This document shows positions 1-39,011 of a stretch of DNA of 39,011 bases, piece by piece (within the stretch, counting starts at the first letter, position 1; each line of letters starts with the position of its first letter). Origin of the DNA: Geminocystis sp. GBBB08. GTDB taxonomy: Bacteria; Cyanobacteriota; Cyanobacteriia; Cyanobacteriales; Cyanobacteriaceae. The notes beneath the pieces were generated by a model. That model was given only the letters and a program-made list of their open reading frames with translations. It was not told where the DNA came from and did not search any database. A program made the position numbers and the translations under genes. The stretch spans positions 1 to 39,011 of the forward strand of contig NZ_VRZC01000016.1 in the NCBI RefSeq assembly GCF_016743215.1, written 5' to 3'.

Positions 1-88
1 AAGAGAAAGCCCCTACGGATAACCATTCCCCAGAATCTTGCTCTTCTAGTAATTCTTCTTCGGTTTCGTATTCTAAAAATTCGCTCAT
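1..88 (-). CDS. Partial N-terminus, probable OmpA/MotB-type (ZorB-like) membrane protein
   Basis: The start ATG is at 86-88 on the minus strand, preceded by a good ribosome binding site (AAAAGAGGAAAA). Only 29 codons lie in the window; the gene runs off the left edge. The visible peptide is an acidic leader (MSEFLEYETEEELLEEQDSG) followed by EWLSVGAFS. An acidic or charged cytoplasmic leader and a W/YLSVxD/A-type stretch just before a membrane helix is typical of OmpA/MotB-type proteins encoded next to MotA/ExbB-type channels. The gene lies 74 bp downstream of such a channel gene on the same strand, which supports a ZorB-like peptidoglycan-anchored partner. No OmpA domain is visible here, so the call depends on context. 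Confidence 0.5.
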   Translation of the reverse strand, partial: MSEFLEYETEEELLEEQDSGEWLSVGAFS

Positions 89-162
89 TTTTCCTCTTTT
101 ATCAATGATAAGTTAGTTAATATTTTGGTTAAGTTTGTTTATTAACCCAACCGATAATGTTA

Positions 163-2562
163 TTAGTTGTTACTACGATTATTTTGCTTTAAATCATTAG
201 CAGAAGCGACTAAATATTCAGCAACATTCATTAAACCGTGAGAAGTATCATTTAATTTACTACAAATATTAGCCATTGCTTTGTCCGCATCATTAAAACT
301 CTCATTATAACTATTACTAGCATTAGTCAAATAATCATTAATTTGAGTATTAGTGTTAGATGATAGTTGATTAAATTCTTCCACAATTTTTGTGATAGTT
401 TCTTCAAATTTATTAGTCATTACTTCCACATTATTATTAACTTTATCATTCATTTTTTGATAACTACTTTCAACTTTTTGGGCTTCATTACCGATGGTAT
501 AAGCTAATTCTTGAAGCTGAGCAAATCTTTCACTAGAATTCATGCCGACAACGTTAACTAAGTTATTAACTATTTTCACGGTTTCTTGAATTTTTCCTAA
601 ACTTTGATTGACTTCATGACTTAACTCTTTTCTCGTTTCTGCTTCTTCTTTAAAAGTAGTTTGTAAATTGTTAACAACCTCCGCTAAACCTTCTTTTTGT
701 TTCCCTAAAGTTTCTTCTAAAAGATTATTTTGTTGATTGAAAAAGTCACTTAATTTTGCTTGATATTCAAGTCTAAAAGTTTCTAATTCTTCCTGTAAAG
801 TAATGCGAGTTTGATCTAAAATATCATCTATATTTGTTAAGGTTTCAAGGAGATTTTCTTTCGCTTGATTCATCAATTGAGATGCTTCTTCTCCAACACT
901 TTTAATGATTTCTGTTTGTTGAGTAAAAGCAATAGTTGTTTTTTCTAAAATACTTTCAGTAGAATTTTTCACCCCTTCTAACATTTCTTTTTGTTGGGTT
1001 GCCTGAGTAGTTAAAGCCTCCTGTAAATCTTCCCGAATCCCTCTAAATATATTTGCCGCAGAATTAGCACTTTCTTCAAAGGCTTGTCTCTGGGCTTCCA
1101 TGCCAGTTATACTTTCAGCAACGGCGTTATTGATTTCTTCAGCTACCTGTTGTAAAACATCCTTGGTGTCACCACTAAATTGATTCAAAATCTGCTGTAA
1201 ACTTTGGGCAAATTCCCGTAATTTAATGAGGGTATCTCGTTGAAATTCTTGGATTGTTTGTACTGCACCTGATAAACTTTCAGTAATACCGCCCAACTCG
1301 TCTTTCAATTCTCTGACGGCAAGGGATGCTTCTTCCGTGAGTTTAGCACTTTGATTCAATCTTTGCACTACTGGCTCAATTAATTCGTTGCGTAACTGTT
1401 TGATTAATGATTGTATAGTGGATTCTTGCTCGATTTGTATTTGTTTTAAAGCCGTTAATTCTTCCTTAATTGGAGTTACTAAAGGTTGAATTGCATTAGC
1501 GATCGCAATGGGTGTAAGATTCTGTAAATGGTGATTTTGTGCTTGTAATTCCTCTACAATAACAGCTTTTTCAAAGGCGATCGCATCTCTAACTACTTGT
1601 TGAATATTAGCGGGGGTAAGATGCTGTAAATAATCATTTTGTTTTTGTAATTCTGCAAAAATAACAGATTTTTCTAAAACAATAACTTTTTGGATAGCTG
1701 AAGCAATATTTTCAGGAGTTAAGTTATTTAAACCTTCCATAGTTTGAGTTTGTAACTTTAACTGTTTAATCAAAATATTTTCATCAGAAATGATGGCTTT
1801 TTGGATTGCAGAGGCAATATTTTCTGGTGTTAAATTACTTAAAAAACTTAAATTATTAGTTAAATTTTCTAAACTTTTAGAAGTATCTTCTTTGGGAGAA
1901 TTATCTAATCTTGATAGTAATTTTTGTGTTGATTCTAAATAAGCAATTTCACTTAAATTCTTTCTTATTTTATTTCTTTTAGTCTGTCTAAAATATCCTC
2001 CAAAAGCTAATAAAACCATCATTATACTTGCACTTCCTAAACCAGCTAAAGAAGTAGAAAAAGCAGTTTTCATTCCTTCTAATAATTTTGTTGATGCTGT
2101 TAATAATTTATCTGTTTCTTTAAGATTATCTATTCCGATTTCTTGTAAACCTAAAAAGATACCTAAAAAAGTTCCTAAAATTCCTAATGCAGTTAATAAA
2201 GTTGGAGCATAATAAACAGGGCTACGAGGAAGAGATTTTGTCAAAAGACTAGGATAAGAAGATAACATATAGTAGTTGTTATTATCTTTTTTAACTTCAA
2301 TCTTATCAGATGATATTTTTCCATCTAAATGTCTCATTAACCATGAAAATAAATTATCATTATCACATTCTTTTTTTGTCAATTGTTTTTTATTTTTATT
2401 CTTTTTTAAAAAATTAATGACAGAATTAATTAGTTGAAAATCTTTTTTGCCATAATTTATGATACTCCAAATTTCTACGATGATTAGAAAAACTCCGACT
2501 CCAACTATAAAGTAAGAATTACCAAACACATATTGACTTAAAAAATTTAATACTGAATCCAT
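163..2562 (-). CDS. MotA/TolQ/ExbB-family proton channel protein with long coiled-coil tail (ZorA-like)
   Basis: The 799-aa protein has a membrane helix near residues 15-36 and two more at about 119-140 (TLLTALGILGTFLGIFLGL) and 165-191 (MKTAFSTSLAGLGSASIMMV). The small/Thr-rich pattern of the last two is that of MotA/TolQ/ExbB channel subunits. The remaining ~600 residues are soluble and helical, with four ~34-37-residue repeats (244-380) and then long Gln/Glu-rich coiled coil. A channel with such a tail, followed by a probable OmpA-type partner, is the arrangement of ZorA/ZorB of the Zorya anti-phage systems; flagellar MotA and TolQ lack the tail. ZorC/D/E-type effectors, if present, would lie left of the window. 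No strong Shine-Dalgarno precedes the ATG. The channel call is firm; the Zorya assignment is inferred. Confidence 0.75.
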   Translation of the reverse strand: MDSVLNFLSQYVFGNSYFIVGVGVFLIIVEIWSIINYGKKDFQLINSVINFLKKNKNKKQLTKKECDNDNLFSWLMRHLDGKISSDKIEVKKDNNNYYMLSSYPSLLTKSLPRSPVYYAPTLLTALGILGTFLGIFLGLQEIGIDNLKETDKLLTASTKLLEGMKTAFSTSLAGLGSASIMMVLLAFGGYFRQTKRNKIRKNLSEIAYLESTQKLLSRLDNSPKEDTSKSLENLTNNLSFLSNLTPENIASAIQKAIISDENILIKQLKLQTQTMEGLNNLTPENIASAIQKVIVLEKSVIFAELQKQNDYLQHLTPANIQQVVRDAIAFEKAVIVEELQAQNHHLQNLTPIAIANAIQPLVTPIKEELTALKQIQIEQESTIQSLIKQLRNELIEPVVQRLNQSAKLTEEASLAVRELKDELGGITESLSGAVQTIQEFQRDTLIKLREFAQSLQQILNQFSGDTKDVLQQVAEEINNAVAESITGMEAQRQAFEESANSAANIFRGIREDLQEALTTQATQQKEMLEGVKNSTESILEKTTIAFTQQTEIIKSVGEEASQLMNQAKENLLETLTNIDDILDQTRITLQEELETFRLEYQAKLSDFFNQQNNLLEETLGKQKEGLAEVVNNLQTTFKEEAETRKELSHEVNQSLGKIQETVKIVNNLVNVVGMNSSERFAQLQELAYTIGNEAQKVESSYQKMNDKVNNNVEVMTNKFEETITKIVEEFNQLSSNTNTQINDYLTNASNSYNESFNDADKAMANICSKLNDTSHGLMNVAEYLVASANDLKQNNRSNN
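1425..1833 (-). repeat. Four tandem ~35-residue repeats inside the ZorA-like protein
   Basis: The motif LTPENIASAIQ starts at residue 244 and recurs at 281 (identical), 315 (LTPANIQQVVR) and 349 (LTPIAIANAIQ). The copies are 37, 34 and 34 residues apart and are joined by EKxVIxxELQxQN-type linkers. They lie between the membrane part and the coiled coil. Confidence 0.8.
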
Positions 2563-2669
2563 AATTGTTCAAAATCGGTATTTATAATTAGTTTGTAGTA
2601 AATATTATCTTATTATTAATAATTAAAACTATTTGTTTTTTTCTGCAATATTAATATAGAAAAATACTT

Positions 2670-3014
2670 TTATGATTTACTAAAATTAGTAATCTCTTCT
2701 GAAGATAAAATTTCCTTCGCTACTCTTATAGGTACATGAGCAGCATCTTTATATTTATCTCCGATAAAAATTAATTGTAAACTATAAAGAGGTTCATCGG
2801 ATTTTGTATCATTATCTTCTATTAAATAGACAAAATTATGGGCATAATTTCTTAACAGTATTACCTGAAGTCTCACTTTTAAATCACTCAAAGATTGACT
2901 TAAAGGGTGATGATTGTCAAACATTTCAATGGCTAATTTCCATGAATGATTAACCGCATTTATTTCTTTAACCAAACTTTCAAGGGATGGTTTTAATAAA
3001 GTATATAAGTCCAT
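2670..3014 (-). CDS. Hypothetical 114-aa protein
   Basis: I do not recognise this family. It is a small soluble protein with no membrane helix: a helical N-terminal half (LLKPSLESLVKEINAVNHSW) and a central strand-like part (LRNYAHNFVYLIED, LYSLQLIFIGD). It lies 107 bp upstream of the ZorA-like gene on the same strand, so it could be the first gene of that transcription unit, but no shared promoter or overlap proves this. The ATG at 3014 follows an AT-rich leader without a clear ribosome binding site. Confidence 0.55.
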   Translation of the reverse strand: MDLYTLLKPSLESLVKEINAVNHSWKLAIEMFDNHHPLSQSLSDLKVRLQVILLRNYAHNFVYLIEDNDTKSDEPLYSLQLIFIGDKYKDAAHVPIRVAKEILSSEEITNFSKS

Positions 3015-3362
3015 GCTTAATTGATTTACTCCATAAATTTGTATTAATTAGACACGAGTGCAAAATAAAAACTATGATCAAATTGGGATAGTTTAAGATC
3101 AATTTGATGCACTTTTCCCTCTTCCCTGACTTCTTTCTGCAAGAAGTTTATTATTTTTTCTGGCTATCTACTTATCAGTAGCGATTTCCTATTTTATGCA
3201 AGTTATCAGATAAATTTATTACAAATTTCTTCTCTATGATTTTTAAACCTGTAAATATTGCTGGACGTTTAAATAACACAAAAGAATTAATTTGATATGT
3301 GTTAAATAGCTCAATTATCGATATAGTAGCAAGAGAACATATTTAATCTATTAATCCTCAAA
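3015..3362. other. Divergent intergenic region upstream of cobN
   Basis: These 348 bases separate a minus-strand gene from cobN. They hold an 8-bp perfect inverted repeat, ATCAAATT (3077-3084) and AATTTGAT (3101-3108), 16 bases apart, which could be an operator. I see no B12-box-like conserved core of a cobalamin riboswitch and no RNA gene. Confidence 0.4.
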
Positions 3363-6300
3363 ATGCACAGAATACCAGCAACCCCTGGCGGATGGAATCC
3401 CGACAGCGAAGGGGTGATTATTATTGAGCAAAATCCAGCGCCGATTATCTTCCTTACTAGCGCCGATACAGATATTCAGACGATAGCCTCCAGTTTGGAA
3501 TCTTTACCTACGGATTTTCCTGACATTAGAGTTGCCAACCTATTGCAGTTACAACAGGAATTGACGATTGATACCTATGGAGAGGAGATTTTATCACAGG
3601 CACAAGTGATTATTTTGCACTTGTTGGGGGGAAGAAGTTATTGGAGTTATGGCTTAGAAGTGTGTAAAGACATAGTTAGCCAAACTAATGCCCATTTACT
3701 TATTTTACCCGGTGACGATCAAGCTGATGTGGACTTAATCAGTCATTCTAACGTTTCCTTATCCATCGTCAATCAATTTTGGCAATACTTAATCCAAGGG
3801 GGTGTTGAAAATTTTGTCAACGCATTTAAGTATCTTAGTGATAGTTTTTTCCACAGTAACTTTAAACCTAATTCACCTCGATTGATCGATCGATTAGGTA
3901 TCTATAAACCCTCGCAAAATGTAGGGTTGGCATTGCCTACCAATTTCCCTCACAAAAACATCAATTTCTCTCAAGATAACACCAATTTTACTCTAGAAAA
4001 TATAACTTCCTCTCAAGAAAATAAGTTAAGCAAAAATAAGCAACAGATTGACACAGCTATTATATTTTATCGATCGCATTATCTATCAGGAAATCTTAAA
4101 CCCATTGATGCTTTATCCCAAGCCTTAGAAACAGAAAATTTAAGCAGTATTGCTATTTATGTATCCTCCCTTCAAGAAGCGGATATTCAAGAAGAATTAA
4201 TCAAATTATTACAACATCATCAAGTCAAATTAATTTTAAACACCACTAGCTTTTCTGTAGCAAAAATTGGCAACGAAACCAACGCTAAAATTTGGCAAAC
4301 TTTAGACATTCCCGTTTTACAAATTATCTTAAGTGGCAGTACCAAAGAATATTGGGCAGATAATTTTCAAGGGTTATCCCCTAGGGATGTTGCCATGAAT
4401 GTTGCCCTCCCCGAAGTCGATGGAAGAATTATCACAAGGGCAATTTCGTTTAAATCTGTCGCCACTTGGCATCCCCAATTAGAAACCGATATTGTCGAAT
4501 ATCAACCCCTAGAAAATAGAATTAACTATATAGCAAAATTAACAAAAAAATGGGCTAATCTTAGTCAGCTTAAAAACTCAGAAAAAAAAGTTGCTTTAAT
4601 TTTAGCTAACTATCCCAATAAAGACGGAAGAATTGCCAACGGAGTTGGTTTAGATACCCCAGCTAGTTGTATAAATATTTTGAAGGCTTTACAAGAAAAT
4701 GGTTATCAAATTAATAATATTCCTGCCAATGGTGATGAGTTAATATTTAAGTTAATTGAAGGAGTAACTAATGACTTAGAAATGCAATCTCAACGCAAAA
4801 TTAATCAATCTTTATCCCTAGAAGAATATCAAAATTATTTTCAAATTTTACCTCTCGAAACACAAAAACAAATTATTAATAGATGGGGTAAACTTGATAA
4901 CCTAGAAACAATGTCATTTCCCATAACAGAGAAAATACCTCCACTCACTCAAAACGAACAAATGTCATTCCGAGCGATAGCGAAGGAATCTCAATCTCCT
5001 TTAATGGAATTTAATCCCTCCCAACCCCCCTTAACAAACGGGGAGAATTTTATCCCCATTTCAGGCATACAATTAGACAATATTTTTATAGGCATTCAAC
5101 CATCAAGAGGTTACGATTTTGATCCTAGTTTAAACTATCATGCGCCAGATTTAGAGCCAACTCATCATTATTTAGCTTTTTATTATTGGGTGAGAGAAAT
5201 TTTTGAAGCCGATGCCATTATTCATCTAGGAAAACATGGTAATTTAGAATGGTTACCGGGTAAAAGTTTGGTTTTATCAGAGAATTGTTACCCTGAAATT
5301 ACTTTGGATACTTTACCTAATTTTTATCCTTTTATTGTAAATGATCCGGGAGAAGGTTCTCAAGCAAAACGTAGAGCAAATGCCGTTATTTTAGATCATT
5401 TAACTCCTCCTTTAACTCGTGCGGAATTGTATAAAGAGTTACTAGAATTAGAGATTTTAATTGATGAATATTACCAAGCACAAAGTCTTAATCCAAGTCG
5501 TTTAAAAATAATTAGCGATCGAATTTCAAACTTAATCAAGCAAACAAAGTTAAATGAAGATTTAGGCATTAATAATATAGATAAAGATAGTTTTGCTCAA
5601 TTTTTAACTACTGCTGACGGTTATTTATGTGAGTTAAAAGAAGCCCAAATTAGAGATGGTTTACATATTTTTGGACAATGCCCTCAACTCAGACAATTAC
5701 GAGATTTAATCATCTCAATCGCCAGGTTTAGTAGTTATAATAGTTTAGGATTAATTAAAAGTATAAAGGAAGATTTATTACAAAAAATTGTTGATTTTAT
5801 AAAAATAAATAAAGGGGATAAACAACTATTAAATATTCAAGAAAAATTGCACAGTAAAGAAGGAAAAGAATATATTGAAAATCTTGCTAGTCTATTAATT
5901 GATAACCTCATTCAAGAAAAAAATATGACTAATTTATCCCTCAATAAGATAGAGTCTATTGTTTATAAAAATAACGATGAATCTTGGATAAGTCAATTAT
6001 TAGATAAGAAAAATTATCAACAACTTAGCTTAGGAAAACATACAGAAAAATCTCTTCATTGGATAGCCAATAACCTATTGCCAAATTTGAGGAAAACTGA
6101 TCAAGAAATAACTAATTTAATGAGAGGATTAGAAGGTAAATATATCCCCAGCGGTTCATCAGGCGCCCCCACCAGAGGCAGAGCGGATGTGTTACCAACA
6201 GGGCGTAATTTTTATTCGGTGGATATAAGAGCAATTCCTAGTGAAACGGCTTGGGATGTAGGAAAAAAGGCAGCGGAGGCGGTAATTGAACGTTATACCC

Positions 6301-7403
6301 AAGAAAATGGAGAATATCCCAAAACTTTGGCTATTTCTGTTTGGGGTACTTCCACTATGCGCACGGGAGGCGATGACATTGCTCAAATTATGGCGTTAAT
6401 GGGTGCTAAACCTGTGTGGGATGGCATTAGTCGGCGGGTGGTTGACTATGAAATCATCCCCCTATCTGTGTTAGGGCGACCTCGTATTGATGTAACTGTA
6501 AGAGTTTCGGGCTTTTTTCGTGACGGATTTCCCAATTTACTGGAATTATTATATAAAACGATCATACATTTGTCAACCCTGACAGAAGAAAAAGAAGCAA
6601 ATCCCCTCGCTTTACAAATAGAAAAAGATACTAAATATTGGTTAGATAAAGGTTTAGAAAAAGATCAAGCAAAAGAGAGGGCAAGTTATCGTTTATTTGG
6701 TTCAAAACCCGGTGCTTATGGTGCGGGATTACAAGGCTTAATTGAGTCGCAAAATTGGGAAAATGATGGCGATTTAGCTAAGGCTTATTTAAACTGGAGT
6801 AGTTATGCTTATACAGGTAGTAAAGGTGTGTCAATGCCGGAAGTTTTTGAGCGAAGATTAAAGGAATTACAGATAGTTTTACATAACCAAGATAACCGAG
6901 AACATGACTTATTAGATTCCGATGATTATTATCAATTTCAAGGAGGATTAACTACTGCCGTAAGGCATTTAAAAGGGGAAAATCCTGTTACTTATTTTGG
7001 AGATAATTCCCAACCCAATAACCCCAAAGTTAGGACATTAAAAGAGGAAATTGCGAGGGTTTACCGTAGTCGAGTTATTAATCCGAAATGGATAGCCGGA
7101 GTGATGAGACACGGTTATAAAGGAGCATTTGAAATGAGTGCCACGGTTGACTATTTATTCGCCTATTCTGCTACTACTAAAACTGTGCCTGATTTTATGT
7201 TTGAGGGAGTTGCCCAAAGTTATTTATTAGATGAAAAAGTAAAGCAATTTATCCTAGAAAAAAATCCTTGGGTAATGAGAGATATTGCTGAAAGATTAAT
7301 TGAAGCCTCTCAAAGAAATTTATGGCAAAATGTTAGTCAAGAAATGTTTGATAAATTAAGAAGTATCGCCCATGAATCAGAAGGCAAAATCGAAAATTTA
7401 TAA
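3363..7403 (+). CDS. cobN: Cobaltochelatase subunit CobN
   Basis: CobN is the large subunit of the ATP-dependent cobalt chelatase of cobalamin synthesis; it is related to the Mg-chelatase subunit ChlH/BchH and needs AAA+ partners encoded elsewhere. The N-terminus MHRIPATPGGWNP is characteristic of cyanobacterial CobN. The CobN/Mg-chelatase domain fills most of the protein, with segments such as EADAIIHLGKHGNLEWLPGK (about 618-637), PSGSSGAPTRGRADVLPTGR (about 929-948) and SVWGTSTMRTGGDDIAQIMA (about 994-1013). The sequence continues intact to the C-terminus. At 1346 aa it is somewhat longer than I expect for the family, and the surplus fits a low-complexity segment at residues ~517-563 that contains two dispersed repeats. 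ChlH is the alternative reading, but the N-terminus favours CobN. Confidence 0.92.
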   Translation: MHRIPATPGGWNPDSEGVIIIEQNPAPIIFLTSADTDIQTIASSLESLPTDFPDIRVANLLQLQQELTIDTYGEEILSQAQVIILHLLGGRSYWSYGLEVCKDIVSQTNAHLLILPGDDQADVDLISHSNVSLSIVNQFWQYLIQGGVENFVNAFKYLSDSFFHSNFKPNSPRLIDRLGIYKPSQNVGLALPTNFPHKNINFSQDNTNFTLENITSSQENKLSKNKQQIDTAIIFYRSHYLSGNLKPIDALSQALETENLSSIAIYVSSLQEADIQEELIKLLQHHQVKLILNTTSFSVAKIGNETNAKIWQTLDIPVLQIILSGSTKEYWADNFQGLSPRDVAMNVALPEVDGRIITRAISFKSVATWHPQLETDIVEYQPLENRINYIAKLTKKWANLSQLKNSEKKVALILANYPNKDGRIANGVGLDTPASCINILKALQENGYQINNIPANGDELIFKLIEGVTNDLEMQSQRKINQSLSLEEYQNYFQILPLETQKQIINRWGKLDNLETMSFPITEKIPPLTQNEQMSFRAIAKESQSPLMEFNPSQPPLTNGENFIPISGIQLDNIFIGIQPSRGYDFDPSLNYHAPDLEPTHHYLAFYYWVREIFEADAIIHLGKHGNLEWLPGKSLVLSENCYPEITLDTLPNFYPFIVNDPGEGSQAKRRANAVILDHLTPPLTRAELYKELLELEILIDEYYQAQSLNPSRLKIISDRISNLIKQTKLNEDLGINNIDKDSFAQFLTTADGYLCELKEAQIRDGLHIFGQCPQLRQLRDLIISIARFSSYNSLGLIKSIKEDLLQKIVDFIKINKGDKQLLNIQEKLHSKEGKEYIENLASLLIDNLIQEKNMTNLSLNKIESIVYKNNDESWISQLLDKKNYQQLSLGKHTEKSLHWIANNLLPNLRKTDQEITNLMRGLEGKYIPSGSSGAPTRGRADVLPTGRNFYSVDIRAIPSETAWDVGKKAAEAVIERYTQENGEYPKTLAISVWGTSTMRTGGDDIAQIMALMGAKPVWDGISRRVVDYEIIPLSVLGRPRIDVTVRVSGFFRDGFPNLLELLYKTIIHLSTLTEEKEANPLALQIEKDTKYWLDKGLEKDQAKERASYRLFGSKPGAYGAGLQGLIESQNWENDGDLAKAYLNWSSYAYTGSKGVSMPEVFERRLKELQIVLHNQDNREHDLLDSDDYYQFQGGLTTAVRHLKGENPVTYFGDNSQPNNPKVRTLKEEIARVYRSRVINPKWIAGVMRHGYKGAFEMSATVDYLFAYSATTKTVPDFMFEGVAQSYLLDEKVKQFILEKNPWVMRDIAERLIEASQRNLWQNVSQEMFDKLRSIAHESEGKIENL
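4963..5047 (+). repeat. Two dispersed cyanobacterial repeats inside cobN
   Basis: At 4963-4990 lies a TGTCATTCCGAGCG...GCGAAGGAATC element, and at 5013-5047 a CCCTCCC...CCCCCCTT...GGGGAG element. Both look like dispersed repeats normally found between genes. Here they are translated in frame as MSFRAIAKESQSP and NPSQPPLTNGEN, in a segment with no chelatase-like character. Confidence 0.6.
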
Positions 7404-7428
7404 AACTAGTTCAAAAAAACTAAAAAAT

Positions 7429-7520
7429 TAATTCCTAATTTTTAATCCCGAATCCCTAATTCCTAATTCCTAATTCCTAATTCCTAATTCCTAATTCCTA
7501 ATTCCTAATTCCTAATTTTT
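7429..7520. repeat. AATTCCT heptamer tandem array between cobN and pyk
   Basis: Eight perfect AATTCCT copies run from 7458 to 7513, flanked by variant units (AATCCCT before, AATTTTT after) and looser copies from about 7429. This is a short tandemly repeated repetitive (STRR) element of the type known in cyanobacteria. The array ends inside the stop codon of pyk (TTA at 7519-7521). Confidence 0.9.
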
Positions 7521-8931
7521 AATTTATTTGGTGTATTTTTAAGAAATTAGTACCTTTACTTATACCAGTAGGAATACCTGCCATAATTAAAATTTCATCT
7601 CCAGATTGGGCTAAATTTTTCTGTTTAATTACTCTTTCGGCTTTGGTTATTAATTCTTCAAAATTATGAGGCTCATTTTCAATTAAAATAGGTTTAACTC
7701 CCCAAATTAAATTTAAACGATGATAAACCTTTTCATTAACCGTTAAGGCTAAAACTGGTGCCCTCGGACGTTCTCCTGCCGCTATCATAGAGGTATAGCC
7801 AATGGCGGTAAAAGTAACGATGAATTTTAAGGACAAAACTTTATCAATAGCATTCAAAGCCTCACTTAAAGCATTAGTAGCATCATCATTAGAAGGGGAA
7901 TGATTAAAAAATTTTACCTCTGGTTCAACACTAATAGCTATTTTAGCCATCATTTCCACTGCTTTGACGGGATAATCACCCACTGCTGACTCACCTGATA
8001 ACATGACGGCATCCGTACCATCAATAATGGCATTAGCTACGTCACTGGCTTCTGCACGAGTAGGGCGAGGATTACGAATCATGCTATCTAGCATTTGTGT
8101 AGCAGTAATTACCGGGATAGATTTTTGATTGCAGAGGGAGATAATTTGTTTTTGCAATAAAGGTACTTTTTCCGCACTCATTTCTACTCCTAAATCTCCC
8201 CTCGCTACCATTATCCCATCACATTGGTTAATAACTGCCTCTAGGTTATCGATGGCTTGAGGCTTTTCGATTTTAGCGATAACGGGGGTATCTAAAGCGT
8301 TGTTTGTCGCTAAGAAACTTTTTAAGGCGATAATATCTTCAGGTTTACGCACAAAACTCAAAGAAACCCAATCAATACCTTGAGATAAGCCAAATTCTAA
8401 ATCTTTTTTGTCTTTTTCTGTCATGGAAGGCAATCGAAGATTAAGACTAGGTAAGTTAACTCCTTTACGACTTTTAAGAATACCCCCTTCTACTACTTTA
8501 CAAATAATAGTTTGATTTTCGATCTCGACAATTTCAAATTCAAGTAAGCCATCATCAAGTAAGATTTGTGCGCCAATTTCTGCTTCTTCCGCTAAATAAG
8601 GATAATCGATGGTAATGGTATCATCAGAATCTGGTGTAATAGTATTAGGTACTAATTTTAAATATTGCCCTTGTTTAACTTCAATTTGTCCATGAATAAG
8701 ATTGCCCACTCTAATTTTTGGTCCTTGTAAATCTTGAAGTAAAGTAATAGGAGTATCTAACTCTTTCGACACTGAACGCAATACCTCAACCATCTTAGCG
8801 TGTTCTTCATAACTGCCATGGGAAAAATTTAACCTAGCGACACTCATTCCCCCTTTAATCATTTCTTTAATTATTTCCGGTGAATTACTAGCAGGTCCGA
8901 TAGTTGCTACAATTTTAGTATGATGTTTCAT
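7519..8931 (-). CDS. pyk: Pyruvate kinase
   Basis: Pyruvate kinase converts phosphoenolpyruvate and ADP to pyruvate and ATP. The N-terminal barrel carries [11 protein letters not shown] (5-15), RLNFSHG (33-39), the catalytic AKIEKP (219-224, with Lys220 and metal-binding Glu222), metal-binding Asp246 in ARGDLGVE, and the family signature around ITATQMLDS (275-283). A regulatory C-domain follows from about residue 350. At 470 aa it is the shorter of the two kinds usual in cyanobacteria; the longer kind has an extra C-terminal domain. The gene converges with cobN, and its 3' end runs into the heptamer array. Confidence 0.95.
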
Positions 8932-9164
8932 AATTAAGATAACTTATACTTGCTTAACCTTTAATGATTACAGAATAATCTATCTTTCCTAAAATCAGGT
9001 TAGCTTTTGGTTAAAAAAAGTAAAATGTAATTAATTCTACCTCAGTTCGATACAAAATTGTCGGTTAAGGTAGCGGATTTGGGAAAGGGGAATTTGTACT
9101 CGTGTCTAAATATAAGGGAAATAAATAAGTTTTAGCCTATGACTTTTAGATGCGTTACAATTCC

Positions 9165-9194
9165 TTAACAGACTCTAAAATAATTGGTTATAAT
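9165..9194 (+). promoter_or_regulatory. Probable sigma-70-type promoter of der
   Basis: TTAACA (9165-9170), an 18-base spacer and a perfect TATAAT (9189-9194) lie 28 bases before the ATG at 9223. The motif makes an upstream start at 9184 unlikely, because that start would lie across the promoter. Confidence 0.55.
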
Positions 9195-9222
9195 AGTAAG
9201 GTTATGTTTAATTTTTAAAGTC

Positions 9223-10581
9223 ATGCTTCCTATCGTTGCCATTATAGGCCGTCCGAATGTTGGTAAATCTGCTCTAGTTAATCGTTTATCAGGAGAACAA
9301 GATGCGATCGTATATGATGAACCAGGTATAACTAGAGATCGTACTTATCGACCGGCATTTTGGCAAGACAGAGAATTTCAGATAGTTGATACAGGTGGTT
9401 TAGTCTTTGATGATGATACCGAATTTTTACCCTTTATTCGTGAACAAGCACAGGCGGCATTAGCAGAAGCAGTAGCGGCGATAATGGTTGTGGATGGGCA
9501 AATAGGTTTAACTGCCGGGGATGAAGAAATTGCCTAATGGTTACGCACTGAAAATGTGCCGGTTGTTTTAGCTGTCAATAAATGTGAGTCGGAAAAAGAA
9601 GGATTAACCCTAGCTGCGGAGTTTTGGAATTTAGGCTTAGGTGAACCTTACCCTCTTTCGGCTATTCATGGCAATGGTACAGCAGAACTATTAGAGGATT
9701 TAATTCAATACTTGCCCACTATGGATGAGATTGAGGAAGTAGAGGAGATAAAAGTAGCCATAATCGGAAGACCAAATGTAGGCAAATCAAGTCTTTTGAA
9801 TGCTTTAACGGGGGAAAATCGCTCTATTGTTAGCCCTGTTTCCGGGACAACTCGAGACGCTATTGATATGGTAGTAGAAAGAAATGGTAAAACTTATCGT
9901 CTCATTGACACCGCAGGAATTAGACGAAAAAAAAATGTTGACTATGGTGCAGAATTTTTTGGGATTAACAGGGCATTTAAAGCCATAAAAAGGGCAGATG
10001 TTGTTTTATTCGTGATTGATATTTTAGATGGCGTTACCGAGCAAGATTTAAAATTAGCCGGTAGAATTATCGAAGAAGGAAGGGCTGCGGTTATTATCGC
10101 TAACAAATGGGATGCGGTGGAAAAAGATTCCCATACCATCTATGAATACCAAAAAATCCTTGATGATCGACTATTTTTTATGGAATGGGCAGAGAGAATT
10201 TTCGTCTCCGCTATGTCAGGTAAAAGAGTAGAAAATATTTTCCAGTTGATAGATAACGCCTCCGAAGGCCATAAAAAACGAGTTAGTACAGCAGTAATCA
10301 ATGAAGTGCTAGAGGAAGCCTTTAAATGGCATTCACCACCAACCACAAGACAAGGCAAACAAGGAAGAATTTATTATGGCACTCAAGTAACCAATAAACC
10401 TCCTACTATTGCTTTATTTGTTAATGATCCTAAACGATTAGATAATAATTATCGTCGCTACATTGAAAAACAATTCCGAGAACAATTAGGCTTCAAAGGT
10501 ACACCCTTAAAATTACTTTGGCGTGGCAAAAAACTGCGAGAAGGAGAAAAGATGGGTGGAAATCGAGCTACTAAAGTATAA
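9223..10581 (+). pseudogene. der: Ribosome-assembly GTPase Der, interrupted by one in-frame TAA
   Basis: Der (EngA) is a two-GTPase-domain protein needed for 50S ribosome assembly and normally essential. Reading from ATG 9223 gives GTPase domain 1 with [17 protein letters not shown] and DTGG, then TAA at codon 105 (9535-9537). The same frame continues at once with [18 protein letters not shown] (G4 NKCE), a complete second GTPase domain ([22 protein letters not shown]) and the KH-like C-terminus. The total of about 452 codons matches full-length Der, so one sense codon, probably GAA or another Glu/Gln codon, has become TAA with no frameshift or loss. The 3' part could be expressed separately from GTG 9556, but would lack G1-G3 of domain 1. 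A sequencing error, real inactivation with a second copy elsewhere, or readthrough are all possible. Confidence 0.85.
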
Positions 10582-11005
10582 GAAATGGATTGGGAATTAT
10601 CTAGGATCGTGAATGATGTTCAAGTTTGTCAAGTTTTCAGGAGTAGCTAAAACTCATATCTTGCACCTAGTTGAAAATTGGCTTGTGAGAGGGAGTAATG
10701 AGTAATGAGTAATGAGTTTCAGAATTGACACTAACAGCTATAAAATTGATTACCTCACTTTAGGCTATTAAGTATTTTTGTTCTGATGCAAGATCTCAGT
10801 AAAAGTTAAGAATTATTAACAAAAACCTAATTTTTTTGGGAAAAACCACCAAAAAGAAAAATGAGTGTTATAATCAAATTTGATGAGATTAAGTATCGGT
10901 TTAAAGATTTGTTTAAGATATTCACGAGTTTTTCGAGTTTAGGATTGACAAGCTTCTCTCCGAATTGCGACTCTTGACCACAAAATTTTAATTTGGAGAC
11001 AGACT
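10582..11005 (+). other. Intergenic region and long leader of the RNA-binding protein gene
   Basis: These 424 bases hold a GAGTAAT array (10693-10718) and a TATAAT at 10869-10874, which would start a leader of roughly 120 nt for the downstream RNA-binding protein gene. No good -35 box is visible. The ribosome binding site is GGAG at 10995-10998. A CCACAAA...TTTGG pairing just before the start could partly mask it, a weak hint of temperature-dependent translation. I see no other gene here. Confidence 0.4.
10693..10718. repeat. GAGTAAT heptamer tandem repeat
   Basis: Three perfect GAGTAAT units plus a partial fourth, period 7, lie in the der/rbp intergenic space. Confidence 0.85.
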
Positions 11006-11314
11006 ATGTCAATCTATGTAGGCAATTTATCCTATGATGTTACGGAAGCACATTTAACCTCTGCGTTTGCAGATTTTGGTTCAGTAAAAAGAGTTTATCT
11101 TCCTACTGATCGTGAAACTGGACGTATGCGTGGTTTTGGTTTTGTAGAAATGAATACAGACGCTGAAGAAAACGCAGCTATTGAAGCGCTAGATGGTGCG
11201 GAATGGATGGGCCGTGACATGAAAGTAAATAAAGCTAAACCCCGTGAAGAGAATAACTCTCGTGGCGGCGGCGGTGGCGGTGGAAGACGTAACAGTTTTT
11301 CTCGCAACTACTAA
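11006..11314 (+). CDS. RRM RNA-binding protein, Gly-rich cyanobacterial Rbp type
   Basis: The 102-aa protein has one RNA recognition motif with RNP2 IYVGNL at residues 3-8 and RNP1 RGFGFVEM at 42-49. A short tail with seven consecutive glycines (SRGGGGGGGRRNSF) follows. This is the standard form of the cyanobacterial Rbp family, several members of which are cold-induced and bind single-stranded RNA, acting as chaperones. The start is fixed by TTTGGAGACAGACTATG. The gene is monocistronic: a long leader precedes it and a strong intrinsic terminator follows about 55 bases after the stop. The exact paralogue (RbpA, RbpD and so on) cannot be fixed from sequence alone. Confidence 0.92.
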   Translation: MSIYVGNLSYDVTEAHLTSAFADFGSVKRVYLPTDRETGRMRGFGFVEMNTDAEENAAIEALDGAEWMGRDMKVNKAKPREENNSRGGGGGGGRRNSFSRNY

Positions 11315-11369
11315 AAAGTATTTAGGTTTAACTTAAGTTTTAGCTGATAGTTTTTACCCCTAGATCAAT

Positions 11370-11409
11370 ATAACCTCTTTTCTTTTTAAGATGGAGGTTA
11401 TTTTTTTTT
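11370..11409 (+). terminator. Intrinsic terminator after the RNA-binding protein gene
   Basis: ATAACCTC (11370-11377) pairs perfectly with GAGGTTAT (11394-11401) around a 16-base loop and is followed by an uninterrupted T run to 11409. Confidence 0.88.
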
Positions 11410-11461
11410 ACATGATTAATGTACAATCAGGAATGTTCAATCTACTGTAATCTAAATTAGC

Positions 11462-12193
11462 GTGAAAATTTCTGTTTATTATACCCCTGAATCTACTCCT
11501 GATCATGTTATTCCTGAATGTGCTGTAGTTATTGATGTTTTAAGGGCTACTACCACTATCACTACGGCATTGAATAATGGGGCAAAATCTGTAAAAGCCT
11601 TTAGTGATATAGATTTATTATTAGCAGAAAGTAATCAATTACCCGTAGAATCTCGCTTAAGACTAGGAGAAAGAGGCGGGAAAAAAGTTGACAGTTGCGA
11701 TTTAGGTAATTCTCCCTTAGATTGTTCGAGAGAAGTTGTCACTGGCAAACAATTATTTATTAGTACTACTAATGGAACTCGTGCCTTACAAAGAGTGGAA
11801 TCCGCTCAAACTGTTATTGCTGGGGCAATTATTAATTATGGTGCAGTAGTTAAATATTTGAAAGAGTATAAACCTACTACAGTTTGGCTACTAGGTTCGG
11901 GATGGGAAGGTGGTTATTCTTTAGAGGATACAGTGTGTGCTGGGGCAATTGCTTCAGAATTAGTTGATTTTAGTAATATTAACGATATTAGTAATGATGA
12001 AGTAGTATCTGCGATTGCATTATATTGTCAATGGGAAGATAATTTATTCGATTTATTTCGTTTATCTAGTCATGGGCAAAGATTACTTAAGTTAAATTTA
12101 GAGGAAGATTTAAAATATTGCTCCCAAAAAAATCTGATTTCTACTTTACCAATACAGACAGATAAAGGAATTTTTAAAATTAATAATAAGTAA
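11462..12193 (+). CDS. comB: 2-phosphosulfolactate phosphatase family protein (ComB)
   Basis: The 243-aa protein begins at GTG 11462 with [10 protein letters not shown] and carries the family motif [19 protein letters not shown] (residues 23-41), then RLGERGG and STTNGTRAL. ComB dephosphorylates 2-phosphosulfolactate in coenzyme M synthesis in archaea. Cyanobacteria carry the homologue without that pathway, so the physiological substrate here is uncertain. An ATG start is absent at this point, and the conserved N-terminus supports GTG. The upstream terminator separates it from the rbp gene. Family assignment is confident; biochemical role is not. Confidence 0.88.
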
Positions 12194-12395
12194 TCAGTAA
12201 TAGTTAAAACTTGCACATCAACTCAAAACTCACTCCGTAAGCGACAGACGCATCTAAGTTGACTATGGGAGGTAGGGAAGAAGGAAGAGGTAAACGTTTG
12301 AGTCAAGGCATTCTTGCAACGATGCACTCTTGCAATGAGTAAGTTTCCTAATTCTAAATTCTTCGGGCAACGATGCTCAATTTCCTCTAATTTTA

Positions 12396-13616
12396 TTACA
12401 CTACTTTACTTAAAAGATTTTCGGCAGCACTTAACATATCTGGCACTAAATCTTGTAAATCATTGCGATTTTTTAAGTAAGTCGAAAGTGCTTCAAGAGG
12501 ATCTAAACTTTTACCGATACCTAATTCTGGTAATCTAGGACGTGCTAGTTTACTGACTAATTGCGCTTTAAGATTATAAGTATGAGCTTGAGATAAACTT
12601 TCATTAATACGACTCATCTTAATTAATTCTAGTTGCTCTGAACGCAAATGATAAATTACACGGACAACAGCATCTTCTATTTTATGTCTGGCGATCGCCT
12701 TTAATAAATCTGATTCAGGATTATCACTCGAACTAACATCAACTTCAATCGTAACAAAAGGACGGGCAGGTAAAACACAAAATTGCCAATTAACTTGTTT
12801 CTCGATAATATCTACTAAAACATAACCTTTTTCCTCTTTTTCTTCTGAAAAATCTACCCTTTCAATACTGCCGGGGTAAACTACAGGGGGATTATTTTGT
12901 TTGTTCAAATTTTGATGTTTATGAACATGACCTAGTGCAACATAATCAAATTCAGAACGAATTAACATAGATAAAGGAATTTGAAAACCTTTGCCTACTG
13001 CTAAAAATCTTTCTGCCCCTAAATTTGCTCTCTCTGCCATTAAATGAGCTAATAAAATAGTGGGAATTTTTGGATTTAATTGTCTAATTTCTGCTTCTAA
13101 AACGGGCTCAATTTTTTGAATTAATAGTTTATTAATTTCTTCCATAGATAAACCTTCTGTTTCAGGGCGAGTAAGTAAAACAGAGCGGGTTAACCAAGGT
13201 AAAGTTATAATTTGAACTAAACCCGATTTGGTATTGATTAAATGGGTTTCTAACTGCTCCCCCACGATAAAATTAGGCACTCCTAAAGTACGATAAATAG
13301 ATAGACTCGCACCACCATTACCTTGGGTGTGTTGATCGTGATTACCAACTAATAACACAGTAGGAATATCCGCTTCTACTAATCGCCGAAATTGACGGGC
13401 AAATGCTGATTGAATATATGGTGCAGGTGTACTGTCAGGAAAGGCATCACCGCCGAATAAGACTAAATCAACATTATCATCGATCGCTCGATCAATACAA
13501 ATACTTAAAGTATTGGTAAAGTCTTCTAATCTAGTATTTAATCCCGTTTCTGGGTTAATTTTTCCGTGACTGAAACTGCTACCTAAATGTATGTCACTTA
13601 AGTGTAAAATTTTCAC
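12396..13616 (-). CDS. sbcD: Metallophosphoesterase, SbcD/Mre11-type exonuclease subunit
   Basis: The 406-aa calcineurin-like phosphoesterase has the dimetal ligands in order: LSDIHLG (Asp8, His10), FGGDAFPD (Asp57), GNHD (Asn92, His93), LLAHLM (His191) and GHVH (His230, His232). This is the arrangement of SbcD/Mre11 nuclease subunits, which work with an SbcC/Rad50 ATPase in processing DNA ends and hairpins. No sbcC gene is adjacent. The C-terminal ~130 residues correspond to the capping and partner-binding part. The call could be a standalone DNA repair exonuclease of the same family. Confidence 0.85.
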   Translation of the reverse strand: MKILHLSDIHLGSSFSHGKINPETGLNTRLEDFTNTLSICIDRAIDDNVDLVLFGGDAFPDSTPAPYIQSAFARQFRRLVEADIPTVLLVGNHDQHTQGNGGASLSIYRTLGVPNFIVGEQLETHLINTKSGLVQIITLPWLTRSVLLTRPETEGLSMEEINKLLIQKIEPVLEAEIRQLNPKIPTILLAHLMAERANLGAERFLAVGKGFQIPLSMLIRSEFDYVALGHVHKHQNLNKQNNPPVVYPGSIERVDFSEEKEEKGYVLVDIIEKQVNWQFCVLPARPFVTIEVDVSSSDNPESDLLKAIARHKIEDAVVRVIYHLRSEQLELIKMSRINESLSQAHTYNLKAQLVSKLARPRLPELGIGKSLDPLEALSTYLKNRNDLQDLVPDMLSAAENLLSKVV

Positions 13617-13618
13617 AA

Positions 13619-13740
13619 TAATATTTAATATTTAATATTTAATAGTTGATAGTCAATAATCAATAGTCAATAGTGAATGAATAATCAATAATGAATGAAT
13701 AGAGAATAGTTAATAGTTGATAGTTAATAATGAATAGTTG
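13619..13740. repeat. Degenerate heptamer repeat region
   Basis: About 120 bases of imperfect period-7 units (AATAGTT, GATAGTC, AATAATC, AATAGTG, GAATGAA and relatives) begin right behind the start codon of the minus-strand sbcD-type gene and occupy its 5' leader. Confidence 0.7.
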
Positions 13741-13800
13741 TAGAATAGGCATCTTGCTGCCTAATTAATTCTCCTAGTCATAAGAATCTTCTAGTCTTCT

Positions 13801-13849
13801 AATTCCTAATTCCTAATTCCTAATTCCTAATTCCTAATTCCTAATTCTT
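13801..13849. repeat. AATTCCT heptamer array abutting the nadC start
   Basis: Six perfect AATTCCT copies (13801-13842) are followed by AATTCTT, ending four bases before the nadC ATG. The unit is the same as in the cobN/pyk array. The array occupies the position where a ribosome binding site would be, and no Shine-Dalgarno sequence is visible. Confidence 0.9.
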
Positions 13850-13853
13850 CATC

Positions 13854-14723
13854 ATGAATTATACTTTGCCTTCTTCTCTGATTTTAGACTCTCTTTTGCG
13901 TGATTGGTTATTGGAAGATATTGGTAGAGGCGATCGCACTACTGATGGTATTTTTCCAGTAAAATCTCCTCAAGGTAAGGCATTTTGGATAATAAAAGAG
14001 GAAGGCGTGATAGCCGGATTACCTATTGCTGAAAAAGTATTTAAGTTATTAGACAGTGAAATAACATGGCAAAATTTAGCCTTAGAAGGAGAAAAACAGG
14101 CACAAAATACAAAAATAGTCGAATTTAAGGGCAAAATGTCAGCCTTACTTACTGGAGAAAGAGTTGCTTTAAATATAGTCATGCATTTAAGTGGTATTGC
14201 TACTATGACAAGAAAATATGTAGAGGCAATCAAAAACTATCCTGCTAAATTAGTTGATACTCGTAAAACTACTCCCGGTTTAAGAATTTTAGAAAAATAT
14301 GCTTCTAGTGTTGGCGGCGCTATTAATCATCGAATGGGTTTAGATGATGCCATCATGATTAAAGATAACCATATTCAAGGTGCCGGTAGTATTTCTAACG
14401 CCATTACTTTAATTAGGAAAACTATGCCTTATCCTTTAACCATTGAAGTAGAAACCAGTAATTTACAAGAAGTAAAAGAAGCGATCGCCCATCAAGCTGA
14501 TATTATTATGTTAGATAACATGACGGTAACGGCTATGACTGAGGCGGTAAAACTCATTCGACAACAAAACCCCTTGATTAAAATTGAAGCCTCTGGTAAC
14601 GTCACATTAGCTAATATTGCAGAAATTGCCTCTACTGGAGTTGATTATATCTCAACAAGTGCTACTATTACTCGATCGCCTTGGTTAGATATTAGCATGA
14701 AATTTGAATCAAGTCATAAGTAG
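13854..14723 (+). CDS. nadC: Quinolinate phosphoribosyltransferase (nicotinate-nucleotide pyrophosphorylase)
   Basis: NadC converts quinolinate and PRPP to nicotinate mononucleotide, CO2 and pyrophosphate in de novo NAD synthesis. The 289-aa protein has the N-terminal LLEDIGRGDRTTDGIF, NIVMHLSGIATMTRKYV, the substrate-binding DTRKTTPGLR (135-144), KYASSVGGAINHRMGLDDAIMIKDNH and the barrel strands IEVE, IMLDNM and IEASGN. Length and motifs are normal. The start is ATG 13854, directly after the heptamer array, so initiation probably relies on an unstructured leader. Transcription is divergent from the sbcD-type gene. Confidence 0.95.
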   Translation: MNYTLPSSLILDSLLRDWLLEDIGRGDRTTDGIFPVKSPQGKAFWIIKEEGVIAGLPIAEKVFKLLDSEITWQNLALEGEKQAQNTKIVEFKGKMSALLTGERVALNIVMHLSGIATMTRKYVEAIKNYPAKLVDTRKTTPGLRILEKYASSVGGAINHRMGLDDAIMIKDNHIQGAGSISNAITLIRKTMPYPLTIEVETSNLQEVKEAIAHQADIIMLDNMTVTAMTEAVKLIRQQNPLIKIEASGNVTLANIAEIASTGVDYISTSATITRSPWLDISMKFESSHK

Positions 14724-14912
14724 GATGGCGGGGAAACTAGGTGACTAGGAGGAGATGAGGTGATTAGGTGACTAGAAGATTATACTAGCCAAGGTTATAA
14801 TTTGAGTATTTCAAAAACTTCTCTTGCCTGTAGCAACAGTGCCTTTTGCCCACCCTCACCAGTATATTTTATTCCCTTACTAAGTGAGTATAGGTTGACT
14901 TTTTGCTTTCTC

Positions 14913-14933
14913 ATTCTAAATTCTAAATTCTAA
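14913..14933. repeat. ATTCTAA heptamer array forming the 3' end of dnaG
   Basis: Three perfect ATTCTAA units overlap the end of dnaG. On the minus strand they read TTTAGAATTTAG and encode the last residues FRI and the stop codon TAG at 14923-14925. Confidence 0.85.
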
Positions 14934-16848
14934 ATGATTTTAATTGATTTAATTGTGCTTCTATCGCTATCATTTCTTGATGATAATAGTTCATTTTTGT
15001 TAAATCTTTTTCTTGATTTGATTCTGAGAATTTTTGTTGACAATATTGCTTATATTTTTCTAGTTTAACTGTTTCTAAACAGGCGATCGCAGCTTGAATA
15101 TAATGCTCAGGTTGAAATAAAAGTTGTTGATTATTTTCACTAAGATTAAATAAATGAGCTAATTGTTTTGCCATATCAAGATTATTAACCATATTTTCTT
15201 GGACAGTATTTAATAAAGAATTATAATCATTATCATTGCTTAAATTAAGAGAAATTTGATTAATTTGTTGCCATAAAAAACGATGAGAAGCTAAACTAAA
15301 AACTAGATCTTTTTCTTCTAATTGATTAATAATAACTTCTCGATAATCAGGACAATGAAGATAAATTAATAATAACAAAAACTCTGATAGTTCTACTTGA
15401 TTATTTTGGAGAGATTTATTAAAAGTTTTATAGGGTTTTTTCCTGTTAGATGTATAATAATTATTTTGTTTAAGGGCAAACTGTAAACTTTGAAGAATAT
15501 TTTTAAAGTCTTGACTATTTAATCCTGAATATTGACTTTTTTTATTGCTTAAAATTTCCGCACAATAGGATAAATAATAATCTCTAGTGGCATTATTACT
15601 TATTTTATTTAATAATTTTACTAAAGTTTGAAAAACCAACTGATAATCTGCACTATTTTGTAAGTTTTTACTATTAATAATTCGCTCGATTTCCCAATCT
15701 AACCATAGAGGTGATTTATCAATTAATTCTTGATATTTATTTTTTGTATCTTCACCAGATTTCAAAAATTCATCGGCATCTTTACCATTAGGAATACTTA
15801 ATATTTTTAAGGTTAATTGTCCACTATAAACTAAATTTTCTACTTCTTTAATTGCCCTTTGAGTAGCTTTTAATCCGGCTTTATCCGCATCAAAATTAAT
15901 AATGATTTCCTTTGATTCAGTATAACGAGATAGTAATTTGATATGATGTTCTGTTAATGCTGTTCCTAAAACTGCAACAACATTATTTATTTCATAAGTA
16001 TGAAGAGTTATAGCATCAAAATAACCCTCAACAACAATAACTTTATTCTGTTTAACAATACTTTTTTGTGCAAAATTTAAAGCAAATAATGTCTTACTTT
16101 TAGAGAATAAATCTGTATCGGGAGAGTTTAAATATTTAGGCTCACTTCCATCTAAACTTCTCGCACCAAAAGCAATAATTCTTCCATTAACATCTTGAAT
16201 AGGAATCATTAAACGATGACGAAAATAATCAATATAACCCTCACCTTTAGATCTTTTTTTGATTAACCCTGCTTGTTCAACTAAAATAATAGGATAATGT
16301 TTAATTTCTACTAAATAATGATATAAAGTTTCCCAACCATCAGGGGCATAACCTAGTTTAAATTTTTCAATATTATCCCTAGATAAATGACGTTCATTTT
16401 CAAGATATTTTAAAGCTTCTTCACCTTTTTTTTGCCGTAAACTATGTTGATAAAAATTAGTAGCGATTGCGAAAATTTCATATAATTGATCTCTTAAAGA
16501 AATTTTTTTTTGTATCTCTTCTTGATCTTCTAGTGCTAAAGTTTTTATCGGTATTTGATAACGTTGTGCCAGATTAAAAATAACATCCCGAAAAGACTGT
16601 TTTCCTATCTCCATCAAAAATTTAATTGCTCCTCCTCCAGCACCACAACCAAAACAATAATATAACTGCTTACTAGGGCTTACAGTAAAACTAGGACTTT
16701 TTTCGTCATGAAATGGGCATAAACCAACAAAATCTCGTCCTTTTTTCTGCATGACGACATAATCTGATACTACTTCAACTAAGTCAACTCTTTCTTTAAC
16801 TTCGGTAACGGTATCAGGATGAAGATTAATGTTTTTCACAATATCCAA
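14923..16848 (-). CDS. dnaG: DNA primase
   Basis: DnaG makes the RNA primers for chromosome replication. The 641-aa protein has the N-terminal zinc-binding domain with Cys44, His47, Cys65 and Cys68 (CPFHDEKSPSFT, YCFGCGAGGG). The Toprim catalytic core follows, with VVEGYFDAI and the acidic NFDADKAG, and then the helicase-interacting C-terminal part. Length is normal for a cyanobacterial primase. It stands alone rather than in an rpsU-dnaG-rpoD operon. The gene diverges from the dehydratase gene across a 174-bp promoter region. Its last codons and stop are made of heptamer repeat. Confidence 0.95.
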   Translation of the reverse strand: MDIVKNINLHPDTVTEVKERVDLVEVVSDYVVMQKKGRDFVGLCPFHDEKSPSFTVSPSKQLYYCFGCGAGGGAIKFLMEIGKQSFRDVIFNLAQRYQIPIKTLALEDQEEIQKKISLRDQLYEIFAIATNFYQHSLRQKKGEEALKYLENERHLSRDNIEKFKLGYAPDGWETLYHYLVEIKHYPIILVEQAGLIKKRSKGEGYIDYFRHRLMIPIQDVNGRIIAFGARSLDGSEPKYLNSPDTDLFSKSKTLFALNFAQKSIVKQNKVIVVEGYFDAITLHTYEINNVVAVLGTALTEHHIKLLSRYTESKEIIINFDADKAGLKATQRAIKEVENLVYSGQLTLKILSIPNGKDADEFLKSGEDTKNKYQELIDKSPLWLDWEIERIINSKNLQNSADYQLVFQTLVKLLNKISNNATRDYYLSYCAEILSNKKSQYSGLNSQDFKNILQSLQFALKQNNYYTSNRKKPYKTFNKSLQNNQVELSEFLLLLIYLHCPDYREVIINQLEEKDLVFSLASHRFLWQQINQISLNLSNDNDYNSLLNTVQENMVNNLDMAKQLAHLFNLSENNQQLLFQPEHYIQAAIACLETVKLEKYKQYCQQKFSESNQEKDLTKMNYYHQEMIAIEAQLNQLKSFRI

Positions 16849-17022
16849 ATATAGGAATTCTATTTGATTTGTAGCATTTCCGTCAGGGAAAATTTAGAAT
16901 GAGGTAATTATAGACTATTTTTTTTACAAAAAGGAACAACATCTTATATATTTCGTCTATGATGTTTTATAGTTTAATCCAGTCAATTTTGATGTGATCA
17001 AATCAGATAATCTTGTACTAAA

Positions 17023-18906
17023 ATGCTTATTTGGAATCTATTATTTCTATTTACCCCGAAGTATAGTGATTTATCTCGCTATCAAAAACAAATTATCTTG
17101 TCTTGCTTTGATTGTTTTATTTCCCTTTTATCTATATTTTTTGCTTTTACTCTCTTTTACGATATTTCTGAGACTTTTGAATTATTTAATAATTTCATAC
17201 CGTTAATCGCATTTTATCTTCTTTTAAAAGTCCTCATATTTCAATTATTTGGTTTATATCTTCCCGTTACAAAATATACAGACTTAGATATTACCTTCAA
17301 AATTACTCAATCTGTTATTGTTAGTGTTGGTGTCGGTATATTGTTAATTTATGTATTTGCTTCTGAGTCTATTACTGAATCTGTTATCGTTGTCGATGGC
17401 TTTATTTCAATTATTAGCATTACAGCATCCCGTATAATGATTCGTTATCTAATTAAATCTCTTCAAATTCTTGAATTAGATTCCCAACAAAAAGAATATG
17501 TCGTTATTTATGGTGCTGGTTCGGCGGGGTATCAATTAGCACAAAGTTTGGAGCAAAATCCCGAATATAAATTATTAGCTTTTGTTGACGACAATCCAGA
17601 AATACAAGGAAGATCTCTTTTAGGTGTGCCTATTTATTTTCCTAATCATATTATCTCACTTTATGATCAAAAACCTTTTGGGACTCTTATTTTTGCCATT
17701 CCCAATTTAACTACTTCAAGGCGTAGAGAAATGGTAGAAGGTTTTAAACAATTACCCATTAACTTCAAAACAATACCTAATCTCAAGGAATTATTATCAA
17801 CTAAAGCGTCAGTGTCAGAAATTAAAAATATTGAGATGACAGAACTATTAGGCAGAGAAGAAATTATCCCCAATCAAAACTTATTAAAGACAAATATCAC
17901 TGATAAAGCTGTTTTAGTAACGGGTGCAGGAGGTTCTATTGGTTCAGAATTATGCAGACAAATAGTAGAACTACAACCAAAATGCTTAGTTTTGTTTGAA
18001 TTAAATGAATTTGCTCTTTATACTATTGATATGGAGCTAAGAGAAAAAAAAGTTGACGTGCCAATATACCCTTATTTAGGAAATATCACCGATGAATTAT
18101 ATTTTGAAAGTATTTTGAAAAAACATCATATTGAAACTGTATATCATGCAGCCGCTTATAAACACGTTCCTTTAGTGGAAATGAATCCTTCTATTGGCGT
18201 TTATAATAACGTAGCCGGAACTTTGATTACAGCTCGATCTTCTTTGGCTTGTGGAGTTAAAAATTATGTTTTAATTTCTACAGATAAAGCTGTACGTCCT
18301 ACTAATGTAATGGGAGCAAGTAAAAGAGTTGCCGAATTAGTCATTCAGGGTTTAGCGGCACAAGATGACACAAAAACTACTTTTGCTATGGTTCGATTTG
18401 GTAATGTGTTAAATAGTAGTGGTTCTGTAATTCCACGTTTCCGAAAACAAATAAGTGAAGGAAAATCGATTACCTTAACCCACAAAGAAATTACTCGTTA
18501 TTTTATTTCAATTCCAGAAGCGGTAAGTTTAGTTATTCAAGCTGGGGCGATGGCAAAAGGAGGAGAAATCTTTTTATTAGATATGGGTAATCCTGTACGA
18601 ATTTATGATCTAGCAGTAAAAATGATAGAATTGAGTGGCATGATACCTGAAAAAGATATAAAAATTGATATTATAGGGTTAAGACCGGGAGAAAAACTAT
18701 ATGAAGAACTATTAATTGATACTAATAATAGCAGTCCGAGTCAACACCCACAAATATTTTCAGGAAATGAACCGATAATAAACTGGGAAACTTTACAGCC
18801 AAATTTAGACAATTTACTCTCTTATGCTAAAGAAAGAAATTCGGAGGAGGTACTCAAACAACTAAAAATTCTAGTCCCTGAATTCAACAATCCCTTAATT
18901 ATTTAG
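17023..18906 (+). CDS. Membrane-bound nucleotide-sugar 4,6-dehydratase, WbpM/CapD/FlaA1 family
   Basis: The 627-aa protein has N-terminal membrane helices (roughly residues 25-145, four segments) and a first Rossmann motif GAGSAG at 164-169. The catalytic SDR domain starts with VTGAGGSIGSE (about 299-309). The catalytic region STDKAVRPTNVMGASK (419-434) carries Met430 where most SDR enzymes have Tyr, the Ser/Met/Lys triad type of WbpM-like dehydratases. These act on UDP-GlcNAc-type sugars in surface polysaccharide synthesis. The gene is 123 bp upstream of a Wzc-type kinase gene on the same strand, so both probably serve exopolysaccharide or capsule production. The exact sugar substrate is not known. 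Confidence 0.9.
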   Translation: MLIWNLLFLFTPKYSDLSRYQKQIILSCFDCFISLLSIFFAFTLFYDISETFELFNNFIPLIAFYLLLKVLIFQLFGLYLPVTKYTDLDITFKITQSVIVSVGVGILLIYVFASESITESVIVVDGFISIISITASRIMIRYLIKSLQILELDSQQKEYVVIYGAGSAGYQLAQSLEQNPEYKLLAFVDDNPEIQGRSLLGVPIYFPNHIISLYDQKPFGTLIFAIPNLTTSRRREMVEGFKQLPINFKTIPNLKELLSTKASVSEIKNIEMTELLGREEIIPNQNLLKTNITDKAVLVTGAGGSIGSELCRQIVELQPKCLVLFELNEFALYTIDMELREKKVDVPIYPYLGNITDELYFESILKKHHIETVYHAAAYKHVPLVEMNPSIGVYNNVAGTLITARSSLACGVKNYVLISTDKAVRPTNVMGASKRVAELVIQGLAAQDDTKTTFAMVRFGNVLNSSGSVIPRFRKQISEGKSITLTHKEITRYFISIPEAVSLVIQAGAMAKGGEIFLLDMGNPVRIYDLAVKMIELSGMIPEKDIKIDIIGLRPGEKLYEELLIDTNNSSPSQHPQIFSGNEPIINWETLQPNLDNLLSYAKERNSEEVLKQLKILVPEFNNPLII

Positions 18907-19029
18907 TTTTTATGACCATAAATTTTTACATAAATAAAATTTAACCTTAATTTAGATACAAAAATTTTTGATCAATTAAATTTCTTCGTTTTTCGTTGTG
19001 TAATTAAAATACTAAAAAAATTATAAATT

Positions 19030-21297
19030 ATGTTTTTAAATAACTCTCAAAGAACCGATAATATACCTCCACAAAATCAAGAAGCAAATAAATTAAGGTA
19101 CTTAAATTCAAATATTCCCGATAAGAATGATGATGATGATATTGATCTAAGTGAATTAATCAGGCTTTTCCGAAGAAGAGGCTTAATTATCATTGGTACA
19201 ACTATAACCCTAGCGGCGGCTTTATCAACATGGATTTTAATAAAACCTCCAGTCTATGAAGGAAAATTTCAACTTCTTGTAGAGCCCTTAACTAGCGATC
19301 GTAGTAACATCGATTTTTTGAATAGTGTTGCCGGGCAACAGATTAAGCCTGTAGGGTTAGATTATGAAAGCCAGATAGATGTATTAAAAAGTCCCTTAGT
19401 CATGAGTACTATCATCCCGGAAATTCAGTCTCTTTATCCTGAATTAAAAGCAAAAAAATTAATGGGCAAATTAAATCTTCAGCAATCAGGTAAAACGAAA
19501 ATTCTTGAGGTTAGTTACAAAGATGAATCGAAAGAAGAAATAATATTTGTTTTAAATAAAATCATGAAAGGTTATTTAGAATATCAAACCAAAGAATATA
19601 TTAGCAATCTGACTAAAGCACAAAAATTTACCGCAAATCAAATAAATCGAGTTCTTCAAGATGTGGCAACATTTGAATCGAAATTAGAGCGTTTTCAAAA
19701 AGCTAATAATTTAATAAGTCCTGACACTCAAAATGATGTTTTATCGTCACAGGCAGGATTTTTATCACAACAAATAGAGAATGTAAAAATTGATCTTAGT
19801 GGCATGGAAAAACTAAGTAATGAGTTAGCCGATAAATTAAATTTAACACCAGAACAAGGGGTAATTGTCTCTCGTTTAAACCAAGAAACTAATTATCTAA
19901 AACTAATTTCTCAGATAAAAGAAATTGACACTCAAATAGCTTTAGAAAGTGTCAGGCTAGGTTCTCAACATCCGATCATCAAAACCTTGACATCGAAAAA
20001 AGCCGAGTTAGTTTCGTTATTAAATCAAGAAACTTATCAGATTTTAGGTAGTAAAAGTTCCAATCTATCTTTAGATTTTCTGACTTCTATTACTAATAAC
20101 GTGGATGTAATTCAGCAATTTTTTGATACTAATAACCAAATAGAAGTATTAAGATCAAAAGAAAAACAACTTAATATGGCATGGGAAAACCTTAATAAAC
20201 AAGTAAAAACTTTATCAACCATAAATAAAGAATACTTTCAAATTCAAAGAGACTTAAAAACTGCTAACGAAAGTTTGAATCGTCTGTTAGCCATTAACGA
20301 AAGTCTGCAAATAGAAGTAGCAAAACAGGCTTCTCCATGGAAGTTACTCACCCCTATTGATCAAGATAGTATTAAAAATATTTCAGGTACAAATCAAAAA
20401 ATAGCTTTAATTAGTATTGCTAGTTTATTTGTAGGTTCATTACTTGGTTTTCTTGCGGATAAACTCGATTCTGCATTTCATACCATCGATGACGTTAAAA
20501 ACAGTATAGATTTACCAGCTCTGGCGATTATCCCCTATAATAAAAGTCTAGAAATTTTCAAGAGTAAAAAAAATAAATCAATTCCCAGAAGTTTTAATCA
20601 AGGAAAGGGACTTTTTGCGGAGAAAGAAAGTTTAGCGAATCTTGATGCTTATTTCTCCTTATACACAAATATTAATCTTTTAAGTTCAGATAGTTCCATT
20701 CGTTCTATTGTTATCGGAGCTGCTGAAGCTGGTGAAGGAAAATCAACTACATCTGCTTTCTTAGCTAAAGCGGCGGCAATGTTAGGTAAAAGAGTTTTAA
20801 TTGTGGATGTGGATATGCGTAAACCGAAGATACATAAATATTTGGGAGTTAAAAACAATAATGGTCTTAGTAATTTAATCACAGATGATTTACCCTTAGA
20901 GGCAGTAATTCAAGAAGTATCAGAACAAGAAAACCTATTTGTAATTACTGCTGGTTCTAAACCTCCTAACCCTACCAGAATTATTTCTTCTCAAAAAATG
21001 CGAACTTTCATGGAAAAATTCAAGGAAGATTTTGATTTAGTTATCTATGACACTCCACCTTTAATCGGATTTTCTGACTGTAAGATTATTCTTCCCTTTT
21101 CTGATGGGCTTGTTTTGATTGTGAGATTAGGTAAAACTCATCGCCCTAATGTTCAACAGGCACTTAATGATTTACGAATTGCCAAAATGTCTGTTTTAGG
21201 AATGGTACTTAACGGTGTTAAAAAATCTATGGTTGGCTATGGTTATGATTATGGATATTACGACTATAAAAATTATTATCAAGACGATGAAGACTAG
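19030..21297 (+). CDS. Polysaccharide co-polymerase / tyrosine autokinase (Wzc/BY-kinase type)
   Basis: The 755-aa protein has an N-terminal Wzz domain with a membrane helix at about 51-70, a long periplasmic coiled-coil region, and a second helix near 455-475 (IASLFVGSLLGFLADKLDSA). A cytoplasmic BY-kinase domain follows: Walker A GAAEAGEGKST (563-573), Walker A' VLIVDVDMRKP (589-599) and Walker B DLVIYDTPP (669-677). The C-terminus is a tyrosine cluster with eight Tyr in about 15 residues, then QDDED, the usual autophosphorylation tail. Such proteins control chain length and export of capsule or exopolysaccharide. The gene follows the dehydratase gene. Confidence 0.92.
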   Translation: MFLNNSQRTDNIPPQNQEANKLRYLNSNIPDKNDDDDIDLSELIRLFRRRGLIIIGTTITLAAALSTWILIKPPVYEGKFQLLVEPLTSDRSNIDFLNSVAGQQIKPVGLDYESQIDVLKSPLVMSTIIPEIQSLYPELKAKKLMGKLNLQQSGKTKILEVSYKDESKEEIIFVLNKIMKGYLEYQTKEYISNLTKAQKFTANQINRVLQDVATFESKLERFQKANNLISPDTQNDVLSSQAGFLSQQIENVKIDLSGMEKLSNELADKLNLTPEQGVIVSRLNQETNYLKLISQIKEIDTQIALESVRLGSQHPIIKTLTSKKAELVSLLNQETYQILGSKSSNLSLDFLTSITNNVDVIQQFFDTNNQIEVLRSKEKQLNMAWENLNKQVKTLSTINKEYFQIQRDLKTANESLNRLLAINESLQIEVAKQASPWKLLTPIDQDSIKNISGTNQKIALISIASLFVGSLLGFLADKLDSAFHTIDDVKNSIDLPALAIIPYNKSLEIFKSKKNKSIPRSFNQGKGLFAEKESLANLDAYFSLYTNINLLSSDSSIRSIVIGAAEAGEGKSTTSAFLAKAAAMLGKRVLIVDVDMRKPKIHKYLGVKNNNGLSNLITDDLPLEAVIQEVSEQENLFVITAGSKPPNPTRIISSQKMRTFMEKFKEDFDLVIYDTPPLIGFSDCKIILPFSDGLVLIVRLGKTHRPNVQQALNDLRIAKMSVLGMVLNGVKKSMVGYGYDYGYYDYKNYYQDDED

Positions 21298-21654
21298 TGA
21301 TTAGATAACGATTTTCTGTATATTGTTGAATAGTTGTTTAATTAGGGTTTGCTGTTGAGAATCAGAAGGCTATAAAAATTAACGGTTTAGACACACTACA
21401 TTAACAAAAAAGTTCTCAGTTTTGAGGATTTTTATTCCTCAAGTGAACACTTTTGACCTTATCTTTTAAACTATTTCGGTATTTTTTTTGTGTAGTATTA
21501 GCAGTCTGAAAACCTTGATTTTCTATTATGTAACCTAATACCTGATGCCTGAAACCTGAAACCTACCTAGATTAATTGTTAATAGATAATTGCCAAATTT
21601 AAGAAATAGGAAAGAATCAATAATGAATAATTATTAATGTCAATTCCTCATTCC
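21298..21654. other. Convergent intergenic region with a hairpin and short repeats
   Basis: A perfect 7-bp hairpin, TTGAGGA (21422-21428) and TCCTCAA (21436-21442) with a 7-base loop, could end transcription of the kinase gene, but no T run follows. Heptamer-like CCTGAAA units (21531-21567) and the start of the ATTCCTC array (from 21643) fill the rest. I see no gene. Confidence 0.4.
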
Positions 21655-21663
21655 TCATTCCTC
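21643..21663. repeat. ATTCCTC heptamer array forming the 3' end of murE
   Basis: Three perfect ATTCCTC copies. On the minus strand they read GAGGAAT units and encode the final residues NEE and the TGA stop of murE (21655-21657). Confidence 0.85.
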
Positions 21664-23151
21664 ATTTCTAATTAACTTTAATACTTTTCTTGCTTCTTCC
21701 CTATCGTCAAAGTAAATTTTTTCTGTGCCTAAAATTTGGTAATCTTCATGGCCTTTTCCAGCAATTAAGACTCCATCTCCACTTTTTGCCATTTCAATAG
21801 CTATTTTGATGGCAGAAGCTCGATCGCCTTCTACAATAGGTTCAATATGATCAGGAATACCTTGTAAAATATCTCTTAAAATTTGCTCAGGGTTTTCCGT
21901 GCGAGGATTATCAGAGGTAACTACCACTAAATCCGCTAGATTTGCCGCTATTTTGCCCATGATGGGACGTTTAGTTCGATCGCGATCACCACCACAACCG
22001 AAAACACAAATCATCTTTCCGGTAATAAATGGACGGGCTGCCTTAAGCAAATTTTCCAAACTGTCAGGAGTGTGAGCATAATCAACAATGACATTTATAT
22101 CTTGGTTATCACTGACTGTAACTCTTTCCATTCGTCCTGGAACACCATTGAATTTAGGAAGACTTTGGGCAATAACATCTAAAGTTACCCCTAATTGTAA
22201 AACAGCACCGACACTAGCCAAGAGATTAGATAGATTAAATTGTCCTACCAAAGGCGAAGAAAATTCGATATTGCCGAGGGGAGTATGTAACAAGCCATTT
22301 ACTCCCGTAGCTTGGTAATTAAGTTTGCTGGTGTATAGATCTGCCTGATGATTATCAACGCTATAAGTCCAAATTTGACCTGCATTGATGTCATTTAGTA
22401 ATTTTTGCCCATAATGATCATCGAGGTTAATTATGGCTCTTCCTTGCAAATATTCAGGACTAAATAATAACGCTTTGGCAGAAAAATAATCATCCATATC
22501 TTTATGATAATCAAGATGATCTTGAGTTAAATTTGTAAAAACAGCCACATCAAACTGACAACCTCTAATTCGTTTTTGAGCTAAAGCATGAGAGCTTACT
22601 TCCATAACTGCGTAATGATTTTCAGCTTCCACCGCTTCGGCTAATTGGGCTTGTAAATCAATGGGGAAAGGAGTTGTATGGGTTGCTGTTTTTTGATAAC
22701 CTTGCCAACGGGCGTATAAAGTGCCGAATAAAGCTGTTGTTTTTTGGGCTTGATGTAAGAAAAATTCGATTAAATGGGTAGTTGTAGTTTTTCCATTTGT
22801 GCCTGTTACCCCTACCATGTTTAACTTTTGACTAGGATAACCATAAAATTTATTAGCAATATCGGCACAAATACTAACAATATCATCGCTAACAATAACA
22901 CAATCTTCAGGAGTTGGAGGTATTTTACTAGCAGCTTCAGGACTTATTATAGCAGCGATGGCACCTTCAAATAAAGCACTTTGCCAAAATTCACCACCAT
23001 CAACCCTTGTGCCAGGCATCCCGATAAAGATGTCACCTTTAGTACAAGCATGAGAATTAGTAGTAATACCTTTTACTTGCTCTTCTAGGTGAGGATGTTG
23101 AGGAATAAAGTTAAGATGAGCCAAATCTGATAATAATTGACGTAATTCCAT
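21655..23151 (-). CDS. murE: UDP-MurNAc-tripeptide synthetase MurE
   Basis: MurE adds the third amino acid to UDP-MurNAc-L-Ala-D-Glu in peptidoglycan synthesis. The 498-aa protein has the ATP-binding GVTGTNGKTTTTH (114-126), MEVSSHAL, the middle-domain FTNLTQDHLDYH, and the C-terminal DNPR (414-417) followed by TENP. The DNPR motif marks the meso-diaminopimelate-adding type, as expected in cyanobacteria. Length is normal. The gene is convergent with the kinase gene, and its 3' end lies in a heptamer repeat. Confidence 0.95.
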   Translation of the reverse strand: MELRQLLSDLAHLNFIPQHPHLEEQVKGITTNSHACTKGDIFIGMPGTRVDGGEFWQSALFEGAIAAIISPEAASKIPPTPEDCVIVSDDIVSICADIANKFYGYPSQKLNMVGVTGTNGKTTTTHLIEFFLHQAQKTTALFGTLYARWQGYQKTATHTTPFPIDLQAQLAEAVEAENHYAVMEVSSHALAQKRIRGCQFDVAVFTNLTQDHLDYHKDMDDYFSAKALLFSPEYLQGRAIINLDDHYGQKLLNDINAGQIWTYSVDNHQADLYTSKLNYQATGVNGLLHTPLGNIEFSSPLVGQFNLSNLLASVGAVLQLGVTLDVIAQSLPKFNGVPGRMERVTVSDNQDINVIVDYAHTPDSLENLLKAARPFITGKMICVFGCGGDRDRTKRPIMGKIAANLADLVVVTSDNPRTENPEQILRDILQGIPDHIEPIVEGDRASAIKIAIEMAKSGDGVLIAGKGHEDYQILGTEKIYFDDREEARKVLKLIRNEE

Positions 23152-23220
23152 AAAATTGATGATTTATTGTTCAAGATTAATTTTAATTTTTAGTCTTGGT
23201 GAATCAAAATACAAGAAAAT

Positions 23221-23247
23221 TTCTCGCAAAGACGCAAAGACGCAAAG
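23221..23247 (+). repeat. CGCAAAGA tandem repeat
   Basis: Three CGCAAAGA units follow TTCT in the space between murE and the glutaredoxin-like gene. A nearly identical copy in opposite orientation lies inside the rluA-type gene at 24875-24902. Confidence 0.8.
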
Positions 23248-23272
23248 AAGATGATTAAGTGATAACTAACGC

Positions 23273-23381
23273 AAGTTGCTAGTTACTAGCTTAAACTGTA
23301 ATTATTTATACTAAATATCTAAAATTAGTGTGATTTTTCATTAAAATAAACCTTTTTGATGCCTAATATAACTAGCAACTT
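23273..23381. repeat. 13-bp perfect inverted repeat
   Basis: AAGTTGCTAGTTA (23273-23285) is repeated in inverted form as TAACTAGCAACTT (23369-23381), with 83 AT-rich bases between. It could be a small palindromic mobile repeat or a structured leader; I see no coding sequence in it. Confidence 0.6.
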
Positions 23382-23430
23382 AAGTTAACTATATATTATA
23401 AAAAAGATTTTTTAAGGATAAATTAATTAT

Positions 23431-23688
23431 TCACTGGGAAAGTTTCTGTAAAATTTTGCTCAATTGTACCACTGAAATTCGAGGAGAAGGACGAGGAATC
23501 AATTTTTCACCTTCTTTTGTTGCTAAAAAAAGTACTGGAATTTCATATTGATACATTTGCCACCATTGATTATTAGTATTAATATCTCTGATTTCTATCT
23601 CTAATTCAATTTCAGTGATAGAGCGTAATTTTTCTTCTAATCCTTCACATAAATGACATCCGGGTTTGCTATAAACAATAATTTTCAT
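23431..23688 (-). CDS. Glutaredoxin-like small thiol protein
   Basis: The 85-aa protein starts MKIIVYSKPGCHLC with the CxxC redox pair Cys11 and Cys14, and has the conserved cis-Pro segment YEIPVLFL. This is the thioredoxin-fold glutaredoxin family of about 80 aa (DUF836 type), often annotated in cyanobacteria as a glutaredoxin family protein. Its partner is unknown. It lies 40 bp upstream of the pseudouridine synthase gene on the same strand and may be co-transcribed with it. Confidence 0.85.
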   Translation of the reverse strand: MKIIVYSKPGCHLCEGLEEKLRSITEIELEIEIRDINTNNQWWQMYQYEIPVLFLATKEGEKLIPRPSPRISVVQLSKILQKLSQ

Positions 23689-23728
23689 CGGTAAATAATA
23701 ATAGTTAATAGAGTTATATTTTTTGAGG

Positions 23729-25486
23729 TTAAAAAGGTGTTTCCGTGTTTAAATGTATGATTGTTTTTTCTTGAGGATGGATAAAATTAATTTCCCGGGC
23801 GTGAAGACATAATCTTCGACTATTATCCTCTGAGATACCATAAAAGCGATCGCCTTTAATCGCAACTCCTAAACCTTTGGCACAATGGACTCTAAGTTGA
23901 TGAGTTCTTCCCGTGATAGGCTTTAATTGTAATCTTGTTTGTCCCTTTTCTATGGTTATTACCTGAAAATGAGTAACACTAGGTTTACCATAATCATAAT
24001 TTACCTCTTGCCGTGGGCGTGTTAAAGGATTTGACCATAAAGGTAAATCAACAATTCCCTCTGATTCAGAAATTAAACCATCTAATATGGCTTCATAGAT
24101 TTTGCTTACTTTTCTTTGGGCAAATTGTTGAGATAGGTGAAGATAACTTTCTTTAGTTTTTGCCAAAATTAATATACCTGAAGTATCTTGATCTAATCTA
24201 TGGACTGTGGTAAGCTGGTGATTACAATTATCCCTAGAAATATGTCTAAAACGAGACAAAACACTATCAAATTTATTACTTCCTCTACCAGATACTGATA
24301 ACAAACCACTGGGTTTATTTACTACTAATAAATAATCATCTTCATAAATAATCGGAATAGATTGTTGTGTATCAATGGGGGTAAAAGTAGGTAAGCCAGA
24401 CAACAGAAAACCCATTAAAGGTTGACATCTTTCGGCACAAGCAGGATAAAATTTACCTTCAATTTTTTCGCCATTAGGGGAATTTTCCCCCCACCAAAAT
24501 TCAGCCATGGCAATGGGTTGTAAATTATTGGTTGCTGCATAATGAAGTAACTTAGGGGCACAACAATCTCCTGTACCAGTGGGAATAAAAGTTTTATTGA
24601 CTAAATTACCGATACTTAAACTATCTCCTGAAAAATTAGTAAGAGTATAGGCAGTTTGCATTTGTGCCTGTAATTGTTTTGATAATTCTTTTCGTTGTAA
24701 TTTGAGTTGTTGAATTTTAAAATTAGCATTATTAATTACTTCTTCAAGAGGCTTTAATTTTTCCTGCCACTGATGTTTTAAATTTCGTCTTTCCCAATCA
24801 TCTCGGCGACTTTCTTGTTGTAAATTATACAATTTCTTCTTAAGATTAAATTCCAACAATAATTGAAAAAAAAACTTTGCGCCTTTGCGCCTTTGCGAGA
24901 GAATTACCAAACCTAAAATTAAATCTGGTTTTTCAAAAGTTTCACTATATAAATTTCTTTTGTTATCTCTAACTTCTTTTCTGTGACGATGGATAGCTTT
25001 TAAATTCCGCCATTGATTTTGATATTCAGCCAATAGTTGTTCATATTCTTCTCGAATAGGTAAATTTTGAAGATTAAGAATTTCTTGTTTAATGGCATCT
25101 AACTGTTTAAGAGTAAGATTTTCCGCTAAGGCAATAACAGAGTTACTCGGAATTTGGGATACCCAACCATTAACTTCTTTTCTACCGTTTAATAATCCCG
25201 AAAAAGCTTTAATAACACCTAGTTTTCCTTGATTATTTTTAACAATCAAAATCCCTAACATTTTTCCTTTCACAGTATAAAAATTAATCTCTTTTAATTG
25301 ACGGCATAAACTTAAAGCGATTTTTTCCGCCAAAATAGTACGAGGTAATGTGAGACTCACTCCTGTTTGAGGACAAATTCCCTGATAATAATAAGTAATG
25401 ATCTCTTTTTGTTTTATTTCTTCCTCGAAAACAAAATCTGTTAATGGATGTAATAATTTATCTAAATAACTCAAAATAATCAACAA
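23729..25486 (-). CDS. RluA-family pseudouridine synthase with long N-terminal extension
   Basis: The catalytic domain occupies about residues 380-585, with HRLDQDTSG (catalytic Asp432), KIYEAILDG and the RTHQLRVH motif. Such enzymes isomerise uridines in rRNA or tRNA. The first ~360 residues are an extension seen in cyanobacterial and plant-like members: a charged coiled-coil region (about 140-280) and a paired-cysteine segment (GTGDCCAPKLL with Cys308-309; YPACAERC with Cys350 and Cys354) that could bind a metal. Residues ~195-204 (LSQRRKGAK) are encoded by a dispersed CGCAAAG repeat inserted in frame. The RNA target is not predictable. Confidence 0.85.
   Translation of the reverse strand: MLIILSYLDKLLHPLTDFVFEEEIKQKEIITYYYQGICPQTGVSLTLPRTILAEKIALSLCRQLKEINFYTVKGKMLGILIVKNNQGKLGVIKAFSGLLNGRKEVNGWVSQIPSNSVIALAENLTLKQLDAIKQEILNLQNLPIREEYEQLLAEYQNQWRNLKAIHRHRKEVRDNKRNLYSETFEKPDLILGLVILSQRRKGAKFFFQLLLEFNLKKKLYNLQQESRRDDWERRNLKHQWQEKLKPLEEVINNANFKIQQLKLQRKELSKQLQAQMQTAYTLTNFSGDSLSIGNLVNKTFIPTGTGDCCAPKLLHYAATNNLQPIAMAEFWWGENSPNGEKIEGKFYPACAERCQPLMGFLLSGLPTFTPIDTQQSIPIIYEDDYLLVVNKPSGLLSVSGRGSNKFDSVLSRFRHISRDNCNHQLTTVHRLDQDTSGILILAKTKESYLHLSQQFAQRKVSKIYEAILDGLISESEGIVDLPLWSNPLTRPRQEVNYDYGKPSVTHFQVITIEKGQTRLQLKPITGRTHQLRVHCAKGLGVAIKGDRFYGISEDNSRRLCLHAREINFIHPQEKTIIHLNTETPF
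24875..24902 (-). repeat. In-frame CGCAAAG repeat inside the rluA-type gene
   Basis: Three CGCAAAG-type units on the minus strand, almost identical to the intergenic copy at 23221-23247, are translated as part of LSQRRKGAKFFF without breaking the reading frame. Confidence 0.7.
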
Positions 25487-25622
25487 TATTAATAATTAGA
25501 GGTTGTTCAAAAAGTTTTTTGATTCCTATAGGTAAAAGGTAACAAATTATAGATCATAGATTATAGTTAACAATTTATTAATAGATAATAGGTTATAGCT
25601 AACAGATAATAGTTCATCATTT

Positions 25623-25687
25623 TTAACACCTAAGATTACCAAATGCTTTTCTTAATATATTATAACTGGCATTTACATCTAATTTTG
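25623..25687 (-). pseudogene. C-terminal remnant of TnpB (IS200/IS605 family)
   Basis: Read on the minus strand, this fragment encodes KLDVNASYNILRKAFGNLRC and a stop. DVNASYNILRKAF is the typical C-terminal motif of TnpB proteins, the RNA-guided nucleases of IS605-type elements. Everything upstream is missing: the reading frame is cut at 25687/25688 by the IS5-like end. The 136 bases to the left (25487-25622) hold degenerate short repeats (TAGATAATAGG, AGATAATAG) and no gene. Confidence 0.75.
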
Positions 25688-25758
25688 CCTAGGGCGTGTC
25701 ATCAATTAAAACTTAAAAACAGGTAATATATACCTTGAAATAATTTTTTCCCAAAAAT
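25688..25758 (+). mobile_element. Solo 71-bp end of an IS5-like element (left copy)
   Basis: This stretch, starting CCTAGGGCGTGTCATC and ending TTTTTTCCCAAAAAT, is identical over 71 bases to the reverse complement of 38328-38398. There it leads directly into an IS5-family transposase remnant. Here it joins TnpB debris on one side and the broken ParA frame on the other, with no transposase left. Confidence 0.85.
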
Positions 25759-25821
25759 TGCCGATTTAGATGGATGAGGGGGGGCGATCGATATTAATAC
25801 CCGATAAGTAGCATTTTCTGT

Positions 25822-26175
25822 TCAATCATTAAACATCTGTAGCATAGGGTCTAAGCTAATAGCATCAGGAATACAAGGAAGAATAGTCAGATTAGCTTCT
25901 TGACTAATTTCTTTCAACTCATTGCTATCTGGACGAGCAGGGGTATCGAGTATCAAAAAATCGTTACCTACAATATGAGCTGGGGCTGATTTTTCATTTT
26001 TTACCTTAAACGGTGGTTCTGAATCTCCTTGTTTTACCCATTTTTCCACTGAGCGGTTAGGATCTGAATCAATCAGTAATACTTTGCCGTAATCCGAGAG
26101 AAATCGAGCTATATGAATAGAACTGATAGTTTTGCCGACACCGCCTTTGTATCCTGTTACGGCGATAATATACAT
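25822..26175 (-). CDS. Truncated ParA-type ATPase
   Basis: The visible 117-aa product has the deviant Walker A KGGVGKT (Lys10 to Thr16), LLIDSDPN (Walker A') and LILDTPARP (Walker B), the signature of ParA/MinD-type ATPases that position or partition DNA. It stops with TGA at 25822-25824, near two thirds of the usual ~190-200 aa. The same frame continues past the stop with TENATYRVLISIAPPHPSKS, which fits the next part of ParA, until it meets the IS5-like end at 25758. The gene therefore carries a nonsense codon and has lost its 3' end. It lies 27 bp downstream of a 169-aa hypothetical gene, probably in one unit. No ParB is visible. I infer a decayed plasmid- or island-derived gene. Confidence 0.75.
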   Translation of the reverse strand: MYIIAVTGYKGGVGKTISSIHIARFLSDYGKVLLIDSDPNRSVEKWVKQGDSEPPFKVKNEKSAPAHIVGNDFLILDTPARPDSNELKEISQEANLTILPCIPDAISLDPMLQMFND

Positions 26176-26202
26176 TTCTTTATTTAGTTAATTATCAATG
26201 AA

Positions 26203-26712
26203 TTAATATAAATAGATAATTTTTCCATCGATAATTTCAATCAATCCTAAATCCTGTAATCCTATCCATTGCCAAGTTGTGAATAATTTATGGAATTGTT
26301 GCCAATCTAAATACATATATTTTTTCTTTTCTGTTGCACATGGTTTTATCGCATCTAACGTTTTTTTTGCATCTTCTAAATCAGGATGAATTCTACTAGC
26401 GGTAAATTGAACTAAGGCTAAATATTCATTCCAAGATTTTTTTCTTTTCGGGTTAATATACCAACAACCAATCATTATATAGTCTTGATATTCATCTACT
26501 ATAGTAAATAAAGGCTCTCTAACGTAGTATGGAACTTCTGAATCTTCTGATTTGAGCATAATACAAGTTAAGTCGATCGTAGGATGCTCCCTATCATGTT
26601 CTATTTCTTGCCATTGGGGAAATGTGATTAAAACGATTCGATGATCTGATAAATAATTAACAGTAGGTTTAGGATACAACCAACGTGCTAAATCTTTAAG
26701 ATGATTAATCAT
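26203..26712 (-). CDS. Hypothetical 169-aa protein upstream of parA-like gene
   Basis: I do not recognise this family. It is a soluble protein rich in Trp and Tyr (QWQEIEHD, IMIGCWYINPKRKKSWNEYL, YLDWQQFHKLFTTWQWIGLQ) with no membrane segment or obvious catalytic motif. It is the first gene of a likely two-gene unit with the truncated ParA. The start ATG at 26712 lies after an AT-rich leader. It could be an accessory protein of a partition or mobile-element module, which is a context guess only. Confidence 0.55.
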   Translation of the reverse strand: MINHLKDLARWLYPKPTVNYLSDHRIVLITFPQWQEIEHDREHPTIDLTCIMLKSEDSEVPYYVREPLFTIVDEYQDYIMIGCWYINPKRKKSWNEYLALVQFTASRIHPDLEDAKKTLDAIKPCATEKKKYMYLDWQQFHKLFTTWQWIGLQDLGLIEIIDGKIIYLY

Positions 26713-27045
26713 TAGTGATTTCTTAGTATTTTTAATGAAAATGTCGAGGGAAAATCCTGAGGGGGCGACAATGAAGCTAGGCGATCGAGTGGTTTGGAAT
26801 GCGGTTTAATTCAATATAATGATTAATTTCTTCTGTAAATTCACTCTCTATAAGCAAGGGCAGAAAATACTTGACAAGGGACTTAAATGAAGCATTCGGT
26901 TAGAGATTTCTTCGGGTGTAATTTCCCATTATCAGAATCTACTTTAATTTCATTCTGAGTTATTTTAACTCTAATATTGTAAATACTTCATTTAACCGAT
27001 TTTTACTATTATAATTAAAGATATTCTCTAGTTAACTCTTAAGGA
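26713..27045. other. Divergent intergenic region between hypothetical gene and antitoxin gene
   Basis: These 333 bases contain an inverted pair TTAAATGAAGCATT (about 26884) and AATACTTCATTTAA (about 26983); a related TTTAAATGAAGATT occurs near 37950 on the minus strand. The region may hold the autoregulated promoter of the toxin-antitoxin operon. Short open frames are present but none resembles a known protein. Confidence 0.35.
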
Positions 27046-27270
27046 ATGATGGAAACAATTACCATTCAAGTTGATCCTGAAATTGCCAAAGCTTATCGAG
27101 AAACCAAACCTGAAAAACAGCAAAAAATTGGTATGTTTCTCAATGTAATGCTAAAAAAGGCTATTAATCAAAAACCACTGCTAGACATTATGGAAGAAGC
27201 AAGTCAACAAGCGATCGCTAATGGAATGACTCCAGAAATTTTACAATCAATTCTCAATGATGACAACTAA
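27046..27270 (+). CDS. Antitoxin of a PIN-domain toxin-antitoxin pair (left, intact)
   Basis: The 74-aa protein (METITIQVDPEIAKAYRETK at the start; MEEASQQAIANGMTPEILQSILND at the end) directly precedes a PIN toxin gene and overlaps it by 14 bp. Its N-terminal strand (ITIQVDPEIAKAY) looks like a ribbon-helix-helix-type DNA-binding start, and its helical C-terminus would bind the toxin. A clear paralogue, with the same ITIQVxPxxAKAY start and GxTPEIL..ILND end, lies at 37501-37755 in the opposite orientation. Such antitoxins normally repress their own operon. Confidence 0.75.
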   Translation: MMETITIQVDPEIAKAYRETKPEKQQKIGMFLNVMLKKAINQKPLLDIMEEASQQAIANGMTPEILQSILNDDN

Positions 27271-27682
27271 ACGAATCGTCATTGACACAAATGTAATAGT
27301 AAGTGCATTGATTTTCTCTCAATCTACCACTATGCAAGTTTTTAGAGAAGCAAAAGAAAAGGGAGTGCTTTTAATTTCTTCTGAGATTTTATCAGAACTA
27401 ATTGATGTCTTGAGTCGTCAAAAATTCGATCGTTATCTCTCCAGAGATATTCGTGAGGATTTTCTAGCTGGTTTATCTGTAGAAGCAGAAATCATAGAAA
27501 TTACTGAAAAAATAGAGATTTGTCGAGATTCCAATGATAATAAATTTTTAGAATTAGCAGTTAATGGAAATGCAACCCACATTATAACAGGGGATAAAGA
27601 CTTATTAGAATTGCATCCCTTTCAAGGTATTCCTATTTTAACACCAAGACAATTTTTACAATTTATCGCAGAAATCAACTAA
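27257..27682 (+). CDS. PIN-domain toxin, putative ribonuclease (COG1569-type), left copy
   Basis: The 141-aa PIN protein has the acidic metal ligands in the usual order: VIDTNVIVSAL (Asp10), SSEILSEL, CRDSNDNKFLELA and ITGDKDLLEL. PIN toxins cleave RNA when released from their antitoxin. The ATG overlaps the antitoxin end (TCAATGATGACAACTAA), a translationally coupled arrangement; the second ATG at 27260 is equally possible. Motifs are intact, unlike the related right-hand copy at 37083-37508. Confidence 0.85.
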   Translation: MMTTKRIVIDTNVIVSALIFSQSTTMQVFREAKEKGVLLISSEILSELIDVLSRQKFDRYLSRDIREDFLAGLSVEAEIIEITEKIEICRDSNDNKFLELAVNGNATHIITGDKDLLELHPFQGIPILTPRQFLQFIAEIN

Positions 27683-27688
27683 CGGAAA

Positions 27689-27814
27689 AGGCGATCACCA
27701 AAGGTGGCGTTGCGCGATCGACCTGACGGGAGTACGAGTACCTTCAATAATAGGTTCACCGTTAAGAATTGATGAATCAGAAAGAATATAACGATGTTGT
27801 GTTACCTGTAGCAT
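27689..27814 (-). pseudogene. Remnant of a DUF433 antitoxin-like gene
   Basis: From ATG 27814 the minus strand reads MLQVTQHRYILSDSS, then ILNGEPIIEGTRTPVRSIA. GEPIIxGTRxPV is the hallmark of DUF433 proteins, small antitoxins usually of about 75-110 aa. After 41 codons the frame runs into a HIP1-type dispersed repeat (GCGATCAC...GCGCGATCG, 27690-27720) and stops at TGA. The second half is missing, so this is probably debris; no partner toxin is present. Confidence 0.65.
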
Positions 27815-27941
27815 TTTTATTAAAAGATTAATTCAATTTTTAGGTTAACATTTTGAGGGAGATCAAGGGGGAAAAAGTGAGGAAATATAAGTATCAAATG
27901 GTAATTCAATATATTTTCGTTGTTTTAGGATAAACAAATAT

Positions 27942-28331
27942 TTATGGTTCTTTCCACATAAATGTAATTTCAGGATTAGGGTGTGAAATAAAACCATGAT
28001 TTTCATACCATTTTTTTCGGTCAAAACCATCTTCTGCTATGGTATTGCTAGGTCTTTGTAATATAATAGGTTTTCGATTTCTGGTAAATAGAGTTTCACA
28101 GGTTTTATCTAGTAAATAACTGCCATAACCCTGTCTCTCAAATTCAGAAAATATCTCTATCTTGTCTAAATGCCATGCGTCTTCTTCTTTGTTTCTAAAA
28201 TTATCTAAACAAACACTTATTCCAACTTGTGTACCATCTTGTTTAAATAAACCAAAACTAATTCCTGATCTTGAATCTTTGTGATCTATTTCCTTAAAAA
28301 TAACATGGTTATCATTAATTTTGTTATTCAT
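27942..28331 (-). CDS. GNAT-family N-acetyltransferase
   Basis: The 129-aa protein has the acetyl-CoA-binding motif A in KIEIFSEFERQGYGSYLLDK (R/QxxGxG/S form, about residues 57-76) and the C-terminal KKWYENHGFISHP typical of GNAT enzymes. It lies 49 bp downstream of the 1726-aa ATPase gene on the same strand, so it may be the last gene of that operon. It could modify a protein or small molecule; its substrate is unknown. No DUF1778-type antitoxin accompanies it, so a TacT-like toxin role is not supported. Confidence 0.8.
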   Translation of the reverse strand: MNNKINDNHVIFKEIDHKDSRSGISFGLFKQDGTQVGISVCLDNFRNKEEDAWHLDKIEIFSEFERQGYGSYLLDKTCETLFTRNRKPIILQRPSNTIAEDGFDRKKWYENHGFISHPNPEITFMWKEP

Positions 28332-28380
28332 ATTTTTTTGATTATCTCAATATTTCTCATTGTTACTTAATCTTTTAAAT

Positions 28381-31300
28381 TTATATATTAATTTTGTTAA
28401 AACCTGTTTCACTATTATAGTAATATCTTTCAATTTCTTCATTATAAAATTTTCTAAATAATCTATGCCAATGAAGTATAATATCATTTTTTGTACCTTC
28501 GGAGTTTTGTTGTAATCCAATGACAGATTCAATTTTTCCACTAGCGTTACTGTTATATGTTATTTCTGTTTGATCTAAATGTTCTAAAGATTTTTGAATA
28601 GTTGAAAAAGCATTTTTTATACGAATTAATTGAATTGGTTTTCCATTTTCGTGTGAATATATTAATAATTCGTAATTTTCTTTATTTTGTTTCATAAACT
28701 CCCATTCTGTTTTTGTTAAACGAATACGAGGTCTCGTATAAGTAATAGCTTTTACCTCAACTTTTATTTCTACATTATTAGAAAAGTCTCTTTTAGAGCA
28801 TAATAAATCAAATCCAGGATTATTAATTTTTTCGCCATTAACATTATTTTTATTATCAACTTCATAATCTAAAAATCTGTATAATTTTTCTCCATATTCT
28901 TCTCCTAACTTTCCTATTCTCTCGGCTTCTTCTTTATTTTTTATTGTACCGTCATCTTCATCGCCTTCCAAAGGCTTATTATTAGTTTCAGGCGTAGAAT
29001 TTGGGTTTGCAATTTGAGTACCATTTTTTATCCAATCAAATTCTTCACATAATTTGTCAACTAAATCTGTTTTTAATTCACCATATTTTAACGTTAATAC
29101 ATATTGAATAACTTTTGACCTTTCATCTAAATCTTCGGCAATATTTTTAATCCATTCTGTTAGTAAATCTGCTTTAATATTTTTACTGAGTTTTTGTTCT
29201 TCTTGACGACAAGCTAAAAAGAAGGCTAAACCATATTCATCATATTTATCACTTAAAATATACTCATTAGGTGCAAAAGCGGATAGTAACTTTTCTTCAT
29301 TATCCTTGCTATTAATATTTAACAATTGATTAGTATTTTCATAGTTATTTTCTTGGTTTAAAAACTCAATTTTTTTTAACAATTCGATGAATTTTTCATA
29401 TTCTGTTTTTCCATTTGTTTTGACTTCTTCAAGAAAATTTGAGTTAATTAATTTTCCTATTTTATTAGCTATTTCTGGTTTTACTTCCTTGTTTTTAATT
29501 AAGTGGTTTAAAATATCTATTAATAGAAGAGGTTTAGCATTTAATTTTGGTAATGAATAATTAAAATCTAATATTTTTTCAAATTCACGCCATTGTTTTC
29601 CATTAATAATAACATTTTTGGAAAAAGGATTTTTAACTTCTATTAGTTCAAAAACTTGATTAAAATATTTTGCTAAGATTCCATCAATGATATATTTAAT
29701 TTCTGTAGCAGAAACTAAGCATTGATATTGATCTGATAAACCATTAGGTAAGGCAGGACAATTTAGTAAAAAATAGCCCATTCCTTTATGTTGAGTTAAT
29801 AAAACTTTTCTGATTAAATTATAATTTTCTGTTTCTGGTTTATTAAGTAAAGAAATGATTAATTCTTTCCAGATAAATTCCCAAAACTGATAGATTGTAA
29901 TCTCATTTCCCAGATGAAAAATTGCTCTAAAATAATCCCAATCATTTTGAGTTTGTTCAAATAACTTACATAATTGTTTTCCTAGTAATTTTCCTAACTT
30001 TTCAGCTATTTCTGTATTGCGTTGAGATTCTCTAATAGTTGAACGTCCTGTATCAACATCAAATTGAGCATTGACAATAAAATTTAATTGTAATTTTTCT
30101 TTTGTAGGAGCAGTTACCCAAATGTTAGGAATATCCTCAGTTAAGCTAGATTTTATTTGATTTTGTTGTTGATGAAAAGCAATTAATAAATGTCCTGAAT
30201 CACTTGTTAGATCATTATCTTCTAATTTGATACAAATAACATTGGTTTTATGTTCATTAATAGTGATTTGACCTATTTCGATATTTTGTTCCATATCGTT
30301 AGGAAAAAATTGAGGTTTCCATTGTTCCTCTTTATATAAATTTTCTTCATAATTATTTTTCCTAATAAATTGACAATTTTTTATTTGTCTAGCAAATATT
30401 AAAAGAATGCTAACCAAATTTTCAAAATCATTAATAATATTGTCGGAAGATATATTAAGGTTTTTATCTATTGGTAATTTAATAATGGTTGCATCGGAAA
30501 AATCAGGATTGTATTTTTGCAGTTCTTTTTCTAATTCAGTGCGAACTAATCCCAAAATATTACGACTGGGAAGTAAACCTCCAAAAATAGTAAAGGCAAG
30601 TCTATGACTTAAAATTCGAGGCTCTTGAGAAATTAAATGAACGCTTTTAAAGCCTAAACCAAATTTTCCAGTAACTTTTATTTCACTTGTGCCATCATCA
30701 TTTTTACCGTTAAAATTATGAGATTTATTTGATTGATTGAAAGACAACATTTTTTGTAAATCACGTTCAAAACCTCTCTTTTTATAATCATTACTACGAT
30801 AGAGAGGATGTCTATGACAATTAATTGGTCTTCCCCAATACATCATAACAATAGCAAAATTTGTTTTTTGTCCAGAAGCGGAAATAATATTTTCTGTTTT
30901 TAAAATGAATTGAAAACGATTTTCAGGTAAAGGTTGAGGTGAAGGTTCATCTTTAGCCATCATTTTTAACTCAACCAGAGCATCATCAGCATTTTGGAAA
31001 ATTTCAAAAGGGATACTTGTATAACTATAGCCGTTTAATGCTATTTCATTTCTGACGGCTTCTAAAACGTGAGATGCGACTTCTTTGTCATTTTCTAGGA
31101 GTTCTGCAAGTTCTTCTTGAAGATCATCAATTTTTTGGGATACTGGACTATAATCTTGCTTGTATTGTTTACATCCTTCTAATTCATATTCGGCTTGTAT
31201 TAATTGCTCTATTATGTCACCAATTTTTGGATTAGTTTTGTTTACCCGTAGTCTTTCAATAATGTATTGAACACTTCGCAGAATGATATTTCTAGTTACA

Positions 31301-33561
31301 TCTATATCTAATTGTTCTGGTTTAGTTAAATTCGCCCAAAATTTGTCAATATCCTGATTACAACCATAAAATTCTACCAGTTCTTGTATTGATTTTTTCA
31401 ATAACTTGTGTAAGTCTTCTTTGGATTTACTTTCGGGATTATGAACAGGTAATATAGTGATTTCATTAGTTAAATAATTTAATTCAAATAGGTGAGATAA
31501 GTCTTTTTTTCTTTCTGCCTGAAATTTCTTACGAGTTAAAGAATTTAATTGAATAGTATTATCAGTTAAAGATTTTGTTGAAATAAGAAAATTAATTAAT
31601 TCTTTTTCGGGAATCAAAGCTCGTAAAACAATGTCTATAGATGTATTTCCTAAATATTCTTGTGCTAGTTCTTTTAATCTCAGATTGTTTTCCATAATTA
31701 GACAGAGAAAACTACCTATTGTTTCAGGATAAACATGATTCCAGTGTTTAAAGTAATTAGATAAAAGTTCAGATTTATCTTGCTCAATTTCATAATCTTG
31801 TAATTCATCAATATTGTGATATTCTATTTCTTCTTCATCTATTTTTTTTGATAAATATTCTTCAATAATTTTATATTGGGTTTCATTGACAATGTAAAAA
31901 TCATCAGCCGTTGAATTGGGCTTATAATCTGATAATCTCTCAGGAGATGTCCATTTGTTTGCTAAATTTAATAGAAGAATATTGGGCAATATTTCTTGTA
32001 AAAAATTATGCGGATTTTCTGTAATGCTTTCTTGTAAATATTGATTATATAAAGCGATCGCTATCTCATTATTTCCTTTATAATCAGAAATCCAATTTAA
32101 TAACTTAATAAGTTTATCATTATCAATTCGTTGTAAAAGATAGGGCAAAATATACTTTTTACAATCTTCTCGGTTTGAATGTGCTTTTCCTAATTGTTCA
32201 ATTAAACTCCAGCAAGGTAAAATATCTAAATCAATTCCTTCAAATACTTCTAAAGCATCCTCTAAAGGAAAATCAGATACATTAAATTCACCTAAATAAT
32301 AATCAGATAATTTACCTGCACTTTCACCAACAATTTTCAGAGCATCTATCCCAGTGATAAATAACTCTTGTTTAAGCCATTTTAAGACTGTTTCATTTTG
32401 TTTAATTCTTGAATCAAGCATTTCTACAGTGACATAATGACTTTCAGAAGATTCTAAAATTTCTGTTGCTTCTCTTTCAATTTTAAATTTAGAAACATCA
32501 ATTACTTGTGCAGGTGATATGCTATTTCCCTTTTCTGTTATTAGCCAGTTTTTAGTTCGTAAATATTGTAAAGTTTGATCAGGAATATTTGGATTATCTT
32601 TTTGACAGTAAATCTGTAAAACATCAATAATAATTTCAATATAGTCAGATGGAGATTCTTGGGATAATAATATCTCGATAACCTTTTCTTGATACCACCT
32701 TTCAAATAATTTGGATATGCTATTTGATTCAGAATAAGATAATTGTAATTCTTCTTCAGAGTAATATCTTTCACAATAATAATCACTACCTAATTGTGCA
32801 ACTATTTTTGTATATTTAGCTAATTCTTTTGGTAATCTGATAATATTTTGAGGTGCAATATTCTCTCCCGTTTTTAGTATTAACCAAGATGTTTCTTTTA
32901 ATCTTGACTCATATTTTTGTTTAAATATTTCTAATTCTTTATTGGATTTCCAAATATTTAAAATTAAATCAGTATAATTTGAAGGATTAGTTTGATTTAA
33001 GATGACTTCCATTGCTGAATTTGAATCCCATAGGTTAATCCATCTTGTCTGCAAATCTGATAAATTAGGATTTTTAGTATTTGGTTTAATTAAAGTAATA
33101 ATATTTTTTAATTTTGGATTCAGTGGATAACGAGAATTTTCTAAGTAAGTAAAATTACTAATTGATACTAAATCACCGTTAGTATTTTCATGTAAAGGTA
33201 ATAATCTCCATAAATCTTTATTATTAATATCTTTACCGATTTCTGTTAATAAAGTTTCCCTTTCAGTAGAAGTTAATTGATTAGCATTTATTAAATTTTC
33301 TCCTTTTTCTTCTTTTAATAATTTGATAACATTTTCTTGTGTAAAACGTTCTAATCCTAAAGACGTATATTTAACAGATAAAATTTTAGATGATAGTTCT
33401 GTCGGTATTAATCTCCATGATTCTTTCTTTTTCGATAAGACTTGATGAGCAATTTTAAACCATAAATTATTATTGTCAGCATTTGACATTATATATAGTG
33501 GTTTTTGATTATTGTATTCTTGTTTTTGTCCATGTAATAAGTAGCGAATTTCTAAATCCAT
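28381..33561 (-). CDS. 1726-aa sacsin-like GHKL ATPase with C-terminal DUF3883 nuclease-like domain
   Basis: Residues 1-800 are a large helical region without a recognised domain. A GHKL (Hsp90/sacsin-type) ATPase follows: the Mg/ATP-binding N-box IPFEIFQNADDALVEL (850-865) and the glycine loop VTGKFGLGFKSVHLIS (963-978). About 570 residues later, after an acidic linker (EGDEDDG), a DUF3883 domain (about 1548-1650) carries Asp1585 (NPGFDLL) and Glu1602-Val-Lys1604 (KVEVKA), then RLTKTEW. This is a D...ExK pattern resembling PD-(D/E)xK nucleases. The start ATG 33561 follows AAGGAGAT, which overlaps the stop of the preceding 831-aa gene 14 bp away, so translation is coupled. Proteins of this build are seen in defence islands, but I cannot match this pair to a named system. 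Confidence 0.82.
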   Translation of the reverse strand: MDLEIRYLLHGQKQEYNNQKPLYIMSNADNNNLWFKIAHQVLSKKKESWRLIPTELSSKILSVKYTSLGLERFTQENVIKLLKEEKGENLINANQLTSTERETLLTEIGKDINNKDLWRLLPLHENTNGDLVSISNFTYLENSRYPLNPKLKNIITLIKPNTKNPNLSDLQTRWINLWDSNSAMEVILNQTNPSNYTDLILNIWKSNKELEIFKQKYESRLKETSWLILKTGENIAPQNIIRLPKELAKYTKIVAQLGSDYYCERYYSEEELQLSYSESNSISKLFERWYQEKVIEILLSQESPSDYIEIIIDVLQIYCQKDNPNIPDQTLQYLRTKNWLITEKGNSISPAQVIDVSKFKIEREATEILESSESHYVTVEMLDSRIKQNETVLKWLKQELFITGIDALKIVGESAGKLSDYYLGEFNVSDFPLEDALEVFEGIDLDILPCWSLIEQLGKAHSNREDCKKYILPYLLQRIDNDKLIKLLNWISDYKGNNEIAIALYNQYLQESITENPHNFLQEILPNILLLNLANKWTSPERLSDYKPNSTADDFYIVNETQYKIIEEYLSKKIDEEEIEYHNIDELQDYEIEQDKSELLSNYFKHWNHVYPETIGSFLCLIMENNLRLKELAQEYLGNTSIDIVLRALIPEKELINFLISTKSLTDNTIQLNSLTRKKFQAERKKDLSHLFELNYLTNEITILPVHNPESKSKEDLHKLLKKSIQELVEFYGCNQDIDKFWANLTKPEQLDIDVTRNIILRSVQYIIERLRVNKTNPKIGDIIEQLIQAEYELEGCKQYKQDYSPVSQKIDDLQEELAELLENDKEVASHVLEAVRNEIALNGYSYTSIPFEIFQNADDALVELKMMAKDEPSPQPLPENRFQFILKTENIISASGQKTNFAIVMMYWGRPINCHRHPLYRSNDYKKRGFERDLQKMLSFNQSNKSHNFNGKNDDGTSEIKVTGKFGLGFKSVHLISQEPRILSHRLAFTIFGGLLPSRNILGLVRTELEKELQKYNPDFSDATIIKLPIDKNLNISSDNIINDFENLVSILLIFARQIKNCQFIRKNNYEENLYKEEQWKPQFFPNDMEQNIEIGQITINEHKTNVICIKLEDNDLTSDSGHLLIAFHQQQNQIKSSLTEDIPNIWVTAPTKEKLQLNFIVNAQFDVDTGRSTIRESQRNTEIAEKLGKLLGKQLCKLFEQTQNDWDYFRAIFHLGNEITIYQFWEFIWKELIISLLNKPETENYNLIRKVLLTQHKGMGYFLLNCPALPNGLSDQYQCLVSATEIKYIIDGILAKYFNQVFELIEVKNPFSKNVIINGKQWREFEKILDFNYSLPKLNAKPLLLIDILNHLIKNKEVKPEIANKIGKLINSNFLEEVKTNGKTEYEKFIELLKKIEFLNQENNYENTNQLLNINSKDNEEKLLSAFAPNEYILSDKYDEYGLAFFLACRQEEQKLSKNIKADLLTEWIKNIAEDLDERSKVIQYVLTLKYGELKTDLVDKLCEEFDWIKNGTQIANPNSTPETNNKPLEGDEDDGTIKNKEEAERIGKLGEEYGEKLYRFLDYEVDNKNNVNGEKINNPGFDLLCSKRDFSNNVEIKVEVKAITYTRPRIRLTKTEWEFMKQNKENYELLIYSHENGKPIQLIRIKNAFSTIQKSLEHLDQTEITYNSNASGKIESVIGLQQNSEGTKNDIILHWHRLFRKFYNEEIERYYYNSETGFNKINI

Positions 33562-33575
33562 GATGAATTATCTCC

Positions 33576-36071
33576 TTAAAGTAAATTGATTAATAGTTTA
33601 ATTCTTTGACTAGCATCGGCTAATGGTGGGGTTGCTCTTAAGATTTCTCGACAAGTGTTAATATTACAAAATATTGGGTTAATATCTTTTATTTGTTCTA
33701 GTAAATTACCAAATTCTTTCTCTACTATAATCGGTTTTAAATCTTGAATTGCATTTACTAAAGCCCTCAAATTATCATTCTTTGATTTGAATAAACGAGA
33801 TTCGCTTTTAAATCTTTTAAATTGATTGTAAGAATAAAAATTTAAGTTATTACTAAAATATTCTTGAGCAGCTAAACATAGTAAATTAGGGTTATTGGAT
33901 AATAAAGGTAGTAAGTTATTCTCAGATAAATTTAATATTTGTATAAGCAAGTTTAAAATATTTTCTTGACTAAACTTAGTTATATTAATCCATTCTTGAA
34001 TAGCAGATAAAATATTTAAAGAATCTTGATATTCTAATGAATTACAGTGACTGGATATATTAAATTTAGCTGGTAATAGTAACGCATTTATTTCTTGATT
34101 TTTAGATAACTCTTTTAGCATATATTCTGGACAATTGAGAAGAATCAGTTTTTGATGATCAATAAACTCAATTAATTCCTTAATAGCTTGTATTTTTTCT
34201 TCAGTAAATTGATTAAATGGGAAATCAGTTAAGATTCCTCTTAAAGTTTTAATAAGACTTTGTTCTACTTCTTCATTTCCTTCGTTGGTATCATAATTTT
34301 CTTTTAAAAATGAATTAAGATATTTAATAGCACAAATATCAGTAAAAACTTTTTGTATATTCAGATTATCTAAAAACCATTTGATTTCTTGTTTAGACCA
34401 TTTATCTGAACTATTACCTTCATAACGAAGATTAGGAAGATTATCTAATGTTAATAAACAATATGATTTATCAATCAGATTTTTTAAGTGTGAAAATACA
34501 CTCCATAAATTTATATTTTGAGTGTTTGGTAAGGATAACACTTTCGCTCCTTTATTTAATAATTGCCACTTATTACCTTGTGGTGTTAAACAATAAATCC
34601 ATTCAGTTTGTTCACAAATATTTTGACGATATATATTACTCTTAAATAACCTAGATTTTCTTAAACCATCACATAGATAATATATTTCTTTAGCATTTAA
34701 TTGGTGATATTCTGCAAAATATTTAAGAGAGGGTAAGACTTGTTTTAATGTTCCTTTAGTAGCTAATGTTTTATTCCACTGTTGGATCATTTCTTCTTCT
34801 TTAGTTGGTGTTTTATGTGGCAATAACCCCGTTCTAATAGCACCTAAAGAATCAATATTATTCCTTCCAGAATCTAAGAAAAAATAACCATGTAAAGTGA
34901 CACTATAATCATAATTTGATTGAGAATCTATACTTTCAAATTCTTCTATTTCTTTATCTAAACTTTCAGCTAAAGGCAAAAATACTGCCCATTGAATCGT
35001 TAATTTTGCTGATTGATTTTGTTTATTTTTTTGAGTAAAAATTACAGCACAATGAGGTACAGACTTATCGGGAACAATCTTATCATCTCCATGATCGTCG
35101 ATCGCAGAACGTTTTGACCAATATGGAGAATTTTGTAATTTGTCCCAAAAATTACTCGAATCTTGATATGTAATTAAATGTTGAAATTCACTAGATGATA
35201 TAATAGCTTCTTGTCCCGCAAATTTTAATTGTTTATTTGGGTTATTAAAAGAAACTAAACCTTGCAATTTGTTAGTTACTGATTGGTTATAGTTAGCAGT
35301 TTGGCTTGGATATTGACATCGTTGTAATCCTTCCTGATTAACTTGAATAGCAAATTTCTTTTGAAGATTTGTACCGTTTGGTATCCAGTAGCGAACTGCC
35401 CTTAAATGCCTTAACATTGGTAATAATGAAGCTATCTTATCCTCCATGTTATCAGGGAATTGAGTCTGAATAGAGTTTAAATTATAATAATTAGCTAAAA
35501 TACAACGATTATCCTCTGTTGGTTGTCGTAAAGGTATCCATAAAATAAAATAGTCGGAATTCTCTATAATTAATTTTTGTTCTTTTAAATATTTTTCTAA
35601 ATTTAATCTATCTTGCTCTGATAATTCTATCCATTCAGGTCTTTTTTTATCTCCTGTCTCTTCAGACCAAGGATTTAAAAAACGTCCACAACCTTCAGGA
35701 ATTATTTGTGAACGTGCAATAAAGAAGAAGGCTTCACAGAAATGAAATACACTTTTTTGTCCTAACCCAAACTTTCCTATTTTTTCCTTATTTCCAGCAT
35801 TAGCGTCAACTCCGATATAGCCAATAGCTTTAGCATCACTTGGTGTAAATGTACCATCGTTGAGAAAAAATATTGCTGGGCATTTCAGCAGAGGATGACT
35901 TACGGAATTTCCTAAACCTCCTACCAGACCAAAATCTAACTGAGTAGCTTTTCCATCGTTAGCATTTTGGATAATTTCCTTGATAATCGGAAAACCTTCT
36001 TTATATCTTTCCTTAAGTAAACTTTTTATTTGATTGATGATAACGCCAGGAGTTATTGTAAAGCCAGTCAT
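33576..36071 (-). CDS. 831-aa protein with N-terminal GHKL (Hsp90/sacsin-like) ATPase domain
   Basis: The ATPase lies at the extreme N-terminus: N-box KEIIQNANDGKA (31-42), a substitute for the DxGxG loop FFLNDGTF (68-75), and the lid glycine motif GKFGLGQKSVFH (99-110), much as in sacsin repeats (ELLQNADDA, GxFGxG). About 700 further residues are helical with no domain I recognise. It is the middle gene of a minus-strand operon, coupled to the 1726-aa gene, which has a second ATPase of the same superfamily. The two proteins probably act together, one perhaps sensing or loading and the other carrying the nuclease-like domain (inference). The first ATG, 36071, gives the full N-box. Confidence 0.8.
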   Translation of the reverse strand: MTGFTITPGVIINQIKSLLKERYKEGFPIIKEIIQNANDGKATQLDFGLVGGLGNSVSHPLLKCPAIFFLNDGTFTPSDAKAIGYIGVDANAGNKEKIGKFGLGQKSVFHFCEAFFFIARSQIIPEGCGRFLNPWSEETGDKKRPEWIELSEQDRLNLEKYLKEQKLIIENSDYFILWIPLRQPTEDNRCILANYYNLNSIQTQFPDNMEDKIASLLPMLRHLRAVRYWIPNGTNLQKKFAIQVNQEGLQRCQYPSQTANYNQSVTNKLQGLVSFNNPNKQLKFAGQEAIISSSEFQHLITYQDSSNFWDKLQNSPYWSKRSAIDDHGDDKIVPDKSVPHCAVIFTQKNKQNQSAKLTIQWAVFLPLAESLDKEIEEFESIDSQSNYDYSVTLHGYFFLDSGRNNIDSLGAIRTGLLPHKTPTKEEEMIQQWNKTLATKGTLKQVLPSLKYFAEYHQLNAKEIYYLCDGLRKSRLFKSNIYRQNICEQTEWIYCLTPQGNKWQLLNKGAKVLSLPNTQNINLWSVFSHLKNLIDKSYCLLTLDNLPNLRYEGNSSDKWSKQEIKWFLDNLNIQKVFTDICAIKYLNSFLKENYDTNEGNEEVEQSLIKTLRGILTDFPFNQFTEEKIQAIKELIEFIDHQKLILLNCPEYMLKELSKNQEINALLLPAKFNISSHCNSLEYQDSLNILSAIQEWINITKFSQENILNLLIQILNLSENNLLPLLSNNPNLLCLAAQEYFSNNLNFYSYNQFKRFKSESRLFKSKNDNLRALVNAIQDLKPIIVEKEFGNLLEQIKDINPIFCNINTCREILRATPPLADASQRIKLLINLL

Positions 36072-36144
36072 AATAAACTTTTTTATTTCTCTTAAATAGT
36101 AGTATAGAACAATTCTGTTAACTTAAAATATTAATAGTTTTATA

Positions 36145-36978
36145 TTAATCATCACGAAATTGATCCCATGCGGCTTGGTTAAAAGTAGAAGGATCTCCCC
36201 AATCTACTCCGTCATAAGGATCTGAGTTACTATAATAGTCATAATCATCATCATCAATATCATCTTGATAATAATCAGGCTCTGATTCTTGTTCATGCCA
36301 ATCTACTTGATTTTCTTGTATCTCATCTTCATATTCTAAATAATCATCGGTAATACTATTTTCCCCTGTATCTGATTTACTTAGCGAGACATCTAAACCA
36401 TTATCTTTAAATTCCTTAACGATTTCATCGAGGGGATCTTCTAATAAATCTAACAATTTTTCGGGAGAAATTTTATTTTTATCAAGTTGTAAGGCTTCAA
36501 TTAAATATTCTCCTATTTTGATATTTTTTCGACTATTCCAAGCACCAACATATAACAAAATATTACTGCTTTTTTGATAATAATTATAAAGATGCTGTTG
36601 ATAATCTACTTCCTCAAAATAGTAGTAAAGTCTATCAGGGTTTTGAATATTTAATTTTGATAATAATTGGACAATTTGCACTACCTGATTACCAACTAAT
36701 TGACTTTCTGTAGAATTAGTCAAATAAACTGCTAAATAATAAGCTCGTTGTTTAATTAAATCAGATAATATATAACAATGATTATAACAATTACAATAAA
36801 CTTTAATGGTTAATAATTTTTGTTTAATATCATCATTAAAACTGTTAAAAAATTTGTCAGATTTATCTCTAATTGGAGTATATTCTCCTATGAGTAAACT
36901 TAAAGAAGATTTAGATAACTGCCAACGTTGAATCAATTGCTGAAAAATGATTTTATCCTCTGAATTGGGATTCGTCAT
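36145..36978 (-). CDS. 277-aa protein with highly acidic C-terminal tail
   Basis: I recognise no family. The first ~175 residues are helical, with a Tyr/Cys-rich stretch (VYCNCYNHCYILSDLIKQRAYYLA). From about residue 205 the protein is extremely acidic and Tyr-rich (DDYLEYEDEIQENQ, DDIDDDDYDYYS) and ends DPSTFNQAAWDQFRDD. It is the first gene of the operon, 73 bp before the 831-aa ATPase gene. The acidic tail could bind a basic surface or mimic DNA, which is a guess. Its fixed position before two GHKL ATPases suggests it belongs to the same system. Confidence 0.65.
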   Translation of the reverse strand: MTNPNSEDKIIFQQLIQRWQLSKSSLSLLIGEYTPIRDKSDKFFNSFNDDIKQKLLTIKVYCNCYNHCYILSDLIKQRAYYLAVYLTNSTESQLVGNQVVQIVQLLSKLNIQNPDRLYYYFEEVDYQQHLYNYYQKSSNILLYVGAWNSRKNIKIGEYLIEALQLDKNKISPEKLLDLLEDPLDEIVKEFKDNGLDVSLSKSDTGENSITDDYLEYEDEIQENQVDWHEQESEPDYYQDDIDDDDYDYYSNSDPYDGVDWGDPSTFNQAAWDQFRDD

Positions 36979-37082
36979 AATCGGTTTTGCGGTTAATTTT
37001 CAATGGTTATGTTTATCATATCCCAATAAATGAGACATAATCTATAGTCAAATGCGAATGAGGAAAATAAGATTTAGATTAG

Positions 37083-37508
37083 TTATGTGACAATATAATC
37101 TGATTCTAAAAATTCTTTAACATTGAGAATAGAAATACCTTGAAAGGGATGCAACACCAGTAAATCAGCATCTCCACTTATAATTGCAGTAGCTAAACCA
37201 CTAACCGCTAATTCTAAAAATTTGTTATCTTTGGCATCTCGACAAGCGGTAATTTCTTCGGTAACGTCAATAAATTTAACACTATTAAATAACTCAATTA
37301 AAAATAATTTTTTCTCGCCAGAAGTAATATATTTATCGAATTTTGGACGATCTAAAACTTCTTTTATTTCTGCCCAAATCACTTCAGACATTAAAATAAT
37401 TCCCGACTTTCTTGCCTTGTCTAATGCTTAACGTGGTGGACTATTTTTAAATAATAAAGCACTGACTATTACATTGGTATCTAAAACATATTTTGGTAAG
37501 TTAGTCAT
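37083..37508 (-). pseudogene. PIN-domain toxin, right copy, broken by an in-frame TAA
   Basis: From ATG 37508, which overlaps the antitoxin stop (CAATGACTAA), the frame reads MTNLPKYVLDTNVIVSALLF with catalytic Asp10, then SPPR and TAA at codon 27 (37428-37430). The frame then continues with the rest of a PIN protein: CRDAKDNKFLELAVSG, ISGDADLLVLHPFQGISIL. It is a clear relative of the intact left toxin at 27257-27682. The change is consistent with CAA to TAA (PRQAL). A shorter product could start at ATG 37391 but would lack Asp10 and so should be inactive. Confidence 0.85.
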
Positions 37509-37755
37509 TGAGAATATCCGCTAAAATTTCAGGTGTTAAGCCTCTGGAAATAGCTCTATCGCTAATTTCGTCCATTATTTTACCTAAAAAATCAATCTCG
37601 TCTTTTACTTCTTCGTCAAAAAAGAGAGATGCGTTGCCTGACGGCACAGCGAAGCTGTACGCACTTAGGCGTTGTTTTTCTTTTTCGGTAGCTGATTGAT
37701 AGGCTTTTGCTACTTGAGGAGTAACTTGGATGGTAATTTCGTCACTAATCGGCAT
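37501..37755 (-). CDS. Antitoxin of PIN pair, right copy, carrying an inserted repeat
   Basis: The 84-aa protein starts ISDEITIQVTPQVAKAYQSA and ends ISDRAISRGLTPEILADILND, matching the left antitoxin at 27046-27270. Between them, residues 29-43 (RLSAYSFAVPSGNAS) are encoded by a dispersed repeat (37628-37670, GCGTTGCCTGACGGCAC...GTACGCAC), which adds about 14 residues in frame compared with a clean version. The partner toxin is broken, so this antitoxin may be free to drift, or may protect against the left toxin (inference). Confidence 0.7.
   Translation of the reverse strand: MPISDEITIQVTPQVAKAYQSATEKEKQRLSAYSFAVPSGNASLFFDEEVKDEIDFLGKIMDEISDRAISRGLTPEILADILND
37628..37670 (-). repeat. Dispersed repeat inside the right antitoxin gene
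   Basis: The segment reads, on the minus strand, CGCCTAAGTGCGTACAGC, TTCGCTGTGCCGTCAGGC, AACGCATC. It has the look of a GC-richer dispersed cyanobacterial repeat in an otherwise AT-rich gene. Confidence 0.6.
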
Positions 37756-37797
37756 AGTTAACTTGTTCTTTATTTAATAAGATACGACTAATATTAT

Positions 37798-37950
37798 TTA
37801 GTTTATCTCCTCTAAATATAATTCGGTTGCCTCTTTTAAATTGCTTATAGGCGTAAATAGAAGGTTCGTGCAACTAGGGGCAATCTGTGTCTAAAATGTT
37901 TGGTATTTAAAGGTTTCAGCCATTATTACTTGGATTTCAGAAATCTTCAT
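37798..37950 (-). pseudogene. Possible HicB-type antitoxin remnant
   Basis: From ATG 37950 the frame reads MKISEIQVIMAET, is interrupted by TAG at codon 20, and ends ISNLKEATELYLEEIN and TAA. The ending NLKEATELYLEE is typical of the C-terminal helix of HicB antitoxins, and MKIS with a following strand fits their start; the middle is lost or garbled. It is weakly supported. Between it and the IS5 remnant (37951-38191) I see only a 26-codon open frame at 38040-38120 that resembles nothing I know. Confidence 0.4.
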
Positions 37951-38191
37951 TTAAACATTGCAAGTATAAGTATATTTAATCTATTAATTTAACAATAATT
38001 GACAAAAATACTATTATCTGCATTAAAAATTAAATGAAATTATAATGCCCTTATTCGTTTATGCTTTTCTTTAATTGAGATTAATTTATCAGGAGAAACA
38101 AACTTTGATTTTTCTCCCATGTTAATCCTTATGGTACTTTTCGACTGGATCTGTCGGAAAGAATTGCTGGTTTAGAGCAATTATCAGTTGC

Positions 38192-38305
38192 TTAGTCTAC
38201 AAATAATCGATTATTTTTAGCCGTAACTCCTACAGTACCTGCTCGACCGGGAAGGATATCTTTAATTCGTTCCCATTAGTCATCTCTTAAAGCATAACGG
38301 CACAT
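38192..38305 (-). pseudogene. IS5-family transposase remnant (N-terminus)
   Basis: From ATG 38305 the minus strand reads MCRYALRDD, TAA, WERIKDILPGRAGTVGV, TAKNNRLFVD, TAA. The motif WERIKDILPG...NNRLFVD is the N-terminus of IS5-family (IS427-group-like) transposases, with the first TAA in place of the usual Gln before WERI. The rest of the transposase is gone. Confidence 0.8.
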
Positions 38306-38327
38306 AATCAACTAGCACATCCTATTT

Positions 38328-38398
38328 ATTTTTGGGAAAAAATTATTTCAAGGTATATATTACCTGTTTTTAAGTTTTAATTGATGACACGCCCTAGG
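38328..38398 (-). mobile_element. 71-bp IS5-like element end (right copy)
   Basis: The reverse complement of this stretch is identical to 25688-25758. It begins CCTAGGGCGTGTCATC at its outer edge and leads inward, within about 25 bases, to the start codon of the transposase remnant, so it is the transposase-proximal end of the element. Confidence 0.87.
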
Positions 38399-38404
38399 TA
38401 TTTA

Positions 38405-38462
38405 AAAAGAAAAAAGAGGACACTCCTTCTCACTGTTGACAGTTTTTGGAAGTTCCTCTTAA
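38405..38462 (-). terminator. Probable intrinsic terminator of the isiA-like gene
   Basis: On the minus strand AAGAGGA (38462-38456) pairs with TCCTCTT (38422-38416), with further inner pairing and an inner ACTG/CAGT hairpin. A TTTTTTCTTTTT run follows. It lies about 140 bases past the isiA-like stop codon and just outside the island's IS end. Confidence 0.7.
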
Positions 38463-38600
38463 AATGAACAAGAGAATCATTGATAATTAAGTTATGGACT
38501 TTTTTCCCAAATTAGTCCTCAACTGTTGTAGTAGTAAAGTATGGAGAGGAGAAGATTAAAATATATTACCAGTATATTGAACCCTTTTCCTCATGGATTT

Positions 38601-39011
38601 TTAGGCTTGAATCGAATCCAAAGCCTTTTCTACCCGACGGAAGTCAAATCCCAAAGCGCGTAAAGCGTGCCATAAATGTCCCTGTAAGAAAAAGAAAGCA
38701 AGGAAAAAATGAGCATTAGCTAACCATGCACGAGATGTATGTTCTCCGTAAGGTAATTGAACGGTATCTGCAAAATAAGGAGTGATTCCCAATTTCACTT
38801 CTAAGGCAGGTCCGTAAAATTCTACAGGATAAGCTAAAGTATTAACAGCGCAAAAGTAAGCCGCCACGAATCCGGCTAAGGCAATTCCTCCTAAAGAATA
38901 AGATAAAATTGCTTCTCCAGAGAACATAAGTACTCGTTTGGCCCATTTTAAAGGTGGTATCAAAATATGCCATACCCCACCAACGATGAGCATAACGCCT
39001 ACATATATATG
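38601..39011 (-). CDS. isiA: Iron-stress chlorophyll-binding antenna protein, IsiA/CP43' family (C-terminal part)
   Basis: The 3' end of a gene that enters from the right edge; 136 codons are visible (frame [16 protein letters not shown] onward). The segment holds the last membrane helices of a CP43-like protein, with histidines placed for chlorophyll binding in GGVWHI and [13 protein letters not shown], and the lumenal stretch [19 protein letters not shown]. It ends [16 protein letters not shown]. The large lumenal loop and C-terminal tail of PsbC are absent, which points to IsiA/Pcb antenna proteins. IsiA rings surround photosystem I under iron limitation. No isiB flavodoxin gene follows. 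A Pcb-type paralogue is the main alternative. Confidence 0.87.

Follow-up and report, generated by a model that had tools for sequence, protein, structure and literature searches.

The coupled 831-aa and 1726-aa genes of Geminocystis sp. GBBB08 probably encode a giant ATP-driven switch of the Hsp90/sacsin type, with two GHKL modules, that would release a C-terminal DNA-attacking effector against invaders. This reading draws on sequence comparison: two ATPase modules with their motifs, their fusion or co-occurrence in relatives, an exchangeable C-terminal end with matched neighbours, and a conserved D...ExK motif. From the strong defence context of the relatives, we infer an anti-phage or anti-plasmid role for the pair. 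A broader proposal, to which we give about even weight for and against, is that the pair belongs to an undescribed immune family spanning more than 10 phyla (among the best 80 of at least 181 relatives), in which a double-GHKL switch would carry alternative DNA-attacking C-terminal modules: a DUF3883 nuclease, DarT, or an N-glycosylase-like module with a DrmD-like helicase.

The two ATPase subunits and their fused relatives

The window (the whole 39,011-nucleotide stretch analyzed) carries the four minus-strand genes described in an earlier, sequence-only reading, and an ORF check places them as that reading did: a 129-aa GNAT gene (27942-28331), the 1726-aa subunit gene (28381-33561), the 831-aa ATPase-1 subunit gene (33576-36071), and the gene for a 277-aa acidic protein (36145-36978). 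The two central genes both encode GHKL ATPases and are separated by 14 bp (831-aa stop to 1726-aa start), as first described, with the TAA stop codon of the 831-aa gene overlapping into the AAGGAG ribosome site ahead of the 1726-aa gene. The pair is present as a single copy in its own genome.

The 831-aa protein has the SACS domain, N-box, and G-box of a sacsin-type GHKL ATPase, followed by a helical remainder. It matches Pfam SACS at 7.2e-20 (72.3 bits, against a cut-off of 32.8 bits), and its ATPase residues are E32, N36, D39, G99/G102/G104, and R403. The N-box and G-box motifs are invariant in all 10 sequences of alignment A1, while the position of D72 is occupied by D or N among relatives. 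Searched against the PDB, the family profile matches the solved sacsin domains 5v44-5v47 at 1.8e-21 to 3.1e-22.

The 1726-aa protein had likewise been called a GHKL ATPase. The second module is indeed present, but its place requires correction: it lies in mid-protein (approximately aa 831-1493; 29083-31071, minus strand; profile match 4e-184), behind an N-terminal region of some 830 residues that, in fused relatives, directly continue the 831-aa part. Its N-box (E853-Q856-N857-D860), G-box (G965-G968-G970), and R1173 are invariant across all 60-61 rows having a letter at those positions. The usual GHKL motif II is DxGxG; that of ATPase-2 is H-x-G-R-P-I-N, with the H replaced by Y in the window copy. 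Pfam SACS is detected at aa 960-993 with 0.00029, under the curated cut-off, and a PDB sequence search with the 1726-aa protein gave a best match of only 0.037.

In most relatives examined (the best 80 of at least 181 confirmed in a scan of genome contigs), the pair is one protein, typically of 2,300-2,600 aa, to which the 831-aa protein contributes the counterpart of the N-terminal third and the 1726-aa protein that of the remaining two thirds. The split, two-ORF form occurs in 21 of 68 members, a count that leaves out L116, L132, and two L025 rows. The prevalence of the single fused protein argues that the 831-aa and 1726-aa proteins each make up half of one machine. Split or fused, the pair turns up in more than 10 phyla among the same best 80 relatives, which bears out the coupled two-ATPase machine first proposed and answers the concern, raised with it, that the pair might never occur together elsewhere. 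Carriage by phages was considered and rejected: a viral scan with a single protein found nothing, and a viral profile scan returned 10 loci, including that of L153, a complete member of the helical-ended type accompanied by its helicase; the L153 contig is filed as viral but may be host DNA.

Modules at the C-terminus

The end of the 1726-aa protein is an exchangeable module of three types: DUF3883/NOV_C, DarT, and a helical module. DUF3883 is one of the three and no fixed part of the system. In a census of 72 de-duplicated rows (from the best 80 of at least 181 relatives; 7 with no recognised end and 3 cut), the helical end accounts for 46 rows, and a gene for a DrmD-like SNF2 helicase adjoins in all 46: 42 by the set rule, three (L092, L096, L100) with a longer overlap between the ORFs, and one (L051) on the opposite strand. 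DarT, a DNA ADP-ribosyltransferase, ends 7 of the 72 rows, with a macro-domain gene next in 7 of 7. The DUF3883 end is found in 8 double-ATPase members, and no helicase of the DrmD-like family was found at their loci; most family members examined have no NOV_C domain. A search for a partner helicase elsewhere in the Geminocystis genome yielded no acceptable candidate, the best match to one family helicase being 4.1e-8, with 29% over a segment.

The clearest case of exchange involves L164, with DUF3883, and L170, with DarT, which are sisters on the tree (support 100/100). Over aa 1-1593 they share 75.5% identity, and beyond that point no similarity; this reads as a recent exchange of the C-terminal module. 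The DUF3883 label requires 4 changes on the tree, where rows lack independence (L028 nearly duplicates L029), such that counts overstate the number of events. In L167 and L169, a 5'-shortened macro ORF is retained behind the DUF3883 version. A swap of DarT and DUF3883 at one boundary, between proteins otherwise 75% identical, constitutes natural evidence for a giant Hsp90/sacsin-like carrier of interchangeable weapons.

In the window copy, the C-terminal module (aa 1536-1700; 28462-28956, minus strand) is DUF3883/NOV_C, a predicted PD-(D/E)xK-like nuclease; Pfam NOV_C (PF13020) matches aa 1567-1644 at 9.2e-10. E1602 and K1604 stand at the positions previously assigned to them, with D1585 ahead, and the codons from D1585 to K1604 (28750-28809, minus strand) span the predicted catalytic D...E-x-K of alignment A2. 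These residues are kept in 9 of 9 members of the double-ATPase family that carry DUF3883 (8 full and one fragment), contrary to the worry that they might not be conserved, and a nuclease output, once only a possibility, now seems probable. PD-(D/E)xK nucleases have a core fold bearing E...D...ExK. Compared with Mrr_cat, the DUF3883 profile gave 66% probability with the active-site register aligned; four other profiles gave at most 0.2%. A PDB sequence search with DUF3883 found a best match of only 0.054, and an AlphaFold model of the module (pLDDT 37.9, from a 3-sequence alignment) was not used. In L035, L036, and L111, more distant cyanobacterial sacsin proteins with one ATPase, the ExK is lost, and DUF3883 therefore need not be catalytic everywhere.

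The helical module gave a best match of only 0.16 in a PDB sequence search, and Foldseek against PDB and viral libraries returned nothing at E < 0.001. VIA-align over 656 Foldseek chains ranked Ogg2 first, with a Z of 10.8, a score that helical models can reach through common arrangement alone; three DUF2419 queuosine-salvage entries (Z 8.7, 8.5, and 8.1) came next, then 1xg7 (Z 7.3), titled a hypothetical protein and presumably a glycosylase, and the following row scored 2.5. The Lys of bifunctional glycosylases is seemingly missing, and an N-glycosylase-like identity is only a lead.

Defence neighbours and known systems

The defence context suggested from the window alone recurs around relatives, which have BREX, restriction-modification, and DarT/macro genes nearby and hence are not confined to housekeeping contexts, as had been feared. 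One pair (L031), which groups with the window copy on the tree (support 97/92), lies inside a BREX operon in the order BrxC-PglX-[pair]-PglZ, and genes clustering with its BREX genes are found at four further loci (L042, L058, L081, L084). Other neighbours of relatives include Eco57I/MmeI-like and type III methylases and an integrase; some copies are on plasmids. With PADLOC at E up to 1e-20, 146 families were recorded among 96 neighbours from 34 of 67 loci, a set that left out proteins above 1,400 aa and the helicase, macro, and module genes; the control, 44 ordinary proteins encoded on the chromosomes of related genomes, gave 41 families at the same threshold. Among the first 25 families of each set, the neighbours show, with others, PDC-S68 (4 proteins), PglZ, PglX, BrxL, and type III and IIG restriction enzymes, and the control shows almost only PD-T4-6 (2 proteins), plus mad6, MkoA, and a NERD+UvrD model. 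Because MkoA and NERD+UvrD are common to both sets, the number of PADLOC matches does not discriminate between them.

It is possible, albeit unlikely, that the pair is an accessory of modification-based systems such as BREX or methylases, its ATPases handling DNA or restriction complexes and its C-terminus reading DNA marks. The BREX-embedded L031 and its four companion loci, the methylases adjoining several copies, and the resemblance of the helical end to glycosylase folds would all fit such a role. However, BREX-type clusters occur at 5 of 93 sources, most copies there lacking BREX-type neighbours, and no match to BrxC, PglX, or PglZ was found among the ten window proteins scanned. Further, DarT and its macro-domain gene in the slot look like an enzyme and its antidote, not a reader.

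Tiamat consists of one protein, which has a single GHKL module at its N-terminus. The pair likewise joins a sacsin/GHKL ATPase to NOV_C (DUF3883) at the C-terminus, PADLOC TmtA models are the best defence-library matches of both proteins (best 1.8e-17), and L132, a single-ATPase SACS-NOV_C protein, also has the H-x-G motif II. We nonetheless consider it improbable that this is a plain two-gene Tiamat (TmtA) system. The pair has two GHKL modules, one per protein, and approximately 2,550 aa in total; the models match in part (one over 133-371 of 1486, another over 1096-1518 of 1538), not at full length to one protein; and the family is sometimes split, with the NOV_C end, absent from most members examined, swapped for DarT or the helicase-linked helical module. 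The family is related to Tiamat but falls outside its one-ATPase layout.

The alternative ends recall two further systems. DarT-ended members resemble DarTG in carrying PF14487 (the two scanned match at 2.4e-24 and 3.8e-28) and in being followed by a macro-domain gene, but here DarT forms the last part of a giant ATPase; in the window copy DUF3883 takes its place, and no Pfam match to DarT or a macro-domain antitoxin was found in the cassette and its neighbours. DISARM class 1 comprises a DrmA, DrmB, DrmC core with DrmD. The helicase beside helical-ended members has a PADLOC DrmD model as its best match (three were scanned and scored 871 to 2174 bits), but is paired with a giant double-ATPase protein, and a scan of the ten proteins surrounding the cassette gave no Drm match with E at or below 0.1. 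This suggests that some of PADLOC's DrmD calls are members of a different two-gene system.

The pair shares a SACS-type ATPase (5v44-5v47) and a NOV_C domain with eukaryotic sacsin and NO VEIN, but lacks a DnaJ or HEPN domain by Pfam and has two ATPase modules where sacsin has three (PMC3710099). That sacsin is the nearest PDB relative of ATPase-1, and is reported in the same paper to be a chaperone, might recommend a large sacsin/Hsp90-like chaperone of proteostasis with incidental DNA-acting ends and defence neighbours, an explanation made very improbable by the patchy spread (within the phylum, 17 of 386 genomes, of which ten match by a short stretch only), the plasmid-borne copies (7 records), the DarT exchange, the helicase coupling, and the BREX-embedded copy. 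No description of a double-GHKL family was found in the literature searched, a weak negative with most subscription papers outside its scope, nor in the accessible portions of PMC3710099, PMC12629846, PMC12458937, and PMC12839542.

A putative switch and its surroundings

In the preferred reading, for which we infer the gating step, the DNA target, and the trigger, the 831/1726 pair would be an Hsp90/sacsin-like conformational switch driven by ATP through its two GHKL modules. An invader would be sensed directly, or through associated restriction or BREX parts; ATP binding and clamping of the pair would follow, and clamping would free the effector that the C-terminus holds. In the window copy this would be the DUF3883 PD-(D/E)xK-like domain, cutting DNA; in relatives, DarT or the helical module acting with the DrmD-like helicase would take the same slot. 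If the broader proposal of an immune family is true, the family would be the Hsp90-type equivalent of those defence systems whose single sensor ATPase serves interchangeable effectors. The exchange of DarT for DUF3883 opens a direct test of what prokaryotic sacsin-like ATPases and DUF3883 do, and gives eukaryotic sacsin and NO VEIN, with which parts are shared, a prokaryotic comparison.

The four-gene operon initially proposed does not hold as a unit, as the outer two genes are absent with the pair at the other loci examined. The 129-aa protein (Pfam GNAT PF00583, 5.3e-6) has no homologue at those loci and looks like a neighbour only, not a conserved component. The 277-aa protein is acidic, as noted earlier (pI 4.23; 28 D/E against 2 K/R in the last 80 residues), with no Pfam match at E up to 0.1. 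Its homologues occur in close relatives only (4 of 40 related genomes, counting that of Geminocystis sp. GBBB08, where a second copy exists). Apart from the window copy, they all lie away from the 831/1726 pair, beside AAA genes, read as McrB-like, or a single-ATPase SACS-NOV_C protein. It looks like an island neighbour, not a conserved part of the machine. The contig end, 2.0 kb past the 277-aa gene, bounds the neighbour search on that side.

A conserved insertion site in relatives was considered and rejected: homologues of the left flank (a 585-aa gene) and right flank (a chlorophyll-binding protein gene) are separated by approximately 1.0 Mb in G386 and 0.2 Mb in G187, and an empty site is therefore not demonstrable. 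The cassette is bracketed by a perfect 71-bp inverted repeat (left arm 25688-25758, plus strand; right arm 38328-38398, minus strand), which has only these 2 full copies in the genome, plus one 26-bp partial match, and possibly marks the edge of a 12.7-kb mobile segment.

The paired ATPases and their relatives

The four minus-strand genes that a sequence-only reading had grouped as a candidate defence operon are present at 27942–36978, as it had placed them, in a 4.10 Mb genome of 325 contigs, of which the window is all of one (C77). The two ATPase genes are indeed 14 bp apart, with the ribosome binding site touching the upstream stop. The 831-aa protein, ATPase-1, had been called a GHKL ATPase, and both Pfam (SACS, 7.2e-20) and profile comparison with sacsin structures 5v44–5v47 (up to 3.1e-22) bear this out and make it one of sacsin type; all 10 aligned sequences share E32, N36, D39, G99, G102, G104 and R403. 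The second GHKL module, ATPase-2, occupies the middle of the 1726-aa protein, and Pfam places NOV_C/DUF3883 at residues 1567–1644. Gaps aside, all 61 aligned ATPase-2 rows share E853, Q856, N857, D860, G965, G968, G970 and R1173. GHKL motif II is usually D-x-G-x-G. In ATPase-2 (29083–31071) it is H-x-G-R-P-I-N nearly throughout the family (of 60 rows, H in 57, G in 59 and R in 59), with Y for H in the window copy; L132, a locus with a single-ATPase SACS-NOV_C protein, likewise has H-x-G. The H/Y-x-G-R-P-I-N form may mean altered nucleotide use.

Within the phylum, the 831-aa protein finds matches in 17 of 386 genomes: in seven the match covers most, or a large share, of the protein, and ten share a short stretch alone (the ATP site in nine of them). 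Scanning genome contigs with a profile confirmed at least 181 relatives, and in most of the best 80 of these, which were taken further, both halves form a single protein, typically of 2,300–2,600 aa. They come from Pseudomonadota, Planctomycetota, Chloroflexota, Acidobacteriota, Verrucomicrobiota, Bacteroidota, Actinomycetota, Gemmatimonadota, Spirochaetota, Thermodesulfobacteriota and other phyla, and from Deinococcus and alphaproteobacterial plasmids. Two-ORF members make up 21 of 68 after de-duplication (without L116, L132 and two L025 rows), and their split point varies, as L024, L051 and L087 illustrate. By comparison of sequences, the 831-aa and 1726-aa proteins are one machine. A Haematobacter plasmid (L025, 7520–18279) has, immediately before the gene of a fused double-ATPase member, one for a 1,405-aa protein that contains an ATPase-2-like region and matches DUF3883 weakly.

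Exchange of the C-terminal end

Full-length relatives without DUF3883 align to the 1726-aa protein only up to residue ~1500–1530, and the C-terminus of the double-ATPase proteins is an exchangeable slot. Among 72 de-duplicated rows, 46 end in a ~350-aa helical module, for which the two sequences scanned gave no Pfam match. A ~900-aa SNF2 helicase gene lies beside this end in all 46 (42 by the set rule; at L092, L096 and L100 the ORF overlaps are longer, and the L051 gene is on the opposite strand), with one small ORF between the two genes at L023, L053 and L057; DrmD was the best PADLOC model for the three helicases scanned. Seven rows (L027, L028, L029, L040, L041, L170, L171) are GHKL proteins of ~1,960 aa that end in DarT, and in all seven a macro-domain gene comes next (PF01661, 6.5e-16, in the one scanned). 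Two DarT ends were identified by Pfam (PF14487, 2.4e-24 and 3.8e-28) and five by a profile built here; an SNF2 helicase gene is nearby at L028 (upstream, opposite strand) and L170 (~2.6 kb on). DUF3883 ends the protein in the window and at L031, L052, L163, L164, L166, L167 and L169; the single-ATPase L132 was not counted, and L172 is a further DUF3883 fragment at a contig end. No SNF2 helicase of the helical-end family was found at the eight loci counted, although at L163 the sequence stops 1.3 kb past the gene. Of the other rows, three are cut and seven lack a recognised end, four of these seven being broken or lying at a contig end.

In a tree built from 62 ATPase-2 cores, DUF3883 requires four label changes and DarT three, numbers that stay the same when only well-supported branches are used. 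The window and L031 group together (97/92), and the two form a group of three with L163 (100/100). L164 (DUF3883) has L170 (DarT) as its sister (100/100); the two share 75.5% identity over residues 1–1593 and no similarity thereafter; L169 (DUF3883) and L171 (DarT) follow the same pattern at 65.5% identity. Behind DUF3883, L167 and L169 carry a 5'-shortened macro-domain ORF and a 72-aa ORF resembling the end of an SNF2 helicase core, seemingly remains of both other end states. These comparisons indicate that exchange of ends is recent and repeated.

Predicted activities and a probable role in defence

The D...ExK motif noted in the earlier reading holds among the members with DUF3883: D1585, E1602 and K1604 are kept in nine of nine, and E1554, upstream, is nearly invariant. 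The DUF3883 profile was compared with one made from 18 Mrr_cat domains of related genomes; the match has a probability of 66% (single-comparison E value 5.5e-5) and lines up E, D and ExK, against 0.11–0.20% for four unrelated profiles. PMC3710099 terms DUF3883 a novel REase domain. We infer that this end is a nuclease; three remoter single-ATPase proteins (L035, L036, L111) lack ExK, and the structure model of the domain was unusable. For the helical end, a model built from 37 sequences (L045:16607–17653 and 36 relatives; pLDDT 88.5) gave no significant Foldseek match. In a second-look alignment its top five chains were Ogg2 (Z 10.8), a DUF2419 queuosine-salvage enzyme (8.7, 8.5, 8.1) and 1xg7 (7.3), the next row falling to Z 2.5. 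A base-excising or base-reading role is possible on this model and, if the resemblance is real, each of the three slot modules would have a fold that acts on DNA or nucleobases.

A role in defence is strongly suggested for the double-ATPase family, an argument that rests on BREX and restriction genes, helicase coupling and the DarT/macro pair, and not on PADLOC family counts, which alone did not tell neighbours from the control set. The gene order at L031 is BrxC, PglX, 807-aa ATPase-1, 1678-aa ATPase-2/DUF3883 and PglZ; genes clustering with these BREX genes occur at L042 and L058 (PglX, PglZ), L081 (BrxC, PglX) and L084 (BrxC), so that BREX-type clusters number 5 of 93 sources examined, L031 included. 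Eco57I/MmeI-like methylases recur at six loci and type III methylases at four. The window's own neighbourhood is incomplete past the 277-aa gene, 2.0 kb behind which the contig ends. At four alphaproteobacterial loci (L074, L079, L085, L100) a type III-kind methylase gene is shared upstream of the double-ATPase gene and helicase, preceded at the last three by a second helicase of the cluster.

Architecture, co-occurrence and end exchange are evident in the sequences compared; for function, the best reading, which we consider somewhat probable, is that the two ATPases form an ATP-driven clamp, which would hold the end module and then license it. One conserved Arg per ATPase is taken, by analogy with Hsp90, to contact ATP. 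We infer both the gating of the end module by the ATPases and the clamp's trigger step. SACS, NOV_C, DarT and the DrmD-like helicase are known parts; their combination and the C-terminal slot appear new, and the literature searched yielded no description of a double-ATPase family with an exchangeable end. We regard the family as kin to GHKL-NOV_C proteins; a categorically new family would be the bolder reading.

The lineage island and the flanks of the cassette

The proposal of a four-gene unit did not survive comparison: none of the other loci examined has a homologue of the GNAT, and other copies of the 277-aa gene adjoin AAA or single-ATPase SACS-NOV_C genes. Of 40 related genomes, 4 hold the 277-aa protein; one of the 4 is its own genome, with a second copy on contig C3. 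In the same-genus relative G145 the homologue has the same coordinates as on plasmid pGM3709_03 of Geminocystis sp. NIES-3709. The neighbouring AAA genes (one annotated 'restriction endonuclease'; Pfam AAA_5, 9.1e-5) are read as McrB-like and have a reverse-transcriptase gene (PF00078) nearby; another copy adjoins the 1,319-aa SACS-NOV_C protein of L132. The 277-aa gene is a marker of an island that varies within this Geminocystis lineage. At L020, L130, L131 and L132 the island mixes, in changing sets, a reverse-transcriptase gene (the single one scanned matches PF00078), a 683–684-aa AAA protein at three of four, McrB-like NTPases at three of four and the 277-aa protein.

A perfect 71-bp inverted repeat (25688–25758 and 38328–38398) brackets 12.7 kb including the cassette and may mark a mobile segment; its outer end looks like that of an insertion sequence or MITE. 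Elsewhere in the genome the search turned up one partial match, of 26 bp, and no complete copy. Inside the repeat, the cassette has on either side one of two related PIN toxin-antitoxin modules, oppositely oriented (27046–27682, plus strand; 37083–37755, minus strand), the right-hand PIN ORF being shortened to 102 aa and apparently broken. A chlorophyll-binding, CP43-like antenna protein gene (38601–39011) is cut by the contig end, and in the related genomes G386 and G187 its homologues are distant from the left-flank genes. At 9184–10581, an EngA/Der-like GTPase reads as a 341-aa ORF closely preceded, on the same strand, by one of 117 aa; for a gene that is normally essential, a frameshift or sequencing error is possible.
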